This document shows, in pieces, positions 1 to 64,000 of a DNA stretch of 64,000 nt. Both the position numbers and the translations under genes were made by a program. Below the pieces are notes generated by a model. That model searched no databases, was not told the origin of the DNA, and was given only the letters and a program-made list of their open reading frames with translations. The stretch is from Anaerolineae bacterium (lineage in GTDB: Bacteria > Chloroflexota > Anaerolineae > Promineifilales > Promineifilaceae): contig JAHBVI010000010.1 in the NCBI GenBank assembly GCA_019637635.1, forward strand, positions 1-64,000. The letters are read 5' to 3'. The first letter of the stretch is position 1; each line of letters begins with the position of its first letter.

Positions 1-18
1 TCTGAAAGAAAACGACAG

Positions 19-53
19 AACCTCCTGGTTGAATATCAACCAGGAGGTTTTTT
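19..53 (+). terminator. intrinsic terminator of the gene upstream of the window
   Basis: A perfect 14-bp stem (19-32 pairing with 36-49) has a 3-nt loop and runs into six T residues. It ends whatever transcript enters from the left and separates it from the mraZ promoter region. Confidence 0.85.
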
Positions 54-96
54 GTTTGACGCTAACCCTTCACATAAGGGGGGCTTTGGTGTATAC

Positions 97-132
97 TGTG
101 GCCTATTGTGGTAAAAAGTGGGGCATTGTGGG
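97..132 (+). promoter_or_regulatory. MraZ operator: four GTGG boxes at 10-bp spacing
   Basis: GTGG occurs at 98, 108, 118 and 128, exactly one helical turn apart, 115-150 bp before the mraZ start. MraZ proteins are known to autoregulate dcw clusters by binding short phased repeats with a TGGG or GTG core upstream of mraZ, so position and periodicity both fit. A -10-like TAAAAT lies at 167-172, but I see no convincing -35 element. The boxes are sequence-evident; the binding is inferred from the family. Confidence 0.75.
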
Positions 133-202
133 ACGTATTAGCGCAAAAACCCACCCAATTGTATGGTAAAATGGCGCAATTGAAACATATGTTCTAATGA
201 CA

Positions 203-235
203 AGACCTGACAGGTTTCAAAAACCTGTCAGGTCT
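203..235. repeat. AGACCTGACAGGTTT hairpin, copy 1
   Basis: A 15-bp perfect stem (203-217 with 221-235) has a 3-nt loop and ends 10 bp before the mraZ ATG. Related copies lie at 7681, 35062, 40757, 49694 and 55443. Here it takes the place where a Shine-Dalgarno sequence would be expected, and none is visible for mraZ. Confidence 0.85.
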
Positions 236-245
236 AACTACTCGC

Positions 246-671
246 ATGTTCTTAGGCGAATACACCCACACGATTGACGAAAAAGGGCGGCTGACCATTC
301 CGGCCAAGTTTCGGGGCTTGCTGGCTTCGGGGCTGGTGGTAACACGCGGCTTTGACCAGAACTTGATGCTGTTTCCGCTGGATGGCTGGCAGGAGCTGGC
401 GCAGCGGATTGCCGCACGGCCGTTGGCCGATGAAGATATGCGCATGTTCCGCCGCCGCGTCTTTTCCGGCGCCACCGATTTACTGCCAGACCGCCAGGGC
501 CGCATCCTGCTGCCCCCCTACCTGCGTGACTTTGCCGGCATCAATGGCGATGTGGTCATCGCCGGCATGTTCCACTATCTGGAACTGTGGAGTACCGACG
601 CCTGGACGGCCGTGCGCCAATCCATTGAAAGCAATGACGACGCCGGCCGCTGGGAAGACCTGGGAATATAA
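246..671 (+). CDS. mraZ: transcriptional regulator MraZ
   Basis: 141 residues, the usual MraZ length. The N-terminus MFLGEYTHTIDEKGRLTIP matches the AbrB-like SpoVT-MraZ fold, and a second copy of the DxxGR half occurs mid-protein (PDRQGRILLP). MraZ forms ring oligomers and represses or modulates the dcw operon; it is first in the cluster, downstream of four phased GTGG boxes. The start is ATG at 246. No SD is seen because a hairpin element occupies the leader, so translation may be leaderless-like or structure dependent. Confidence 0.96.
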   Translation: MFLGEYTHTIDEKGRLTIPAKFRGLLASGLVVTRGFDQNLMLFPLDGWQELAQRIAARPLADEDMRMFRRRVFSGATDLLPDRQGRILLPPYLRDFAGINGDVVIAGMFHYLELWSTDAWTAVRQSIESNDDAGRWEDLGI

Positions 672-738
672 ATCGTGTTTAAGTGCTCAGGTGTTCACGT
701 ACTCACGTAAACACTTAGACACTTGAATACCTGATCAC
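672..738. repeat. intergenic low-complexity imperfect palindrome (mraZ/rsmH gap)
   Basis: The 67-bp gap is built of variants of the words GTGTTCACGT and ACACTTAGAC. Its left part (near AAGTGCTCAGGTGTT) is loosely complementary to its right part (AACACTTAGACACTT, AATACCTGA). It has the same design as the other gap fillers here but is more degenerate. Confidence 0.5.
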
Positions 739-1674
739 ATGAACACCCGCCAAGAACATACCCCCGTCCTCCTCCACGAGGTATTGGCGCTGCTGCTGCC
801 GGTGCGCAACGGCCGTTACATTGACGGCACGGTGGGCGCGGGCGGGCATACGGCCGGCATCCTGGAGCAGTCGGCCCCGTCCGGGCGGGTGTTGGCGTTC
901 GATAAAGACCCACACGCCCTGGCGTTTGCGCAGGAACGGCTGGCCTGTTTTGGCGAGCGCGTCACCTTTGTCCATGCCAGCTACGCCAAAATGGGCCAGT
1001 TTGCGCCGCTGATGGGCTTTGCCCAGCCGGACGGCATTGTGTTGGATTTGGGTCTATCCTCCCGGCAGTTAAATGACCCCGCGCGCGGCTTTTCCTTTAT
1101 GAAAGAGGGGCCGCTGGACATGCGCTTTGACCCCAGCAAAGGGGAAACGGCCGCCGACCTGATCAACAACCTGTCCGAAACCGAACTGGCCGACCTGTTC
1201 TGGCAGTATGGCGAAGAACAACAGAGCCGCAAAATTGCCCGGCTGGTGGTGGGGGCACGGCCGTTTACCACCACCACCCAATTGGCCGACTGCATCGCCG
1301 GCCACATTCACACGCCCAAACACATTCACCCGGCTACCCAGGTTTTTCAGGCGCTGCGCATCGCCGTCAACCACGAACTGGAAGAAGTGGAAAAGGGGTT
1401 GGCGGCGGCCATTGAACTGTTGGCCCCCGGCGGCCATCTGGCCGTCATCAGCTTTCATTCATTGGAAGACCGGATTGTGAAACAAACCTTCCGCCACCTG
1501 AGCCAGGATCGCACCCCGCCGCCCGGTTACCCGGCCACAGCCGACAGCGGCCCGGCCATCTTGCACCTGCTCACCAAAAAAGCGATCCAGGCCTCACCCG
1601 TAGAAATCGCCCAAAACCCGCGCAGCCGCAGCGCGCGGCTGCGGGTGGTGGAGAAAATAGAGTTTGGAGATTAG
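739..1674 (+). CDS. rsmH: 16S rRNA (cytosine1402-N4)-methyltransferase RsmH
   Basis: 311 residues, full length for RsmH/MraW. HTPVLLHEVL at the N-terminus and DGTVGAGGHT (the SAM-binding GxGGH loop) are diagnostic. Also present are LDLGLSSRQLNDPARGFSF, the DMRF segment and the C-terminal ISFHSLEDRIVKQ and NPRSRSARLR. It methylates C1402 of 16S rRNA in the decoding centre and is the standard second gene of dcw clusters. The last codon and the TAG stop lie inside the left arm of the following hairpin element. Confidence 0.97.
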   Translation: MNTRQEHTPVLLHEVLALLLPVRNGRYIDGTVGAGGHTAGILEQSAPSGRVLAFDKDPHALAFAQERLACFGERVTFVHASYAKMGQFAPLMGFAQPDGIVLDLGLSSRQLNDPARGFSFMKEGPLDMRFDPSKGETAADLINNLSETELADLFWQYGEEQQSRKIARLVVGARPFTTTTQLADCIAGHIHTPKHIHPATQVFQALRIAVNHELEEVEKGLAAAIELLAPGGHLAVISFHSLEDRIVKQTFRHLSQDRTPPPGYPATADSGPAILHLLTKKAIQASPVEIAQNPRSRSARLRVVEKIEFGD

Positions 1675-1717
1675 AGATTGGAGATTAGAAAGTCATTCAA
1701 ATCTCCAATCTCTAATC
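1669..1717. repeat. GATTAGAGATTGGAGATT palindrome, copy A1
   Basis: A perfect 18-bp stem (1669-1686 with 1700-1717) has a 13-nt loop. The left arm contains the final codon and stop codon of rsmH. There is no T-run, so it is not a simple terminator, and ftsL starts 15 bp later. Confidence 0.9.
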
Positions 1718-1731
1718 TCTAATAATTCCCT

Positions 1732-2193
1732 ATGATGGCTCGACACTCCCGCGACCAGTTACGCCGTTTTCGCACCCTGACGGAGGCGCAGGCTGTGTTG
1801 GGATGGGCCGTCATTTTGGTGCTGGCAGCCCTGGTGGGCACCATTTACGTCAGCCAGGCCAGCCGCACGGCCAGCGTGGGGCGGCGCATCCAGATGATGC
1901 AGGCCGAGATGGAAACGTTGAAGCGAGAAAACGCGGCCCTGGAGCGGCAAATTGCCGAGGCGCAGCGCTTGAGCCGACTGCAAGCGGAAGCGGCGCGGCT
2001 GGGTTTTGTGCCCGCCAACGCCGATGATATTGAGTACATCATTGTGCCCAACTACCCGATAGTGAACAGCGGCATCGTCAGTGAGCCAACGGTCACCCCC
2101 CTGCCGCCACCGCCCGACACCATCAACGACGCGCTCTGGCTGGCGCTGCACGGCCGTGTCACCGGTTTTGTCCAGGGAGAAGCCAATGAATAA
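1732..2193 (+). CDS. ftsL: FtsL-like cell division protein (septum formation initiator fold)
   Basis: 153 residues: a basic N-terminus, one transmembrane helix at about 22-42 and a coiled coil at about 48-85 (IQMMQAEMETLKRENAALER). A proline-rich tail at about 105-130 (PPPPDTIND) follows. Position between rsmH and the FtsI-type transpeptidase, topology and size match FtsL/DivIC proteins, whose sequence is poorly conserved, so the assignment rests on context. FtsL scaffolds FtsB/FtsQ and activates FtsWI. Two ATGs, at 1732 and 1735, are possible starts. It overlaps ftsI by 8 nt, suggesting translational coupling. Confidence 0.82.
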   Translation: MMARHSRDQLRRFRTLTEAQAVLGWAVILVLAALVGTIYVSQASRTASVGRRIQMMQAEMETLKRENAALERQIAEAQRLSRLQAEAARLGFVPANADDIEYIIVPNYPIVNSGIVSEPTVTPLPPPPDTINDALWLALHGRVTGFVQGEANE

Positions 2194-3880
2194 AAGTCAA
2201 CAACGCCGCCTGACCCTGATTAGCGTAGGATTAGCCCTGGCCGCCTTCATCATTATGGGGCGCCTCATTTTATTCCAGGTAGTACAGGCCGGCGTCTGGG
2301 CAGACAAAGCCACCAATGAAGTGCGCGTCGTCGCCCGGCCCGACCGGGGCATTATTTATGATCGCAACGGCGCGGTGCTGGCGGCCAATGCCGCCGATTA
2401 CCAGATCGGCGTTTCACCGCGCCTCATCTCCAATCCCGAAAAAATGGCAACCGACCTGGCCACCATTCTGCAAAAACCGCGTTACGAGATTTTGGGGGCG
2501 CTGCAAAGCGGCGCGCCCTATGTGCTGCTGGCCGGGCGCGTCTCGGAACAAATTGCCAGCACCGTGCGCAGCCTGGAATATGCCGATGAAATTCAGATAG
2601 ACCCCCTGCCCCGCCGTTTTTACCCGCAGGGGGAACTGCTGTGCCACGTGTTGGGATATGTGGATTTTGAAGGCCGGGGCGGCGCCGGCGTCGAAGGGTA
2701 TTATCAACGCGAACTGGCCGGGGAAGCGGCGACGGCCGTTGTCAATATCTCCCCCCTCACCGAACAACGCAACGTCATCGCCCACGAGGGCGCAGACCTG
2801 GTGCTGACCATTGACCGCTCCATGCAATATCTCGTCGAGCAGCATCTGGCCAATGCCCTGCAAACCTACCGCGCCCGCAGCGGTTCCATCATTGTCATGG
2901 ACCCGCGCACCGGCGCCATTCTGGCCATGGCCAGTTCCCCCTGTTATGACCCATATAAATTCTACGAGCAGGATCGGGAAGTTTTACAAAACCCGGCGGT
3001 GCAGCAGCAGCATGAACCCGGCTCGGTGATGAAACTCATCACCATGGCCGCCGCTCTCGATTCCGGCCTATTTACGCCCAGTTCCACCTATTATGACGCC
3101 GGGGTGCTGGAAGTGGGCGGCCACCGCACCTACAACTGGGACCGCAGTGGGCCGGGCATTACCGATATGACCACGCTGCTATCTCGCTCCCTCAACGTGG
3201 GCGCGGCTACCCTTTCCACCACGCTGGGGCCAGACCTGTATTACAGCTATATGCAGAAATTTGGTTTCGGCCGGCCATTGGGGATTGATCTCATGTCGGA
3301 AGCAGGCGGCACCATGTGGCTGCCCGGCTCTGAATTCTGGACGGAATCATTCCTGGCCACCAATTCTTACGGCCAGGGTATTGCCGTGACGCCGCTGCAA
3401 ATGATCGCCGCTATTTCGGCCATCCCCAACAATGGCGTCATCATGCAGCCGTACCTGGTACAGGAAATTCGCGGTGAAAACGGCACCTTTGTGCGCGAAC
3501 CGCGTGAGTTGAGCCGGCCCATCAGCCCAGAGGTAGCACAACAGGTGAACGCCATGGCGATCACGGCCGTTGCCCGTGAAGTGACCACCGCCAGCATTGA
3601 CGGCTATACCATCGCCGGTAAGACGGGCACCGCCCAGATCGCCGAAAATGGCATCTATTTACCCGATGATACCATCGGCTCATTTGTCGGCTGGCTGCCG
3701 GCCGATAACCCGGAGATTATTATTTTTGTCAAACTCGACCGGCCCAAGACTCAACCCTGGGGTTCCATGACGGCTGCCCCTGCCTTTGCCGACCTGGCCG
3801 ATGAGTTAGTGGTGCTGTTAGACATCCCCCCCGACAGCGTCCGTTTGCAGGCGGACGTGATGGAGGCGAGGGGGAATTAG
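2186..3880 (+). CDS. ftsI: septal peptidoglycan transpeptidase FtsI (class B PBP)
   Basis: 564 residues from the ATG at 2186, which overlaps the ftsL stop (ATGAATAA) and directly precedes a membrane anchor at about 10-32. The upstream in-frame extension is out-of-frame ftsL sequence and is rejected. The PBP dimer domain carries RPDRGIIYDRNG. The transpeptidase domain has all three motifs: SVMK with nucleophile Ser280, SLN at 335-337 and KTG at 479-481. It cross-links septal peptidoglycan with FtsW. No PASTA domain is seen. The last codons and stop come from the GGAATTAGGAATTAGG repeat. Confidence 0.96.
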   Translation: MNKSQQRRLTLISVGLALAAFIIMGRLILFQVVQAGVWADKATNEVRVVARPDRGIIYDRNGAVLAANAADYQIGVSPRLISNPEKMATDLATILQKPRYEILGALQSGAPYVLLAGRVSEQIASTVRSLEYADEIQIDPLPRRFYPQGELLCHVLGYVDFEGRGGAGVEGYYQRELAGEAATAVVNISPLTEQRNVIAHEGADLVLTIDRSMQYLVEQHLANALQTYRARSGSIIVMDPRTGAILAMASSPCYDPYKFYEQDREVLQNPAVQQQHEPGSVMKLITMAAALDSGLFTPSSTYYDAGVLEVGGHRTYNWDRSGPGITDMTTLLSRSLNVGAATLSTTLGPDLYYSYMQKFGFGRPLGIDLMSEAGGTMWLPGSEFWTESFLATNSYGQGIAVTPLQMIAAISAIPNNGVIMQPYLVQEIRGENGTFVREPRELSRPISPEVAQQVNAMAITAVAREVTTASIDGYTIAGKTGTAQIAENGIYLPDDTIGSFVGWLPADNPEIIIFVKLDRPKTQPWGSMTAAPAFADLADELVVLLDIPPDSVRLQADVMEARGN

Positions 3881-3949
3881 GAATTAGGAATTAGGAATTA
3901 GGAATTTATGAAGGGGTTTCATAATTCATAATTCATAATTCATAATTTT
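3873..3949. repeat. GGAATTAGGAATTAGG / ATAATTCATAATTC palindromic array
   Basis: The left half repeats GGAATTA about four times and the right half repeats ATAATTC about four times. An AATTTATGAA/TTCATAATT core can pair around a GGGGT loop. It spans the ftsI stop codon and ends at the murF ATG. Confidence 0.85.
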
Positions 3950-3950
3950 T

Positions 3951-5375
3951 ATGTTAACACTTGCCCATTTTTTCAACGTCCTGATGCCAGAGTACGCGGC
4001 CACCGGTGAGGAACCGGCGGTGGCGGCTGTGGTGATGGACAGCCGCGAGGTGGGGCCTGGCTGCCTGTTTGTGGCCTATAAAGGCGAACAGGTAGACGGG
4101 CACGACTTTGTGGCCGACGCCTTTGCCCGCGGAGCGATTGCGGCATTGGTGGCACGGCCGTTACCCGGCGACCACGCAACCTTAGACTTTCGCGCTGGTC
4201 AGCCTTTGCCGTTCCCCCTGCCCTTCAGCGTGACCACGCCCGTCTGTCTGGTGGTGAGCGATCCCATCGCCACCTTGCAGGCATCCGCCAGAGCGTGGCG
4301 CGCTCGCTTCGCGGTGCAGGTGATCGGCATCACCGGCAGCGTGGGCAAAACCAGCACCAAAGAGCTAACCCACGCCGTGCTGGCGCAGCAGTTCAACACC
4401 TTCAAATCACCCGGCAACCGCAACAGCATTTTAGGCCTGCCCATGGCCCTGTTTGGCCTGGAACCCCACCACCAAAAAGCGGTGCTGGAAATGGCGATGT
4501 ATGTGCCCGGCGAAATTGCCACGCTGTGCGAGATGACGCAGCCGGAGATTGGCGTGGTGACGCTGGTGGGGGCCGTACACCTGGAACGGGCCGGTAGTAT
4601 GGAAGCGATTGTGGCCGCCAAGCGAGAACTGGTAGAGGCGCTGCCCGCGCATGGCGTGGCTATTTTGAACCGGGACGATGACCGGGTGATGAGTATGGCC
4701 GGGCACACGGCGGCACGGGTTTTTACCTATGGCCTGGATGAGCGCGCTGATTTGTGGGCCGACCGCATTGAATCCAGAGGGCTGGATGGCATTCGCTTTG
4801 TGCTACACTACGGCCGTGACCGGCTGCACATTCAAGCCCCCCTCATTGGCCGCCATAGTGTGCATACGGCGCTGCGGGCCACGGCCGTCGGCCTGGCGCT
4901 GAACATGAGTTGGGACAGCATCGTGCGGGGGTTGCAGCACACGGCCGTGGAACTGCGCGTCGTCTCCGCCCCCGGTCCCAAACAATCGCTCATCATTGAC
5001 GACAGCTACAACGCCAACCCGGAATCTACCCTGGCGGCGCTCAATTTGCTGGAAGATTTGCCGGGGCGCAAGGTGGCGGTGTTGGGCGATATGTTGGAAT
5101 TGGGCTATCTGGAAGAGGCGTCACACCGGCTGGTGGGCCGCCGCGTGGCCGATGTCTGCCAGGAACTCATTGCCGTGGGCAGCCGGGCGCGCTGGATTGC
5201 CGAGGAAGCAGTAAAAGCGGGACTGCCGCCAGACCATGTGGCCCTGGCCACGGATGCGCTCACGGCCGTGCCCGTCATCGCCGCCCGCATCCAGCCCCAA
5301 GATGTGATCCTCATCAAAGGCTCTTACGGGATGCGTATGGATCGGATTGTGACGCTGTTGGGAAGATATGATTGA
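3951..5375 (+). CDS. murF: UDP-MurNAc-tripeptide--D-alanyl-D-alanine ligase MurF
   Basis: 474 residues, typical for MurF. An N-terminal uridine-binding domain (DSREVGPGCLFVAYKGE) precedes the P-loop GITGSVGKTSTKE at about 125-137, the KSPGN and NRNS substrate loop and the C-terminal ligase motif DDSYNANPES. It adds D-Ala-D-Ala to the UDP-MurNAc-tripeptide in the cytoplasm. It follows ftsI directly where murE would normally sit. The sequence is of MurF type throughout, not a MurE or a MurE-MurF fusion. Confidence 0.95.
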   Translation: MLTLAHFFNVLMPEYAATGEEPAVAAVVMDSREVGPGCLFVAYKGEQVDGHDFVADAFARGAIAALVARPLPGDHATLDFRAGQPLPFPLPFSVTTPVCLVVSDPIATLQASARAWRARFAVQVIGITGSVGKTSTKELTHAVLAQQFNTFKSPGNRNSILGLPMALFGLEPHHQKAVLEMAMYVPGEIATLCEMTQPEIGVVTLVGAVHLERAGSMEAIVAAKRELVEALPAHGVAILNRDDDRVMSMAGHTAARVFTYGLDERADLWADRIESRGLDGIRFVLHYGRDRLHIQAPLIGRHSVHTALRATAVGLALNMSWDSIVRGLQHTAVELRVVSAPGPKQSLIIDDSYNANPESTLAALNLLEDLPGRKVAVLGDMLELGYLEEASHRLVGRRVADVCQELIAVGSRARWIAEEAVKAGLPPDHVALATDALTAVPVIAARIQPQDVILIKGSYGMRMDRIVTLLGRYD

Positions 5376-5386
5376 AGGAGATTAGA

Positions 5387-5427
5387 GATTAGAGATTGGA
5401 GATTGAATCAATCTCCAATCTCTAATC
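5387..5427. repeat. GATTAGAGATTGGAGATTGA palindrome, copy A2
   Basis: A perfect 20-bp stem (5387-5406 with 5408-5427) is separated by a single base. It fills the murF/mraY gap. Reading through it gives the spurious peptide SPISNLQS, which artificially extends mraY upstream. Confidence 0.92.
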
Positions 5428-5444
5428 TCCAATCACGATATGTT

Positions 5445-6446
5445 ATGCCTTTTGCACTAACCGCCGGTGGATTTACCTTTTTATTAGCCGTCATCTGGGG
5501 ACGGCCGTTCATCGAAATGATGCGCCGTTTACGCCTGGGCAAACAAATTCGCATTGAAGGGCCGCAATCCCACATGACCAAGATGGGCACGCCGGCCATG
5601 GGCGGCATCCTCATTGTGGGTTGGGTGGTGGTGATCACCATCATCGTCAACATCGTCGCCCTGGTACAAACGATTGAGATCGCCCGCAGCATCGTCATCC
5701 CCCTGGGCGTCATGATCGCCTACGCCATCCTGGGTGGCATTGACGATTACCAGGGCATTCGCCAAAAGCCGGGTGTGGGCATGTTGGCCCGCACCAAAAT
5801 CTGGTTCCAACTGGGCATTGCTCTGGCGGCCGCCCTCACCATCTACTTTGTGGTCAACGACGGGCATGGTTATATGGCCCTGCCCACCGTGCCCTACCTG
5901 ATTGACATTGGCCCTATTTACATTCCCATTGCCGTTATCGTCATTGCCGGCTCGGCCAACGCCATGAACTTCACCGATGGGCTGGATGGGTTGGCCGGGC
6001 TGATTGCCGCCACCTGTTTTGTGGCCTATGGCATTGTGGCCGCCATGCAAGACCAACAGTTTCTGATCACTTTTTCCTTTGTCACGGTGGGCGCTTGTTT
6101 TGCCTTTCTCTGGTACAACGCCCACCCGGCGCAAATGTTTATGGGCGACGTGGCCTCGCAGCCGTTAGGCGGCGCACTCGGCGTGGTGGCACTGCTGACC
6201 AACCAATGGTTTATCTTGCCCATCATCGCCATTATCCCCGTAGCCACACTCATTTCGGTGGTGCTGCAAGTGGCGTCGGCGGTCTTGTCGCGGCGCTTTT
6301 TGGGCCGGGATATACGGCCGTTCAAAATGTCCCCCCTGCACAACCACTTCGTCCTGCTCGGCTGGAGCGAAACTCAGATTGTGCAGCGCTGGTGGCTGAT
6401 CGGCCTCACCGGGGCAATGATTGGGATGGCGTTGGCCTTAATTTGA
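5445..6446 (+). CDS. mraY: phospho-N-acetylmuramoyl-pentapeptide transferase MraY
   Basis: 333 residues from the ATG at 5445; the 14 in-frame codons before it are hairpin sequence. About ten membrane helices. The catalytic loops are GGIDDYQG (the DD pair), NFTDGLDGLAG and the C-terminal HNHFVLLGW. It attaches phospho-MurNAc-pentapeptide to undecaprenyl phosphate, giving lipid I. Odd point: the conserved MGDTGS loop reads FMGDVASQPLGG; the Asp is kept but TGS is altered. Confidence 0.94.
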   Translation: MPFALTAGGFTFLLAVIWGRPFIEMMRRLRLGKQIRIEGPQSHMTKMGTPAMGGILIVGWVVVITIIVNIVALVQTIEIARSIVIPLGVMIAYAILGGIDDYQGIRQKPGVGMLARTKIWFQLGIALAAALTIYFVVNDGHGYMALPTVPYLIDIGPIYIPIAVIVIAGSANAMNFTDGLDGLAGLIAATCFVAYGIVAAMQDQQFLITFSFVTVGACFAFLWYNAHPAQMFMGDVASQPLGGALGVVALLTNQWFILPIIAIIPVATLISVVLQVASAVLSRRFLGRDIRPFKMSPLHNHFVLLGWSETQIVQRWWLIGLTGAMIGMALALI

Positions 6447-6447
6447 T

Positions 6448-6513
6448 CGTGATGCGTGATACGTGATGCGTGACCTGGCGCATCACGCATCACGACGCAT
6501 CACGCATCACGAC
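6448..6513. repeat. GTGATGCGTGATACG palindromic array, copy B1
   Basis: The left half repeats CGTGATGCGTGA and the right half repeats its complement (GCATCACGCATCACG), making a long stem with alternative registers. It lies between the mraY stop and the murD ATG at 6514. Relatives occur at 13394 and 46267. Confidence 0.88.
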
Positions 6514-7875
6514 ATGGACGCTTTAACAGGCAAACGACTCCTCATTCTGGGCCTGGCGCGGCAGGGTAAGGCATTGGCCCGTTTTGCCGTCGGCGCGGGC
6601 GCGGTGGTCACGATTTCTGACCTGCGCCCGGCAGAGAAGTTGCAGGCTGACCTGGCCGAGTTGCAGGATTTGCCGATTGAACTGGTCTTAGGAGAACATC
6701 CGATGACTTTATTAGAGAGAACCGACATTTTAGCCATCAGCGGCGGCGTACCGGCCGATGCCCCCTTTGTGCTGGCGGCGCAGGCGCGGGGTATCCCCCT
6801 CACCAATGATGAGCAGGAATTCATCCGCCGCACCCCGGCGGACGTCATCGGCATTACCGGCTCGGCAGGCAAAACAACGACGACGGCGCTGACCGGGGTG
6901 ATGGCGCAGGTGGCCGGGCGGCGCACCTGGGTGGGCGGCAATATCGGCCGTCCATTGATTGCTGATTTACATAAGATGGAATCAGATGATGTGGTGGTGC
7001 AGGAATTGTCCAGTTTTCAGTTGGAAATTTGGGAACAAAGCCCCCCCATTGCCACCGTGTTAAACATCACGCCCAATCACCTTGACCGGCACAAGACAAT
7101 GACAGCCTATGCCAACGCCAAAGCCAACATTTTGCGCTTTCAGGATGAGGATGGCACGGCCGTACTCTGTCTGGATGATCCCGGTTCATTGGCGTTACGG
7201 CCGTTGGTACACGGCCGTTTGCGCCTCTTTAGCCTGGAAAAGCCGGTGGCCGACGGCGCCTTCTTGCACAATGGCAAAATCTGGCTGCGCAACGGACACG
7301 AAACGGCCGTGTGCCGGGTGGAAGATGTGCAGCTACGTGGCCGCCATAACCTGTTGAACGTGTGCGCCGCCATGACCCTGGCCGACACCGCCGGCATTCC
7401 CGCCGAAGCCATGTATGAAGCCATCCGCACCTTCACCGGCGTAGAACACCGGCTGGAACCGGTACGAGAAATCAACGGTGTGCGCTATATCAACGACAGC
7501 ATCGCCACCGCGCCGGAGCGGGCGCTGGCGGCGCTGGCGGCTTTTGACGAGCCGCTCATCTTGCTGGCCGGCGGGCGTGATAAAGATATGCAGTGGGATG
7601 AATGGGCGCGGGTAGTGGCACAGCGCGTGAAACACGTCATCCTCTTTGGTGAACTGGCCGATTTGCTGGAAAAGAAACTAGACCTGACAGGTTTGGCAAA
7701 CCTGTCAGGTCTGGTCACGCGGGGAGAGACGATGGCAGAGGCGGTAAAAGTGGCAGCAAGCACGGCCGTGTCCGGCGACATTGTCCTCCTTTCCCCCGGC
7801 GGCACCAGCTACGACGCCTTCAAAGATTTCGCCGAACGCGGCGAAAAGTTTAGAGAATTGGTGAACTCACTGTAG
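6514..7875 (+). CDS. murD: UDP-N-acetylmuramoylalanine--D-glutamate ligase MurD
   Basis: 453 residues from the ATG at 6514; the preceding in-frame ATG at 6463 would translate the repeat (LAHHASRRITHH) and is rejected. N-terminal Rossmann-like domain (LLILGLARQGKA), P-loop GITGSAGKTTTT, the NITPNHLDRH metal/ATP segment and the C-terminal INDSIATAPE and LLAGGRDKD. It adds D-Glu to UDP-MurNAc-L-Ala. The coding sequence contains an in-frame copy of the ACCTGACAGGTTT hairpin at 7681-7711, read as LDLTGLANLSGL between two ligase-domain segments. Confidence 0.96.
   Translation: MDALTGKRLLILGLARQGKALARFAVGAGAVVTISDLRPAEKLQADLAELQDLPIELVLGEHPMTLLERTDILAISGGVPADAPFVLAAQARGIPLTNDEQEFIRRTPADVIGITGSAGKTTTTALTGVMAQVAGRRTWVGGNIGRPLIADLHKMESDDVVVQELSSFQLEIWEQSPPIATVLNITPNHLDRHKTMTAYANAKANILRFQDEDGTAVLCLDDPGSLALRPLVHGRLRLFSLEKPVADGAFLHNGKIWLRNGHETAVCRVEDVQLRGRHNLLNVCAAMTLADTAGIPAEAMYEAIRTFTGVEHRLEPVREINGVRYINDSIATAPERALAALAAFDEPLILLAGGRDKDMQWDEWARVVAQRVKHVILFGELADLLEKKLDLTGLANLSGLVTRGETMAEAVKVAASTAVSGDIVLLSPGGTSYDAFKDFAERGEKFRELVNSL
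7681..7711. repeat. GACCTGACAGGTTT hairpin, copy 2, inside murD
   Basis: A perfect 14-bp stem (7681-7694 with 7698-7711) with loop GGC lies wholly within the murD reading frame. Outside murD the same element sits between genes (203, 35062, 40757). The loop and arms match the 35062 copy almost exactly. Confidence 0.9.
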
Positions 7876-7902
7876 TGCGTAATCCTACGCACTACACAGT
7901 AA
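7873..7902. repeat. GTAGTGCGTA / TACGCACTAC inverted repeat
   Basis: An inverted repeat of about 10 bp with a short loop lies directly after the murD stop codon. It is the smallest of the gap-filling hairpins in the cluster. Confidence 0.7.
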
Positions 7903-7906
7903 ATCT

Positions 7907-9070
7907 ATGGCAAACGTAACCGTTATCCGCAAAAAAAGCAGCCGCGTCAGTCCCACGCTGCGTTTTCATTTTGATTACTGGCTGTTGTTGGCTGTCGCCG
8001 GGCTGCTGGTCATGGGCATGTTGATGGTCTACAGCACCACTTTTGACTACGGCCTGCGCTTCAAAGACGACGCCACCTATTATTTCCAGCGGCAAATCGT
8101 CGCCCTGGTCATTGGCCTGGCCTGCCTGCTCATTGTCATGCAGTTTGATTACCACATCTTGCGCCGCCTTTCCATTCCCCTGATGGCCGCCACCTTGTTC
8201 GGGCTGCTCTTCGTCCTCTTTTTCGGCGAGAGCTTCCTGGGGGCGCAGCGCGGTTTTTATGAAGGCTCCTACCAGCCCTCAGAGGTAGCCAAGCTGGTGA
8301 CGATTCTGTACATTGCCCACTGGCTCTCGACCAAAGGCGACCGCATTAAACTGGTAACATATGGTCTCATTCCTTTTTCCATCATTACCGGCGTTATTTG
8401 CGCCCTGATTGTGCAGCAGCCAGACCTGGGCACGGCCGGGCTGATTGCCATTGTCAGCTTTACCATCTTTTTTGTGGCCGGGGCCGACTGGCGGCAGTTT
8501 GCCATTGCCGGGCTGGTGGGTGGGTTCGCCTTTTTGTTTTTGGCCTATGCCCTGCCCCACGCCGCCGAGCGCATGGATGCTTACACCACAGCCCTGCGTG
8601 ACCCGGAACAGGCAAGCTGGCACGTGCAACAAACCCTGATTGCCCTGGGACGCGGCGGCATTTGGGGCGTTGGTCTGGGTGAGAGTACCCAGAAGTTTGG
8701 CCCGCTGCCGCTGGCGCATACAGATGGTGTTTTTGCCGTGTTGGGTGAAGAGTTAGGTTTATTTGGCAGTCTGGTTGCCTTAGGCTTATTGATTATGTTA
8801 ATCTGGCGCGGTTTGCGGACGGCGCGTCTGGCGCGGGACAGCTTCGGCTTTTTGTTGGCGTTGGGCATTACCTTTTGGTTGGGGTACCAGGCGTTGATGA
8901 ATGTGGCGGTGATCACGGCCGTGATCCCCTTCACCGGCATCCCCTTCCCCTTCCTCAGCTACGGTGGTTCGTCCCTGGTCATCTCGCTCATCGCCGTGGG
9001 CATCTTGCTCAACATCTCCCGCGACCAGGCCATTCAGAAACGGCCGCAGCCGGTGAACCGTAACCCGTGA
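7907..9070 (+). CDS. ftsW: SEDS peptidoglycan polymerase FtsW
   Basis: 387 residues with about ten membrane helices. SEDS signatures are VMVYSTTF-like LMVYSTTF in helix 1, YQPSEVAKL, QQPDLGTAG and the C-terminal PFTGIPFPFLSYGGSS. FtsW polymerises lipid II into septal glycan with FtsI. RodA is the alternative family member, but the position between murD and murG favours FtsW. The start is ATG at 7907. Confidence 0.93.
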   Translation: MANVTVIRKKSSRVSPTLRFHFDYWLLLAVAGLLVMGMLMVYSTTFDYGLRFKDDATYYFQRQIVALVIGLACLLIVMQFDYHILRRLSIPLMAATLFGLLFVLFFGESFLGAQRGFYEGSYQPSEVAKLVTILYIAHWLSTKGDRIKLVTYGLIPFSIITGVICALIVQQPDLGTAGLIAIVSFTIFFVAGADWRQFAIAGLVGGFAFLFLAYALPHAAERMDAYTTALRDPEQASWHVQQTLIALGRGGIWGVGLGESTQKFGPLPLAHTDGVFAVLGEELGLFGSLVALGLLIMLIWRGLRTARLARDSFGFLLALGITFWLGYQALMNVAVITAVIPFTGIPFPFLSYGGSSLVISLIAVGILLNISRDQAIQKRPQPVNRNP

Positions 9071-9140
9071 ACCGTGAACCGTAACCCGTGACCCGTAACC
9101 CGAAGTCGGTTTACGGATTACCGATTACGGATTACGCTCT
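9058..9140. repeat. CGTAACCCGTGAACC / GATTACCGATTACGG low-complexity array
   Basis: Tandem variants of CCGTGAACCGTAA are followed by TTACGGATTACCGATTACGGATTACG; the two halves are partly complementary (GTAA with TTAC). The array fills the ftsW/murG gap and overlaps the last ftsW codons. Confidence 0.75.
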
Positions 9141-9144
9141 TAAG

Positions 9145-10272
9145 ATGCGAGTTCTCATTTGCGCGGGTGGCACAGGTGGTGGCATTTATCCCGCTTTAGC
9201 CGCCGCTACCGAATTACAGAAGGCAGGCATTGTCCCGGAGGACATCTTGTGGATAGGCACAAAAGGTGAAATGGAAGAAACATTAGTGCCACGGGCCGGC
9301 TTGAAGCTGGAAACGATTAGCGGCGGCGCCATTGCCGGGGTGTCGTTACCCCTGAAGCTAAAAAATGGGGCGCGGCTGGCAGCCAGTCTGCCAAAATCGC
9401 TGCGCATCGTGCGCCGGTTTCGCCCGGACGTCATGTTTATGACCGGCGGCTACATGGCCGCGCCGGTCACGCTGGCCTGCCGCGCCCTGGCTGTACCCAT
9501 TGTCATCTATTTGCCGGACGTAGAGCCAGGCGCATCGGTGCGTTTTTCGCTGCGTTTTGCCCGCAAAATTGGGGCTACCACCGAGGGCACGGCGCAGTTT
9601 GTGCCGCCGCACAAGCTGGCGGTTACCGGCTACCCGGTGCGCCCAGAACTGCGGGCCGCCACGCAGTTGAGCAAAGAAGCGGCGTTAGCCCGGTTCGACC
9701 TGGCGCCGGGCCGCCGCGGCCGAGGACGGCCGACCCTGTTCGTCTTTGGCGGCAGCCGGGGTGCGCAAAAGATCAACCGGGCGCTAATGGGCTGCCTGCC
9801 GGAACTGCTGGCGCGGGCGCAAATTATTCACGTCAGCGGCACACTGACCTGGCCGGAAGTGGAAGCTAACTGGCAGGGTCTCAGCGACGAGCAGAAACGG
9901 TGGTATCGGCCGTATCCCTATTTGCATGAAGAGATGGGAGCGGCGTACCGGGCGGCCGACCTGGTGGTGGCCCGCGCCGGGGCCAGCATGTTGGGTGAGT
10001 GCCCGGCGTTTGGCCTGCCCGCCATTTTGATCCCGCTGGCCTGGGCCTGGCGCTACCAGAAGGTGAATGCAGATTATCTGACGGAACGGGGCACGGCCGT
10101 GCAGCTCACCGATGACACCCTGGCCGACCAACTGCTGCCCACCATCCAGCGTTTGCTAGACAACCCTGACACCCTGGCCCGCATGAGCGCCGCCGCCCGC
10201 GCCCTGGATAAACCGGATGGGGCGCAAAAGTTGGCACAGTTGATTATCCAAAACGTGAAGCGTGAAACGTAA
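9145..10272 (+). CDS. murG: UDP-GlcNAc:lipid I N-acetylglucosaminyltransferase MurG
   Basis: 375 residues from the ATG at 9145, which begins the canonical MRVLICAGGTGGGIYPALA; earlier in-frame codons are repeat sequence. GT-B fold: GGYMAAPVTLACR in the N-domain, FGGSRGAQKINRAL at the start of the C-domain and ARAGASMLGECPAFGLPAIL as the donor-binding motif. It converts lipid I to lipid II at the cytoplasmic membrane face. In many MurG proteins the loop reads GGTGGHI, and here His is replaced by Gly (GGTGGGIYP). Confidence 0.94.
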   Translation: MRVLICAGGTGGGIYPALAAATELQKAGIVPEDILWIGTKGEMEETLVPRAGLKLETISGGAIAGVSLPLKLKNGARLAASLPKSLRIVRRFRPDVMFMTGGYMAAPVTLACRALAVPIVIYLPDVEPGASVRFSLRFARKIGATTEGTAQFVPPHKLAVTGYPVRPELRAATQLSKEAALARFDLAPGRRGRGRPTLFVFGGSRGAQKINRALMGCLPELLARAQIIHVSGTLTWPEVEANWQGLSDEQKRWYRPYPYLHEEMGAAYRAADLVVARAGASMLGECPAFGLPAILIPLAWAWRYQKVNADYLTERGTAVQLTDDTLADQLLPTIQRLLDNPDTLARMSAAARALDKPDGAQKLAQLIIQNVKRET

Positions 10273-10306
10273 ACATATTTACGTTTTACGTTTCACGTTT
10301 TACAGA
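10254..10306. repeat. CGTGAAACGTAAA / TTTACGTTTTACGTTTCACG palindrome
   Basis: The left arm (AACGTGAAGCGTGAAACGTAAA) pairs with the right arm (TTTACGTTTTACGTTTCACGTTTT) around ATA. It includes the murG stop codon TAA. Confidence 0.85.
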
Positions 10307-10324
10307 CCGTGAAGGACATCATAA

Positions 10325-10915
10325 ATGCTAAGTTTGTCGTCTTTATTCTGGATCGCCGTGGGGGCATTTGCCCTGGTGGGCGCGCTGCGCGGCTGGGCCA
10401 GAGAGATTGTGGCCACGTCAGGGCTGGTGTTGGCGCTGTTTATCATCAACCAGTTTGGCTTTACCATTTTGAGTTTATTGGGCCAGACGCCAGCCGGTTT
10501 AAACGACCCGACGCTGGCCCAAAAGCGGCAATTTTACCTTTACTCGGCTATCTTGATGTTTCTGGCCTTTTTCAGTTACCAGAGTCCACGCTTGTCTGGC
10601 ACAATTGGCGCGCGTTTGCGGCCGCGCGACACGTTTCAGGACAAATTGTTAGGCGCTATCGTCGGCGGTGTCAATGGCTACCTGATCGCCGGGGCCATTT
10701 GGGCTTTTCTGGAATATACCAACGTAGGCGCGTCGCAGTGGGTGCAGTTAGCGCCGGGTGTGCCCTATCCGTTTGATCCGGCGGTCATTGTGCGCCCGGC
10801 CGTAGGCACGACGGCCGCCAATATGGTGATGCGAATGCCCATCCCACTGCTGTCGCCCTATTTGCCATATTTGATGGTGTTGATGTTTTTATTTGTGATT
10901 ATTGTGATGATTTGA
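10325..10915 (+). CDS. CvpA-family membrane protein
   Basis: 196 residues with four predicted membrane helices. The N-terminus has the CvpA pattern (helix, then ALRGWAREIV, then helix). Homologues are annotated colicin V production protein; in several bacteria CvpA affects envelope integrity, but the biochemical role is not established. It interrupts the dcw order between murG and murC, which is unusual, and is co-directional with them. The overlapping frame starting at 10309 lacks these features and is rejected. Confidence 0.78.
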   Translation: MLSLSSLFWIAVGAFALVGALRGWAREIVATSGLVLALFIINQFGFTILSLLGQTPAGLNDPTLAQKRQFYLYSAILMFLAFFSYQSPRLSGTIGARLRPRDTFQDKLLGAIVGGVNGYLIAGAIWAFLEYTNVGASQWVQLAPGVPYPFDPAVIVRPAVGTTAANMVMRMPIPLLSPYLPYLMVLMFLFVIIVMI

Positions 10916-10916
10916 T

Positions 10917-10967
10917 GGAGATTAGAGATTGGAGATTGAAACCTCCAATCTCCAATCTCTAATCTCC
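10917..10967. repeat. GGAGATTAGAGATTGGAGATT palindrome, copy A3
   Basis: A perfect 21-bp stem (10917-10937 with 10947-10967) has a 9-nt loop. It starts within 2 bp of the cvpA stop, and 11 bp separate it from the murC ATG. Confidence 0.92.
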
Positions 10968-10978
10968 AATCTCTGGTA

Positions 10979-12400
10979 ATGAAAGGATTCACACTCCGAC
11001 CTAAACAGCACCTCCACCTGGTGGGCATTGGCGGCGCGGGCATGAGCGCCATTGCGCGGGTGTTGTTGGGGCGCGGATTTAAGGTTTCGGGTTCGGATAT
11101 GAAGTTGAATGAGGTCACGGCCGTGTTGCAAACAGAAGGCGCTGTCATTTACGAAGGGCACCGGGCCGAGCATATTGCCGGGGCGGACGCGCTGGTTATC
11201 ACCTCAGCCGTTGCGCCGGATAACCCGGAAATTGTGGCCGCGGAAATTGCCGGGCTGCCTATTTTGAAGCGCGCCAGTTTTCTGGGGTATCTCATGGCCG
11301 GGCACATCGGCATTGCCATTGCCGGCACGCATGGCAAAACGACCACAACGGGCATGGTCGCCCAGATTTTGCTGGAAGCCGGGTTGGACCCCACGGTGAT
11401 TGTGGGTGGTGTGCTGCCGGCGGTGGGTGGCAACGGCCGTGCCGGGCAGGGCGACTACTTTGTGGTTGAAGCCGACGAATATGACCACATGTTTCTGGGG
11501 CTGCGCCCAGAGTTGATCGTCATCACCAACATCGAACACGACCACCCGGACATCTTCCCCACTGCCCGCGCCTACGAAGACGCCTACCAGCAGTTTGCGG
11601 CGCTGCTGCCGGACGGCGGGCGGCTGGTGGTGTGCGCCGACGACCCAGGCATAGCCCGGCTGCTGAAAAAGCTAAACCTGCCCGGCGTGGAAGTGACCAC
11701 CTATGGCCTGGGGCAGGCCAATGGCGGTGCGTGGGATTATCAGGCAGTTGATCTGCGCCCCAATCAGTTAGGAGGCACAGATTTCCTGGTGGAAACGGAA
11801 GGGCAAATGGTGGGGCTGGCGCGGCTGCGGACGCCGGGAGAACACAATGTGTTGAACGCCCTGGCAGCTATCATTGTGGGGCTGGATGTGGGCGTAGATT
11901 TTAACACCATCCGCACGGCATTAGCCGCTTTCAGTGGTATAAACCGGCGCTTTGAACTGATCGGCGAGGTGGGTGATGTAACCATAATTGATGATTATGC
12001 GCATCATCCCACGGAAATTGAAGCCACGCTGCAAGCGGCGCGGCAGCGGTATCCGGGCCGCCGCTTGTGGGCGGTATGGCAGCCGCACACCTTTAGCCGC
12101 GCCCGGCTGCTGCAAAACCGATTTGCTGCCTGTTTTGCCGCCGCCGACCGGGTGGTGGCGCTGGATATTTATCGCAGCCGGGAAAGTGAGACATTGGGTA
12201 TGGACACGGCCGTGATCGTGCAAAACATGAACCACCCCCACGCCATCCACATCCCCCACCGCCGCGACGCTGCCGATTACATCCTGGAGCGCGTCCGCCC
12301 CGGCGACGTCATCCTGACGCTAAGCGCCGGAGATGGCAACGAAGTAGGAAAATGGGTTTTGGAAGGATTAACAAAGAAGTTGCTGGCGACTGGTGGCTAA
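10979..12400 (+). CDS. murC: UDP-N-acetylmuramate--L-alanine ligase MurC
   Basis: 473 residues. N-terminal HLVGIGGAGMSAIARVL Rossmann motif, P-loop GTHGKTTTTGMVA-type (GTHGKTTT), VVEADEYDHMF, NIEHDHPD and the C-terminal DDYAHHPTEIEA. It adds L-Ala to UDP-MurNAc, the first step of stem-peptide synthesis. The start is ATG at 10979, immediately after hairpin A3, with no clear SD. Confidence 0.96.
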   Translation: MKGFTLRPKQHLHLVGIGGAGMSAIARVLLGRGFKVSGSDMKLNEVTAVLQTEGAVIYEGHRAEHIAGADALVITSAVAPDNPEIVAAEIAGLPILKRASFLGYLMAGHIGIAIAGTHGKTTTTGMVAQILLEAGLDPTVIVGGVLPAVGGNGRAGQGDYFVVEADEYDHMFLGLRPELIVITNIEHDHPDIFPTARAYEDAYQQFAALLPDGGRLVVCADDPGIARLLKKLNLPGVEVTTYGLGQANGGAWDYQAVDLRPNQLGGTDFLVETEGQMVGLARLRTPGEHNVLNALAAIIVGLDVGVDFNTIRTALAAFSGINRRFELIGEVGDVTIIDDYAHHPTEIEATLQAARQRYPGRRLWAVWQPHTFSRARLLQNRFAACFAAADRVVALDIYRSRESETLGMDTAVIVQNMNHPHAIHIPHRRDAADYILERVRPGDVILTLSAGDGNEVGKWVLEGLTKKLLATGG

Positions 12401-12432
12401 CCAGCCACCAGCCACCAGCAACCAACCACCGA
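12389..12432. repeat. TGGTGGCTAACCAGCCACC array (GGTTGGTGGCTGG family), copy F1
   Basis: GGTGGCTAA is followed by CCAGCCACCAGCCACCAGCAACCAACCACC. The short left arm lies in the last murC codons (TGG, stop) and pairs with the tandem right arm. Relatives lie near 36060, 44295 and 48465. Confidence 0.75.
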
Positions 12433-12436
12433 CACT

Positions 12437-13396
12437 ATGAACATTACATCAACCATCCGTCTGGCTACCTACAAACTGTTTTATGAAACATTTGGTGATG
12501 CGTTGCAGCTTGATATGCCGCTCAGCCGGTATACGTCGGCGCGGGTGGGCGGCCCGGCCGAAATGTTCCTGACCGTGTACGACGCCCCCTCCCTGCAAAA
12601 AGCGGTGGAACTGGCTTACGCCGAGCAAATCCCCTACTTTATTTTGGGCGGCGGCTCCAACATTTTAGTGTCCGACGAGGGCGTGGCCGGTCTGGTAATT
12701 ATGAACCGGGCCAAAAACATCAGCTACCGCCACATTGGGGCGCACGTGGTTTGCACGGTGGAATCGGGCGCCAATCTCTCATCGCTGGCGCGGCAGTGCA
12801 TTGGCAAAGGGCTGGGCGGCCTGGAATGGGCCATTGGCGTGCCGGGCACAGTGGGCGGCGCGGTGGTGGGCAATGCCGGGGCGCACGGCAGCGATATGGC
12901 CGCCACCCTGCGCGCAGCCACGGTGTGGGAACCGGGCCGCGGCGTGCGTATCTACAACAACCATGAGATGGAGTACGGCTATCGGACAAGCATTTTGAAG
13001 AAGGAACACGGCCGTGAGATTTTTCGCCGCGTCATTTTAACCGCCGAACTGGTGCTGACCCCGGAGAGCGTGGACGTTCTTACCGCCCGCGCCGAAGGCT
13101 TTACCGCCCATCGCAAACAGACACAGCCCGGCGGCGCTACCGTTGGCTCCATGTTCAAAAACCCGGAAAATTATTACGCCGGCTATCTGATTGAAGCCGC
13201 GGGGCTGAAAGGGTATCGCGTGGGCGGCGCGCACATTTCGGAGAAACACGCCAACTTTTTTGTGAATGACGAAGACGCCACCGCCGAAAACGTGCGCACG
13301 CTGATTGCCGAAGCCTGGAATTCCGTGCGCGAACGGTTTGACGTGGAAATGGAATTGGAAGTGGAGTTGGTGGGAAAGTGGGATTTTGAAGCGTAA
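12437..13396 (+). CDS. murB: UDP-N-acetylenolpyruvoylglucosamine reductase MurB
   Basis: 319 residues. FAD-binding motifs GGGSNILVSDEG, the WAIGVPGTVGGAVVGNAGAHG loop, YGYRTS-like, and PGGATVGSMFKNP with the catalytic serine near the C-terminal third; GLKGYRVGGAHISEKHANF follows. It reduces UDP-GlcNAc-enolpyruvate to UDP-MurNAc with NADPH. Position between murC and ddl is typical. Start ATG at 12437. Confidence 0.96.
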   Translation: MNITSTIRLATYKLFYETFGDALQLDMPLSRYTSARVGGPAEMFLTVYDAPSLQKAVELAYAEQIPYFILGGGSNILVSDEGVAGLVIMNRAKNISYRHIGAHVVCTVESGANLSSLARQCIGKGLGGLEWAIGVPGTVGGAVVGNAGAHGSDMAATLRAATVWEPGRGVRIYNNHEMEYGYRTSILKKEHGREIFRRVILTAELVLTPESVDVLTARAEGFTAHRKQTQPGGATVGSMFKNPENYYAGYLIEAAGLKGYRVGGAHISEKHANFFVNDEDATAENVRTLIAEAWNSVRERFDVEMELEVELVGKWDFEA

Positions 13397-13458
13397 AACG
13401 TGATACGTGATGCGTGACCCGTGATGGTGTCACGCATCACGCATCACGCATCACGAGT
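13393..13458. repeat. GTGATACGTGATGCG palindromic array, copy B2
   Basis: The left half (AACGTGATACGTGATGCGTGACC) faces GTCACGCATCACGCATCACGCATCACG. It overlaps the murB stop (TAA), and translation through it creates a false ddl N-terminus (RITHHASRV). Confidence 0.88.
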
Positions 13459-13462
13459 GATC

Positions 13463-14570
<1,108 letters not shown>

Positions 14571-14587
<17 letters not shown>

Positions 14588-14649
14588 AGATTAGTAGAGA
14601 TTGGAGATTGAGAGATTAAATCTCCTAATCCCCAATCTCTAATCTCCTC
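14571..14649. repeat. GATTAGAGATTAGAGATTAG palindromic array, copy A4
   Basis: The left half has five GAGATT words with spacer variation. The right half reads AAATCTCCTAATCCCCAATCTCTAATCTCC. It is less regular than copies A1-A3. It contains the ddl stop codon and ends just before ftsQ. Confidence 0.85.
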
Positions 14650-14655
14650 TGCACC

Positions 14656-15561
14656 ATGAGAACACCACGACGACCCACCACCCAACCACGACTACGCAAA
14701 CAGCCGAAGATGCGGCGGCTGGAGGCAGCGGCGTTTGTGGCTCAACCGAAATTGCAGGTGCCCAAGACGGCGCGTAAGCGGCAGCGGCGCAATTTCCGGC
14801 GAGTCCGGCTGCCGGTGGCGGGTATTAAGCAGGTGGTATTTTCGGCGCGGTGGGTGAGTATGCTGCTGCTGGCAATGGTGGTGTATGCGCTCATTCTCAT
14901 CGGGCTAGACGAGCAGTTTTACGTGACCACGATTCCGGTGGATGGGGCTAACGCCATCCCGGCGGCAGAGATTGTGACCGCCAGCCAGTTGGCGCGGCAG
15001 CATATTTTTGCGGCCGATCCGGCGGGAGCGGCGGCGGGCATTTTAGCGGTACCCGGCGTGTTGTCGGCAACGGTAACGGTACAGTGGCCGAACCAGGTAC
15101 ACATTCAAATCAAGGAAGATTCACCAGCGGCGGTGTGGGTAGAGGGGGGAAACCAGTATTGGGTTATGGCTAACGGCCGTTTACTGCCCGCCCGCGCCAA
15201 TATGTTGGGGTTGTTGGTGATTGAAGCCGAAGGGATGCAGCCGGTGGCTACGGCCGTGCCCACTGCTGAAAATAACAGCATCCCTACCGCGAACACCGCC
15301 TTTGTCCCGGCCGATGTGCTGGCGGGCGCGCAGCAACTACGGGCGCTGCGCCCCAACATTGACCGGCTTTATTACCAACCGGGCAACGGCCTGAGTTACC
15401 AGGACGGCCGTGGCTGGCGCGCCTATTTTGGCAGCGGGTTGGACATGGAACAAAAATTGGTCGTCTACGAAACAATTATTGAGCAACTGCAAAGTCGTGG
15501 CATTACCCCGGCGTATGTAAGCGTGGCGAATCAGGAACGGCCGTTTTACCGGGGTAATTAA
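14656..15561 (+). CDS. ftsQ: cell division protein FtsQ (POTRA domain)
   Basis: 301 residues: a long, very basic cytoplasmic N-terminus (about 70 residues, many Arg/Lys), one membrane helix at about 72-92, a POTRA domain at about 95-165 (VDGANAIPAAEIV, VTVQWPNQVHIQIKE) and a FtsQ C-domain. Position before ftsA-ftsZ fits FtsQ/DivIB, which links FtsL/FtsB to the divisome. Sequence is divergent, as usual for the family. Confidence 0.9.
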   Translation: MRTPRRPTTQPRLRKQPKMRRLEAAAFVAQPKLQVPKTARKRQRRNFRRVRLPVAGIKQVVFSARWVSMLLLAMVVYALILIGLDEQFYVTTIPVDGANAIPAAEIVTASQLARQHIFAADPAGAAAGILAVPGVLSATVTVQWPNQVHIQIKEDSPAAVWVEGGNQYWVMANGRLLPARANMLGLLVIEAEGMQPVATAVPTAENNSIPTANTAFVPADVLAGAQQLRALRPNIDRLYYQPGNGLSYQDGRGWRAYFGSGLDMEQKLVVYETIIEQLQSRGITPAYVSVANQERPFYRGN

Positions 15562-15622
15562 AGAGATTGGAGATTGGAGGTTGGGGATGTTGGTCGCACA
15601 AAATCTCTAATCTCCAATCTCT
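15562..15622. repeat. AGAGATTGGAGATT palindrome, copy A5
   Basis: A perfect 14-bp outer stem (15562-15575 with 15609-15622) encloses a 33-nt loop with further GGAGATTGGAGG words. It begins with the base after the ftsQ stop. Confidence 0.88.
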
Positions 15623-15646
15623 AGTCGCTATTTTTGAAGAGGGCAC

Positions 15647-16861
15647 ATGGCAGATATTATCTTTGGACTGGATATTGGAACCACCAAAATCTGTGCCGTT
15701 GTCGGTGAAGTGCGCGAAGGGCAACTGCAAATTATTGGCCTGGGCATCACCCCCTCGCGGGGGATGCGCAAGGGGATGGTGATTGACGTGGGTGAGGCGT
15801 CGGTAGCGTTGGCTACGGCCGTAGAACAGGCCGAACAAACTTCCGGCTACGACCTCTCGCAAGCCCTGGTGAGCATGGCCGGGGAACACATCAGTTCCAC
15901 CAACAACAACGGCATTGTGCCCATCAACCGCAACAGTCATGGGGTGACGGCCGTGGACATCGAGCGCGCGCTAGACATCGCCCAGGCCATCCCCCTGCCC
16001 CACAACCGGCAAATCGTCCACATCATCCCTCGTGGCTACAAAATTGATGACCAGGACGGCGTGCGCAGCCCGCTCGGTATGCACGGTTTCCGGCTGGAAG
16101 TAGAAGCGCATATCGTCACCGCCGACCGGCCCGCCCTGCAAAACCTCTCCCAATGCACCCATAACGTCGGCATCCATTCCACCGAATTTGTCCTCAACGC
16201 CCTGGCCTCCGGCGAAGCGGTGCTGGAACCGAACGAACGCGACATGGGCGTCATTGTGGCCGACATCGGCGGCGGCACCACCGACATTGCCCTCTATGCC
16301 CAGGGCAAAGCCTGGTACACCCGCGTCTACCCCGTGGGCGGCTACCACATCACCAACGACATCGCCATTGGCTTGCGCGCCCCCTATGACGTGGCCGAGC
16401 AGGTCAAAATCCAGTTTGGCGACTGCCGCCCGGACAAAATTGACCCCGAACACGTCTTTACCGTGGAACCATTTGGCGGCGAAAAAATCCAGGTCGGCCG
16501 CCAGGATTTGGCCCACGTGATCGAAGCTCGCGTCGAAGAAATTTTCCAGTTGGTGCTGCAAGATTTGAAGCGGTGCGGCTATGAAGGGCTGCTGCCCGCC
16601 GGGATTGTGTTGACCGGGGGCACGGCGCAATTGCGCGGCATTGCCGATATTGCCGAACGGGTGTTGAACGTGCCCGCCCGTGTGGCCCAACCGCGCAATC
16701 TGACAGGCATGATAGATAAACTCCATTCACCCGCTTACGCCACCAGCGTGGGCCTGCTGCGCTGGGCCATGAGCGATAACCACCTCTACCAGCCGCGCGG
16801 CCAACAACGGGAATGGGGCCGGCGAGTAGGGTCGTTGTTGAAGACTTTGTTACCAGGGTAG
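15647..16861 (+). CDS. ftsA: cell division protein FtsA
   Basis: 404 residues, actin-like ATPase: [18 protein letters not shown] (phosphate 1), SHA/1C region with [30 protein letters not shown] (phosphate 2) and the adenosine loop [14 protein letters not shown]. The C-terminus [15 protein letters not shown] can form the amphipathic membrane-targeting helix. It tethers FtsZ to the membrane. Start ATG at 15647. Confidence 0.96.
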
Positions 16862-16862
16862 A

Positions 16863-16931
16863 TAGGTGTCAGGTGTCAAGTGTCAGGTGTCACGCGCCTT
16901 ATTGCTTGACACCTGACACCCGACACTTGAC
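16863..16931. repeat. GTGTCAGGTGTCAAGTG palindromic array (family E)
   Basis: The left half (GGTGTCAGGTGTCAAGTGTCAGGTGTCA) faces TTGACACCTGACACCCGACACTTGACAC. The arms pair over about 25 bp with a loop of about 12 nt. It starts right after the ftsA TAG and precedes the ftsZ leader. Confidence 0.9.
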
Positions 16932-16956
16932 ACAAAATTCACAGAGGGTCGAAGAG

Positions 16957-18159
16957 ATGAAAACAAAAAATGGAACAGCGCAGCAGTTACCTTTGCAGCG
17001 GATGCCCGTTGCCGAAGGGTCGGCTTTGATCAGGGTCGTGGGCGTGGGTGGCGGCGGCAGCAATGCCATCAACCGCATGATCGAGGCCAGCATTGCCGGG
17101 GTGGACTTTATTGCCATCAACACCGACCAGCAGGCGTTACGTGGCTGCAACGCCCGCACGCGGGTGGCCATTGGCGAGCGGGCCACACGGGGACTGGGGT
17201 CAGGCGGCAAGGCCGAAATTGGGGCCAAAGCGGCCGAGGAATCATTGGAAGAACTGCATGAAGTGTTGCAGGGATCAGATATGGTGTTTGTCACCGCCGG
17301 CATGGGCGGCGGCACAGGCACGGGGGCCGCGCCGATTGTGGCCAAAGTGGCCCGTGAAGAAGGCGCGCTGACCATTGGCGTGGTAACAAAACCGTTCATG
17401 TTTGAAGGCACCCAACGGATGCGGGCGGCGGAAACGGGCATTGAGCAGTTGAAAGAGCAGGTGGACACGCTGATCGTGATTCCCAATGACCGGCTGCTGG
17501 AAATGGGCGACCGGCGCGTCTCGCTGCTGGATTCGTTCCGGCTGGCGGATGATGTGCTGCGCCAGGGCATTCAGGGCATCAGCGAATTGATTACTGTGCC
17601 GGGCCTGATTAACCTGGACTTTGCCGACGTGCAAACGGTGATGTCTTTGGGCGGCGCGGCGTTAATGGCCGTAGGCAGCGGCAAGGGCGAAGACCGGGCG
17701 CGCATTGCCGCGGAAACGGCGCTTTCCAGCAAACTGCTGGACGTGACCATTGATGGGGCCAAGGGGATTTTGTTCAACATTACCGGCGGCACGAATATGA
17801 GCCTGCACGAAATTAACCAGGCAGCGACGGTGATTCGGGAAACGGCACACCCGGACGTGAACCTGATCTTTGGCGCGGTAATTGACGAGACGCTGGATGA
17901 CGAGGTGCGGGTGACGGTGATTGCCACCGGCTTTGAACATGGCTCGCCGTTGATGCACCGGATTACCCGACCGGATACGCGGGTTGCCAGCCGCCCCACG
18001 CAGCCACCGGCGCGGGTGACGGCCCCACCGGCCAGCCCCGGCGCTGCGGGTTCTGGCTATAGGCCCGCTCCCGCGCAACCCGCGCAGAGTAAACCGGCCA
18101 CGTATCCGGTGGATAATATGGACATCCCGGCATTTTTGCGTAAACGGGAGAATCAGTAA
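16957..18159 (+). CDS. ftsZ: cell division GTPase FtsZ
   Basis: 400 residues from the ATG at 16957, preceded by GAGGG at 16943-16947; the longer in-frame extension overlaps ftsA and the repeat and is rejected. The G-box [14 protein letters not shown], the N-terminal [15 protein letters not shown], the T7 loop NLDFADV and the C-terminal peptide [11 protein letters not shown] are all present. It forms the Z-ring, the last gene of the cluster. A Pro/Ala-rich linker at about 340-385 separates core and tail. Confidence 0.98.
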
Positions 18160-18162
18160 TCG

Positions 18163-18206
18163 GTGAACGGTAATCGGTAATCGGTGGATTTGTGACCGAT
18201 TACCGA
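18163..18206. repeat. GGTAATCGGTAATCGGT / ACCGATTACCGAT palindrome (family D)
   Basis: The left arm CGGTAATCGGTAATCGGT pairs with ACCGATTACCGAT around GGATTTGTG. It directly follows the ftsZ stop codon. Related words occur at 25985, 32022 and 38775. Confidence 0.82.
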
Positions 18207-18207
18207 T

Positions 18208-18240
18208 AAAAAAACGGCCGTAGAGGGGGACGGCCGTTCT
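18208..18240. terminator. ACGGCCGT stem-loop after ftsZ
   Basis: A 9-bp stem (18213-18221 with 18230-18238) made from two copies of the ACGGCCGT octamer encloses AGAGGGGG. A seven-A run precedes it, so as a terminator it would be stronger on the minus strand. On the plus strand no T-run follows. Probable end region of the dcw transcript. Confidence 0.55.
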
Positions 18241-18421
18241 ATCAAAATTTGTTCCTATCTCCTGCCTGTATCATCTTTTTCCCCGACCCTCACTCCCGGC
18301 TCCAACCATTATCTTGCTGCGTGTTGAAAGGGGGTACGGCCGTGCCGCATCTGCCATTATCCGATTGCCAACTATTAACGCCTCTTTAACGAGGGAGAAA
18401 ATTTTGGGGGGAAAATGCGGG
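18241..18421. other. non-coding gap before nrdR promoter
   Basis: No gene is supported. It contains an ACGGCCGT at 18338 and no recognisable motif apart from the promoter that follows. Confidence 0.5.
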
Positions 18422-18450
18422 TTGTCAGGGGTACGGCCGTGTGTTATAAT
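18422..18450 (+). promoter_or_regulatory. sigma70-type promoter for nrdR (TTGTCA-17-TATAAT)
   Basis: TTGTCA at 18422-18427 and TATAAT at 18445-18450 are separated by exactly 17 bp, and the spacer contains an ACGGCCGT octamer. The transcript would start near 18457, leaving a leader of about 113 nt before the TTG start of nrdR. Confidence 0.78.
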
Positions 18451-18489
18451 GCCCGCCATTACGCCAAATGTGGGGGCGTCAGCAGCATC

Positions 18490-18547
18490 AAACACCATAT
18501 ATGGCGCTTTTTGTGCCTTTTTATCGAGACCCGCCCCATATCTGGGT
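18490..18547. promoter_or_regulatory. candidate NrdR box pair
   Basis: Two AT-centred palindromes lie in the nrdR leader: ACACCATATATGG (centre 18499/18500) and CCCATATCTGGG (centre 18540/18541). NrdR boxes are known as paired palindromes resembling ACACTATATAGTGT, usually about three turns apart. Here the centres are 41 bp (four turns) apart. Position downstream of the promoter would allow autorepression. Confidence 0.45.
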
Positions 18548-18569
18548 TTGCCCTAAACCGGAGGCTATT

Positions 18570-19025
18570 TTGCACTGTCCATACTGCCACCACCCAAAAA
18601 CAAACGTCATAGATACCAACCACGACGCGCGGGGGGGCACCCGGCGACGGCGGGTGTGTGACAATTGTGGGCAGCGTTTTAGTTCCTATGAACGCCCCGT
18701 TCTGGCGACGCCGCTGCTGGTAAAACAAGACAATACCCGCGAGGAATTTTCACGCGAGAAGCTCATGGGAGGCTTGCGTATTGCCTGCGCCAAACGGCCG
18801 GTAGCCGCCGCCGACATTGAACGCATCGCCGGTGAAGTGGAAGCAGAATTACAACAGCTAGGCAAAGCGGAAGTGTCCAGCAAGTTTGTGGGCGACTCTG
18901 TGATTGAAAAATTGAAGGAGCTGGACGAGGTGGCTTACATCCGGTACGTCACCGTCTATATGAATCTGGATGACCTGGAAGCCATACGTAAAGAGATAGA
19001 CCGATTACGCGCGACCAAGACGTAA
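18570..19025 (+). CDS. nrdR: transcriptional repressor NrdR
   Basis: 151 residues from a TTG at 18570 preceded by GGAGG at 18560-18564 (5-nt spacing). This start yields the family's canonical N-terminus (M)HCPYCHHPKTNVIDT; the longer frame would add 34 unrelated residues. Zinc ribbon CPYC...CDNCGQRF is followed by an ATP-cone domain at about 48-138 (REEFSREKLMGGLRIAC). NrdR senses ATP/dATP and represses ribonucleotide reductase genes. It sits directly upstream of nrdJ. Confidence 0.95.
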   Translation: MHCPYCHHPKTNVIDTNHDARGGTRRRRVCDNCGQRFSSYERPVLATPLLVKQDNTREEFSREKLMGGLRIACAKRPVAAADIERIAGEVEAELQQLGKAEVSSKFVGDSVIEKLKELDEVAYIRYVTVYMNLDDLEAIRKEIDRLRATKT

Positions 19026-19139
19026 TTGCGTAATTACCCAATTACCTGTTTACCCACCTACCCGAACCCACCAGACCGAATTCAGCAAGTCACGTTTGTT
19101 CAGTCTGTATACCCAAATCATAAATAGGAGATGGAAAAG

Positions 19140-22100
19140 ATGTCAGATACGCAACATGCGCAAGTGCAGGCAGTGAAAGCGGCTGCGCCTAAAAATGGGA
19201 GCAACGGCAAAAATGGCAAACATGAGTTGGAGGCCAACAGCATTTATTTTAAGGTGGCTGTGCCCGCCAGCATTGTCAAACGTGACGGCCGTATCGTCCC
19301 CTTCAACGAGCAGTTGATCCATAATGCCCTGGAACGCTGTTTTGCCAGCCTGGGGCGGGAACCCAAAACTTCCATTGACGACATTACCCACCAGGTGGTG
19401 AACGTAGTCGCCGCCAAATATGACCTGCCCACGGTGGAAGGGGTGCAGGATATTGTGGAGATGGTGCTGCAAGCCGCCGGCGAATATGAAGCCGCCAAAC
19501 ATTACATCCTCTACCGCGCCGAACATGCCAAAATCCGCGCCAAACGCCCCGTCCCGGACGAAGTGCGCGAAGCATTTGCCGCCTCTGACCAATACTTCCC
19601 CACCCAACTGCAAAAATTCCAATTTTATGACAAGTATTCGCGCTTCAATTACGAGTTAGGCCGCCGCGAAACGTGGCTGGAAACCGTGAACCGGGCGGTG
19701 GATTATTTGCGGGAATTGTCGGATTACCGGCTGCCTGCCAGCGTCTACGACCGTATCCGCCAGGGTATTCTGGAAATGAAAGTGATGCCCTCCATGCGGC
19801 TACTGGCCATGGCCGGCCCGGCAGCCCGGCGTAACAACATCGCCATCTACAACTGCTCCTACATGCCCGTAGACAGCATTGATTCCTTTGTGGAGGCGCT
19901 CATCATTTCCATGAGCGGCTGCGGCGTAGGCTTTTCCGTGGAACGGCAATATGTGGAGCAGTTCCCGCGTATTGCCCGGCAGTCTGGCAAACCGGCGCCG
20001 ACCCACGTGGTCAAAGACACCTCCGAAGGCTGGGCTGAGGCGCTGCGCACCGGCCTGACAACCTGGTTTAACGGTGAAGATGTAAAGTTTGACTTTTCTG
20101 AGGTGCGGCCGGCGGGTATGCCGCTGCGGGTGAAGGGGGGGCGCGCTTCCGGCCCGGAACCGCTGCGGCAGATGCTGGAATTTGCGCGGGGGCGGATTAT
20201 TGCCCGGCAGGGGAGTTTTTTACGGCCGTTAGACGCCCATGACATGATGTGTGCCGTCGGTAATGCCGCCGTTTCCGGCGGTGTGCGTCGCACGGCGATG
20301 ATCTCCCTCTTTGATTATGATGACCTGGAAATGCGCCACTGCAAAGATGGCGATTTCTGGCGCAACAACAGCCAGCGATGGAACGCCAACAACAGCGCCG
20401 TCTGGCCCAGCCGCGAATTGAGCCAGGCCGAAATCACCCGCTTTGTGCTGGACATGGTGGAATCGGGCCGGGGCGAGCCGGGCATCTTCAACCGGCGCGC
20501 GGCCGTGGAAAACCGCCCGGCGCGGCGGGATGTGGCTGAGTTTGGCACCAATCCGTGTGTAACGGCCGATACGTTGGTAGCGGTAGCTGATGGCCGGGGA
20601 CATGTGCCCATTGGTCAGTTGGCGGCGGATGGACAGGATGTGCCTGTTTTTTGTTTAGACAATCAGGGCAAGATTACCGTGCGCTGGCTACGCCACCCGC
20701 GTGTTACAGGAACGCAGCAAGCCGTTTATACCGTAACGCTGGATGATGGCTCGACAATAAAAGTGACGCCAAATCATAAGTTTCGCTTGAAATCAGGGGA
20801 ATACGTGGCGGCCGAAGATTTACGAGCCGGTGATAGCTTACATGTAATGACCCGGTATAAAGCCTCCATTAAGGATATTTTTGAGGAGGCCAATTCATTT
20901 TCACAGGATTATGTGTGGGTGAATAACGGCCGCCGGCAAAATCAGGCTGAGCATCGCCTGATAGCCTCTTTCCACTACAACACAGCTATCCCCTCAGGCT
21001 ACGTGGTGCATCACAAAGATTTTAACGCCAGCAACAATGCGCCCGATAATTTGGAGATTTTGTCTAAAGTTGCCCACGATGCTCTGCACGGTGAACAGAT
21101 GCGCGGTGAAAACAACCCCATGGTGCGGGCCACAACCGAATGGACAGATGAGCGGTGGGCAGATTATCGCCGGAATATGTCTGAGGCAGTGAGTGGGGAG
21201 GGAAACGGCCGTTACTCTGGCCTCAGTCACGAACAACTCAAACAACACGCCCTCAACCTGACCAGGCAGCTAGGGCGGCGGTTTTCCACTCAGGATTGGC
21301 AACAATATGCTCAAGAAAATGGACTACCCCAAACATTTAGCGTCTGGCGACAGGCTCATCTGGGTGGCGTCATTGGTCTGGCAAAGTGGGCGGCGCTGAC
21401 AATGGATTTTGATCACATAGACGCCGATCCCCGTGTCGTGCAGTCATATCAGTGGTACAGCGAGATGGGTTATGACTGTGAAATTATCGAAGGCAAGCTC
21501 TACATTCAAAAGCAATGTGAAGTTTGTGGCAAACCGTTCTTAGTTTCTAGCAAACAGCGTGAAGCGGGCGTGTGTGGTCATAGTTGCGCTTCTAAACAAC
21601 AGTGGGAACGTAACCGTGAAAATTTATTGGCCGCCCTCCATGAATCCCACAACGAGCGAAAGACGCAAGTACAAAACGCCCAATTGGAAATTTACACTGC
21701 GCTCAAATATCAGTTAGGGCGCAGGCCATGGAAGAAAGAATGGGTAGCTGCATGCAAGAATCAGGGCATTAGCACAGAAATATCACGAACCAGTTCACCC
21801 TTTCGCTCTTATACAGAGTTGGAAGAGGCAGCCGGCATGTACAATCATCGCGTGGTTTCGGTTGAATTTGCCGGTTATGAGGACGTTTACAACGGTACAG
21901 TAGATGAATTCCACAATTTCTTTGTAGGTGGATGGGAAAGTCAGACCCGGCACGGTAAAGAAAAATGGACGTACATCAATAACGCCCAGTGTGGCGAGAT
22001 TATTTTACGGCCGTATCAATTCTGCAACCTCACCAGCGCCATTGCCCGCGCCGACGACGATTACGAAAGTCTGCGCGATAAGGTGGAACTGGCGGCCATC

Positions 22101-22901
22101 ATCGGCACCATCCAATCCATGGCCACTTACTTCCCCGGCCTGCGCCGCGAATGGCAGAAAAACTGCGAAGAGGAACGACTGCTGGGCGTAGACCTGAATG
22201 GACAGATGGATAGTCTGACGGTGCAGGAGCCGGACGTACAGGCGCGCTTACGCGAAGTGGCCGTGGAAACCAACCGCGTGTATGCTGACCTGTTGGGCAT
22301 CAAACAATCGGCTTCGGTGACGTGCGTCAAACCATCGGGCAATTCATCGCAGTTGGTGGATTCGTCGTCCGGGCTACATGCGCGGTGGGCGCCTTATTAC
22401 ATCCGCAATGTGCGGGTGGGCGCCCATTCGCCGGTGTTCAAAGTGCTGCAAGATGCGGGTGTGCCCATGGACCCAGAAAATGGGCAAACACGGGATTCGG
22501 CCATTACCTGGGTGGTGCATTTCCCGGTGAAGTCGCCGGCTACGGCCGTGACCCGCAACGACCGCACCGCCCTGGAACAATGCGAGTTCTGGCTGCAAAA
22601 CAAAATCAACTATACCGAACACAACCCCAGCGTCACCATCACCTACCAGCCCAACGAAGTGCTGGACATCATCCGCTGGGTGTGGGAACACCAGGACAAA
22701 ATTGGCGGCATGGCCTTCCTGCCCGCCTTTGACGCCCAATATGACCAGATGCCCTACGTGGAAATTGACCAGGAAGAATATGAACAGTTAGTAGCTAAAT
22801 TCCCGGAGATAGATTTTTCCAAGATTTACCGATATGAGGAAGAAGATTTGACCACCGCTGCCCAAGAACTGGCCTGCCTGGCCGGTAACTGTGATATATA
22901 G
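19140..22901 (+). CDS. nrdJ: class II (adenosylcobalamin-dependent) ribonucleotide reductase with intein
   Basis: 1253 residues, of which 478 are an intein; the spliced enzyme would be about 775. The start is taken at ATG 19140 because AGGAG (19126-19130) abuts the in-frame ATG at 19131 but is 9 nt from 19140. An N-terminal ATP cone (VKRDGRIVPFNEQLI) is followed by the catalytic barrel with NCSYMPVDSIDSF and SGCGVGFSVER, the radical-site NP|CGEIILRPYQFCNL split by the intein, and PSGNSSQLVDSSSG. The C-terminal redox cysteines are CLAGNCDI. It reduces ribonucleotides without oxygen dependence. No NrdB is present. Assignment to class II is from motif pattern and the missing small subunit. Confidence 0.94.
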   Translation: MSDTQHAQVQAVKAAAPKNGSNGKNGKHELEANSIYFKVAVPASIVKRDGRIVPFNEQLIHNALERCFASLGREPKTSIDDITHQVVNVVAAKYDLPTVEGVQDIVEMVLQAAGEYEAAKHYILYRAEHAKIRAKRPVPDEVREAFAASDQYFPTQLQKFQFYDKYSRFNYELGRRETWLETVNRAVDYLRELSDYRLPASVYDRIRQGILEMKVMPSMRLLAMAGPAARRNNIAIYNCSYMPVDSIDSFVEALIISMSGCGVGFSVERQYVEQFPRIARQSGKPAPTHVVKDTSEGWAEALRTGLTTWFNGEDVKFDFSEVRPAGMPLRVKGGRASGPEPLRQMLEFARGRIIARQGSFLRPLDAHDMMCAVGNAAVSGGVRRTAMISLFDYDDLEMRHCKDGDFWRNNSQRWNANNSAVWPSRELSQAEITRFVLDMVESGRGEPGIFNRRAAVENRPARRDVAEFGTNPCVTADTLVAVADGRGHVPIGQLAADGQDVPVFCLDNQGKITVRWLRHPRVTGTQQAVYTVTLDDGSTIKVTPNHKFRLKSGEYVAAEDLRAGDSLHVMTRYKASIKDIFEEANSFSQDYVWVNNGRRQNQAEHRLIASFHYNTAIPSGYVVHHKDFNASNNAPDNLEILSKVAHDALHGEQMRGENNPMVRATTEWTDERWADYRRNMSEAVSGEGNGRYSGLSHEQLKQHALNLTRQLGRRFSTQDWQQYAQENGLPQTFSVWRQAHLGGVIGLAKWAALTMDFDHIDADPRVVQSYQWYSEMGYDCEIIEGKLYIQKQCEVCGKPFLVSSKQREAGVCGHSCASKQQWERNRENLLAALHESHNERKTQVQNAQLEIYTALKYQLGRRPWKKEWVAACKNQGISTEISRTSSPFRSYTELEEAAGMYNHRVVSVEFAGYEDVYNGTVDEFHNFFVGGWESQTRHGKEKWTYINNAQCGEIILRPYQFCNLTSAIARADDDYESLRDKVELAAIIGTIQSMATYFPGLRREWQKNCEEERLLGVDLNGQMDSLTVQEPDVQARLREVAVETNRVYADLLGIKQSASVTCVKPSGNSSQLVDSSSGLHARWAPYYIRNVRVGAHSPVFKVLQDAGVPMDPENGQTRDSAITWVVHFPVKSPATAVTRNDRTALEQCEFWLQNKINYTEHNPSVTITYQPNEVLDIIRWVWEHQDKIGGMAFLPAFDAQYDQMPYVEIDQEEYEQLVAKFPEIDFSKIYRYEEEDLTTAAQELACLAGNCDI
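20556..21989 (+). mobile_element. intein with HNH homing endonuclease inside nrdJ
   Basis: 478 residues. Block A begins with Cys (CVTADTLVAV) and block B is VTPNHKFRL. An HNH domain (SGYVVHHKDFNASNNAPDN) follows at about 21000-21050, then a NUMOD-like GENNPMV, a four-Cys zinc motif (CEVCGKPF...CGHSC) and block F (YNGTVDEFHNFFVGG). The insertion point is between Pro and Cys of NPCGEI, so the +1 residue is the thiyl-radical cysteine. The intein ends in AAC GCC CAG: a terminal Gln and a penultimate Ala, instead of the usual His-Asn. Two related segments (LGRRFSTQDW and LGRRPWKKEW) look like repeated DNA-binding units. Confidence 0.92.
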
Positions 22902-22922
22902 GCTGTTTCGTAGTAATAGTTC

Positions 22923-22965
22923 GTAGTAACGGCTTCAGCCGGAAACCGGCTGAAGCCGTTACTAC
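22923..22965. repeat. GTAGTAACGGCTTCAGCCGG perfect hairpin
   Basis: A perfect 20-bp stem (22923-22942 with 22946-22965) with loop AAA lies 21 bp after the nrdJ stop. No T-run follows, so it looks like an interspersed hairpin more than a classical terminator. Confidence 0.85.
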
Positions 22966-23257
22966 ATGCCAGTCGCTTTTCTTTTGCCCTGAAATAGCCA
23001 GTGATTTTGTAAGCTATCTGGCATAAAAAGTAGCAGTATCATCAGGTTGACACTTTCCGACAACTTAAAGATAATTATTTACAAACTTTTTATATTTTGT
23101 GTGTGCCCTCATTTTGGAATGTTCAAGCTAATTTAACAGCCAGAGATAGAGGTTCGCTAATCTTGCTTGAGTATGCCTATCTTCACCGATTCCCCAGGCA
23201 CAAGGCGCACATCATAATTCATCCTTCATAATTCATCATTTTCAGAGGAGAAAGGGT
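22966..23257. other. AT-rich leader region of the small peptide gene
   Basis: Apart from the promoter at 23047 I see no gene. The segment 23070-23215 is clearly more AT-rich than its surroundings, and the last 40 bp contain the ATAATTCATC words seen before other genes here. Confidence 0.5.
23047..23075 (+). promoter_or_regulatory. strong sigma70-type promoter (TTGACA-17-GATAAT)
   Basis: A consensus -35 TTGACA (23047-23052) and GATAAT (23070-23075) are separated by 17 bp. It is the best promoter in the window and points at the 58-codon gene, giving a leader of about 175 nt. Confidence 0.75.
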
Positions 23258-23434
23258 ATGAAAAATGCATCAGGGCATGACGACCAGGCAACGAGTGTGG
23301 ACGGCCGTACCCCATATGAACCGCCTGCAATCATTTACAAAGGCAAAATCAGTACCCGTGCCGGTTCCCCAGTTCCCAGACCAGATGGCAGTACATCCGT
23401 AGTTGACCCGGCCGATCTATTTGGTGACGATTAG
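23258..23434 (+). CDS. 58-residue peptide, lasso/RiPP-precursor-like
   Basis: The start ATG at 23258 has an excellent SD (AGAGGAGAAAGG). The peptide has an acidic hydrophilic N-terminus, then YEPPAIIYKGKI. The spacing Y-x2-P-x-I-x3-G equals the leader motif by which lasso-peptide precursors bind their RRE/PqqD-like partner (usually Y-x2-P-x-L-x3-G). A C-terminal part starts near RAGSPVP and ends in DLFGDD. No maturation genes (RRE, B2 protease, C cyclase) are in the window, so it would be an orphan precursor. It has its own promoter and terminator. Alternative: an unrelated small acidic protein. The gene itself is well supported; the RiPP reading is inference. Confidence 0.7.
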   Translation: MKNASGHDDQATSVDGRTPYEPPAIIYKGKISTRAGSPVPRPDGSTSVVDPADLFGDD

Positions 23435-23481
23435 CGATTAGCCCCTCTCTTTGTTACCATCTTTGTCTCATTAGATGTATT

Positions 23482-23512
23482 AAAAACCTGCCCGTAGGCA
23501 GGTTCTTTTTTA
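23482..23512. terminator. bidirectional intrinsic terminator
   Basis: The stem AACCTGCC/GGCAGGTT (23485-23492 with 23497-23504), loop CGTA, is followed by CTTTTTTA and preceded by AAAA. It ends the peptide transcript on plus and the phospholipase-like gene on minus, whose stop codon abuts it. Confidence 0.85.
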
Positions 23513-25966
23513 TCAGGGAAGCACGCCAGGGTTGGGAAAGGGCCATTCCCGGAAATCAATCAGACAATTGTCGCGGTCAATCCAATAGGGGTATCGTTCC
23601 AGGCTGACGTTGGAGGTGGAGACCGGGTTACAGCTAACAACGCCGGGAAAAACCCCCGCGCCATAGGCGATGGCGTCCACGACCTGATCGTGGGCGTCGC
23701 GTAAAATCACTTCATCGCCACTGTTTCCCAACCGCAAGAATGTATTGGGATCACCCCAGGCCGGATCATCAATCATGTTCGGAACGAGGGGATCGGTATC
23801 CAGAATTTCAAAGTCTGGGTAGAAGCCGTATTCCGCAAAAAATGCGGTCGCGGCGGTAGCAATTACCAGGGTGTGCCCGGGCGCCAGGATGACGCCGGCC
23901 GGAAAACGGCGCACATCTTCAAAATCGGTAGGGTGAACCGCATCACCCAGGCTGAAATTGCTGAGGTCAACCGGATGCCCGGTGGGGTTCACCAGTTCAA
24001 TAAATTCTGTATCATCTTGCGCGCCACGGGGATCATATAACAGTTCGCTGATGAGTACATAACGAGCCGGAGGGATGTAATCGCGCATGACAAGGGGCAT
24101 GTGCAGCCGGTAGCCCCAATCACCCCAAAACATTTCGGCCAGGAGGGCATACGCGGCGTCTGATTGCACTTGTAGGGCCAGTTCACGATTGCCTTTGCTG
24201 GAAAGTTCGGAGCCATTGAGACTGCCGACGTGGATGGCGCCACGGCCGTTGGCCCACACCAACACCATCTTGTTATGAATCCCCAAACCGGCAGGGTTGC
24301 CCGTTTTGCACACCATATCCAATGATTCTACCAGAGCCAGATTGTTGACATAAACACAGGTGGCGCTGTTGCTGATGGGGCTGGTGGCGCTGTCAAAAAA
24401 GCTGTCCAATAGCAACCGCACCACCGCACCGCGCCGGGCAGCGGCGATGTAGGCTTCCAGCCGGGGGTTGGGGTTGTCTACCGGATTAGAGAGCGAAGAA
24501 CCCCAATACGGCCGTTCCTCCAACTGCTGCACCAACACCATACCCCCGGCCCCGGCCTGGTTAACCATGCCCAATAAAGCATCGTCGCGGCGCAAGCTGT
24601 TTTCCGGCGACTGCACCAGTTCAAAGGCAAAGGTACCGTGTACGGCCGTTGGCGCTGCAAACCGCACCGGATAACTGATGCCACCGGTGACCGTCACCGG
24701 CACAAAACCGGGCGGCGGCGCGCCAATCAGATGTGTACCGGTGATGTCTACGTGGGCGGCGGGGTCAAAATCGCGGTTGAAGATGGTTTGCACGTGGCTG
24801 ACTACGCCGGGCGCGTCGGTGATCAGCGCCACGCCGCGCCGGCCCCAGGTGCCATCGCTCTTGTCGTCATCAGGCAGGCTGCGGGGGCTGAGGTTTTCGC
24901 TGCTGATGACCACTCGTTGCCCATCAATCAAGATGAATTTGGCGTGCAGATAGGTGTAGCGATCATAAATCTGCTGGCTGCTTTCGTTAAACATGAACCA
25001 GCAGTACGCGCCCGCGTTGGCTAACAGTTGGCAGATATACCGCTCCTGATCGGTGACGCCGCCAGCCGGTTCGGCTTCCATGAGAATGGTAACAGCCACG
25101 CCCCGCTGCCGCGCCGCCAGTAATGCCTCGGCAACGGCCACATTTTCAAAGGTCTGGGTTTCAATCTGAATGCTGGTTTGGGCGCGGGCAATCTGGTCAA
25201 CGATGGCCTGGTAGGCATTATCGGGGGCGATGGCAATGGTGAGTACGGCCGTTTCCGTTATCTGCGCCGTCCAGAAAAACTCATCTAAATCCCAACCGGG
25301 AAACAACACTTTACGGCCGTTGCTGACATCTGTATTCCCCTGCGCCCAATCGGCGGCGCTGTTACTGTCCGGCAGCGGCAGCCCGGTCTGCTGGTCGCGG
25401 GCGCGGTAGAGAATCTGGCCGTTGCTGCTAAAGCTGGTGTTAGGCGCATACGGCTGCACGGCGGGGCCAACCCAGGCAGCGCCACACTGCTCGTTGGGGT
25501 TGCTTTCATACGCCAGACAATCTATGAGTGTATTGGCCGCATCGCGCAGCATCACCTGGTCGCCGGTATTGGCCAGGCTGGGCCAGGAACCGCCCAGATT
25601 GGGCACCCCGGGCAGGGTATCATTGCGTTCAAAATCGGGTGGGAAGCCAAACTGGCGCTGAAAGGCGGCGCCATCCTTGGCCAGCCAGATCGCCTGACCG
25701 GGGTCGAGGGTGGTGGTAAAGGGGATAACGGCCGTAGAACTTTCGCCATCATTCAACTGCCAGCCAGAAATATCCACCACCTGCGCGCCCACATTGCGAA
25801 TGCGCACCGCCTCATCCGCATCGCTCAACTCATAGCCATCGTACAGCACGGCGTCAATGAGTACCGTCGAGCTACGTGCTGACGCCCTGGGCACAGCCAG
25901 CAACACCGCCAAAAGCAGCAAAGGCAAAATAACAGCGGTTGTTAACCCCAACAGTCGCTTGAACAT
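23513..25966 (-). CDS. secreted phospholipase D-like protein with two lamin-tail domains
   Basis: 817 residues from the ATG at 25966, preceded by GGTGGAGGG; the longer frame would translate the upstream repeat (PITDYRLP). A signal peptide spans about 1-30 (hydrophobic, then ASA). Lamin-tail domain 1 lies at about 30-150 (VRIRNVGAQVVDISGWQLND). PLD half 1 has an intact HKD motif HAKFILID...SSEN near residue 321. PLD half 2 has HNKMVLVW...GSLN, where the expected Asp is Trp. Lamin-tail domain 2 is at about 615-790 (EFIELVNPTGHPVDLSNFSL). Probably an exported phosphodiesterase or nuclease; one catalytic half looks weakened. Substrate unknown. Confidence 0.85.
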   Translation of the reverse strand: MFKRLLGLTTAVILPLLLLAVLLAVPRASARSSTVLIDAVLYDGYELSDADEAVRIRNVGAQVVDISGWQLNDGESSTAVIPFTTTLDPGQAIWLAKDGAAFQRQFGFPPDFERNDTLPGVPNLGGSWPSLANTGDQVMLRDAANTLIDCLAYESNPNEQCGAAWVGPAVQPYAPNTSFSSNGQILYRARDQQTGLPLPDSNSAADWAQGNTDVSNGRKVLFPGWDLDEFFWTAQITETAVLTIAIAPDNAYQAIVDQIARAQTSIQIETQTFENVAVAEALLAARQRGVAVTILMEAEPAGGVTDQERYICQLLANAGAYCWFMFNESSQQIYDRYTYLHAKFILIDGQRVVISSENLSPRSLPDDDKSDGTWGRRGVALITDAPGVVSHVQTIFNRDFDPAAHVDITGTHLIGAPPPGFVPVTVTGGISYPVRFAAPTAVHGTFAFELVQSPENSLRRDDALLGMVNQAGAGGMVLVQQLEERPYWGSSLSNPVDNPNPRLEAYIAAARRGAVVRLLLDSFFDSATSPISNSATCVYVNNLALVESLDMVCKTGNPAGLGIHNKMVLVWANGRGAIHVGSLNGSELSSKGNRELALQVQSDAAYALLAEMFWGDWGYRLHMPLVMRDYIPPARYVLISELLYDPRGAQDDTEFIELVNPTGHPVDLSNFSLGDAVHPTDFEDVRRFPAGVILAPGHTLVIATAATAFFAEYGFYPDFEILDTDPLVPNMIDDPAWGDPNTFLRLGNSGDEVILRDAHDQVVDAIAYGAGVFPGVVSCNPVSTSNVSLERYPYWIDRDNCLIDFREWPFPNPGVLP

Positions 25967-26600
25967 GACACCCTCCACCTGTGTTGCCGGTAAACGGTAA
26001 TCGGTTATCGGTAATCTGAAACCCGGCATTGGACATCAGATCGCGGTTCACGGATTACAATTCACGGCCAACACACTACTCGAAATGTATAACAACTTAC
26101 GGTTTCCGGTACAAGGCTGAATTATAACGGCCTCTTCGCCATTCTCAAACATGAATTTCCGCAATTCGAATCACGGGCATTGTCCAAAAACGACTTGTTC
26201 ATCTTAATAAATCTGGCGTCAAACTGTCATTCCAAAAGCCGGTGCTGAGCTTGTCGAAGTATCTTCCGAGGAATCTTTTATCGGGCAAACAGAAAGATGC
26301 CTCGCTCCGAAGACTACGCTCGGAATGACACGGTTCTATTGCCGAAACTAATTTTTGATTTTCACATTCTGCACCAGTAAAGGCAAAACCAGCCTTCACC
26401 CCCTCACCTGTTCACCCCCACATCTCCCCTTTGCCAGAAAATTGCCAGACAATTACCCGTTCCGGTGCGGGTAGAATATGATATAAACAACCTATCAGCC
26501 GCCGGTTTGGGGGTTGGACAATCGGGGGGGATGCCCTGGTTTCCTTGATAAAGATTCATAATTCATCCTTCATAATTCCTAATTCCGAAGGAGACGGTTT
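25967..26600. other. non-coding region between divergent genes
   Basis: This gap holds degenerate repeat words of family D (CGGTAATCGGTTATCGGTAATC near 25992-26013; GGTTCACGGATTACAATTCACGG near 26044-26067), an inverted-repeat-bounded element at 26225-26330 and family C words (ATAATTCATCCTTCATAATTCC) at 26558-26583. No convincing gene. Both flanking genes must be transcribed outward from here, but I could not fix a promoter with good spacing. Confidence 0.55.
26225..26330. repeat. small inverted-repeat-bounded element
   Basis: TGTCATTCC at 26225-26233 and GGAATGACA at 26322-26330 bound 106 bp that include GGTGCTGAGCTTGTCGAAG and GCCTCGCTCCGAAGACTACG. Words of this type recur in many bacterial genomes as interspersed repeats (recollection, not searched). 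No coding capacity; MITE- or REP-like. Confidence 0.6.
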
Positions 26601-29600
26601 ATGCGCAAAACCGACCAATTGCATAGTGATCCCCATATAGACATTCCCTATGAACAATTGTTGGTCATCGGCCAGGATGGCCCGGCCACCGACAATCTGA
26701 AAGGGGAAATGGTGGAGACGCAGCAGCGGCTCAATCTACTGCTGGCTGCCAGCAATTTACTGGCCGAAGCAGAAAATCTTACGCGCGGCCTGCAAGACCT
26801 GGCACACCTGATGGTCAGGCACATGGGCGCATCCTTTTGCCACATTTTTTTGTTAGACCCGGAAAATGAGTATCTCACGGCCGTCGCCGTCTCCCCCTTA
26901 CCCGAAGACCCCACCACCTTTCGCTGGCAGCCGGGCTTGGGCCGGCCAACGGCCGTCGCCGACTGGCCGCGTCTGAACGAACTGCTCTATGAACACCCCT
27001 ACAGCATCCTCAAAATGAGCGGCCAGGCCGGGCGAGGCATCTTGCAGCGTTTATCCCGCCAGTTAGAGATGGAAACCGACATACAATCCATGCTCGTGGC
27101 GCCGCTGCGTTCGGGCCGCCGCACCCTGGGGCTGTTGGCGCTGGGCGAAATGCGCCCCTGGCAAAAAGCCCCCATTAACCAGAGCCAGATTGAACTCACC
27201 CTGACTATTGCCCGGCAAACGGCCGTACTCATCGAACGCCTGCAAGCCCATGAAGAAAGCCAGCGGCGCAGTCACTTGCTGGCGACGCTGGACGAGACCT
27301 CGCGCCGCATTCTGGCACAGCAAAACACTGACCGCCTGCGCCAGGACGTAATCCGGCTGGCAGCGGAACTGGTTGGCTGTACCGCCAGCGGCCTCTTGTA
27401 TGCCGCCGGTAATGGGCTGACGCTGACCGATGTCTATGGCCTGCCGCCGGAATGGGTTGGCCGCCAGATCAGCCAGGCAGAGGGGCTGTTAGGGCACGCC
27501 GCCCGCACCGGCAGCACCCTGAGTACCAATGACTACCCGCACTGGCCGGAGCAGGATACGCTCTTCGCCGGGCTGAACCTGCAAACCGTCGTCGCCATCC
27601 CCCTCAAACAAGACCAGCGGGTCACGGCCGTGCTCTTCATCGCCGACGCCGAACAAAGCCACCGTCTCTTTGCCAACGATATAGACATTCTGGAGCGTTT
27701 TGCCCTGCAAGCGGCCATTGGCCTGGAAAAAGCGCGCCTGCTCAACCAATCGGAACAGGCGCGGCAGCGACTGCACCAGTTCTACCGGGCCAGCAACACC
27801 CTCGTCTCCTCGCGTGATCCCCGGCAGGTGTGGCAAGATATTGTCACCCAGGCCAAAGAAGTGACCGCCGCTGCCGGGGTGCGCATGTTTCTCATTGACC
27901 AGCATACCGGCCAGGTAACAGACCTGCTCATTTCCGAAGACGACCACGTCAACGTCAAAAGCGTCATCCGCCCCAACGGACTCTCCATAGAGGTAGTGCG
28001 CACCGGGCAGCCCCAAATCGTAGAGGATTACCAGCAGGCGCGCGACCGGGCCAACCCCAGCTTTTTTGTGCGCGGCATTCAGGCCGCTGCCGGGCTGCCC
28101 GTCTCCATTGAAGGCGAGTGCATGGGCGTCATGTGGGTCTATTATGATTCACCCCGCACCTTTAGCGACAGCGAAATTGAAGCGATGCAGCTATTTGTAA
28201 ACCAGGCCGCCATCGCCTATGAAAACGCGCGCAAAATGAATGAACTGGAGCATATGCGCCAGGCGGCGGAAATGCTGGCCCACGCCGACGGGCTGCCCGC
28301 CGTCCTCAACCAGATTGTGGAAAGCGCCTGCCAGGTGTTGCGCGCCGATTCGGCCGTCATCTGGTCTTATGATGAATCCCGGCTGGAATTCATACCGGAA
28401 GATTCGGTTGCTTATGGCATTTCCGAAGATGTCTGGCTGCGCTCGCGCAAACAAGGCCCCCGCCCCGGCGGCACCACCGACACCGTACTGCAAATGGGCT
28501 GGCTGGGCATGCACAATGTGGACGATCTGGAAACATACTCCTTTATGGGTGATTCCACGCTGCTGCTGCTGCGCGGCGCCGGTGTGCGCAGTTTTCAGGG
28601 CATGGCCTTGTGCGTGGGTGAGGAAAAGTTAGGCACGTTGTATGTGAACTATAACCGGCCCAAAACCTTTACCGGGCAAGAACAGGAAATTGCCCAGACG
28701 TTTGCCAACCATGCGGCGCTGGCGCTGCGCAACGCCCGCCTGCTGGCGCAGTTGGGCCAGGCCAGAGAAACCACCGCCCTGATTGCCGATGCCACCACCC
28801 TGGCCGATCTGCCGGAAACGCTAGACGCGGTGGCCGCCGGCATTTACCAGGCATGGCATTGTGACCTGGTAACGATTCATGTGTATGACCAGGAACGGGA
28901 TTTGTTGATTCCGCCGTCGACGGTACACGGCTTGCTGCACTATGAAGTGGAACCGGACATGCGGCCCAGCCGATTGGTACGCACCTTGCTGGAGCAAGGC
29001 CCCAAATTGATCGTTGTAGAGGATACGTTGGCTGATCCCTTGTTTACCGAAAGCCACTTCCGGCTGGAGGAGGAGGTGGTTTCTTGTGTGGCTGTGCGGC
29101 TGCAAATGAGCCGGCAAATGGTGGGCATGTTGTTTATCAATTATCGCCAGCCACACCATTTTACGGAAAATGAGCTGCGGCACATTGAGCTTTCGGCCAA
29201 TCAGGCGGCTATTGCCATTCACAATGCGCAGTTGTATGAACGGAAACAGCGGCGCACGGCGGCGTTGGAGGCACTTTACCAGGCGGGGCAGGCGGTGACG
29301 GCCTCGTTGAACCAGCAGCAAATTCTGGACCATATCGCCGAACAGTCGTGGCGGTTGGTGAGTTTTCCCGGACGGCGCATCGGCTATTGCAGCATCTGGC
29401 TGGTGGAAGAGGGGATTCGGGCCAGGGTGGTTTCCGCTTACCCCCGCGAGGAGCTGCAAAAGACGCGCCAGGCGGTGGGGCCGTTTGTGGATTGGGCAGC
29501 GGGGGCGCACGGCCGTACCGGGATCATGCACCGCGCCTACAAAACCCGACAGCCGCAGTTGGTAGCCAACGTGGACGATGACCCCGACTATTTGCGTTCA

Positions 29601-32021
29601 CACAAAGAAACCCGCTCCGAACTGGTAATGCCCATCCTCCTGGAAGAGGAGGTGGTGGGCATTATCAACGTGGAACACTCGGAGTATGCCGCATTTGACA
29701 AAGAGGATATTCGAGCATTGGAGGCGCTGGCAGCCCAGGCGGCCATTGCTATGAAAAATGCGCAACTGTATGGCACGGCCGTGCGCCAGGCCCGGCTGCT
29801 GCATCTGGCGGCCCAGGTGGCCGGCCACGCCAACAGCACCCTGGATGAACAGAAGCTGCTCAAGAAAATCGTCCACGCCATTGCCACCGATTTTGGCTTT
29901 TACCACGTAGCCATTTTCCTGATGGATGAGAAGCGGGAGCATGTGGTGATGCGCGCCGCTTCTTCGGAAAATGGGCAGGTGATGGTGCGGGATGGTTACA
30001 AGCTCAAGGTAGGGGAACAGGGGTTGGTGGGGCAGGTGGCGCTAGACGGCCGTTACCAGATTGTCGGCGACGTCAGCCAGAATGAACGCTATTTACGCAA
30101 CCCCTTGCTGCTACATACCCGTTCCGAAACCACCTTTCCCCTCATTGCCCGCGGCCAGGTGATCGGCGTGCTGGATTTGCAGCACCGGGGGGCCGGCGGC
30201 CTGCAAGAAGACGAAATCAGCACCCTGGAAATGATGACCAACCAGATTGCCAATGCCATTCATAATGCCCAGCTCTACAGCCAGGCAGGGCAGCAAGCCG
30301 TGACCTTGCAGGCGTTGTATGATGCCGGGCAGGCAGTGGTGGAGTCACTTAATCTGGATGAGATTCTTACCAATCTGGTGGAACAGGCGTGGAAGCTCAC
30401 GGGCACACAGGGGCTTCAGGCGGAGTTTAGCTGTTTATTGTTGGAAAACGGCAGCCACCTGACCTTTGAGGCTGCCTACCCGCCGGAGACGCTGGCCGGG
30501 CTGCGCCAGCGCCCTGGCCGCATTGATCTCAGCCAGCCTCAGCGATATGGCGTTACCGGCCGCGCCTTCAAAACAGGCGAGCCGCAGTTAGTGACCAACG
30601 TGCGGCAAGACCCTCATTATCTACCTTACAGCGAAGAAACCACGTCAGAACTGGCCGTGCCGATCAAGATTGAGGGGTATGTGGTGGGGGTGATCAACGT
30701 GGAACATTCACAACCGAAGGCGTTTGATGAACGGGACCAGGAAACGCTGGTGGCGCTGGCTACCCAGGCAGCCATTGCCATTCAAAATGCCAACACCTAC
30801 CGCGAGGCGCAAATTTTGCAGGATGTGGCCGCTTCGCTGGCGGGCGCAGCCGATGAACATGAGGTGATGGAACTGGTATTGGCGGCGGCGCTGAAATTAA
30901 CCCGCGCCTCATCGGCCAGTTTTTTGTTTTGGGATGAGGCGAATGAACGGTTTTCGCCGGCGTATACGGTAGACGAACTGGGGCAGGCGTTACGGCCGTA
31001 CCAGACCACCGCCCGCCGTCGCGGTTTTACGCGCAATGTGGTGCGCACCCGCCGCCCCGTTTTCATCTACGACGCGCTGTATGTGACTAACGCCAATCCC
31101 ACCATTGTGCAAAAAGGGCGGCGCTCACTCATCGGTATACCGGTTTTGAGCGAAGGCAATGTGATTGCAGTGATGCACATTTTTAACACCCTGCCCCGCC
31201 ACTACTCGCGCAACCAGATTGCCTTGCTGGAAACGTTGGCCGCGCAGGCGGGAGTGGCTATTGCCAAAATGCGCCATCTGGAAGAGCTAAAAAAGACCAG
31301 AGGGCAGGTAGGCGCGTATACGGCGCTGGCCTGGATGGGCATGGCCAGTAATGCCTGGCGGCACAGCATTACGGCCGATGCGGTCAATATCCGCAATGCG
31401 GCCGATATGGTCAACGTGTCATTGGCTACGGCCGTAGCCGATGACACGCAGCGCCAAAAAATCAAGGACAAATTGAGTTTGATCCATAGCCTGGCCGAAC
31501 GGGTGATGAGCCGCCCCATCACACCACCGCTCTCCTCCGAGGAAGGCGCCGCCCGGCTGGTTATTAACGACCTGATCCACGAGCGCATGGCCCAGTTGTG
31601 GGAGGATGACAAATACGCCGTTTTGTCGCCGCCCACCCTGCGGTTGGAAGCCAGCGCCGGCGTTCTGGTGTGGGCCAGCGCCGAATGGCTGCGGCTGGCG
31701 CTGGACCTGGTGGTTGACAATGCCATTGACGCCATGAAACAATCTTCTGTGCAGCGGCTGACCATTGAAACTGCGTTGAACCAGGATCAGGTGGAAATTG
31801 CCGTTCAGGATACCGGCCCCGGCATCCCCGCAGCGATGCTGCCGGAGTTGTTCAAGGGGTCGCTCAAACGGCCGCGCCGCGAGGGACACTTGGGACGGGG
31901 CCTGTTGATGGTGCAGGCCATTGTGCAAACTTACGGGGGCGATGTTTTTGCCCGCAACGCGCCAGACCGGGGGGCTACGCTGGTGCTGTCGTTACCGGTG
32001 CATGAGGCGGAGAATCCGTAA
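26601..32021 (+). CDS. giant multi-GAF sensor histidine kinase-like protein
   Basis: 1806 residues. About nine tandem GAF-type domains begin near residues 45, 215, 385, 555, 735, 895, 1070, 1235 and 1410; each shows the helix (LLAASNLL, LYQAGQAV, LYDAGQAV) and a closing NQAAIAI-type helix. A histidine-containing segment (WRHSIT) and a GHKL ATPase follow at the C-terminus with N-box DNAIDAM, G1 DTGPGIP and G2 GRGLLMVQAIV. Predicted soluble, no membrane helix. It probably integrates several ligands or redox cues and phosphorylates the receivers encoded next. The phosphoacceptor His is not in a textbook H-box. It starts at ATG 26601 after GAAGGAGACGG. Confidence 0.88.
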   Translation: MRKTDQLHSDPHIDIPYEQLLVIGQDGPATDNLKGEMVETQQRLNLLLAASNLLAEAENLTRGLQDLAHLMVRHMGASFCHIFLLDPENEYLTAVAVSPLPEDPTTFRWQPGLGRPTAVADWPRLNELLYEHPYSILKMSGQAGRGILQRLSRQLEMETDIQSMLVAPLRSGRRTLGLLALGEMRPWQKAPINQSQIELTLTIARQTAVLIERLQAHEESQRRSHLLATLDETSRRILAQQNTDRLRQDVIRLAAELVGCTASGLLYAAGNGLTLTDVYGLPPEWVGRQISQAEGLLGHAARTGSTLSTNDYPHWPEQDTLFAGLNLQTVVAIPLKQDQRVTAVLFIADAEQSHRLFANDIDILERFALQAAIGLEKARLLNQSEQARQRLHQFYRASNTLVSSRDPRQVWQDIVTQAKEVTAAAGVRMFLIDQHTGQVTDLLISEDDHVNVKSVIRPNGLSIEVVRTGQPQIVEDYQQARDRANPSFFVRGIQAAAGLPVSIEGECMGVMWVYYDSPRTFSDSEIEAMQLFVNQAAIAYENARKMNELEHMRQAAEMLAHADGLPAVLNQIVESACQVLRADSAVIWSYDESRLEFIPEDSVAYGISEDVWLRSRKQGPRPGGTTDTVLQMGWLGMHNVDDLETYSFMGDSTLLLLRGAGVRSFQGMALCVGEEKLGTLYVNYNRPKTFTGQEQEIAQTFANHAALALRNARLLAQLGQARETTALIADATTLADLPETLDAVAAGIYQAWHCDLVTIHVYDQERDLLIPPSTVHGLLHYEVEPDMRPSRLVRTLLEQGPKLIVVEDTLADPLFTESHFRLEEEVVSCVAVRLQMSRQMVGMLFINYRQPHHFTENELRHIELSANQAAIAIHNAQLYERKQRRTAALEALYQAGQAVTASLNQQQILDHIAEQSWRLVSFPGRRIGYCSIWLVEEGIRARVVSAYPREELQKTRQAVGPFVDWAAGAHGRTGIMHRAYKTRQPQLVANVDDDPDYLRSHKETRSELVMPILLEEEVVGIINVEHSEYAAFDKEDIRALEALAAQAAIAMKNAQLYGTAVRQARLLHLAAQVAGHANSTLDEQKLLKKIVHAIATDFGFYHVAIFLMDEKREHVVMRAASSENGQVMVRDGYKLKVGEQGLVGQVALDGRYQIVGDVSQNERYLRNPLLLHTRSETTFPLIARGQVIGVLDLQHRGAGGLQEDEISTLEMMTNQIANAIHNAQLYSQAGQQAVTLQALYDAGQAVVESLNLDEILTNLVEQAWKLTGTQGLQAEFSCLLLENGSHLTFEAAYPPETLAGLRQRPGRIDLSQPQRYGVTGRAFKTGEPQLVTNVRQDPHYLPYSEETTSELAVPIKIEGYVVGVINVEHSQPKAFDERDQETLVALATQAAIAIQNANTYREAQILQDVAASLAGAADEHEVMELVLAAALKLTRASSASFLFWDEANERFSPAYTVDELGQALRPYQTTARRRGFTRNVVRTRRPVFIYDALYVTNANPTIVQKGRRSLIGIPVLSEGNVIAVMHIFNTLPRHYSRNQIALLETLAAQAGVAIAKMRHLEELKKTRGQVGAYTALAWMGMASNAWRHSITADAVNIRNAADMVNVSLATAVADDTQRQKIKDKLSLIHSLAERVMSRPITPPLSSEEGAARLVINDLIHERMAQLWEDDKYAVLSPPTLRLEASAGVLVWASAEWLRLALDLVVDNAIDAMKQSSVQRLTIETALNQDQVEIAVQDTGPGIPAAMLPELFKGSLKRPRREGHLGRGLLMVQAIVQTYGGDVFARNAPDRGATLVLSLPVHEAENP

Positions 32022-32050
32022 TTCGTAATCCGTAATCCGTAATCCGTGAG
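32022..32050. repeat. CCGTAATTCGTAATCCGTAATCC tandem words
   Basis: Four imperfect copies of CGTAATC start at the stop codon of the GAF protein. Only one arm is seen, with no complementary partner nearby. Confidence 0.6.
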
Positions 32051-32086
32051 CAGGAGCAGTGAGCGGTGGGCTAACGGGGGAAGTTA

Positions 32087-32488
32087 ATGATGATAAGTGA
32101 GGTTGTTCTGGTGGAGAAGAAGCGCCTTTTTATCCTGACCAAAAATACCACATCGCCGTGGGTGACGGCCGTTGCTGCCGCCATTCAGCCATTGGGTGAT
32201 GTAACGGTATACGATGAGGCAGACCTATGGCCTGTTCTGGCCTCAAACCCGCCAGACCTGTTATTCCTGGATGCCAGCAGTTTTGCCCAAGATGTGGTAA
32301 AACTGGTAGAACAGTTACACCAACAGCAGGAAAAAATGCCCATTATTGTGGCCTCTACCTCGCCCACCTGGCAGCACGCCCGCGCCGTGCTGTTGGCCGG
32401 AGCGTCTGACTATATCCGCCACTCGTTTGATGCGGCGCAGATCAGGCAAACCTGTGGGGAGGCGATGAACGTAGATTTTGATGTCTGA
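32087..32488 (+). CDS. receiver-domain protein (degenerate)
   Basis: 133 residues, a single CheY-like fold. The phosphoacceptor region LLFLDASS keeps its Asp and is followed by PIIVASTS. The N-terminal acidic pair is missing (RLFILTKNT), and the usual Lys before the last helix is replaced (SDYIRHSFD). Likely a modified or phosphorylation-independent receiver partnering the multi-GAF kinase. It overlaps the next gene by 8 nt. Confidence 0.75.
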   Translation: MMISEVVLVEKKRLFILTKNTTSPWVTAVAAAIQPLGDVTVYDEADLWPVLASNPPDLLFLDASSFAQDVVKLVEQLHQQQEKMPIIVASTSPTWQHARAVLLAGASDYIRHSFDAAQIRQTCGEAMNVDFDV

Positions 32489-33113
32489 AGCCGTACCTAC
32501 GCCCACAACTCGCCGCATTTTATTGGCCGATAATGATCCGGTGGCGCTGGCTTTGCACCAGGAATTTCTGGAACAGCACGGTTATGAGGTGATCACGGCC
32601 GTGAACCCGCTGGAAGCATGGTCGGTCCTAGTAGACCAGCAGGTAGACCTGGCCATCATTGACATCCGCTTGCAAGATGACCTGGATGCCAAAGATAACA
32701 GCGGCTTGCGCCTGGCGCGGGCTTTTATGAACGGCCATACCGCCCCGCGCATTATCATCACCAGCTACGCCACGGTGGAGGCGGTGCGGGATGCCTTGCA
32801 GCCCAACAGCAACGGCGTGCGTCCGGCGGCCAGTTTCATTACCAAACAAGAGGGGCTGAATCAACTGCTTACGGCCGTACAGCAGGCATTTCAGATAGAT
32901 GTCCGCCGCCTGCTGGAAGCCATCCATGAGGCATTTAGTGATGCTGAACTGCGGGAACTGTTTTTTGGTGGTACGTTTGATTACGACGGTTTGTCCGGCA
33001 GTAAACGCGACAAAATCGTAGAATTGATTGGTCATTATCAGCGGCGCGGCCGTTTGCCGGAATTACTCGCTCTGTGTCGCCAGGCACGGCCGTACCGCAC
33101 CTGGGATGTGTGA
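32481..33113 (+). CDS. receiver protein with EAD-like adaptor domain
   Basis: 210 residues from the ATG at 32481, overlapping the upstream stop. The receiver at about 10-135 has LLADNDP, LAIIDIRL (phosphoacceptor Asp) and FITKQEG. The C-terminal segment at about 145-205 (FSDAELRELFF, FDYDGL, VELIGHYQRRGRLPELL) matches effector-associated/death-like adaptor domains known from bacterial conflict and signalling systems. Such domains bring partners together by like-like contact; a second protein with the same kind of domain is encoded at 59090-59815. Function as a phosphorylation-gated adaptor is inference. Confidence 0.78.
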   Translation: MSEAVPTPTTRRILLADNDPVALALHQEFLEQHGYEVITAVNPLEAWSVLVDQQVDLAIIDIRLQDDLDAKDNSGLRLARAFMNGHTAPRIIITSYATVEAVRDALQPNSNGVRPAASFITKQEGLNQLLTAVQQAFQIDVRRLLEAIHEAFSDAELRELFFGGTFDYDGLSGSKRDKIVELIGHYQRRGRLPELLALCRQARPYRTWDV

Positions 33114-33117
33114 TGTG

Positions 33118-35058
33118 ATGAATCAGTTTTGCCTGTTATGGGCGGATAATACGCCCGAATCATTGGAATTGTACAGCGAATTTTTCGGCAACGCCGGCTA
33201 CCACATTCTCACCGCCACCAATGCCGAGGAGGCGCGGCTGGCGCTGCGCCAGCGCCGCATCCATCTGGCCGTGCTGGATATGCGCCTGGAGCGGGAAGAG
33301 GATGACAAGGATATGAGCGGTTACAACATCGCCCGCACTGAAGCGCCGGGTATACCGAAGATCATCCTGACGGCCTGGCCCAGCCTGCGCGATGCGGTAC
33401 AGTCGCTCAAAGGGGCCACGCCACCGGCTGTGGAGTATCTGACTAAACCGGAAACGACGCTGGAGATGCTGCACACGGCCGTGCAGCAAGCCCTGTCGCA
33501 ATATGCGCGCATTAACTGGCAGCTCGCCATCCAGTGGCAAACAGTGCCCGCCTTTCTGCAAATGGCGCAATGGCTCGCCCCGGAAACGCCAACCACTGAG
33601 CTACCAGAGCGGGCCGCCGAATTAGAAGATGTGTTCCGCAAGTTGTTTTATGACTATGCCCAGATCACCATTGGCCCGCCGCTGACCTTTACGCCGGAGC
33701 ATTTCATCCTGCCGGTGTATGCCTTCACGCCGCAGGGGGGGGAATCGCGGCATATTGTCTCTTGTGGGCTGCGCACGGCCGTGCAAACCGAAAACAGCCA
33801 GTATGAAAAACTGGTACCGCAGCGGTTTGGCATCAAAAACATTGGCAAACTGCACACGGCGGAAACGGCTCGTTTTGCGGCCATTGCCTACACCTTTATG
33901 GGTGATGATCTGGCAGCCAGCCAGACATTACGTTTTTTTAGCCAGAATCGCCCGGCGGCCGAGGTCACGGCCGTCATCCACACCCTTTATGCGCAAAACC
34001 TGGCTGCCTGGTATGAAACGGCCGTGCCCCAACCAGACCACGACCTGCTGCCCTTTGTGCAAAACTGGCTGCGCCTGCCGCCACCCGCGGAGATGGCCGG
34101 GCGCATCCGCCAGATTACGGATACGCTGGCTGCCCAGACTGGCCGCCTCAGCGCCACCACCAACGCCCTGCATTTTCATCTGGAGGGTGAAACGCTCACC
34201 CTGCCCCACCCGGCGCTCTGTTGGGATGCGGGGGATTTTGCCTGGCAAGGGGATGTGGTCTGGGGAGTCACACACGGCCGTGTCAATGCCGACACCATCC
34301 TGGTAGACCGCAAACAGCAGGTGTGGCTGCTCGATTTTGCCGGGGTGAATTGGGCGCCGCTGCTGATTGATTTTGTGACGCTGGAAACGGCCGTGACCCA
34401 CGACCTTTTCACCCTCCGTGAACTGCATCACATGGACGCTCTGCAAGAACGGCTGTGGCAGCCGCTTCAGCTTGACGAACCCATCCCCACCGCCGATCTG
34501 CCGCCGGAGGCAGCCCACATCGTCTACCTGGTCAACCAGGTGCGGCAAGACGCGGCCTGGCTGGCCGGGTGCGATTGGCGCGCCTACCGGGAAATGGCTT
34601 ATCTATGCAGCCTGGCGCGGTTGCTCAGCCTGCCGCCGCAGCCGTACCACACCGGCCAGACATTGGCGGCGTGGCACCATTTGCTGCTGGCAACGGCCGT
34701 ACTCACCGCCCAACTCACCACCACCACCGGCCCTGTCATTACCGGGGAGCCAGGATTGCGGCTGGACGACGTGAATAAATCGGTCTGGGTGGAAGGGCAG
34801 CAGATTGAACTGACCACCCAGGAATATGACATTATGGCGTACCTGTATGCCCACGCCGGGCAGTTGTGCGAACGGCACGACATCGTGGAAAAAGGGCTGC
34901 ATGAGCCGTATGATTACCATGACCCGGAACAAAGCCGCCTGAACAGCGCCATGAGCCGTCTGCGGCGCAAAATTGAGCCAGACGCCCGCCAGCCACGTTA
35001 CCTGTTCACCGTCCACGGCCGTGGCTACCGCCTCCACCCCGATGGCCTCCCCTTGTAA
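33118..35058 (+). CDS. receiver / kinase-like (TCAD9-type) / winged-helix response regulator
   Basis: 646 residues from the ATG at 33118, 4 bp after the previous gene. The receiver at about 1-125 has LLWADNTP, LAVLDMRLE and YLTKPE. The middle region at about 190-510 resembles aminoglycoside-phosphotransferase-like folds (HGRVNADTILVD...VWLLDFAG); the catalytic HGD is HGR and the Asn is shifted, so it is probably a non-catalytic domain of the ternary-complex-associated type. The C-terminal OmpR-type winged helix at about 555-645 has ELTTQEYDIMAYL and SRLRRKIEPD..FTVHGRGYRL. A DNA-binding output of the same pathway. Confidence 0.8.
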   Translation: MNQFCLLWADNTPESLELYSEFFGNAGYHILTATNAEEARLALRQRRIHLAVLDMRLEREEDDKDMSGYNIARTEAPGIPKIILTAWPSLRDAVQSLKGATPPAVEYLTKPETTLEMLHTAVQQALSQYARINWQLAIQWQTVPAFLQMAQWLAPETPTTELPERAAELEDVFRKLFYDYAQITIGPPLTFTPEHFILPVYAFTPQGGESRHIVSCGLRTAVQTENSQYEKLVPQRFGIKNIGKLHTAETARFAAIAYTFMGDDLAASQTLRFFSQNRPAAEVTAVIHTLYAQNLAAWYETAVPQPDHDLLPFVQNWLRLPPPAEMAGRIRQITDTLAAQTGRLSATTNALHFHLEGETLTLPHPALCWDAGDFAWQGDVVWGVTHGRVNADTILVDRKQQVWLLDFAGVNWAPLLIDFVTLETAVTHDLFTLRELHHMDALQERLWQPLQLDEPIPTADLPPEAAHIVYLVNQVRQDAAWLAGCDWRAYREMAYLCSLARLLSLPPQPYHTGQTLAAWHHLLLATAVLTAQLTTTTGPVITGEPGLRLDDVNKSVWVEGQQIELTTQEYDIMAYLYAHAGQLCERHDIVEKGLHEPYDYHDPEQSRLNSAMSRLRRKIEPDARQPRYLFTVHGRGYRLHPDGLPL

Positions 35059-35061
35059 GTC

Positions 35062-35098
35062 AGAGAGCTGACAGGTTTGGCAAACCTGTCAGCTCTCT
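35062..35098. repeat. AGAGAGCTGACAGGTTT hairpin, copy 3
   Basis: A perfect 17-bp stem (35062-35078 with 35082-35098) with loop GGC follows the regulator stop codon. Core and loop equal the murD copy. No T-run. Confidence 0.88.
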
Positions 35099-35138
35099 CA
35101 TGCCAGATAACTGCCCGAAAATCCCCTCCTGTTTTCCC

Positions 35139-35144
35139 TATAAT
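35139..35144 (+). promoter_or_regulatory. candidate -10 (TATAAT) before the SPFH gene
   Basis: A consensus TATAAT lies 93 bp before the ATG at 35237, but no acceptable -35 hexamer is seen at 16-18 bp. Weak evidence. Confidence 0.35.
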
Positions 35145-35236
35145 GTGCATAACTGTACGCTGGTCGCCGTAGCACGAGGGATGGAAGTTCATCCTTCATC
35201 CATCATCATTCATACTTTCCATAGGAGGTAAAAACC

Positions 35237-36052
35237 ATGATGAGGTTCATCAAGAAAATGGTGCAAATTCCGGCCAAATGGTTTGGCGCCCGATTTGCCC
35301 CAGACAACCATGTGGTGCCGGTGCTGCGCATGGAACAATACCACCGGCTGGCCGGGCCAGGTTACTTCCACATCAACCCAATGCACGAAACCACCCTGCC
35401 CGCCATCACTCTGGCAGTGCGCCTGGGAGAATTCAAATTTGAGGAAGTCATGAGCCGCGATGGGATTCCGTTTAGCATTACCGTCACCGTGATGTTTAAC
35501 TTTAACCCGGCCAACGCCATTCCCGCCGCGCAGCCACAAGTGGTGCGCGCCGCGCCGGAGATGCTGGTGGGCGTGGTGCGCAACCATACCGAACACGGCC
35601 TGCGCCGCCAGGTGGCGCGCATTGACGCCGAGACGCTTTACAGCGGCGACACCCTGGCCCATGTGGAAAGAGACCTGGTGCGTTTGCTGCGCACACGTTT
35701 AGCCATGATTGGCATTACACCGCTGGACAATGGCGTCTTTATCAAAGAGACGTTGGCGCCATCCCGCTTCCGGGAATCGCTGCTGATTGCCAAACAGTAC
35801 CAGGACACACTGCGGGCGCTGAACGGGCAGGAAGGGCAGTTGATCGAGCAGGCCATCCGCGCCGGATTGATCGCCGGGCTGGAAAAGAATCACGGACAGG
35901 TGACGCTCTTTTCTGGGCTGGATGGGCAGGTACAGCCGACGGCGGCAGAGGTGGCACGGGAAACGGCCGTGTCGCCACCCCACCGCAGCAACGGCGCCTA
36001 CCGCCCCCACCAGGCAAACAAACCGGACGGCACACCCGAAATTTCTGGATGA
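35237..36052 (+). CDS. SPFH/band 7-like protein
   Basis: 271 residues with a strong SD (AGGAGG at 35224-35229). The region at about 25-200 has the layout of a band-7 domain (YHRLAGPGYFHINPMHET, then DGIPFSITVTVMFNFNP, then RDLVRLLRTRLAMIGI). No clear N-terminal membrane helix is visible. The tail from about 240 is hydrophilic. SPFH proteins scaffold membrane microdomains or act as soluble assemblies. Role here unknown; it stands alone between hairpins. Confidence 0.7.
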   Translation: MMRFIKKMVQIPAKWFGARFAPDNHVVPVLRMEQYHRLAGPGYFHINPMHETTLPAITLAVRLGEFKFEEVMSRDGIPFSITVTVMFNFNPANAIPAAQPQVVRAAPEMLVGVVRNHTEHGLRRQVARIDAETLYSGDTLAHVERDLVRLLRTRLAMIGITPLDNGVFIKETLAPSRFRESLLIAKQYQDTLRALNGQEGQLIEQAIRAGLIAGLEKNHGQVTLFSGLDGQVQPTAAEVARETAVSPPHRSNGAYRPHQANKPDGTPEISG

Positions 36053-36059
36053 CTATAGT

Positions 36060-36110
36060 GGTTAGTTGCAGGTGGCCGGTGAGTGGTACCGGTCACCTGC
36101 AACCAGCCGC
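36060..36110. repeat. GGTTAGTTGCAGGTGGCCGGT hairpin
   Basis: GTTGCAGGTG pairs with CACCTGCAAC, with inner GCCGGT/ACCGGT pairing, after the SPFH stop. Similar in design to the GGTTGGTGGCTGG family. Confidence 0.75.
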
Positions 36111-36131
36111 TACATACGAGGAGTAGTCGAG

Positions 36132-36236
36132 ATGATCGTTTCTATAACTCTCTCAAGCCTCATCATTCTATGCCTGATTGCGTTGATTATTGGGATTGTG
36201 ATGGGGGTATCGCTGACTCGACCCACCGTGCGTTAG
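36132..36236 (+). CDS. 34-residue single-span membrane peptide
   Basis: ATG at 36132 follows GAGGAGTAG (SD-like). The product is one hydrophobic helix of about 20 residues (LSSLIILCLIALIIGIVMG) followed by SLTRPTVR. Small membrane proteins of this kind are easily missed. It is followed by an inverted repeat that could end transcription. No family recognised. Confidence 0.5.
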   Translation: MIVSITLSSLIILCLIALIIGIVMGVSLTRPTVR

Positions 36237-36245
36237 CGGTTGGTG

Positions 36246-36312
36246 GGCAGTGCCAGGCACAGGGCAATACCGCTGCGTTTAACCAATGATCTGCGGCCCT
36301 GTGCCTGGCACT
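36246..36312. repeat. AGTGCCAGGCACAGGGC long inverted repeat
   Basis: AGTGCCAGGCACAGGGC at the left end and GCCCTGTGCCTGGCACT at the right end (17 bp) enclose about 30 bp. It lies between convergent genes and may end both transcripts, though it lacks a T-run on the plus side (TTTATAT). Confidence 0.8.
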
Positions 36313-36319
36313 TTATATG

Positions 36320-36532
36320 TTATTCCAGGTTCAACAGCGTCACGGGGTCTTGTTGGGGGTTGCACACGCCGCACCAGACGGCGCCGGCCACAACGATGGC
36401 TTTGTAGACGCCGGCCGACGTGCGGTAGGTGTGGATGATGTACGGTTTTTCCTGGGCGTGGGCCTTGCACACCGCCCGGCCACAAAATTTACAGTTCGCG
36501 TGCGACGGCCGTTCACAATGCCAGCATTCCAT
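36320..36532 (-). CDS. small Cys-rich zinc-binding protein (B-box-like)
   Basis: 70 residues. The N-terminal cluster CWHC, then CKFCGRAVCKAH, fits a two-zinc B-box- or DUF2180-type knuckle, and a CGVC pair lies near the C-terminus. The start at 36532 has an upstream AGGAGA on the minus strand. The ABC permease gene ends 84 bp upstream. Possible metal- or redox-dependent regulator; function unknown. Confidence 0.68.
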   Translation of the reverse strand: MECWHCERPSHANCKFCGRAVCKAHAQEKPYIIHTYRTSAGVYKAIVVAGAVWCGVCNPQQDPVTLLNLE

Positions 36533-36550
36533 TCATCTTCTCCTAATGGC

Positions 36551-36616
36551 GGGGCGAGGCAGCCGGTATGTTGCTTTTCTTGTTACCGGCTATGTAATTC
36601 CCGGCTGCCTCGCCCC
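36551..36616. repeat. GGGGCGAGGCAGCCGG inverted repeat
   Basis: A 16-bp stem (36551-36566 with 36601-36616) with a 34-nt loop. On the minus strand it starts at the TAG stop codon of the ABC permease and lies between that gene and the zinc-finger gene. Confidence 0.85.
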
Positions 36617-37434
36617 TACTCCACAAACGCCAGGTCTTTATTGGCAAACAAATCGGCAGCCAGCATAAACAAGATGGTGGCATACAGCAGCAAGATGGCC
36701 GGGGCTAATGCCTGGGTGGAGGTAAAGTAGCCGCTTACCGTCGCTTCTGCCAGCGCCCGGAAAGGCCAGAATATCAGACCAAACAACTGCCCTACCGTGC
36801 TGACCTCATTACCGTTGAGCGTAATGGCATAATTCGCCAGCCGATCATTAACGCCGGTCCAGCCCTGGCTCAGCGCCATGCGGTTTAGCTGCATGATGGC
36901 GCTGCGAACGGTGCTGTTGTGGATGCCCTGCGCAAACAAAAAGATCGCCAGCAGACCAAACAGATAGACCCGCGACCAACCTCTGGCCACCAGGTCGGCG
37001 GCGTGCAGCGCCAGCCCAATCGCCAGGATAAGCAGCGATAACCAGACCGGCGGAATTTCGATGATTCTTTGCAGGCTCAATTGGGGGCCATTCACTAACG
37101 CCAACAGGGCCAACAGCAGTTGCAGGATGATGGTGGTAATGAAGGCGCTGAGGAAGACGGCCGTTAGATACTCCACCCGACTCGGCAGCCGCACCACCCA
37201 GGGATACAGGTTGGCATGATTCGCCCGTGTCGCCAGCATAATCGTCACCAGGAACCCCATGCCCGCGCCAAACACACCAATAACCAACACATAATACGCC
37301 ACCTCCGGCGTCTTTTGCTGGGGATTAAAAAACAAGAGCCAGAACACCAACGTGGCAATCACCAACCCCACGCCGGTTAACGAGCGGAACAGGTAGCCCG
37401 TAAAATAGTTCGTCAACGTCCAGATTCGCCGCAT
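36616..37434 (-). CDS. ABC transporter permease
   Basis: 272 residues with six predicted membrane helices of the ABC-2 type. It follows its ATPase with a TAATG overlap at 37434. Cargo unknown; there is no diagnostic motif for drug, Na or polysaccharide export. Confidence 0.8.
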   Translation of the reverse strand: MRRIWTLTNYFTGYLFRSLTGVGLVIATLVFWLLFFNPQQKTPEVAYYVLVIGVFGAGMGFLVTIMLATRANHANLYPWVVRLPSRVEYLTAVFLSAFITTIILQLLLALLALVNGPQLSLQRIIEIPPVWLSLLILAIGLALHAADLVARGWSRVYLFGLLAIFLFAQGIHNSTVRSAIMQLNRMALSQGWTGVNDRLANYAITLNGNEVSTVGQLFGLIFWPFRALAEATVSGYFTSTQALAPAILLLYATILFMLAADLFANKDLAFVE

Positions 37435-38312
37435 TACTGCACTGCCTCCGCATAAATTTCCGCCAGGGTGATATGTTTTTGCTCCACGTGCAGCACGTCA
37501 TACCCGGCGCGCAGCACCATCGCCAGAATATCGCGCCGCAATCGCATAGCCGCATCTCGCAAATAAATGCGGCTGCCTTCCACCTGAATACCCGGATGGA
37601 GTGCGTGCAGTTCCGCCAGCAACAGCGGGCTGATAATGGGCCGGTCTGTTTCAATGAGGGCATAGGGGCTGACGGTGAGCGCATCCACCATGCTGCTCTG
37701 GTAATGAATCTGGCCGCGATTGAGAATAATCAGGTGCGTGCAAACCTGGGTCACTTCATTGAGCTGGTGCGAACTAAGCAGAATGGTTTTCCCGGCAGCG
37801 TGCAACTCTTGAATGCGCCGGTGCATCTCGTCCTGGCCGGCCGGGTCCAGACCGTTGGATGGTTCATCCAGCAGCAGCAGCGGTGGGTCGCCGATGAGCG
37901 CCTGGGCCAGCCCCAACCGCTGCCGCATCCCTTTGGAGCAGGCCCCAATTTTTTTGTTGGCCGCCGAGAGTAAATCTACCCTGGCTAAGGCTTCGGTGAG
38001 GACCCGCTCCGTCTGCGAATGGGGTAAACCGCTCAACTCGGTCACAATTTTGAGGTATTGCTTCACACGTAGATGGTTGGGGAAAAGCAGCCGGTCGGTC
38101 TTGTAGCCGATGGTCGGCCACGTCCCGGCATGAGGGTAGATTTTGCCTTTGTCGGGCTGCAAAATACCGGCGATCAGCTTAAACAGCGTCGTTTTGCCCG
38201 CCCCGTTTGGCCCCAACAATCCCACTACTTCGCCCCTGGGAATGGTGAAAGAAACATTATCAATAGCTTTGAACTGGTAGAACTGCTTGGTAACGTTTTG
38301 AATGCTTATCAC
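37434..38312 (-). CDS. ABC transporter ATP-binding protein
   Basis: 292 residues: Walker A GPNGAGKTTLFKL at about 34-46, signature SKGMRQRLGLAQ (degenerate form of LSGGQ, common in ABC-2 exporters), Walker B LLLLDEPSNGLDP and switch His in LSSHQ. A C-terminal extension of about 80 residues probably contacts the permease. Forms a transporter with the overlapping downstream permease. Confidence 0.92.
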   Translation of the reverse strand: MISIQNVTKQFYQFKAIDNVSFTIPRGEVVGLLGPNGAGKTTLFKLIAGILQPDKGKIYPHAGTWPTIGYKTDRLLFPNHLRVKQYLKIVTELSGLPHSQTERVLTEALARVDLLSAANKKIGACSKGMRQRLGLAQALIGDPPLLLLDEPSNGLDPAGQDEMHRRIQELHAAGKTILLSSHQLNEVTQVCTHLIILNRGQIHYQSSMVDALTVSPYALIETDRPIISPLLLAELHALHPGIQVEGSRIYLRDAAMRLRRDILAMVLRAGYDVLHVEQKHITLAEIYAEAVQ

Positions 38313-38404
38313 ACTACAATCCTGTCCTTGTTTTTCCGAAGTGGAAGTTTACCACAGCCATTGTGGTGGGCAATGGAACAAAAAAGGTGCGACGCATATT
38401 AAAA

Positions 38405-38710
38405 TCAGGTATCAGCATAGGGCGAAGGGGGAATGTGGGGATGGGTCAACGGTGGCGCATCTAACGTTAAGGCCGGCGCCGGTTCACCCAACCGATGCTC
38501 CGCCCGTTCCATCACCTCCACATCCGGGTACATAATGGCTACTTCCAACCCGGTCGCATCCCAAACCATCTGGATTTCCAGCCGGGCCACATAACGCGGC
38601 CGGATAGCAGGCGCTAATTGATCCCGAATTTGCGTCGCCAAACTATGATGCACGTCCGGCCACAAATACGCTTCCAGCTAAGGGTCCATACCGGGAAATG
38701 GTGACGGCAT
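38405..38710 (-). pseudogene. DUF4058 family remnant with in-frame stop
   Basis: A well-placed start (AGGAGGTGGGTC then ATG at 38710) reads MPSPFPGMDP, the DUF4058 N-terminus. It then hits TAG at 38680-38678 where the family has an aromatic residue (usually Tyr). The frame continues LEAYLWPDVHHSL...RPRYVARLE...IMYPDVEVMER and ends after about 100 codons, while family members are about 200-270 residues. A nonsense codon plus 3' truncation means a decayed gene. Confidence 0.8.
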
Positions 38711-38788
38711 GACCCACCTCCTATTTGAATAGTCAATGATCAACGGCCAATGATCAATGGCAGGGGTATAACATAGGCCGATAACTGA
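38711..38788. repeat. short repeat words between EEP gene and DUF4058 remnant
   Basis: CAATGATCAACGGCCAATGATCAATGGC (38734 onward) and GATAACTGATTACCGATTACCG (38780 onward) are tandem words. The latter belongs to family D and reaches into the 3' end of the EEP gene. Confidence 0.6.
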
Positions 38789-40738
38789 TTACCGATTACC
38801 GACGGTAGCAGCTACGCCCAGGTGGTCGGAGGCGGTGCTGGGGTTAATGACCACGTCACTGGCATCTACATCGGCGGTGTACCAGATGTAGTCCAGCCGC
38901 CGGTTGGGTTCGGTGGAAGAGTAGGTGTAACCGGGCACAATGCCGGCGGCGTCAATGGCGTCGGTGAAGCCGGCGTCGCGGAACATTTGCATCTCCGGGG
39001 TCGTTGGCGTGGCGTTCAGGTCGCCCATGATGAGGGTGTGGGCACGGCCGTTCCAAAAGCCCAATAACGCTTCCGTCTGCTCCACCCGAATGGCGCTGCC
39101 ATCGTCCAGGTGGTGGTAATGGGTGTTGATCAGGCGCAGCGGTTCACTTTCGTTTATGTCAATCTCTGTGAAGATAAAACCACGATGCAGCAGCAGATCA
39201 TCGGGCGGTAGGGCGTGGACTTCCGAGGTGAGGATGGGGTAACGGCTAAAAACGGCGTTACCCCAGTTGCCGCTCGCGGTAGCACCCCAGACGTAAGGCA
39301 TCCCCAAACGCTGCTCTAACCATTGCAGCATGTCGGCCGAGCCGTTCACAATCCAGCCGCGTGACACTTCTTGCAGCGCCACCACGTCTGGGTTTTCCGA
39401 CTCAATCGTTTGGGCGATGGCTTCCAGGTCAAGCTGGCCCCAGGGATTGACACCATTGTGCAGGTTATAGACCAGCACCCGGACGGGGCCGCCAGGGGCG
39501 GGCACGGCCGTTGGCGTTTGCCACGTCAGCCACTTAAACACCACCGCCGCCAATAAGACCAGCAGCACAATCAGGCTGCTGCGAAAAACAACCGGGGGGG
39601 TGGGTTCGGCGGCAGCCCGGCTGGCGGCCAATCCCGCCAGCACCACCAGCAAAATAGCAATGGGCGGCAGGACGGTATTGGGGAATAGGGGCAGCGTGTA
39701 ACCGGCGTAATAGAGGAAGATGAAGATGACAAACAGTATCCAACCAATACCGTCGGCGATGGTGAGATTGCGGATGGTGTGGGCGCGGCGCGAAGCCGCT
39801 TCGGGGTCGCCGCCGCGAATGTTGAGTACAACCAGCATGAGGATGGCGGCTAACACCATCTGGCCGAAAATGAGGTAGACGGCCGTGACTACCGGCGAGG
39901 AGTCCGCAAACCAGGCCAGCGCCACCACCACCAGCCCCGTTACCAACACCAGCGCCGCATGACGCCCGCGTGTGGCGATGTAGCCCATCACCACTAATCC
40001 GACCGCACCGGCCAACAGCGCCAGCGCCATTGTTAAGGGCAACTGCCAGCCGCCAATGGCCGACAACTGCGCCAGATTCAAGAAGAACAGGAGTTGTAAG
40101 AAGAGAAACGGGCCGAACATGCCCCAGGGCAGCGCCTGCCGGAAAGGGGCATCCTGATCGGCTGCCGCCGGGGGCAGTTTGTTCATCACAAAGGCCAGGC
40201 TGCCCATTTGCAGCAAAACCAGGACGATGGCCAGCAGCCCGTTCAGCCAGCCAGACTGCCAGTTGAACTCATAACTGTTGTACAGCCCGTTCAGAAGGGC
40301 CACGAGGATAAAGCCTATCTGCAAACCATAGGCAAATGTAACCATGTTTTGCCGGGCATGGGGGCGGAGCGCCGCCAGGTAGACGGGGAAAAACAGGACA
40401 AAACAGATAGCGCCGACAATGCACAGAATCAGGTAGGCCAACGGCGCGTTCGGCCACAACTGCAAGGCCAGCCGGGTAATGCCCACGCCCAACACCGTCA
40501 CCAACAGCAGTACCCGCGCTCCTATAAATCGGCGCAGAAATTCGGCCAGGAAGCTGGATGTAAACACGATGAGGGCTAACGCGCCAATGGCTACGGCCGT
40601 CCACCCCATCCGGTCGCCCAACACATATAACAGCAGCGGGAACAGCGCCCGCAGCAGTTGTACGCCTAACAAAATGGTCAGCGCGGGCAGCCCTACCACT
40701 GCCCAGGGATTGGTGAGCAAGTTATTTTTTGTGTTCAT
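38789..40738 (-). CDS. multi-spanning membrane protein fused to endonuclease/exonuclease/phosphatase domain
   Basis: 649 residues from the ATG at 40738, preceded by AGAAGGAGGAAAA. About 12-13 membrane helices occupy residues 1-420. The C-terminal EEP domain spans about 425-645: VYNLHNG, VVALQEVSRGW (catalytic Glu), NTHYHH, IMGDLNATPT and SDHLGV (Asp-His). EEP enzymes cleave phosphodiesters in lipids, nucleotides or DNA. The domain probably faces outside, given the odd or even helix count, which I cannot fix. Substrate unknown. Confidence 0.83.
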   Translation of the reverse strand: MNTKNNLLTNPWAVVGLPALTILLGVQLLRALFPLLLYVLGDRMGWTAVAIGALALIVFTSSFLAEFLRRFIGARVLLLVTVLGVGITRLALQLWPNAPLAYLILCIVGAICFVLFFPVYLAALRPHARQNMVTFAYGLQIGFILVALLNGLYNSYEFNWQSGWLNGLLAIVLVLLQMGSLAFVMNKLPPAAADQDAPFRQALPWGMFGPFLFLQLLFFLNLAQLSAIGGWQLPLTMALALLAGAVGLVVMGYIATRGRHAALVLVTGLVVVALAWFADSSPVVTAVYLIFGQMVLAAILMLVVLNIRGGDPEAASRRAHTIRNLTIADGIGWILFVIFIFLYYAGYTLPLFPNTVLPPIAILLVVLAGLAASRAAAEPTPPVVFRSSLIVLLVLLAAVVFKWLTWQTPTAVPAPGGPVRVLVYNLHNGVNPWGQLDLEAIAQTIESENPDVVALQEVSRGWIVNGSADMLQWLEQRLGMPYVWGATASGNWGNAVFSRYPILTSEVHALPPDDLLLHRGFIFTEIDINESEPLRLINTHYHHLDDGSAIRVEQTEALLGFWNGRAHTLIMGDLNATPTTPEMQMFRDAGFTDAIDAAGIVPGYTYSSTEPNRRLDYIWYTADVDASDVVINPSTASDHLGVAATVGNR

Positions 40739-40756
40739 GGGTTTTCCTCCTTCTGA

Positions 40757-40789
40757 AGACCTGACAGGTTTTTGAAATCTGTCAGGTCT
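40757..40789. repeat. AGACCTGACAGGTTT hairpin, copy 4
   Basis: The stem of about 15 bp contains one mismatch (AAATCTGTCAGGTCT). It lies upstream of the SD of the EEP gene on the minus strand. Confidence 0.82.
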
Positions 40790-40845
40790 GGGGGGAACTA
40801 TATCATGGAAGGAGGGATCACAAAAATTGAGGATCGGTCGCCCGC

Positions 40846-40878
40846 AGACATCCGATTTTTCAAAAAAATCGGATGTCT
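40846..40878. terminator. AGACATCCGATTTTT hairpin downstream of the P-type ATPase
   Basis: A perfect 15-bp stem (40846-40860 with 40864-40878), loop of 3 nt, with T5/A7 runs inside the stem. It lies 28 bp past the ATPase stop codon on the minus strand and ends with a T-run inside its right arm. Terminator function is plausible. Confidence 0.6.
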
Positions 40879-40905
40879 CACGCCACATTTACAGGCCGAT
40901 AAAAA

Positions 40906-43635
40906 TCAGCCTGTCCGCCGTCGCAGCCACCATTTTTCTAGTTCAATGGCTACAAAAGCCAGACTGCCCGCGACCAGACAAACCAGCAGTTCCGGCAATG
41001 AGAGCGGGTCTACCTGGAAAAAGCGTTCCAGCGCCGGGAGATAAATGACCACCAGTTGCAAGCCAAACGTCACCAGTGCCAGTATCAACAGGGAGGGGTT
41101 GCTGCGCAGCCCCAGACGAAACAGCGAGACGTGGGTGGAACGGGAGGCCAACGCCTGCCCAATCTGCAAGAAGGCCAGGGTGGTGAAGATCATCGTCTGC
41201 CAGGTCTGGTCGCCGGGGGTGTAATAGAAGAAGCCGATAGCCAGCCCGATGATGGCGATCAGGCAGCCAACCCAGATGACATGCCAGCCCAGCCCTTCGC
41301 TGAACAGGCTGGCCTGCGGTGAGCGGGGCGGCCGTTTCATAATGCCCTTCTCGGCCGGTTCCACGCCCAGCCCCAGACCCAAGAGGCCATCGGTGAGCAG
41401 GTTCAGCCAGAGCAGTTGCAGTGGCAGCAGCGCCACCGTCATGCCCAGCAGTGGGCCAAAGAGCATGACGCCCACTTTGCCCACATTGCCGGCAATGGAA
41501 AACTTGACGAAGCGGCGGATGTTGTCATAGATGGTGCGGCCTTCTTCAACGGCCGTGACTATCGTCGCAAAGTTGTCATCCAGCAACACCATCTCGGACG
41601 CCTCTTTAGCCACATCGGTGCCGGTAATGCCCATGGCCACGCCGATGTCCGCCTTTTTCAGGGCGGGGGAATCGTTGACGCCATCGCCGGTCATAGCCAC
41701 GATATGCCCACCCTGCTGCAAAGCCTCCACAATGCGCAGCTTGTGTTCCGGCGTCACCCGCGCATACACGGAGACGTCGGCTACCGCTTCCGCCAGTTCT
41801 ACCGGACTCATCTGGTTCAGGTTTTCACCGGTTTTGACACGGCCGTTGGTAGCAATCCCCAGGTCATAGGCGATAAACCGGGCCGTCAGCGGGTGGTCGC
41901 CGGTGATCATGATGGGGCGAATGCCGGCGGTCTGGGCGGTACGCACGGCCGTTTTCACTTCCGGGCGCGGCGGGTCAATCATGCCCACCAACCCCAGGAA
42001 GATCAGGTTGTTTTCCAGCGTGGGCAATGTTTTGGCGTCGGGGATGGCTTCCAGCCAGCGGAAGGTCATGCCCAAAACGCGCATGCCGTTTTGGGCCATC
42101 TGTTCATTGGCCAGGGTGATGCGCCCCCGCCAGCTTTCGTCCAGTGTCTCGGCACGGCCGTTGACCCACACCTGGTCACAACAATCCATCAGCCCATCCA
42201 CCGCCCCCTTGGTGAAGGCGAGATAGGGGGCGTCCGTGAGGATAGGCTGCACGGCCCTGGGCAGCGTGTCGCGCGCGGCAGGCAGTTGATGAACGGTGGT
42301 CATGCGTTTGCGGTCGGAATCAAAGGGCAGTTCGGCCACACGGGGCAGCCCGTTTTGCAGGCCATCCAGGTTGACGTTCGCCTGGGCCGCCGCTACCAGC
42401 AGCGCCCCTTCGGTGGGGTCGCCCATGGCCATATACCGGCCTGTTTCCGGGTCCGGTTGCAGCGAGGCGTCATTACAGAGCGCGCCAATGGCCAGGGCGG
42501 CGGCAATGGCCGAGGGCTGGCGGGCCAGAGAATCGGCGTCCATCAGTTGCAGAGCCGGCGGCGTATGGCCGGTGCCCGCCAGTTCCAGGCTGTGCCCGGC
42601 CACGTCAATGACGGTGACGGTCATGCGGTTTTCGGTGAGGGTGCCGGTTTTGTCGGTGCAGATGATGGTGACGGAGCCGAGCGTTTCTACGGCGGGCAGT
42701 TTGCGCACCAGGGCGCGGCGGCGCAACATGCGCTGCGCCCCCAAAGCCAGGGTGATGGTGACGACGGCGGGCAAGCCTTCCGGCACTACGGCCACGGCGA
42801 CGCTCACGGCCGTCAGAAACATCTCATCCAACGCCTCCCCGCTCAACACGCCAATCACCAGCACCAGCGCGGCGGCGAGGAGACCCAGGACCGCCAACAG
42901 TTTGCCCACCTGATCGAGCTTTTGTTGCAAGGGGGTTTGCCCCTCTTCCACCTCTTGAATCAGGGCGGCAATTTTGCCCAGTTCGGTGTTCATGCCCGTT
43001 TCCACGACGACACCGACGCCACGGCCGTAGGTGACGTTGGTGCCCATGTAGGCCATGTTTTTGCGGTCGCCCAGGGGCATGTCGGCTGTGGTGAGGACGG
43101 CCGTTTCCTTTTCCACCGGCTCCGATTCGCCGGTCAGCGCCGCTTCCTGGATGCGTAAATTGGCGCTTTCGGCCAGGCGCAGGTCGGCGGGCACAATGTT
43201 GCCCGCTTCCAGCAGCACCACGTCGCCGGACACCAGTTCACGGGCGGAGATTTCAGTGCTACGGCCGTCGCGCCGCGCCCGCACCACCGGCACCGACAGG
43301 CGCTTCAGGGCGGCCATGGCCTGCTCGGCGCGGTACTCCTGCACAAAACCGAGCAGGGCAAACAAGACGACAATGGCGGCAATAGCGGCAGCTTCGGTAG
43401 CCTTGCCCAGGAAGGCAGAAACCACCGCTGCCAGGATCAAAATCAGCACCATGACGCTGCTGATTTGCTGCCACAAGATGAGCCAGGGGCTTTTGCGCCC
43501 CTTTTCCTGCAACTCGTTGGGGCCAAGCGTCTCCAGCCGCTGCTTTGCTGCCGCCGCTGTCAACCCCGTCTGCACCGGAACGCTTAACTCCGCTTCAATC
43601 GCGGCAATCTCTTTTTGATGCCATTCTTGTGCCAT
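40906..43635 (-). CDS. P-type cation ATPase, Ca2+-type (P2)
   Basis: 909 residues from the ATG at 43635 (a TTG five codons earlier is possible). N-terminal cation-ATPase domain (LSVPVQTGLTAAAAKQRLE, GPNELQE), TGESEPVEK actuator motif, PEGLPAVVTITLALG in helix 4, the phosphorylation site ICTDKTGTLTENRM, KGAVDGLM in the N-domain and MTGDGVNDSPALKKADIG. Ten membrane helices. Exports a divalent cation, probably Ca2+, at the cost of ATP. Single gene with a terminator-like hairpin after it. Confidence 0.92.
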   Translation of the reverse strand: MAQEWHQKEIAAIEAELSVPVQTGLTAAAAKQRLETLGPNELQEKGRKSPWLILWQQISSVMVLILILAAVVSAFLGKATEAAAIAAIVVLFALLGFVQEYRAEQAMAALKRLSVPVVRARRDGRSTEISARELVSGDVVLLEAGNIVPADLRLAESANLRIQEAALTGESEPVEKETAVLTTADMPLGDRKNMAYMGTNVTYGRGVGVVVETGMNTELGKIAALIQEVEEGQTPLQQKLDQVGKLLAVLGLLAAALVLVIGVLSGEALDEMFLTAVSVAVAVVPEGLPAVVTITLALGAQRMLRRRALVRKLPAVETLGSVTIICTDKTGTLTENRMTVTVIDVAGHSLELAGTGHTPPALQLMDADSLARQPSAIAAALAIGALCNDASLQPDPETGRYMAMGDPTEGALLVAAAQANVNLDGLQNGLPRVAELPFDSDRKRMTTVHQLPAARDTLPRAVQPILTDAPYLAFTKGAVDGLMDCCDQVWVNGRAETLDESWRGRITLANEQMAQNGMRVLGMTFRWLEAIPDAKTLPTLENNLIFLGLVGMIDPPRPEVKTAVRTAQTAGIRPIMITGDHPLTARFIAYDLGIATNGRVKTGENLNQMSPVELAEAVADVSVYARVTPEHKLRIVEALQQGGHIVAMTGDGVNDSPALKKADIGVAMGITGTDVAKEASEMVLLDDNFATIVTAVEEGRTIYDNIRRFVKFSIAGNVGKVGVMLFGPLLGMTVALLPLQLLWLNLLTDGLLGLGLGVEPAEKGIMKRPPRSPQASLFSEGLGWHVIWVGCLIAIIGLAIGFFYYTPGDQTWQTMIFTTLAFLQIGQALASRSTHVSLFRLGLRSNPSLLILALVTFGLQLVVIYLPALERFFQVDPLSLPELLVCLVAGSLAFVAIELEKWWLRRRTG

Positions 43636-43668
43636 AACTTTGTAGCCCAATCACCTTTTACCACAGAA

Positions 43669-43709
43669 GCGCAGAGACACAGAGAGATATGCCCTCTGTG
43701 TCTCTGCGC
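43669..43709. repeat. GCGCAGAGACACAGAG inverted repeat
   Basis: A perfect 16-bp stem (43669-43684 with 43694-43709) with a 9-nt loop. It lies between cysC (ending at 43741) and the P-type ATPase, and could reduce read-through. Confidence 0.85.
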
Positions 43710-43740
43710 CTCTGCGTTGGAAAAAATCAGTGACCGTCTA

Positions 43741-44286
43741 TTATCTGCCGTTCAACGGAATCAGGCCACGTTTTTCTAATTCGGTGATAATTTTGGCGGC
43801 GCTTTCGACCGGCGTTTCCTGATCGGTGCGCAGGTGGATGTCCGGGTTAGCCGGCGCTTCAAAGGGGTCGGAGATGCCGGTAAAGTTGGGGATTTCCCCG
43901 GCAATCGCTTTTTTGTACATGCCTTTGACGTCACGGGCCATGACTACTTCCAGCGGCGCGTCTACAAACACTTCCAGGAAGTTGGTTGTTTCGGCGCGCA
44001 CGTGGTCACGCACGTTTTGGTAAGGCGAGATAAATGAGCAGATGCAGCCCACGCCATTACGCGAGAGCAGTTTGGCGACAAACGTCACTCGTTCGATATT
44101 TTTAGCGCGGTCTTCAGCGGAAAAGCCCAAATCTCTGGTCAGGCTTTCACGCACCACGTCTCCGTCCAGGCGTTCCAGGCGGAGGTTACGGCCGTCTAGC
44201 TGCCGCAGCATCTCTAACGCCACCGTCGTTTTCCCCGCCCCGGAAAGTCCGGTCATCCAGACGACAAAACCTTGTTGATCATTCAT
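43741..44286 (-). CDS. cysC: adenylyl-sulfate kinase CysC (stand-alone)
   Basis: 181 residues from the ATG at 44286. P-loop GLSGAGKTTVA, LDGDVVRESLTRDLGFS, FISPYQNVRD and FVDAPLEVVMARDVKGMYKKA are all standard. It phosphorylates APS to PAPS. It sits directly downstream of sat-cysC, which already carries an APS kinase domain, so the region encodes two. Confidence 0.93.
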   Translation of the reverse strand: MNDQQGFVVWMTGLSGAGKTTVALEMLRQLDGRNLRLERLDGDVVRESLTRDLGFSAEDRAKNIERVTFVAKLLSRNGVGCICSFISPYQNVRDHVRAETTNFLEVFVDAPLEVVMARDVKGMYKKAIAGEIPNFTGISDPFEAPANPDIHLRTDQETPVESAAKIITELEKRGLIPLNGR

Positions 44287-44292
44287 GTTGAA

Positions 44293-46078
<1,786 letters not shown>

Positions 46079-46097
46079 TTACGGCCGTCACAGTCAC

Positions 46098-46137
46098 AAA
46101 AAAACAGCCCTACCGGTGCTTATGGCGGGTGGGCTGT
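46098..46137 (-). terminator. leader terminator of sat-cysC
   Basis: On the minus strand a stem ACAGCCC...GGGCTGT with an inner CCG/CGG stem is followed by TTTTTTT at 46104-46098, an intrinsic terminator. It lies 35 nt upstream of the TTG start and downstream of a promoter at 46208-46181, so it would control leader read-through. It may also end the upstream membrane-protein transcript. Confidence 0.7.
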
Positions 46138-46180
46138 GTGCGTTTTGAAAGTTACGGCCAGGTGATATTGTCAGGGGTGA

Positions 46181-46208
46181 ATTGTACGGATTCACGGCCG
46201 TTATGCAA
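46181..46208 (-). promoter_or_regulatory. sigma70-type promoter for sat-cysC (TTGCAT-16-TACAAT)
   Basis: Reading minus: TTGCAT (46208-46203), a 16-bp spacer containing ACGGCCGT, then TACAAT (46186-46181). The transcript start would be near 46174, giving a leader of about 110 nt that contains the terminator. Confidence 0.6.
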
Positions 46209-46266
46209 TTGTGCAGGATAGACTATTAGTCCACTGTTCAGAATCCCCAATCTGTCTGAAAACTCC

Positions 46267-46319
46267 CGTGACGTGTGACGTGTGACGTGTGATTCCTCAC
46301 ACGTCACACGTCACAGTTT
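46267..46319. repeat. TGACGTGTGACGTGTG palindrome (family B, copy B3)
   Basis: The left half GTGACGTGTGACGTGTGACGTGTG pairs with CACACGTCACACGTCAC around ATTCCT; about 17 bp. On the minus strand it starts at the stop codon of the zinc-ribbon membrane protein. Confidence 0.88.
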
Positions 46320-48126
46320 AGCGTCTCTCCCGGCCCACGGTGACGATAGCCGTTGTGGGCGCGAACTCCGGCAGGGCAAAGGCGGGGCCGCCGGCGGGGC
46401 GCTGCGTCATCATATCGGTAATGCGCGCTTCCCGAATGCGGCACCACATGTCGGTGCTGATGCCATACCGTTGGGCGCGCACCTGACTGCTCATGGTGCC
46501 ATCGGGCAACAGTTCCGGCGGGTCGCGGAAAAAGCCCACCAGGTCAATGCCGCCGGCCTCATTACGAATGGCGCGTGTCCATTGGATGCGATGTTCAAAG
46601 CCGTCAATTTCCAACGCCTGCTTGGCTTCCCAGACGGCAACCCGCGTCATGCTGGCGATATTGGTGAAAATGGGGCGCGGCACATGCGGGTCTAGCTGGT
46701 CAATGCGATGATCCAAAGTCAGAAAGGCGCAGATGGTGCAGAGGAGAGTAACAAGAGTTACGGCCGTGAACCAAAACACCAGAAAGCGTAAATTCAATAA
46801 CGGCGCAGAAGCCAACCCCGGCAGGCTGTTTTCCAGCGTAGCCATGTTAGCGGCAATCTGGGATTGTACGCCAGGTAACAGGTTCGGGTCAGCCGCTAAC
46901 AGCCGCGCTTCGGCCAATATCCCGGCGCGGGTCCAAATGGGCATCTGGCTTTCTTTGATCCGGCCTAAATCCGTCAACATGGCCGCCAGCAGAAAGTTGT
47001 AACAGGTAGGATCCACGATGACGTTTTGCCCGGCGTTGGCGGCCTGCCATTGGGCGCGGCACTGCTGTAAGGTAAGCTCTGCTGGCAATGGCTGAATAGC
47101 GGCGGTCGAAATGATCGGTTGCAGCGTCGTGGACACATTGTCAATGAGATCCCGGCGGCAGGATATATCGGCCATTTCGCGGATAACTTGAAGCTGGCTT
47201 GTGGCGCTGTTGATGAGCAGCAAGTTGCCGTGCGGGCTGGTAGCAGCAATCGCTTGTAAGTCGGCAATCATCTGGTCAATTTGGGTTTTTTCACAGGCGC
47301 GGAGTTGGGTATTGAGCACGGCCGTTAACCCCGCAAAAGCATTATTGACCGGCGCACTCTCATCAAGCTGGTTCACCTGTTTACTAACGGCATCAATTCG
47401 CGCCACCAGGGTAACGGCGGTGGGCTGATCAAAGATAGCCTCTTTTACTTCACGCAGCACCGGCGGGACCACATAGGCCACGAATGGCAGCAAGAGTGCC
47501 AGGACAGCCCAGATAAGGAGGGCGCGCAAGGTGGCCGGGGACGCGGATTCGGTCAGATTAGGCGCAACCTGGGATAGATGGTTGCGGATACGCATGGGGT
47601 ACCAGAGACCAGGGATAAGTAACAACGGCAGGATTCCGGCCAGAATAACGGCGATAATCAGGGGCAGCCAGCGCGTCCACTTGTTGAGTTCCAGGTTGGG
47701 CAGAACAGCGGGATTGAATAACAAAGCCACAATCATCCCTACCGCCAACACAGTCAGAATAAGGCCAATCCAGAGTGTGTATTGGCGGCGGAAGGGCATA
47801 CGCGCCTGAAAATTAAGCCAGTTGCGGTTATCGGCGCCGCAGCGGGGGCAGGTAACAAAATAGAACTGCGTGGGATCACGATGCGGGCTGTGTTCCGGGT
47901 TCGGTTCGGGCACAGCGCGGGCAGTGGGCGAAGCCTGGCGACGGTGACGGTCAGCCTCGTAACGCAATTGGGTGCTGTGGAATTGATCCGTGGGCACATG
48001 CCAGTTGCCGGCCATCGCGCGCCGACGATTTGGTTCGTCTACCGCAATTGTGAATTGTTCGTGGCAGCAAATACAGGTGATTTGCCGGGTGGACAGGGCT
48101 TTGGGGGGCACAGGGACTTGGATCAT
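46318..48126 (-). CDS. zinc-ribbon membrane protein of unknown function
   Basis: 602 residues from the ATG at 48126 (GGAG about 9 nt upstream). An N-terminal split zinc ribbon (CICC near residue 18, CPRC near 92) is followed by three membrane helices at about 115-205 with LWIGLILTVLAVGMIVALL, a cytoplasmic or external helical domain of about 220 residues, a fourth helix at about 445-465, and a C-terminal soluble domain. The layout suggests a sensor or stress protein. I do not recognise the family. Confidence 0.72.
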   Translation of the reverse strand: MIQVPVPPKALSTRQITCICCHEQFTIAVDEPNRRRAMAGNWHVPTDQFHSTQLRYEADRHRRQASPTARAVPEPNPEHSPHRDPTQFYFVTCPRCGADNRNWLNFQARMPFRRQYTLWIGLILTVLAVGMIVALLFNPAVLPNLELNKWTRWLPLIIAVILAGILPLLLIPGLWYPMRIRNHLSQVAPNLTESASPATLRALLIWAVLALLLPFVAYVVPPVLREVKEAIFDQPTAVTLVARIDAVSKQVNQLDESAPVNNAFAGLTAVLNTQLRACEKTQIDQMIADLQAIAATSPHGNLLLINSATSQLQVIREMADISCRRDLIDNVSTTLQPIISTAAIQPLPAELTLQQCRAQWQAANAGQNVIVDPTCYNFLLAAMLTDLGRIKESQMPIWTRAGILAEARLLAADPNLLPGVQSQIAANMATLENSLPGLASAPLLNLRFLVFWFTAVTLVTLLCTICAFLTLDHRIDQLDPHVPRPIFTNIASMTRVAVWEAKQALEIDGFEHRIQWTRAIRNEAGGIDLVGFFRDPPELLPDGTMSSQVRAQRYGISTDMWCRIREARITDMMTQRPAGGPAFALPEFAPTTAIVTVGRERR

Positions 48127-48363
48127 GCTACTACTCCATTGGTAAACGGCCGTACCACACAGCCATTTAGCCACACAATACGCAACCAGCGTTAACCAAC
48201 CGTTTAACGCACTGGGCTGAACGGGTGGTTTTATTCAGTTGGGGATACCACGTCAGATTATTGGGCCAGGGTTGACCTCTCTCAACACCAAACCGTACTG
48301 TAACTATACCGACAAAACTAACAATTGTGCTGACAGACCGCTTGTTGTTTATAGGCGACTATC

Positions 48364-48391
48364 TTGGCAGCGACGCTGTATGCGTTACACT
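48364..48391 (+). promoter_or_regulatory. candidate promoter (TTGGCA-16-TACACT) for the protease gene
   Basis: TTGGCA (48364-48369) and TACACT (48386-48391) are separated by 16 bp, about 140 bp before the ATG of the trypsin-like gene. Confidence 0.5.
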
Positions 48392-48464
48392 ATACTCAGA
48401 CCCGCCCGGCAGCGCAAGAAATTTGTCTGGCAGGTTCCTGGCAACATTGTGACATTTATTATGG

Positions 48465-48527
48465 GGGTTGGTGGCTGGTGGCTGGTAATAGCAGCCGCTA
48501 ACAACCAGCTACCAGCCACTACAGGAC
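48465..48527. repeat. GTTGGTGGCTGGTGGCTGG palindromic array (family F)
   Basis: The left half GGGTTGGTGGCTGGTGGCTGGTA pairs loosely with CAGCCGCTAACAACCAGCTACCAGCCACTAC. It is directly before the ATG at 48534 and leaves no room for an SD. Confidence 0.82.
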
Positions 48528-48533
48528 AAGATT

Positions 48534-49637
48534 ATGTCAATAGTTACCCCAGAGGAAATGGCAAAAGCACAGGCAGCATTGGCAAAAGTGCAGGTGGATT
48601 GGTTGGCGCGAGAGGGGGTCACGGCCGTAGACCTGGGCTTCAAATGGTCACAGGGCGAAATGACCGGGCAGTTGGCGATTCGCGTCCACCTGGCCCAGAA
48701 AAAACCGCTGGCCGAACTGAGTGAAGACGAGATATTTCCCAAAGAGGTAGATGGCATCCCCGTGGACGTGATTGAAGCTGTGTATGGCATTCAAATTATG
48801 CTGGAAGGAGATGCACAGTTGGAAGCGGCCGTAGACGGCCGTAACCAACGCTTCACCGAAATTCCCCTGGGCGTCAGCATTGGCTGCCCCAATGTCACCG
48901 CCGGCACCTTGGGTGCAAAAGTATATGACGCCACCACCCAGGAAGCGTATATCCTGAGCAACTGGCACGTGCTGGTGGGGTCGCCAACTGCCTCCCCCAA
49001 TGAAGCGACCTGGCAGCCCGGCCGGCTGGACGGAGGCAAAGCCAGCGACAAATTTGCCGAAGTCACCCGCTCCGTACTCGGCCCGTTTGACGCCGCCCTG
49101 GCCCGCCTCACCGGCGAGCGCCCCGTGCTGGAAACGACGTTGGAAGGCGACCACATCGCCGCCGCTACCGTGCCTCAATTGGGTATGATGGTGTGGAAGA
49201 GCGGCCGTACCACCGGGCGCACCGCCGGTTTTATTGACGGCGTGATGATGACCACCCAGTTGAATTATGGCGCCGCCGGGGTGCGCCGGTTAGAGCAGGT
49301 TTTCCGCATTGTGCCCCGCCCCGGTTCCCCAACCAATGAGGAAATCAGCCTGGGCGGTGATTCCGGCTCCGTCTGGGTGGATGAGGCCAGCGGCAAAGTG
49401 GTGGGCTTACATTTTGCCGGGGAAGTGGGCGATGATCCCGAATTTGCCCTGGCACATGACATCAACCCGGTGATGGTGCGGTTAGGTTTCATCTTCCCGG
49501 CGCAACTGCCTGCACCGGAACCGCCGGCTGAACCAGAACCACCGGCCGAACCAGAACCGCCAACGTCTACCGCCCCGCCGCCCACCCTTTCCTGGTGGCA
49601 GCGATTTATCAACTGGCTGCGTGACTTGTTTGGGTAA
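48534..49637 (+). CDS. trypsin-like serine protease
   Basis: 367 residues. The predicted triad is His145 (SNWHVL), Asp186 (FDAALARL) and Ser277 (GGDSGSVW), in chymotrypsin-fold order. The N-terminal domain (about 1-95) has PEEMAKAQAALAKVQVDWLAREGV. After the protease domain comes a Pro-Glu linker (PAPEPPAEPEPPAEPEPP) and a short Trp-rich amphipathic end (WWQRFINWLRDLFG) that could bind membrane. No signal peptide is seen, so it is probably cytoplasmic. Similar predicted proteases occur in bacterial conflict systems, but I see no STAND NTPase partner. Confidence 0.83.
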   Translation: MSIVTPEEMAKAQAALAKVQVDWLAREGVTAVDLGFKWSQGEMTGQLAIRVHLAQKKPLAELSEDEIFPKEVDGIPVDVIEAVYGIQIMLEGDAQLEAAVDGRNQRFTEIPLGVSIGCPNVTAGTLGAKVYDATTQEAYILSNWHVLVGSPTASPNEATWQPGRLDGGKASDKFAEVTRSVLGPFDAALARLTGERPVLETTLEGDHIAAATVPQLGMMVWKSGRTTGRTAGFIDGVMMTTQLNYGAAGVRRLEQVFRIVPRPGSPTNEEISLGGDSGSVWVDEASGKVVGLHFAGEVGDDPEFALAHDINPVMVRLGFIFPAQLPAPEPPAEPEPPAEPEPPTSTAPPPTLSWWQRFINWLRDLFG

Positions 49638-49693
49638 TAACCGGGCAGCAGATGAGGAACGGATCAATAGTTGGCGTATAATTTTGCATCCGG

Positions 49694-49718
49694 CAGGTTT
49701 TTAAGAACCTGTCAGGTG
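49694..49718. repeat. CAGGTTTTTAAGAACCTGTCAGG, decayed copy 5
   Basis: Only CAGGTT/AACCTG pair in this copy. It sits 10-30 bp before the ATG of the first ABC exporter half. Confidence 0.6.
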
Positions 49719-49727
49719 TGAGCGGTT

Positions 49728-51482
49728 ATGAGCAAACGCGAATTTCACCTGGAAGATGAACATCTGTATGACCGGTCGGGCGCGGTGCGCTGGATATGGT
49801 CGCATTTGTGGCAGTATCCCTGGCTGCCGGTGCTGGTGGTGCTGGCTTCGGTGGTGAACAATTTTGCCGCCAGCGGGGTGCAGGTGTTGATCGGCCGTAC
49901 CTTTGACCTGATCACCAGCGATAACTGGCAGGTGGCGGCGCTGGTGGGGTTGTCGCTGGCGGTGTTTGGGGTGATTGCCGTGCAAAGCGTTATGGGGCTG
50001 GCGCGTAACTGGACGAATGAGTTTATTGCCCAACGGTTTGAGCGGGATTCGCGGCAGGAGTTTTACATCAGCCTGTTGGGGAAGGACCAGACGTTTCACG
50101 GCCGTCAGCGCATTGGCGATGTCATGGCGCGGGCCACCAACGACGTGCGCACCCTCAACCTGATGTTCAGTCCTGGCCTGATGCTCATTGTGGATTCTCT
50201 TATGGGCATTGTGGCCCCGATTGTGCTGATTACTCTGCTAGACCCCCGTTTGCTGTTGGTGCCGGCCATTTTTTTGCTGTTGTTCGTTATTACGGTATGG
50301 GACTATTCGCGGCAGTTGAACCCGGTGAGCCTGGCGCAGCGGGAGCAGTTTGGCCTGATGAACGCCGGGCTGGCGGAGGCGATTGGCGGCATTGAGGTGG
50401 TAAAAGGTAATGCCCAGGAGCAGCAAGAGCTAGAGGAGTTTGCGGCCAATGCGGGCCGTTTCAAAACGTATTTTGTCAAACAGGGCATCATCCAGGCGCG
50501 CTATTTGCCGCTGCTAGTGTTTAGCCTCTGTTTGGGGCTGGCTTTTTTTCATGCGCTCTGGCTATGGCAGGCGGGCACATTGACGTTGGGACAGGTGGTG
50601 ACGTATATGGGGCTGTTTGGGATGCTGCGTTTTCCCACATTTATCTCTATCTTTTCGTTTAACCTGGTGCAGTTAGGCATTGCCAGCGCCGAACGGCTGC
50701 TGGAGATGATGAACGATGAGACGGAGTTGGACGAAAATGAAAAGGGGATCAGCCAGCCAATTCACGGCCGTGTCACCTTTGAAAACGTCAGCTTTGGCTA
50801 TGACGGTACGCCGGTGATCAAAAACATCAGCTTTACGGCCGAACCAGGGCAGACGGTGGCCATTGTCGGCCAGACGGGGTCGGGCAAAAGCACGTTGACG
50901 CGGCTGATTAACCGGATATTTGATGCTAACGACGGCCGTGTCCTGGTAGATGGCGTAGACGTGCGCGACTGGAGCCTGGAATCCCTGCGTTCGCAAATTT
51001 CCACCATTGAACAGGATGTCTTCCTCTTTTCCCGCTCCATTGCTGACAACATCGCTTTTGGCTGCCCGGATGCCACGATGATGGAAATTGAAACGGCCGC
51101 CCGGCAAGCCCAGGCGCATGACTTTATTATGAGTTTTGACCAGGGATACGAGACAGAAGCGGGCGAACGGGGCGCAACGCTCTCCGGCGGGCAGCGGCAG
51201 CGGGTGGCCATTGCCCGCGCCTTCCTCACCAATCCGCGCATCCTTATTCTGGACGACAGCACCAGCGCCATTGACAGTGCCACCGAAGACCAGATTCAAA
51301 AAGCGATGCGCCACATCAGCCGCCAGCGCACCACGTTTTTGATCACCCACCGCCTCTCCCAAATTCGTTGGGCGGACCAGATTCTCGTCCTCAGTCACGG
51401 CGAACTGGTAGACCAGGGTACACACGACGACCTGCTGGCCCGCAGCCCGGCGTACCAGCGTATTTTTGCGCGGTATGATTAG
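49728..51482 (+). CDS. ABC exporter half 1 (degenerate ATPase site, YheI/BmrC-like)
   Basis: 584 residues: six-helix exporter domain at about 20-320, then the NBD with Walker A VGQTGSGKSTLTRL, signature LSGGQRQRVAIARAF and Walker B ILILDDSTSAID. The catalytic Glu after the Walker B Asp is replaced by Asp, the pattern of the degenerate subunit in heterodimeric exporters. Its likely partner is encoded at 53598-55436, separated by two other genes. Exports lipid or drugs in relatives; substrate unknown here. Confidence 0.92.
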   Translation: MSKREFHLEDEHLYDRSGAVRWIWSHLWQYPWLPVLVVLASVVNNFAASGVQVLIGRTFDLITSDNWQVAALVGLSLAVFGVIAVQSVMGLARNWTNEFIAQRFERDSRQEFYISLLGKDQTFHGRQRIGDVMARATNDVRTLNLMFSPGLMLIVDSLMGIVAPIVLITLLDPRLLLVPAIFLLLFVITVWDYSRQLNPVSLAQREQFGLMNAGLAEAIGGIEVVKGNAQEQQELEEFAANAGRFKTYFVKQGIIQARYLPLLVFSLCLGLAFFHALWLWQAGTLTLGQVVTYMGLFGMLRFPTFISIFSFNLVQLGIASAERLLEMMNDETELDENEKGISQPIHGRVTFENVSFGYDGTPVIKNISFTAEPGQTVAIVGQTGSGKSTLTRLINRIFDANDGRVLVDGVDVRDWSLESLRSQISTIEQDVFLFSRSIADNIAFGCPDATMMEIETAARQAQAHDFIMSFDQGYETEAGERGATLSGGQRQRVAIARAFLTNPRILILDDSTSAIDSATEDQIQKAMRHISRQRTTFLITHRLSQIRWADQILVLSHGELVDQGTHDDLLARSPAYQRIFARYD

Positions 51483-51484
51483 GG

Positions 51485-51521
51485 TTTGAGATTGGAGATT
51501 TGAGATTGGAGATTAGAGATT
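51485..51521. repeat. single-arm GAGATTGGAGATTTGAGATTGGAG array, copy A6
   Basis: Four GAGATT words occur without a complementary right arm. The array begins right after the ABC half stop and runs into the Fic coding sequence, giving the peptide RLEIRD. Confidence 0.8.
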
Positions 51522-52378
51522 TACTGGCAGAGGTTGACCGTTTGAAAGCGGAGATTGATGCCTTGCGACCGATTGATCCGGCGCAGGAACGGCGCATTAT
51601 GCAAAAGTTCCGGCTGGATTGGACGTATCACTCGAACGCGATTGAAGGCAATACGCTGACGTATGGGGAGGCAAGGGCGTTTTTGCTGCATGGGGTGACG
51701 GCGCAGGGCAAACCGTTTCGGGATTATCTGGAAGTGAAAGGCCACCACGAAGCAATCAACTATTTGTTGGAATTTGTGCGGCAGCAGAACCCGCTGACGG
51801 AAGCGGATATCCGAGAACTGCACAAGATGATTTTGGTGGAGCCATATGAGGTGGACGCGGTGACGGGAGACGGCCGTCCGACCAAACGCCGTGTCACTCC
51901 CGGCCAATACAAAAGCACACCCAATCACGTCATCACCAGCACCAGCGAAATGCACTACTACGCCACCCCGGAGGAAACCCCGGCCAAAATGGGCGACCTG
52001 ATGGCCTGGTTCCGCCGTGAAGCAGATAAAGCAGAGTGGCATCCAATCATCCTGGCGGCTGCCTTTCATTACCAGTTTGTGGTGATCCATCCGTTTGATG
52101 ATGGCAACGGCCGTATGGCCCGCCTGCTGATGAACCTCATTTTCCTGCAATACGGCTACCCACCGGTCATCATCCCCCTGGATAAAAAAGGGGAATACCT
52201 GCTGGCGCTGGAAACGGCCGACGCTGATAATAATCTGGAGCCTTTTATCCTCCTGGTTGGCAACACGCTCCTGACAGCATTAAACCTTTTCCTGATTGGC
52301 GCTAGAGGAGAAAATATCGAAGTACCTGGTAATCTGGACGAGAAAATTGCACCTTTGCGAAAACAAACTCATGGCTAA
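51500..52378 (+). CDS. Fic-domain AMPylase-like protein
   Basis: 292 residues. The Fic motif HPFDDGNGRMAR is complete, and the N-terminal inhibitory motif SNAIEGN (S/TxxxE(G/N)) marks an intramolecularly inhibited enzyme. A coiled N-terminus (LLAEVDRLKAEIDALRP) belongs to the family pattern. The upstream in-frame starts are a TTG at 51500 within the A6 repeat or later TTG codons; the first ATG (near 51599) would remove the coiled part. Fic enzymes transfer AMP to protein hydroxyls. It overlaps the oxidoreductase gene by 8 nt (ATGGCTAA), so they are coupled. Confidence 0.9.
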   Translation: MRLEIRDLLAEVDRLKAEIDALRPIDPAQERRIMQKFRLDWTYHSNAIEGNTLTYGEARAFLLHGVTAQGKPFRDYLEVKGHHEAINYLLEFVRQQNPLTEADIRELHKMILVEPYEVDAVTGDGRPTKRRVTPGQYKSTPNHVITSTSEMHYYATPEETPAKMGDLMAWFRREADKAEWHPIILAAAFHYQFVVIHPFDDGNGRMARLLMNLIFLQYGYPPVIIPLDKKGEYLLALETADADNNLEPFILLVGNTLLTALNLFLIGARGENIEVPGNLDEKIAPLRKQTHG

Positions 52379-53528
52379 CTTTCCTAAACATATAGAAATT
52401 GTTGTCATTGGTGGGGGGGTGATGGGCGCGAGTACGGCCTATCATCTGGCGCGGCGCGGGGCGCGGGATGTGGCCTTGCTGGAGAAAGAGTCGTTCTTCG
52501 GCACCGGGGCGACGGGGCGCTGTGCCGGCGGCGTGCGTTACCAGTTCAGCACCGAGGTCAACATTCGCCTGTCGCAGGCCAGTTTGCCCATGCTGGATCG
52601 CTTTGAGGAGGAGATGGGGCAGGCCATTGACCGGCGGCGCTGCGGGTATTACTTGCTGCTCACCCGCGAACAAGATGTGCCCCAATTCCGGCGCAACGTG
52701 GAACTCCAGCACCGGTTGGGTGTGCCCACGCAATGGCTGTCTGGCGATGAAGTGCGGCAGCGACTACCATTTCTCAAGGCGGATGACGTGCTGGCGGCCA
52801 CCGTTTGCCCGGAGGATGGGCTGGCGGACCCGAACGGGGTGGTGGCGGGGTACGTGAATGGGGCCAGACGGCTGGGGGTGCAATTGTGGGCGGACACGGC
52901 CGTACACGCCATCACGTATAAAAATAAAACCTACACCATCCACACCAACCAGGGCGACATCCAGTGCGAAAAGATCGTCAACGCCGCCGGGCCCTGGGCC
53001 GGGCAGATCAGCGACATGTTGGGCGTGCCGCTGCCCATTGTGCCCCTGCGCCGCCAGTGGATTACCACCACCCCCCTGCCCGACCTGCCGCCCGATTTCC
53101 CTTTTGTCATTTTCTTCGGCCAGAGCCTCTACTTCCACCCCGAAGGCAAAGGGCTGCTCACCGGCATGTCCAACCCGCGCGAGCAGCCGGGCTTTGACCA
53201 GTCGGTGGATGAAGCGTGGGAACTGGTGCATTTAGAGGCGGCCATTCACCGGCTGCCCCTGCTGGAAAGAGCCGGGCGGCAGTCCGGGTTGGCCGGGTTG
53301 TATGAGATGACGCCAGACGCCCACCCCATCATCAGCGGCGTGCCGGGCGTGGATGGGTATTACGTGGTCGCCGGTTTCTCCGGGCATGGCTTCATGCACG
53401 GCCCCATTGCCGGTAAGCTGATGGCGGAGATTATCCTCGATGGGGCCGCACACACGGTTGACGTCAGTATGTTGGACTACGCGCGGTTTGGCGACGGCCG
53501 TTTCATTCAGGAGTACAATGTGGTATGA
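52371..53528 (+). CDS. FAD-dependent oxidoreductase (DAO/sarcosine oxidase beta-like)
   Basis: 385 residues from the ATG at 52371, which overlaps the Fic stop. Dinucleotide-binding VIGGGVMGASTAYHLARRG, FSTEVNIRLSQAS, NAAGPWAG and C-terminal GLYEMTPDAHPIISG...VVAGFSGHGFMHGP are typical of the DAO family. It oxidises a primary or secondary amine, such as sarcosine, proline or glycine, with FAD. Substrate not determined. The stop codon TGA lies at the start of hairpin A7. Confidence 0.88.
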   Translation: MANFPKHIEIVVIGGGVMGASTAYHLARRGARDVALLEKESFFGTGATGRCAGGVRYQFSTEVNIRLSQASLPMLDRFEEEMGQAIDRRRCGYYLLLTREQDVPQFRRNVELQHRLGVPTQWLSGDEVRQRLPFLKADDVLAATVCPEDGLADPNGVVAGYVNGARRLGVQLWADTAVHAITYKNKTYTIHTNQGDIQCEKIVNAAGPWAGQISDMLGVPLPIVPLRRQWITTTPLPDLPPDFPFVIFFGQSLYFHPEGKGLLTGMSNPREQPGFDQSVDEAWELVHLEAAIHRLPLLERAGRQSGLAGLYEMTPDAHPIISGVPGVDGYYVVAGFSGHGFMHGPIAGKLMAEIILDGAAHTVDVSMLDYARFGDGRFIQEYNVV

Positions 53529-53585
53529 GATTGGAGATTAGAGATTGGAGATGGGTCGAATCTCCAATCTCTAATCTCCAATCTC
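53527..53585. repeat. GAGATTGGAGATTAGAGATT palindrome, copy A7
   Basis: A perfect 26-bp stem (53527-53552 with 53560-53585) with a 7-nt loop, the longest of the class. It contains the oxidoreductase stop and ends 13 bp before the next ATG. Confidence 0.94.
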
Positions 53586-53597
53586 TTGAGAACTTTT

Positions 53598-55436
53598 ATG
53601 GGCTTCATTTTAGATGGGTTAGACACGGAAGATTATGACCGCAGTTATGGCGACCGGGAATTGGTGCGGCGAATTGCGGGGTATTTTCGGCCGTATGCCG
53701 GGCGGATGGCGCTGGTGGCGGTGACGCTGACGCTCAATTCGCTGCTGGCGGTGGCCGGGCCGATTATCATTGCCCGCGCTATTGACATCATTGCTGAAAA
53801 CCCGACGATGCAGGCGATGGCGCTGATGGCCCTGGGCGTGTCGTTGACGGGGGCGGCGGCGTGGGTGTTTAACTACATTCGCCAATACTTCTCGGCCAAC
53901 ATCATTGGCAGCGTGGTGCTGACGCTGCGACGGGACGTGTTCCAGGCGACGGTAAACCACGATATGTCCTTTTTTGACGAGCATCCGTCGGGCAAAATTG
54001 TCAGCCGCATCACCTCGGATACGCAGGATTTTGCGGCAACCGTTGATCTGACGTTGAACCTGCTCAGTCAGGTGTTTCTGGTGCTGTTTTTGACTTTTTA
54101 TCTGCTGACGATTGATGTGGTCTTGACCATCATTTTGCTGGCGATGACGCCGCTGGCGGCCTGGATTGCCCTGGCCTTTCGCCACCGGGCGCGGGATGTG
54201 ACGCAAAAGGCGCGGCGGGTCACGGCCGTAATCAACGCCCAAATTCAGGAATCGGTCAGCGGCATTATCGTGGCTAAAAATTTCCGGCAGGAAACGGCCG
54301 TCTACCAGACCTTCCACGCCAATAACGAACAGGCTTACGCGGTGAACCTGCGGCGGGGTATGACGCTCATGTCCATCTTTCCCATCATGGTGCTGGCATC
54401 GGGCTTTGGCACGGCCGTACTCGTTTTTGCCGGTGGATTGGCCACACGGGCGGACAGTATTTTGGGTGGCGTGACGGCCATTTCACCCGGCGAATGGTTC
54501 TTGTTTATGCAGGCGGTCGGTTTTTACTGGTGGCCGATGATGGGTATTGCCTCGTTTTGGAGCCAGTTTCAGGATGGATTGTCAGCGGCGGAGCGGGTAT
54601 TTGCCCTGATTGACCTGGAACCGAACGTGCAGCAAACGGGTGATGAGATGGTGGCGGGGATTGACGGCCGTATCCAGTTCGATCATCTCACCTTCAGCTA
54701 CAGCGACAAAGAGATCGTCTTGCCAGAATTTTCATTGGAGATTGCGCCCGGCGAGACGGTGGCCCTGGTGGGGCATACCGGCGCGGGCAAAAGCAGCATT
54801 GCCAAGCTGGTGGCCCGGTATTATGAATTTCAGGGGGGGCAGTTGTGGGTAGACGGCCGTGATATTCGCTCCTTCAACCTGTCCCAATATCGGCGGCACA
54901 TTGGCGGCGTGCCCCAGGAGCCGTTCCTGTTTGCGGGGACGGTGCGCGAGAATATCCGGTACGGCCGTCCCGATGCCAACGACGCCGAGGTCATCACCGC
55001 CGCCAACCGCATCAGCAATGGTGAATGGCTAAACGGGTTGGTGCGTGGTCTGGACACGGATGTGGGCGAACGGGGCAGCAATCTGTCTATGGGGCAGCGG
55101 CAGTTGGTGGCGCTGGCGCGGGTGCTGCTGAAAGACCCGGCCATCTTTATCCTGGACGAGGCCACTGCCAGCGTTGACCCCTTCACGGAAACCCAAATTC
55201 AAGAAGGACTGGACGTGGTGATGGCCGAACGCACGGCGATTGTGATTGCCCACCGCCTCTCAACCATTAAACATGCCGACCGGATTGTGGTAATGGATCA
55301 CGGCCGTATCATTGAAGAAGGCACCCACGACCAACTAATGGCCCAAAGCGGCCATTACGCTGACCTGTACAACACCTATTTCCGCCACCAATCGCTTGCT
55401 TATATCAACGAAGAGTTCCTGGAAATCACTGCTTAA
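53598..55436 (+). CDS. ABC exporter half 2 (competent ATPase site)
   Basis: 612 residues from the ATG at 53598 (TTG at 53586 is an alternative). Six-helix exporter domain at about 30-335, then Walker A VGHTGAGKSSIAKL, signature LSMGQRQLVALARV and Walker B IFILDEATASVD with an intact catalytic Glu. The non-standard LSMGQ and intact Glu fit the active partner of an asymmetric heterodimer with the gene at 49728. Followed by a strong bidirectional terminator. Confidence 0.92.
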   Translation: MGFILDGLDTEDYDRSYGDRELVRRIAGYFRPYAGRMALVAVTLTLNSLLAVAGPIIIARAIDIIAENPTMQAMALMALGVSLTGAAAWVFNYIRQYFSANIIGSVVLTLRRDVFQATVNHDMSFFDEHPSGKIVSRITSDTQDFAATVDLTLNLLSQVFLVLFLTFYLLTIDVVLTIILLAMTPLAAWIALAFRHRARDVTQKARRVTAVINAQIQESVSGIIVAKNFRQETAVYQTFHANNEQAYAVNLRRGMTLMSIFPIMVLASGFGTAVLVFAGGLATRADSILGGVTAISPGEWFLFMQAVGFYWWPMMGIASFWSQFQDGLSAAERVFALIDLEPNVQQTGDEMVAGIDGRIQFDHLTFSYSDKEIVLPEFSLEIAPGETVALVGHTGAGKSSIAKLVARYYEFQGGQLWVDGRDIRSFNLSQYRRHIGGVPQEPFLFAGTVRENIRYGRPDANDAEVITAANRISNGEWLNGLVRGLDTDVGERGSNLSMGQRQLVALARVLLKDPAIFILDEATASVDPFTETQIQEGLDVVMAERTAIVIAHRLSTIKHADRIVVMDHGRIIEEGTHDQLMAQSGHYADLYNTYFRHQSLAYINEEFLEITA

Positions 55437-55442
55437 GCACAG

Positions 55443-55477
55443 AGACCTGGCAGGTTTTTGAAAACCTGTCAGATCTG
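55443..55477. repeat. AGACCTGGCAGGTTTTTG hairpin, copy 6
   Basis: The imperfect stem (AGACCTGGCAGGTTTT with AAAACCTGTCAGATCT) follows the ABC half 2 stop codon and precedes the terminator. Confidence 0.8.
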
Positions 55478-55491
55478 AACGGTCACGCCTA

Positions 55492-55526
55492 AACAAAAAG
55501 AGCCGCCATTCGGCAGCTCTTTTTGT
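55492..55526. terminator. bidirectional intrinsic terminator
   Basis: AACAAAAAGAGC pairs with GCTCTTTTTGTT around CGCCATTCGGCA, with an inner CCG/CGG. It has A/T runs on both sides and ends transcripts from ABC half 2 (plus) and from the small minus-strand gene. Confidence 0.85.
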
Positions 55527-55548
55527 TCGGACACACAAGGCTAAATGT

Positions 55549-55725
55549 CTAGGAAAAGGCGGGTTTGGCCGGGTAGGACGCAGGGCGCGGTGAAGTTTTA
55601 TCGTTCTTCAACATCTCAATCAGGCGCAAAACGGCCCAACGTTTGACCTCGTTGTCTTTGGCCTGGCGCACCGGCTGTCCATTCACTACCACCCACATCT
55701 GATTTCTAATTTCTTGCAGTTGCAT
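55549..55725 (-). CDS. small hypothetical protein
   Basis: 58 residues from the ATG at 55725, with GAGG 7 nt upstream; a longer frame begins at 55761 without an SD. It has a short beta-like core (NQMWVVVNGQPVRQA), a helical centre (AVLRLIEMLKND) and a Pro/Lys tail. No family recognised. The terminator directly after it supports a real transcript. Confidence 0.5.
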   Translation of the reverse strand: MQLQEIRNQMWVVVNGQPVRQAKDNEVKRWAVLRLIEMLKNDKTSPRPASYPAKPAFS

Positions 55726-55865
55726 TATTTCCCTCGCTTTTTTGGTCGCTACCATTTCCAATACAAGCTACAACGATGGTAGGTAGAGGGGCTTACGGGC
55801 ATACTTAACAAGTACGGCCGTGTCTCCCCTATTCACATCTCTTTCACGTCTGGTAACCTCCCCGC

Positions 55866-56600
55866 CTAAACAGGCACAAAATCTAACAGTTGGGAGAGCA
55901 TGGAAATACGATTCACGTTTGACGGAATATCTTGCACCGTGCCCACATTGGCGCGATCCAGCCAGATACCGCTGCCATATAACCCCTGTTCCACCGCGCC
56001 AATGGCATCCACATTCAAATTGTCGCCCACATACAGACATTGGGCAGCAGGTGTACGCAGCCGGTTTGCCGCCCGTTGAAATATGGTCTTGCTGGGTTTG
56101 TGAACGCCCACTTCCTCGCTGATGGTGATGTGTGCGGTGGGGATATACGCCCCTACCAGATTTTCCATCACCGGGCGCACGGTGGTTGAGTGGTTAGACA
56201 AAATCCCCAGTACCAGGTCTGTCTGATACAGCTTTTGCAGGGTAGATACCACATCATCATACAAGGTAGTGGGCAGATGCCCATAGGCGATATAGATGCG
56301 GTAAGCCAGTTCGCGGCTGGTATCGGGATAACCCAGGCGGATGAGCATCTGCCGGTAAAAGTTCATGATCTCCCGCCGGGTCTGGGGTTTGACGGTCCCG
56401 TCTATTCGGCCCAGGGCAATATCCGCCAGCAAGGATTCTCTGGCGGCGCGGAAATCGCCTACCGGGTAATGAATGCCTACATGCTGGAACAGGACGGCCG
56501 TGCGTTCAATATGCGACATATCCGGTTGCAGCGTGTAAGCCAGCGTGAAGTCCCAATCAAACAGGACGGCCGTGATGCTCTTTGCCGACATTTTCACCAT
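55866..56600 (-). CDS. HAD-superfamily hydrolase
   Basis: 244 residues. Motif I DWDFTLAYT (nucleophile Asp and acid Asp), motif II SNHS, Lys in VGVHKPSKTIF and motif IV GDNLNVDAIGA give a class I cap-type phosphatase, similar to phosphoglycolate phosphatase-like proteins. Substrate unknown. A second ATG at 56591 is an alternative start. Confidence 0.87.
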   Translation of the reverse strand: MVKMSAKSITAVLFDWDFTLAYTLQPDMSHIERTAVLFQHVGIHYPVGDFRAARESLLADIALGRIDGTVKPQTRREIMNFYRQMLIRLGYPDTSRELAYRIYIAYGHLPTTLYDDVVSTLQKLYQTDLVLGILSNHSTTVRPVMENLVGAYIPTAHITISEEVGVHKPSKTIFQRAANRLRTPAAQCLYVGDNLNVDAIGAVEQGLYGSGIWLDRANVGTVQDIPSNVNRISMLSQLLDFVPV

Positions 56601-56605
56601 CCAAT

Positions 56606-56642
56606 CTCGAAATTATGAATTATGAAGGATGAATTATGAACG
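56606..56642. repeat. AAATTATGAATTATGAAGGATG words (family C)
   Basis: Tandem GAATTATGA words lie upstream of the HAD gene on its 5' side; a single arm without a complementary partner. Family C words stand in similar 5' positions before 23258, 26601 and 35237. Confidence 0.6.
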
Positions 56643-56772
56643 TCATTCCTTCTGGCGCATCTCACGGCACAATTTTGCAGTGGCGTGTACCCAGGTGAGA
56701 TCATGGCAAACATTGTATGAGAACCACCCGGTTTATTCAGTGAAAAAGGCGATGATTTTACCGGCTAAACAA

Positions 56773-56809
56773 AAAACCCGAAGGGAAATTTACGCTCCCT
56801 TCGGGTTTT
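56773..56809 (-). terminator. intrinsic terminator of the gatB operon
   Basis: A 14-bp stem AAAACCCGAAGGGA / TCCCTTCGGGTTTT with a 9-nt loop. On the minus strand a T-run follows. It lies about 60 bp past the gatB stop codon. Confidence 0.88.
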
Positions 56810-56811
56810 AT

Positions 56812-56886
56812 AGATGGAGATTGAGAGATTGGGAGATTGGGAGATTGGGAGATTCAATCTCCCAATCTCTTAATCTCTTAATCTCA
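56812..56886. repeat. GGAGATTGAGAGATTGGGAG palindromic array, copy A8
   Basis: The left half has five GAGATTGG words and the right half reads CAATCTCCCAATCTCTTAATCTCTTAATCTC. On the minus strand it supplies the last gatB codons (LRLRD) and the stop. Confidence 0.9.
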
Positions 56887-58321
56887 ATAATTTCTGCGCC
56901 AACAGTTGGTTCACCAATGCCGGGTTGGCCTTGCCTTTACTTTGGCCCATCACCTGGCCCACAAACCAGCCGCGCAGCTTTTCTTCGCCGCTGGCATAGC
57001 GGGCCACCATTTCCGGGTTTGTTGCCAACACCTGCTCAATGAGGGCCACAATAGCCGCTTCGTCTGAGATTTGCGCCAACCCTCTGGCCTGCACAATGGC
57101 CGGGGCCGATTGGCCACTGCGGAACATCTCGGCCAGCACATCTTTGGCGGTGTTGTTGTTGATAGCCCCTTTGTCTACCAGGGCGATCAGTTCCACCAAT
57201 CCGGCGGGGCTTATCTGGACTTGCTCGATGCTTTGTTTGTGTTCGTTCATCAGCCGGAACAGTTCGTTGAGCAGCCATTTACTGACGGATTTGGGGTCGC
57301 CGCCGGCGGCTACGGCCGTGTCCAACCATGCCGCCACCGCCCGTTCCTCGGCCAACACCCGCGCCTCATACGGCGTCAGCCCAAACTCATTGACATAACG
57401 CTCAATTTTGGCGTCCGGCAGTTCCGGCAAAGCCGCTCGTGCTTCGGCAATCCACGCCTCAGAAATAAACAGCGGCGGCAAATCCGGCTCTGGAAAGTAG
57501 CGGTAATCTTCCGCTTCTTCCTTGCTGCGCTGGCTAAACGTGCGCTTTTTGTCCTCATTCCAGCCGCGTGTCTCCTGCACTACCCGCCCGCCGGATTCCA
57601 CTACCTGGATTTGTCGCTCAATTTCGTGGGTAGAGCCATCGGCCAACGCTTTGAAGCTGTTCAGGTTTTTCAACTCCGTGCGGGTGCCAAATTCCTGGCT
57701 GCCGGACGGCCGTACACTGATATTCGGCTCCACACGCAGCACCCCCTTCTCCATGTCACCACTGTTCACACCCAGGTAACGCAAAATCTGGCGGATTTTC
57801 ATGGCATAGAGCCGCGCCTCCTCACCGCTGTGAATGTCCGGCTCGGAGACAATTTCCAGCAAAGGCACACCGGCGCGATTGTAGTCCACCAGAGAAGTCC
57901 CGTCGTCCTGGTGCGTGAGTTTGCCGGTGTCCTCCTCCATATGGACACGGCGGATGCCGATGCGTTTGTGTGTGCCATCGTCCAGTTCCACATCCAACCA
58001 GCCATTGACACCCAGCGGCTCTTCATACTGGCTGATCTGGTACCCCTTGGGCAGGTCGGGATAGAAATAATTTTTGCGGGCAAAGATGTTGTGTTGGTTG
58101 ATCTGGCAGTTAAGGGCTAAGGCCACGCGCAAGGCGTACTCTACAGCCTGCCGGTTAATCACGGGCAGTGTGCCGGGCATACCGAGACAGAGGGGGTGTA
58201 CGGCCGTGTTTGGTTCGGCCTCCACGCTGTCCACCACCGGCGCCGCACAAAACATCTTCGACGCCGTCATCAACTCCGCATGAATCTCCAATCCAATAAT
58301 CGCTTCGTATTTGTTATTCAT
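56870..58321 (-). CDS. gatB: aspartyl/glutamyl-tRNA amidotransferase subunit B
   Basis: 483 residues. N-terminal [13 protein letters not shown], zinc-region-like [28 protein letters not shown] and [18 protein letters not shown]-terminal YqeY-like tail. With GatA and GatC it converts misacylated Glu-tRNA(Gln) or Asp-tRNA(Asn) to the amides; gatA and gatC are not in the window. The start ATG (58321) overlaps the tumE stop (ATGA), so it is the third gene of a TumA-TumE-GatB transcript. Confidence 0.96.
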
Positions 58322-58761
58322 TCACCCTCTCGCTCAATTTGTTGAATCAAGTTTTCAACCTCTCGGATAATCTGAGGAAGATTTGGTTGATTAAAACTCA
58401 TGCCAGGTGCGGGGACGCGGTTATGTTTGATGTCAGGCGAAATGTGTTTGTGGTGCGGGTGCGTACTTTGCAGTGCTGGCTCATTTGGGTGAGGTTGGGG
58501 ATCATACCAAAACAGTTTTTCCTCACTTTGCCATATTTCGTAACCATACCAATCAATCATGGCAGGCAAGCGATGAGACAGAATCCGTTCACGCACCACC
58601 ACACGAAAATCATGGGCAAAGTAAAGTTCGCCAGTAACACGGGCTAACGATGAGCCACGCCGGACGAACGTGACTGTTGAACGATACACTGATGGAAACT
58701 GATCTGGTAGTGTGTACAAGAACAGTTCATAATCTTCCACCGAACGGAGGGGGTTGCTCAT
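58318..58761 (-). CDS. tumE: TumE-like toxin (DUF6516 family)
   Basis: 147 residues. The pattern [58 protein letters not shown] and [19 protein letters not shown] with a C-terminal [14 protein letters not shown] is that of DUF6516/TumE, a toxin-like partner of TumA. His/Tyr-rich motifs are likely catalytic. The start ATG overlaps the tumA stop. Confidence 0.85.
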
Positions 58762-59027
58762 ACGGCCGTGCGAATAAGCCCCGAAAGGCTGGCTGTCTGC
58801 TTTTGAATTCGTTGAATTGCATTCCGGTATTCAGCCTGGCGTTCCAGCCAGGTCTTATACACACTGGCCCACTCGCCAAAGTCCAATACCCAGGCATCAT
58901 CTTCTGGTTCTTCGCCGTTTACGTAAGCTGCATAAAACGTCTCTGAACGAATCCCATATTTCCGTTCAAACTCCAAAAGCTCTTCTTCAAGCGCATGAAT
59001 ATCCGTCAAAATTTCATAAGGCGTCAT
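58758..59027 (-). CDS. tumA: TumA-like antitoxin
   Basis: 89 residues, acidic. EILTDIHALEEELLEFERKYGIRSE and WVLDFGEWASVYKTW match the small partner in TumA/TumE pairs. SD AGAGGTG precedes the ATG. It overlaps tumE by 4 nt and precedes it, as usual for antitoxins. Confidence 0.8.
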   Translation of the reverse strand: MTPYEILTDIHALEEELLEFERKYGIRSETFYAAYVNGEEPEDDAWVLDFGEWASVYKTWLERQAEYRNAIQRIQKQTASLSGLIRTAV

Positions 59028-59089
59028 ATATCACCTCTCACATATAAATCATATCCGATCTGGCTGATTTCTCGCTTCTGTCAAAGGCA

Positions 59090-59815
59090 TCAAGGGTTAC
59101 TATCTGCAATAATCCAGGGATCAGTTCCGGCGAGGCGAGTAAGACTGTAAGTGATGCGTTGATTAGCAACAGTATTGTCAAAATTTGTTAACGCTAAAAC
59201 CACTTCAACAGATGCCGTTGTATCTGTTTCATCTAGGACTTCAAGTTTTAGAATTTCAACCTTTCTAAAAGAATTCCAATACTGGCAATATGGAGTCAAT
59301 CCGGTTGAATGCTTATTAACCCGATAATCTCCTGATAACCTTTCCCATGCGTCTCGACAGTTGATATTGTCCTGCAAGCTAAAGTAGCCTATAACAAATG
59401 CTTCAGAATCCCTTAGTTCTAATTGTTTTTGTGCATCTGAATACCCGTACCAGAATAACGCTAGAACTATCACAAAGATGACGCCGCCTACCCAACACCC
59501 AATATGGCCACCGCTGGTTGGTGAGCTAACGTAGGTGTCTTGGTCATCATTGTGGGTGATTGGCTCAACTAATCCATAGTTCTGGATCACTGTTGATCTC
59601 TCATACCAAACTTGGTCCCTAAGTTCAAACAACCGACCACGACGCTCAAAATATTTTACTAACTCTCGTCCGAACTCTGGCACTGTAGTTTCTGCGCTAA
59701 CATCTTCCCAATTAACTCCCATCTGTTGACAAAGCTCTTTCATTTCCCGGAGGTTGTATGTCCGAACAATTAGGGTATGTAATTCGTTTATTTGTTCGTT
59801 TTCTAACTCAGCCAT
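59090..59815 (-). CDS. EAD-domain membrane protein with extracytoplasmic NTF2-like region
   Basis: 241 residues. At about 5-70 lies an EAD-type adaptor domain (LREMKELCQQMGVNWEDV, VKYFERRGRLFELRD), the same type as in the receiver protein at 32481. One membrane helix follows at about 103-122 (WVGGVIFVIVLALFWYGY), then an external domain of about 115 residues (FVIGYFSLQDNINCRDAWERL) resembling NTF2-like ligand folds. Probably a membrane-linked signalling adaptor. More AT-rich than neighbours and without the ACGGCCGT octamer. Confidence 0.75.
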   Translation of the reverse strand: MAELENEQINELHTLIVRTYNLREMKELCQQMGVNWEDVSAETTVPEFGRELVKYFERRGRLFELRDQVWYERSTVIQNYGLVEPITHNDDQDTYVSSPTSGGHIGCWVGGVIFVIVLALFWYGYSDAQKQLELRDSEAFVIGYFSLQDNINCRDAWERLSGDYRVNKHSTGLTPYCQYWNSFRKVEILKLEVLDETDTTASVEVVLALTNFDNTVANQRITYSLTRLAGTDPWIIADSNP

Positions 59816-59840
59816 GTCTATAGTTGCCTCAAGGTCAGAT

Positions 59841-59966
59841 TCAAACCTCTATCGTTTCTACCTCATAAGGCTGGATAAGGACATTGGCAGGAATGCCCAG
59901 GCCCGATTGCAATTTGCGGATCATGTTTAGGGACAACGGCCGTTTCCGGTTTCTGTTTGGATTGAT
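59841..59966 (-). pseudogene. HigA-type antitoxin remnant (C-terminal part)
   Basis: Reading minus from about 59966 to the TGA at 59843 gives KRPLSLNMIRKLQSGLGIP followed by ANVLIQPYEVE, the C-terminal half of XRE-family HigA antitoxins. An in-frame stop precedes it, and no helix-turn-helix start or HigB toxin remains. A relic of a toxin-antitoxin locus. Confidence 0.65.
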
Positions 59967-60021
59967 CTAAACTCCATCGCCAGTCTGGAACCATCATGGT
60001 GTTGCTCGTCATTTTTGCTCG

Positions 60022-60459
60022 TTAATTGGAGGGTCTGCTTGCTTCTCTGTTATACCAGATCAGGAAATTGGCCGCGTTAACGATCTCCACCTGCGCGTAA
60101 TTGCCCAAATCCAGCAAATGATGGTCGCCAGAGACGATTATTTGGGCCTGGACAGCTACGGCGCAAGCCAAAACCGCGTCATCATCTGGATCGGCGATAA
60201 TAGTAGGATTAATGATTGCTGGTTCAACGCGGGTAGTGAGAGCAGCGTAACCTTTAAGTAGCTGCGATTGCGTAACCCTTGCTTGTTCCAACCGGGTAGC
60301 AAACTTCTCCCGGTGCAAAACATCAGCAAGTTCCGCGATTAGCGCATCGGTCGTAAAAAGGCTAACCTTTCCCTCACGGGCCAATGTCAAAATCTGGCGC
60401 GGTGGGCCTGCCCATAATAAGCCAGAAATAACGGTGTTCGTATCAAGCACGACGCGCAT
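60022..60459 (-). CDS. PIN-domain toxin
   Basis: 145 residues from the ATG at 60459 (ATG at 60471 also in frame). VVLDTNTVISGLLW supplies the first acidic residue, LIAELADVL the second, and ADPDDDAVLACA and VSGDHHLL the rest of the metal-binding acidic set. This is the PIN family often called toxin component COG1569. Overlaps the antitoxin gene by 17 nt. Probable RNase toxin. Confidence 0.88.
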   Translation of the reverse strand: MRVVLDTNTVISGLLWAGPPRQILTLAREGKVSLFTTDALIAELADVLHREKFATRLEQARVTQSQLLKGYAALTTRVEPAIINPTIIADPDDDAVLACAVAVQAQIIVSGDHHLLDLGNYAQVEIVNAANFLIWYNREASRPSN

Positions 60460-60682
60460 GGCGGGCAGCATCTACCTCAACTTCAATTTCACTCTCTGTC
60501 AACGGCCGCATCTCTACATTTGCCAACCGATCCATTGCCCTAAACAGTTGGTCAACCTGGTTTTGCCGTTCTAATTCTTGTTCGATAAGTGCAGTGATTG
60601 TTTCTGGATTCAACAAATTGGCAGCTTTCGCCTGCTTTGCCACATCATCTGGTAAGGTTAAAGTTAGTTGAATAGAAGTCAT
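60443..60682 (-). CDS. antitoxin of the PIN toxin
   Basis: 79 residues from the ATG at 60682. SIQLTLTLPDDVAKQAKAANLL with ITALIEQELERQ fits ribbon-helix-helix-like antitoxins paired with PIN toxins. The C-terminal acidic tail (LTESEIEVEVDAARHARR) likely contacts the toxin. Upstream SD is weak. Confidence 0.72.
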   Translation of the reverse strand: MTSIQLTLTLPDDVAKQAKAANLLNPETITALIEQELERQNQVDQLFRAMDRLANVEMRPLTESEIEVEVDAARHARRA

Positions 60683-60729
60683 GATTTTGCTCCATTTCAA
60701 AGGGCAATTGCCAATAGTTTAGCAGATTT

Positions 60730-61893
60730 CTACCCATGCCGGCGCATGAAGCGTTCCAGGCGGTTGAGGGCGTCTTCGATTTTTTCGTAGGCGGTGGCGT
60801 AGCTGGCACGCATAAAACCGGCCCCACTCGGCCCAAACGCTTCGCCGGGCACCATGGCCACCTCCTCCTCTTCCAGCAGCTTCATGGCAAATTCGTCGCC
60901 GCTCATGCCGGTGCGGGCGATGGAGGGGAAGGCGTAAAACGCCCCACGCGGCTCAAAGCAGTCCAGCCCCAACGAGTTGAAGCCGTCCACAATCAGGCGG
61001 CGGCGGCGGTCATATTCGGCGCGCATCGCCTCCACATGTTCTTCGGCGGCGGGCGTAAAGGCGGCCAGGGCGGCCATTTGCCCGGTGGTGGGGGCGGACA
61101 TGATGGTGTATTGATGCACTTTGCGCATGGCTCCCAGGATTTCCGGGTTAGCGCAGGCGTAACCGATGCGCCAGCCAGTCATGGCGTAATCTTTGCTGAA
61201 GCCGCCGAGCAGGATGGTACGTTCGGCCAGGCCCGGCAGGGCGGGCACACAGGTGTGGGGAATGCCGTACACCAGCCGGTCATAAATTTCGTCAGAGATG
61301 ATGAGCAGGTCGTGTTTTTGGGCTACGGCCGTGACCTCCTCCATCCTCTCTCTTGTCATCACCGCCCCCGTGGGGTTGTTGGGGTAGCCGAGCAGCAGCG
61401 CCTTCGTGCGTGGCGTCACGGCCGCTTCAATCGCCTCGGCCGTGACCATAAAATCGTTTTGCATGGTGGTAGGCACGTACACGGGCACCCCCCCGGCAAA
61501 GCTCACTTCCGGGCCATAAGCCACAAAACAGGGTTCGGGGATGATCACTTCGTCGCCGGGATTGAGTACGGCCGTACACACCAGATACAGCGCCTCACTC
61601 ACCCCCACCGTGATGATAATCTCGCTTTCCGGGTCATAACTCACCTGGTAGCGGGCTGCCAGGTTTTGCGCCAGCGCCCGCCGCAGTTCTATTGTGCCGC
61701 TGTTAGACGTATAGGCCGTCTCGCCGCGCCGCAGCGAGGCAATGCCCGCTTCCAAAATGGGCGGCGGCGTCACAAAATCCGGCTCGCCAATACCCAACGA
61801 AATGACGTTTTTCATGGTGGCGGCAATATCAAAAAACTTGCGAATGCCTGACGGCGGGGCCTGGGCTACCCGATCAGAAATAAAGTTACGCAT
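60730..61893 (-). CDS. class I/II aminotransferase (PLP-dependent)
   Basis: 387 residues from the ATG at 61893, with AGGAGG 5-6 nt upstream. SLGIGEPDFVTP, YTSNSGTIELRRALA, YPNNPTGAV and the PLP lysine in GGFSKDYAMTGWRIGYA are present. Aspartate aminotransferase superfamily; substrate not assignable. It lies 11 bp after the OLD-like gene. Confidence 0.92.
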   Translation of the reverse strand: MRNFISDRVAQAPPSGIRKFFDIAATMKNVISLGIGEPDFVTPPPILEAGIASLRRGETAYTSNSGTIELRRALAQNLAARYQVSYDPESEIIITVGVSEALYLVCTAVLNPGDEVIIPEPCFVAYGPEVSFAGGVPVYVPTTMQNDFMVTAEAIEAAVTPRTKALLLGYPNNPTGAVMTRERMEEVTAVAQKHDLLIISDEIYDRLVYGIPHTCVPALPGLAERTILLGGFSKDYAMTGWRIGYACANPEILGAMRKVHQYTIMSAPTTGQMAALAAFTPAAEEHVEAMRAEYDRRRRLIVDGFNSLGLDCFEPRGAFYAFPSIARTGMSGDEFAMKLLEEEEVAMVPGEAFGPSGAGFMRASYATAYEKIEDALNRLERFMRRHG

Positions 61894-61904
61894 ATCTCCT
61901 CCTC

Positions 61905-63662
61905 TCATTCACTAATAGGGTGTGCTCGTTTCGCCGTAGCCAGGATTGCATCCAACACTTCAGATACTTCCGAGTCTATTCGATCTACAGGCATGAAGCG
62001 GACCAACACATGGTAATCTGTTTTATTCATCAAGTTTGGCAAATCGAGTCGTTTGAAAAATGTCTCAAAAAGCCTGTCTAAAAAATCTTCGCTGGCTTTC
62101 GTGTCTATCCACCATCGGTCTGCTAAATCTCGTTGCGCTGCGCGAGGTACAAAATCTTCTATACACTCTTGCATGATTTCACGCCGCTGACGACGAATAG
62201 CGGACTCAAACAAAGGCCCAGGGGATAACTCACTCAAGAACTCTCCAGCATAAGCTAAAAGCGTATCCGGTGTACAAAAATAGTTCTCCACCTCACGTCT
62301 GCGCCACATATATTCTTGAAGACCAGATTGACTTTCCAGCGAGCGTTCCAGTCGGTCAAACAAGGCATACCCCACAAGATCAGATTTTGCTTCCCTAAGC
62401 CCATAGAAGTGTTGTCTGGCTTTAACAGGTTGGTTGTAAACATAGTTTACAAATGGCGAAGCCAACATTTCTTGCACCGGGTGAGAAAGCTTTTCAGCAA
62501 AGGCACGTAATATGGCCAGATCAGTTGATCCCTCTAAATATAACACCCATCCCGTTTGTTCTGCTTGATAATACTGCTCAAATCCAATCTCTTTAAGAGA
62601 TTTGAGGAGTTGACTACCTCTATCATCAATGCGATGTGGCTCTCCCACAAATGCAACCACTGTATCCCGGTCAGCCGCCTCATTCAAAATAACCTCCGAA
62701 TGACTGGCAATAATGATCTGGCTTCCTTGTTCTCTGGCAGAATTTACCAGGAGTTCGTAGATTTGCCGTTGGCGCAAAATCTCCAAATGGGCATCCGGTT
62801 CATCTAGCAATAAGACAGAATTTGGATTAACCGCTAAATATGCCATCAAAAGCAATGTTTGTTGTAAGCCCCGCCCAGAAGATGATAAATCCAAGTTGAC
62901 GCCTGAGCGATCCTGGTAAGACATGGTGATCTCACCTCTTTCCACAATATAAATGGGTTTTTCCAGCCTGACTCCAAAGAGTTTTTCGATTTGCTCACAT
63001 GTTTTTTGCCAATGGCTGTCTTCACCCTCAGTAGGATTTGCCAACTGGTAACACAGATTACGCAACACTTCGGCGGTGCGCCCCTCGCCAATCCTGACAT
63101 TGATAGCACCTGTGTCTAACCTTATTTCATTCGCCGCCAAACCAGACATTGGCGGCAAAAACGCCACTCGCAATTTTTCTGCCTCATCTGGGACAGGCAT
63201 TCGCTCCGGGTTCTGACCCTCGCTAAGACGAAGCGGTCGGCAATAAATAGATTCTTCATTAGCGTAATCAAATTCAAATCCACATTGCCAGGCATTGCCT
63301 CCGGTTACGCCTTCTACAACAATGTCCACACGAACATTCTCTGTTCGCTGTGGGCCATTTCCTCTATGAATGTCTCGCACGTGGAGATCACGCCACAGAA
63401 GGTTTGCGCCAGGGACAGGTGTGGCAATTAAGTCGCGCCGATTGATAGTTACGCCAGGACGTTTTGCGGGAGTCGTTTTTTTACCTTTGCGCTTTTCATT
63501 CCACCGTCGCAAGCCAATTTCCCAAAGTGACAAAGCTTGCAGGGCTGTTGTTTTTCCAGAATTATTGGGGCCAATAAAAACAACAGGGTTTCCTAGAGGA
63601 ATTTCCACCTCATCAAAGCGTTTGAAATTTCTTATGGTCAGTTTGGTAAACATGACAATCAC
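61905..63662 (-). CDS. OLD-like AAA ATPase with TOPRIM-type C-terminus
   Basis: 585 residues. ABC-type ATPase domain with LTIRNFKRFDEVEIPLG, Walker A GPNNSGKTTALQAL, a signature-like SSSGRGLQQTLLLM, Walker B SVLLLDEPDAHLE and switch His in ASHSEVIL. The C-terminal part has a TOPRIM-like pattern (LYLEGSTDLAILRAF, then LVGYALFDRLE) with altered metal residues. OLD-type proteins are often anti-phage nucleases. The likely start is GTG at 63662, overlapping the previous stop (GTGA), or ATG at 63653. AT-rich and lacking ACGGCCGT, unlike most of the window. Confidence 0.8.
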   Translation of the reverse strand: MIVMFTKLTIRNFKRFDEVEIPLGNPVVFIGPNNSGKTTALQALSLWEIGLRRWNEKRKGKKTTPAKRPGVTINRRDLIATPVPGANLLWRDLHVRDIHRGNGPQRTENVRVDIVVEGVTGGNAWQCGFEFDYANEESIYCRPLRLSEGQNPERMPVPDEAEKLRVAFLPPMSGLAANEIRLDTGAINVRIGEGRTAEVLRNLCYQLANPTEGEDSHWQKTCEQIEKLFGVRLEKPIYIVERGEITMSYQDRSGVNLDLSSSGRGLQQTLLLMAYLAVNPNSVLLLDEPDAHLEILRQRQIYELLVNSAREQGSQIIIASHSEVILNEAADRDTVVAFVGEPHRIDDRGSQLLKSLKEIGFEQYYQAEQTGWVLYLEGSTDLAILRAFAEKLSHPVQEMLASPFVNYVYNQPVKARQHFYGLREAKSDLVGYALFDRLERSLESQSGLQEYMWRRREVENYFCTPDTLLAYAGEFLSELSPGPLFESAIRRQRREIMQECIEDFVPRAAQRDLADRWWIDTKASEDFLDRLFETFFKRLDLPNLMNKTDYHVLVRFMPVDRIDSEVSEVLDAILATAKRAHPISE

Positions 63663-64000
63663 CCTAAATCCACAATCGAATCATCGCCAATAAACATCGT
63701 TTTGCCGTGCCCAATTAACTTTGCTCTTTCGCCAATCAACGCACCATCTAAAATAGCGTTTTCTAGCTGCGCGTTAGCGTCTATGATGCTGTTTTTGATG
63801 ATGCTGTTGCTAATTTGTGCGCCGGGGCCGATGCTGACGTAGGGGCCGATGACGCTGTTGTCTACGCTGGCATCGGCGTGAATGAAGACGGGCGGCAGGG
63901 CGGTGAAATCTTCGGCATAGCTACGGTCAATGGCGTCTTCGCTGCCGTAACCCAGCCCCAACAACCGTTCGTTGGTCGCCAGGATGTTTTCCGGGTTGCC
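63659..64000 (-). CDS. sugar-phosphate nucleotidyltransferase, C-terminal part (truncated by the window)
   Basis: 114 codons enter from the right edge. DCGNPE-like GNPENILATNERLL is followed by left-handed beta-helix hexapeptide repeats (VIGPYVSIGPGAQISNSI, IIDANAQLENAIL). This is the C-terminus of glucose-1-phosphate thymidylyltransferase-like enzymes. The stop overlaps the OLD-like start. Confidence 0.82.
   Translation of the reverse strand, partial: GNPENILATNERLLGLGYGSEDAIDRSYAEDFTALPPVFIHADASVDNSVIGPYVSIGPGAQISNSIIKNSIIDANAQLENAILDGALIGERAKLIGHGKTMFIGDDSIVDLG

Follow-up and report, generated by a model that had tools for sequence, protein, structure and literature searches.

The murD hairpin and its setting

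The window, that is, the whole stretch of 64,000 nucleotides that was analysed, contains a murD gene with a hairpin inside its coding sequence, together with further hairpins of the same family and of other families. The hairpins are given without strand.

6514-7875, + strand: murD coding sequence, 453 aa (TIGR01087 equivalog match; start from orthologue alignment)
7680-7712, no strand: 33-bp hairpin in frame in murD, codons L389-L400 (sequence and orthologue alignment)
203-235, no strand: copy of the murD-hairpin family, with its end 10 nt ahead of the start codon (ATG 246) of the first ORF (sequence search)
35064-35096, no strand: copy with a compensatory stem change (AGAGCTGACAGG/CCTGTCAGCTCT); the orthologue in sister genome G001 has consensus arms
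40757-40789, no strand: copy with one stem mismatch (sequence search)
55443-55476, no strand: 34-bp copy with two stem changes (sequence search)
40846-40878, no strand: 33-bp hairpin of a second family (AGACATCCGATTTTT), the family that fills the murD site in G001
17-51, no strand: hairpin of another family, with AGAACCTCCTGGTTG arms
49707-49717, no strand: lone half-site ACCTGTCAGGT

The frame is identified as murD by its match to TIGR01087 (score 384.9 bits, cut-off 212). The start that fits the orthologues is the ATG at 6514; the mechanical ORF list had the GTG at 6463. An earlier note on this DNA had described a hairpin at 7681-7711, read in frame within murD. Its position was confirmed, with the symmetric unit extending one base further on each side, and the in-frame reading is borne out by the TIGR01087 match. 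The full unit at 7680-7712, AGACCTGACAGGTTT-GGC-AAACCTGTCAGGTCT, is perfect (15+3+15 = 33 bp) and encodes the peptide L389-DLTGLANLSG-L400. Folded as single-stranded DNA, the 33-mer reaches -15.9 kcal/mol (z = -7.2) and beats all 200 shuffled sequences.

Where does this peptide lie in the protein? The predicted MurD model (mean pLDDT 88.4, pTM 0.80) aligns with E. coli MurD (4uag) with a Z of 44.6 and an rmsd of 2.2 over 423 residues. In the aligned model, the insert falls in the loop between helix 382-390 and strand 401-404 of the C-terminal domain, which supplies the placement on a MurD structure that the earlier note had proposed as a check. Residues 391-400 form the lowest-confidence block of the model (pLDDT 60), and no residue at positions 390-409 is invariant among 26 MurD sequences.

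The murD site in orthologues

MurD was found in 115 of the 118 related genomes, and 30 loci, among the matches listed, were aligned: six from genomes of the host genus (g1) and 24 from other genera. A hairpin occupies the site in five of the 30, all in the host genus. Four members (the host G000, G002, G003 and G004) carry the CCTGACAGG family, and G001 carries a hairpin of a different family, AGACATCCGATTTTT-TGA-AAAAATCGGATGTCT, which occupies the same codons but is displaced by one additional codon. The sixth and most distant member, G005, has 11 unrelated codons that form no hairpin and give an equal loop length. In the 24 proteins from other genera the loop is unrelated and, where it was measured, shorter by 4-7 codons.

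Across the five hairpins, 100% of the cells are paired and 7 of the 15 pairs are changed on both sides, a value reached in 0 of 500 shuffles; the comparison comprises four distinct rows, and the changes come mostly from the G001 hairpin, with one from G003. The encoded peptide varies from DLTGLANLSGL to DIRFFEKIGCL. All 15 pairs are thus kept while the peptide is altered, so what recurs at the murD site is, by this comparison, the DNA structure and not the peptide. Since the stem is kept while the peptide changes, the murD hairpin is, as judged from the aligned sequences, an insertion and not an old coding segment. The earlier note had named beforehand, as what would tell against it, a comparable stretch in all related MurD proteins; its claim survived the comparison with the 30 orthologues, the 24 from other genera being without the stretch. 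Of its twelve-residue insertion, the insertion stands. The clean gain of twelve residues does not: the loop is variable, the net gain is 4-7 codons, and G005 has a loop of the same length that is no hairpin.

In the murD-ftsW gap of G002 (contig C2), a AGACATCCGATTTC hairpin holds a second small hairpin in its loop (GCAACCAAAGGTTGC), making the two nested elements.

Architecture and spread of the hairpin family

Searching the window for ACCTGACAGGT with at most one mismatch gave 18 matches, against 0.63 expected. The host genome (7.49 Mb, 299 contigs) holds 61 copies by the strict pattern and 72 by the loose one, and the reversed control pattern gave 0; the second family, ATCCGATT, has nine copies there by the strict pattern. 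The window copies reported earlier at 203, 35062, 40757 and 55443 are all real (the second at 35064), three of them off the consensus. They had been described as lying between genes, which may not hold for one of the four, as a crude gene caller puts 40757-40789 inside an ORF. The first ORF of the window (ATG 246) is presumably mraZ-like.

The element consists of two 15-nt arms around a 3-4 nt loop (33 or 34 bp), and each arm follows the plan of 3 nt, a 9-nt near-palindrome (4-1-4) and 3 nt. Across ten arm families, all four core pairs are formed in six and three in two. The boundaries of the unit are sharp: in 117 copies from GTDB stretches, among the matches listed, the T completing AGA...TCT stands beside the searched 14-nt arm in 228 of 232 flanks, and nothing is conserved beyond it. 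The loop is 3 nt long in 74 and 4 nt long in 36 of these 117 listed copies. Rfam 15 gave 0 matches at gathering score in the window.

The strict pattern occurs in 31 of the 118 related genomes, and the same arms are found in records of Bacteroidota and Proteobacteria; the GTDB titles among the matches listed name Chloroflexota, Flavobacterium, Gelidibacter, Cyclobacterium, Marithrix, Thiomargarita, Halobeggiatoa, Methylomonas and Methylovulum. Among 18 genomes picked for having a copy, the lowest count is 1 (in Cyclobacterium, one Flavobacterium and Polaribacter) and the highest are 99 in Marithrix, 111 in Thiomargarita and 191 in a Chloroflexota MAG. The loop letters vary by genome: an Anaerolineae MAG, for example, has TTAG/CTAA and a Chitinophagales MAG has CAA/TTG. 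Such variation suggests that copies were amplified within each genome. Eight IMG/VR stretches carry the strict pattern, and no RAYT relatives were found in viral contigs; BLAST of the 33-mer, a weak test at this query length, gave no match in plasmids or phages. One IMG/VR stretch has three hairpin copies in a 51-bp tandem array (L291:12949-13081) and a fourth at 4837.

Many unrelated hairpins occur in the host genus. Some intergenic ones are built from tandem 7-9 nt words (GGAGATTAGAGATT, CGTGATGCGTGAT, GTAATTGGGTAATTGAG, CAGTGAGCAGT, GAATTATGAATT) and lie in the window at 1667-1719, 5380-5434, 6455-6494, 10916-10968, 13399-13448, 46268-46314 and 53525-53587, with relatives; the GGAGATTAGAGATT-type hairpin has many relatives in sister genomes. 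Tandem words are seemingly also read in frame inside proteins, at L239:1177-2583 (LQSLISNLQSPIS) and L266:548-2812 (DWRLEIGDWVNLQSLISNLS).

Copies within other genes

The gene survey covered 61 host-genome copies with flanks, drawn from the 72 loose CCTGACAGG-type copies plus the ATCCGATT copies, and most of them lie outside coding ORFs. Five of the 61 are in frame with coding-like codon use on both sides, namely those in murD, purC, gltB, a glycosyltransferase gene and a large membrane-like ORF (without a Pfam match, as found for the L266 ORF). The survey of genes that the earlier note had suggested thereby yields four in-frame cases besides murD. A sixth coding-flagged copy, L234:6149, was dropped, as its frame looks antisense.

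The 33-bp unit in purC is present in G000 and G002, and G003 is exactly 33 bp shorter with no other length change. The unit is absent in G004 and seven outgroups, G005 has a degenerate 33-nt stretch, and the purC gene was not found in G001. In this comparison, purC is a clean 33-bp gain. The gltB loop holds AGACATCCGATTTCT-type hairpins in G000 and G002, a different AGAAGCCGGGCTTTT hairpin in G001 and G003, and a decayed one in G004.

In the GTDB stretches, 17 of 113 copies, among the matches listed, lie in ORFs of at least 150 aa. Five such copies were compared with Pfam: L172, a 34-bp copy, lies inside the HATPase_c domain; L094, L171 and L182 fall outside the parts matched by Pfam and are taken as coding from their open frame; and the fifth is the RAYT gene L116. 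The open frame at L182:5407-7536 has a UvrD/Rep-helicase match. All five in-gene copies of the host genome are 33 bp long, against 25 of 51 other copies (one-sided P = 0.037). The corresponding GTDB counts, among the matches listed, are 4 of 5 against 68 of 108 (P = 0.40), and the pooled P is 0.044; the in-gene bias towards 33 bp is thus weak.

Filled, empty and re-used sites

How stable are the sites? At 24 hairpin sites, 92 site-by-species comparisons gave the same family in 23, a different hairpin in 22, none in 38 and an empty site in 9; one of the 22 "different" cases, L250 in G002, in fact belongs to the same family and differs by compensatory changes. In the site comparison, 0.5% of shuffled sequences held a hairpin. 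Precise empty sites exist: L237:7789 is empty in G001-G004, and the L008 site in G002 and G005. As a control, gaps that are hairpin-free in G000 were looked up in sister genomes, and 14 of 33 comparisons showed a hairpin there. Intergenic turnover is therefore background and not site-specific exchange, and directed exchange at intergenic sites was rejected on this control. Random coding positions had a hairpin in 0 of 161 sister comparisons. A family switch in a sister is seen at two of the three in-frame sites compared, murD and gltB, and not at purC. Given the zero at random coding positions, apparent re-use by a different family is claimed for coding sites only.

Orthologous copies differ by compensatory changes, both between G000 (35064) and G001 and, at three pairs, at the L250 site in G002. 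Template-switch repair of quasi-palindromes can yield such changes, and template switching during replication can make palindromes. Selection on the structure or template-switch repair could each explain the upkeep of the stem, and the data do not separate them.

RAYT transposases beside the hairpins

At locus L116 (Bacteroidota), three CCTGACAGG hairpins lie at a Y1 gene, one of them in frame inside the gene, and at L119 (Gelidibacter gilvus, Bacteroidota) a single hairpin precedes a Y1 gene by about 20 nt. The 112 GTDB stretches, among the matches listed, contain three Y1 genes, two of which are these; both come from loci selected for holding the hairpin and, at two, the RAYT links to the CCTGACAGG arm are few. 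A home-made profile picked out the L116 RAYT (leave-one-out E = 8.7e-45), which Pfam did not recognise.

In the host, the RAYT gene L365 (G000:C58; PF01797) has 33-bp hairpins of the form AACCTCCCGGAGCTT-TCA-AAGCTCCGGGAGGTT (15+3+15) on both sides and a hairpin array in frame near its C-terminus. The Y1 gene L197 (G006) is laid out alike, but with AACTTCCCGGAACCT arms; the copy in frame within it lies at the same protein position. At L365:1331-1393 and 1904-1984, three to four tandem copies of one arm precede a single opposite arm, as if arms amplify alone. The plasmid RAYTs L363 and L364 have no 33-bp hairpin of this kind; L364 (Chloroflexota plasmid CP069395.1) is flanked on either side by GGTGCGCAT/ATGCGCACC-type hairpins and adds another RAYT-hairpin pair to those of the phylum.

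Within about 1.5 kb, none of the 27 Y1 genes found in nine genomes of the host's taxonomic family has a CCTGACAGG or ATCCGATT hairpin nearby, and the same distance around the Y1 genes of the host gave no cognate RAYT for the CCTGACAGG arm. The GT[AG]G guide tag, searched 0-2 nt from the hairpin foot, occurs at 3 of 310 feet against 7 at the control position, and the CGTC tag at 4 of 310 against 3. As the GT[AG]G tag is missing, the element is not a canonical REP.

Origin of the murD hairpin

We consider it probable that the murD hairpin is one copy of a short mobile element that resembles REPs but has no tag, and that is moved by RAYTs, which are HUH/Y1 transposases. The earlier note had left it that the element can move into or arise within an essential gene. 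The former is better supported and the latter less so, because the very same 15-nt arms turn up in different genomes and phyla, and next to RAYT transposase genes. Its further reading, that the gene tolerates the element as an in-frame peptide insertion, holds at the level of sequence comparison.

Several other origins have to be weighed. That the stretch is an ancient MurD coding segment is barely credible: the most distant genus member, G005, does have a loop of equal length, but the loops of the 24 orthologues from other genera are unrelated to it and, where measured, shorter, and families switch between sisters. The alignment rules out an ancient origin for the sequence, the ancestral loop length in the genus being a separate matter. 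A hairpin that arose in place by template switching within murD, resembling the dispersed family by chance or convergence, would draw on the ability of that process to make palindromes and on the many unrelated hairpins of the genus. However, identical 15-nt arms at 61 places in the host and in other phyla cannot be local inventions, and random coding positions are free of hairpins (0/161), which leaves such an origin very improbable. The hairpin might instead be maintained for its own role in mRNA folding, termination, translation pausing or protein binding, with its families replaced under structural selection. Strict stem conservation with compensatory changes would suit this view, as would intergenic gaps rich in hairpins, of which 17 of 43 gaps of at least 40 nt in G000:C2 have one. 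Yet 24 of the 30 MurD orthologues, those from other genera, and also G005 do without the hairpin; purC lacks the unit in two of the five genus members that have the gene, with only a degenerate stretch in a third; compensatory change is also obtainable from template-switch repair; and the gap control (14/33) marks intergenic turnover as background. We regard maintenance for such a function as doubtful.

An unlikely alternative is that the hairpins are MITEs of a DDE-type insertion sequence, inserted through a staggered break that duplicates 7-8 bp of the target, and that the RAYT neighbours are incidental. At two sites with empty relatives, direct repeats of 8 bp (TTCATAGC) and 7 bp (CATAAAC) surround an insert of 45-50 bp, and among 212 copies 18 have flanking direct repeats of at least 7 bp, where shuffled pairings give 7.65 on average and 14 at most. 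The 7-8 bp repeats at the two sites, which come with extra flanking bases, are not predicted by RAYT peel-and-paste; they suit a staggered cut and keep the MITE reading alive. Against it, several of the 18 cases lie in tandem arrays or far from the hairpin, and the bases between repeat and hairpin are unconserved except in a small sub-lineage. A longer unit, GTAnCCGTTT-hairpin, is found at a few sites only. The exact 33-bp gain in purC, moreover, has no repeat. A constant target-site duplication is real at two sites but does not appear to be general.

For the RAYT-moved element that we favour, the following course may be envisaged. A RAYT would recognise the folded single strand, excise or copy it and paste it elsewhere, as proposed for REPs, and a RAYT of the L116/L119 type may move, or may once have moved, the CCTGACAGG hairpin. 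Most insertions in genes would be lost, and those in flexible surface loops would survive, as we propose, because 33 bp make 11 codons and stops are absent from two of the three frames. In MurD, the insert would sit at such a loop, where no residue is invariant in the family, with a peptide that would have no selected function, and the same loop may have been re-used by other hairpin families.

Comparison with known systems

In-frame palindromic elements are already known, as Rickettsia RPEs and as REPs inside tnpA-REP genes. In the text available of PMC10969869, RPEs comprise several palindromic families found in frame in unrelated protein-coding genes, which is the likeness to the present hairpins; RPEs are, however, about 150 bp long with a conserved ORF peptide, whereas the murD-type unit has 33 bp and no conserved peptide and spans phyla. 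GTAG/CGTC-tagged REPs, as covered in the available part of PMC3733652, are likewise short, mostly intergenic and in some cases in frame in conserved genes; they differ in their tags and in stems of 5-13 or 8-9 bp, against 15 bp in the untagged CCTGACAGG family. The same part of PMC3733652 reports that many intragenic REPs sit in repair genes and that two Xanthomonas species have different REPs at roughly one position in recB, which sets a precedent for the re-use of sites.

For TnpA-REP subclass 2.4, the accessible sections of PMC6006769 describe REPs within the gene, in frame and generally between motifs, and L116 closely matches this description; the canonical REPs of the subclass have GT[AG]G or a double foot, whereas the CCTGACAGG family is untagged. 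Subclass 2.6, compared by description in those sections, also includes Bacteroidetes and hairpins near RAYT genes that lack GT[AG]G, with "atypical secondary structures", but its motif is NH[LIV]H against NHFH in L116 and L119. An AGA/TTT 15-3-15 unit with palindromic arms was not seen in these sections of PMC6006769. Unidentified palindromic repeats are reported for Ca. Thiomargarita nelsonii in PMC4853749, and its genus also carries the CCTGACAGG hairpin (111 copies, one MAG); the hupL and dsrA MITEs described there have 10-bp or TATAG direct repeats, unlike the CCTGACAGG hairpin. In the open-licence literature we found no description of the CCTGACAGG hairpin family; matches to ACCTGTCAGGT were unrelated by title, and those to CCTGACAGG, among the matches listed, primer-like by title.

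New with respect to these systems are the hairpin family, its architecture, its spread across phyla and the re-use of coding sites by unrelated families. Tentatively, we propose that untagged 33-bp palindromic-arm hairpins (3 + 4-1-4 + 3, triloop) may form a separate, phylum-crossing, RAYT-moved superfamily (Chloroflexota, Bacteroidota, Proteobacteria), whose codon-multiple length would make recurrent 11-residue modules that re-hit the same loops (MurD, GltB, RAYT) with unrelated sequences. RAYT-linked hairpins would thereby extend to a form without the GTAG guide tag. In a phylum that is free-living and not rickettsial, an essential peptidoglycan enzyme is seen to hold a mobile-looking palindrome in frame. 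Among close relatives, in-gene sites are found empty, filled or filled differently, which makes the movement of REP-like hairpins and their neutral acceptance by genes testable at defined codons.

Follow-up and report, generated by a model that had tools for sequence, protein, structure and literature searches.

The open reading frame of 58 codons analyzed in this work probably codes for a precursor peptide of the RiPP-like, RRE-dependent kind, which would be expressed from its own promoter, matured in trans and, in its design, resemble the linear polyphosphorylated peptides (LPP). The frame lies on the forward strand of a stretch of 64,000 nucleotides (hereafter the window) from contig JAHBVI010000010.1 of an Anaerolineae genome.

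A Conserved Transcription Unit

The peptide gene (positions 23258 to 23434, + strand, from the ATG start to the stop codon, included) is preceded by a sigma-70-type promoter, TTGACA-17-GATAAT (23047 to 23075, +; 11 of 12 matches), and by the Shine-Dalgarno sequence AGGAG (23246 to 23250, +), placed 7 nt 5' of the ATG. It is followed by an intrinsic terminator (23485 to 23514, +), whose stem AACCTGCC/GGCAGGTT (23485 to 23504) runs into the T-run CTTTTTT and which is the sole terminator-like site of the region. In a pattern scan of 5 kb this promoter was the best of the 5 sites found, against 3.9 expected, so that the scan by itself is weak evidence. When the window is aligned with four sister species, the two promoter hexamers and the flanks immediately around them (GGTTGACAC, CTTAAAGATAATT), the Shine-Dalgarno AGGAG and the two arms of the terminator stem show no change in any of the five, whereas the stretches between these control elements vary in length and letters. 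Since the control elements are invariant while the intervening sequence drifts, the transcription unit is real, and the complete unit that an earlier note on this DNA had described (promoter, Shine-Dalgarno sequence, 58-codon frame and terminator) is kept in the sister species.

The codon differences in the frame among the sister species fall mainly in the third position (e.g., 4/5/18), and dN/dS was 0.06-0.21 in all pairs except the closest one, where changes are few. Judged by its homologues and by this purifying selection, the frame is a conserved coding gene, and a chance frame is ruled out by conservation and dN/dS. Two further candidates were rejected: an RNA element in place of a peptide, since no Rfam family reached its gathering score in the window, and a phage origin, since there was no phage match.

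The Peptide Family and Its Docking Motif

The peptide has 75 distinct homologues in Anaerolineae, which align without gaps along the stretch from the motif Tyr to the Gly. Counting from this Tyr as position 0, Y0, P3, A15 and G16 are invariant in 75/75, I, V or M fills position 5 in all of them, and position 11 is L, I or V; a Gly at +9 is present in 40 of the 75. At position 14, 53/75 homologues have Arg and the rest Q, F, H or V; S or T occupies position 17 in 72/75, and P position 18 in 65/75. Within the window's own taxonomic family both Arg34 and the tail (V)DPADLFG are conserved. The Y-x2-P-x-I-x3-G spacing to which the earlier note had drawn attention is thus borne out by the homologues, and Y20-x2-P23-x-I25-x3-G29 (23315 to 23344, +) is by sequence an RRE-docking motif, its Tyr and Pro corresponding to the known YxxP RRE motif (PMC13381572). 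A subfamily (in family f16; loci L184, L185, L188, L189 and L191) has LKQFAGSPLG in place of LExRAGSP, with Gln-Phe before the junction.

All five genomes of the same genus carry a homologue (69-93% identity), and so do most genera of the window's family. A profile built from 30 sequences detected the peptide family in 49 of the 249 class genomes; in a phylum-wide sample 2 of 201 genomes were positive, one being the window's own and both belonging to the same class. The search for further copies and for conservation of the frame that the earlier note had proposed thus returned many homologues and a single copy in the window's genome. No Pfam or NCBIfam model matches the 58-residue peptide, which excludes a known small protein of these collections, and a PDB search with the peptide profile returned nothing. 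The titles and abstracts searched contained no description of the peptide system. The peptide founds a conserved family in Anaerolineae, apparently undescribed so far, in agreement with the new small-protein family that had been one of the two original proposals.

Loci of Distant Relatives and Partner Genes

In distant families the peptide gene is embedded in an operon-like locus, which typically comprises an FN3-like membrane protein, an HprK-like kinase, a PqqD/RRE protein, the peptide, a C25 peptidase, an archaeal-type signal peptidase I (SpI), an FN3-TM protein and a second C25 peptidase. The partner families checked were PF05402, PF01364, PF14907, PF00717 and the TIGR02228-type signal peptidase. 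A PqqD/RRE gene lay within the retrieved stretch in 18 of 40 distant loci, against 0.12 expected from the RRE density of the class genomes, and several of the remaining loci are short contigs. HprK, SpI and C25 share the peptide/RRE loci of relatives: the HprK-like kinase is present in many of them, the peptidases are linked to the peptide in most complete distant loci, and the NTP transferase PF14907 occurs in locus L097. Among 35 genomes of the window's family, presence of the peptide is associated with that of a linked RRE-C25 pair (18/8 vs 1/8, Fisher p = 0.005), a statistic that ignores phylogeny and in which many misses are fragmented assemblies.

In the window's genome the parts are scattered. 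One stand-alone RRE gene, on contig C211, adjoins two C25 peptidases, both of which keep the GHG...C catalytic residues (His, Cys) and have the PorU sortase as best NCBIfam match (206 and 160 bits, cut-off 420); a further PF05402 match lies within a 435-aa frame. The signal peptidase, on contig C9, adjoins nadD and obg and retains the triad Ser31, His68 and Asp93; it scores 41.5 bits as an archaeal-type signal peptidase I, below the curated cut-off, and is unlinked to the peptide, as is the single NTP_transf_5 gene (C242). A search for the HprK-like kinase gave no full match in this genome, where a weak and unlinked 38-bit match lies on C275. Neither this genome nor the sister loci hold a second precursor with the family motif beside the RRE. 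Because of this unlinked arrangement, the pairing of peptide and RRE rests on homology and co-occurrence. The idea of an orphan RiPP precursor served in trans, the other of the two original proposals, is well supported in that the motif adjoins an RRE/SpI/C25 operon in relatives and the window's genome possesses these components at separate sites.

In one genome of the window's own family (locus L182, G012:C23, 10728 to 13196), a full locus adjoins obg. A gene for a radical SAM/SPASM protein is placed there between those of the RRE and the peptide, and the core of its peptide contains Cys (AGVCDTNIGGKEDSGC...). Its product is possibly sactipeptide-like, judging from these genes, and the presence of the radical SAM/SPASM gene together with a Cys-containing core supports the idea of a leader followed by a variable core. 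In two other loci (L221 and L222; G005:C69 and G006:C67) a third C25 peptidase adjoins the signal peptidase in the obg/nadD region and no RRE accompanies it, which looks like what is left of a full locus after its break-up. Given the full locus of L182 and the position of the C25 gene beside the signal peptidase in G005 and G006, the full locus presumably once stood beside obg and was broken up.

The RRE Protein

The C211 RRE is a PF05402 match. Its AlphaFold model (pLDDT 90) fits TbiB1 and TfuB1, two lasso RREs with bound leader, with an rmsd of 1.0-1.5 and a TM of 0.81-0.92, depending on whether query or target length is used. The first PDB matches of the profile of C25-linked RREs were TbiB1 (7.6e-17), LppB (4.2e-11), PbaB1 (2e-9) and TfuB1 (2.9e-8), the comparison with LppB being by profile only. 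Two residues of LppB have counterparts in the RRE alignment: Asp70, by which the leader Tyr is held, in the nearly invariant D77, and Phe74, which divides the pocket, in the invariant F81. A point against the RRE-dependent reading is that the RREs of the window's own genus carry Ser at a place occupied by Asn in LppB and in most peptide-linked relatives. In the RRE tree, which is based on few alignment columns, the lasso-linked RREs fall on one side of a branch with support 99/97, and the RRE of the window's genome is placed apart from them, with the peptide- and C25-linked ones.

Proposed Maturation

According to the preferred reading, the C211 RRE would grip Tyr20, Pro23 and Ile25 of the leader and present the peptide to a signal-peptidase-like enzyme, which would cut at ...S-T-R-A|G-S-P; the linear core of 23 residues, GSPVPRPDGSTSVVDPADLFGDD, would then be exported. 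The predicted leader thus comprises residues 1-35 (23258 to 23362, +), ending with T33-R34-A35 in a putative signal-peptidase-like -3/-1 site, and the predicted core residues 36-58 (23363 to 23431, +). In the homologues, the residue at -1 is A in 75/75 and the one at -3 is T, V, A, I or S in 69/75. A cut after A35 is predicted because the residue at +15 from the Tyr is the invariant Ala, the pattern at -3 fits the classic -3/-1 rule of signal peptidases, and LPP precursors are cut at the same distance. Cleavage after Ala is ranked above cleavage after Gly (the lasso spacing) and after Arg (the gingipain spacing). The AGSP that the earlier note had assigned to a core-like region does contain an invariant A and G; its placement has to be revised, since it would straddle the junction of leader and core.

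In genomes with an HprK-like kinase, Ser2 of the core would be the likely phosphorylation site. Finally, secreted PorU/gingipain-like C25 peptidases might work at the cell surface, either on the exported core or together with it, in surroundings of capsule or exopolysaccharide; this step is, with the biological role, the least certain one, and we infer both C25's function and the end product. The conservation of the core is unusually high for a RiPP, which counts against the proposed maturation.

A more novel possibility, less likely than not, is that of a separate Anaerolineae RiPP-like class. Here the RRE and the signal peptidase would mature a short peptide whose core is conserved instead of variable, and this peptide would then serve, together with the PorU-like C25 peptidases, in surface anchoring or sorting in connection with exopolysaccharide and not as an antibiotic.

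The C25 peptidase might instead be the leader peptidase, cutting gingipain-R style after Arg34 (S-T-R|A-G-S-P) in place of SpI. C25 is indeed the most constant partner, the RRE and C25 genes are adjacent in the window's genome with SpI elsewhere, both C25 proteins retain His and Cys, and Arg34 is conserved throughout the window's family. However, across the class the invariant element is A-G and not the Arg before it, which is replaced in the other homologues; the PorU sortase, the best NCBIfam match, lies outside the membrane, whereas RREs are cytosolic; and LPP maturation uses SpI. We regard this possibility as rather unlikely.

Less probable still is a small protein that is never cleaved. 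Its working part would be the tail VDPADLFGD, and through the RRE-like motif it would be anchored to the RRE, serving the C25/exopolysaccharide locus as adaptor or regulator. In favour of this, conservation of the tail is far above that of typical RiPP cores, and the gene occurs once in the window's genome, under a promoter of its own; but the invariant A-G junction carries a signal-peptidase-like -3/-1 pattern, peptidases accompany the peptide in most complete distant loci, and the variant with radical SAM has an altered core.

A lasso precursor, with B2 and cyclase encoded elsewhere or lost from the assembly, has only the faintest chance of being correct, even though the YxxPx[IV] leader has the lasso spacing, the core reads G1...D8 in six same-genus peptides and B2 genes are present in other genera of the family: the candidate was rejected on the absent B2, the B2 co-occurrence, the residue at -2 and the RRE clade. 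The criteria applied were B2 (PF13471), Thr (rarely Ile/Val) at -2, Asp/Glu at core position 7, 8 or 9, and cyclase C. No significant B2 was found in the window's genome, whose assembly is estimated to be 100% complete, none at cut-off in the same genus and none in the peptide-bearing loci examined, and among the 35 family genomes its presence does not track the peptide (p = 0.24). The three Asn-synthase-family proteins of the window's genome lie near neither the peptide nor the RRE. If the peptides are spaced as lasso leaders, -2 is Ala in 75/75 and Thr in 0/75, and an acid occurs at any single ring position in 4-23 of the 75, none being conserved family-wide. What the peptide has in common with lasso peptides (paeninodin, Bsf, actinobacterial types) is the docking motif of the leader and the RRE fold; unlike them, it has no B2 beside any relative, no cyclase was seen in the loci read, and its RRE falls in a different clade. 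Of the lasso-like character claimed for the leader only the RRE-docking motif therefore stands, and the search for RRE and B2 genes that had been proposed along with it yielded the former alone.

Comparison with Known Systems

LPP precursors have the pattern YxxPxVLxHQxIxFET|xxS (Popov et al. 2026, PMC13381572). Their RRE presents the precursor to an archaeal-type signal peptidase, whose cleavage site follows the Thr at +15 (counted from the Tyr), an HprK-like kinase phosphorylates Ser3 of the core, and the group is stated to be restricted to Bacillota (PMC13381572). The system described here shares with LPP the stand-alone RRE, a YxxPx[V/I/L]-type leader, a predicted cut equally far from the Tyr and, in loci across the class, the HprK-like kinase, NTP_transf_5 and archaeal-type signal peptidase, in an exopolysaccharide setting and without macrolactam cyclase or B2. 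It differs in its Anaerolineae host, in two extra PorU/gingipain-like C25 peptidases and FN3-like membrane proteins, in the second half of the leader (YEGxLExRAG vs HQxIxFETxxS) and, in the window's genome, in an unlinked precursor and the lack of a full HprK-like kinase. Since this kinase is missing, the hallmark modification of LPP may not occur in this genome; for the same reason we file the system, which on its genes corresponds to LPP in part, as LPP-like in its working and not as proven LPP.

The C211 peptidases resemble PorU (the type IX sortase) and the gingipains of family C25, matching PorU models below cut-off with His and Cys kept; unlike these, C25 proteins of the C211 type are linked to an RRE and to exopolysaccharide-type genes, and no further type IX component was noticed in the loci read. 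A pair of PqqD-like and HprK-related proteins is also found in the HPr-rel-A and SynChlorMet cassettes (TIGR04352/TIGR04353, TIGR04248-TIGR04251), from which the present system differs in that every match is below the curated cut-offs. Literature searches for gingipain with PqqD and for peptidase C25 with RiPP, whose coverage left out most subscription journals, returned nothing.

If the proposed maturation is correct, RRE-guided non-lasso linear peptides would extend beyond Bacillota into a large and mostly uncultured class, and peptidase family C25 would be added to them, no earlier link of this family to RREs or RiPPs having been found in the literature searched. It would also follow that the precursor of a RiPP can move out of its cluster and remain conserved by itself across the span of a bacterial family; having left its cluster, such a precursor would be missed by cluster-based genome mining. 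The high conservation of the core points to a function within the cell's own economy and not in chemical warfare, and the question of the function of LPP-like peptides thereby becomes testable.

Genomic Neighbourhood

In most genera of the window's family examined, the peptide gene is solitary between nrdR-nrdJ and a convergent gene, and the statement that no modifying enzymes are near is correct for the window's genome. The convergent gene (23513 to 26029, - strand) codes for a lamin-tail (LTD) and PLD-like secreted protein (Pfam LTD, PLDc_2) and adjoins the peptide gene tail-to-tail in nearly all family genomes examined; in loci L103 and L107 the upstream neighbour differs and the LTD protein is retained. 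Judging from this synteny, the LTD/PLD protein is a possible partner or substrate. Another LTD protein was observed inside the RRE-C25 locus L097.

The upstream neighbour is an nrdJ-type ribonucleotide reductase (19131 to 22901, +), a synteny marker outside the system. It has 1256 aa in the window and in BJ8 (L039) and about 776-778 aa in CHL1 and CFX4; the extra internal segment resembles an intein with endonuclease, and its presence differs among the sister species. A perfect inverted repeat of 20 bp, GTAGTAACGGCTTCAGCCGG, whose loop has 3 nt (22923 to 22965), lies 3' of nrdJ; it shows small changes in CFX8 and CFX4 and is altered in CHL1.
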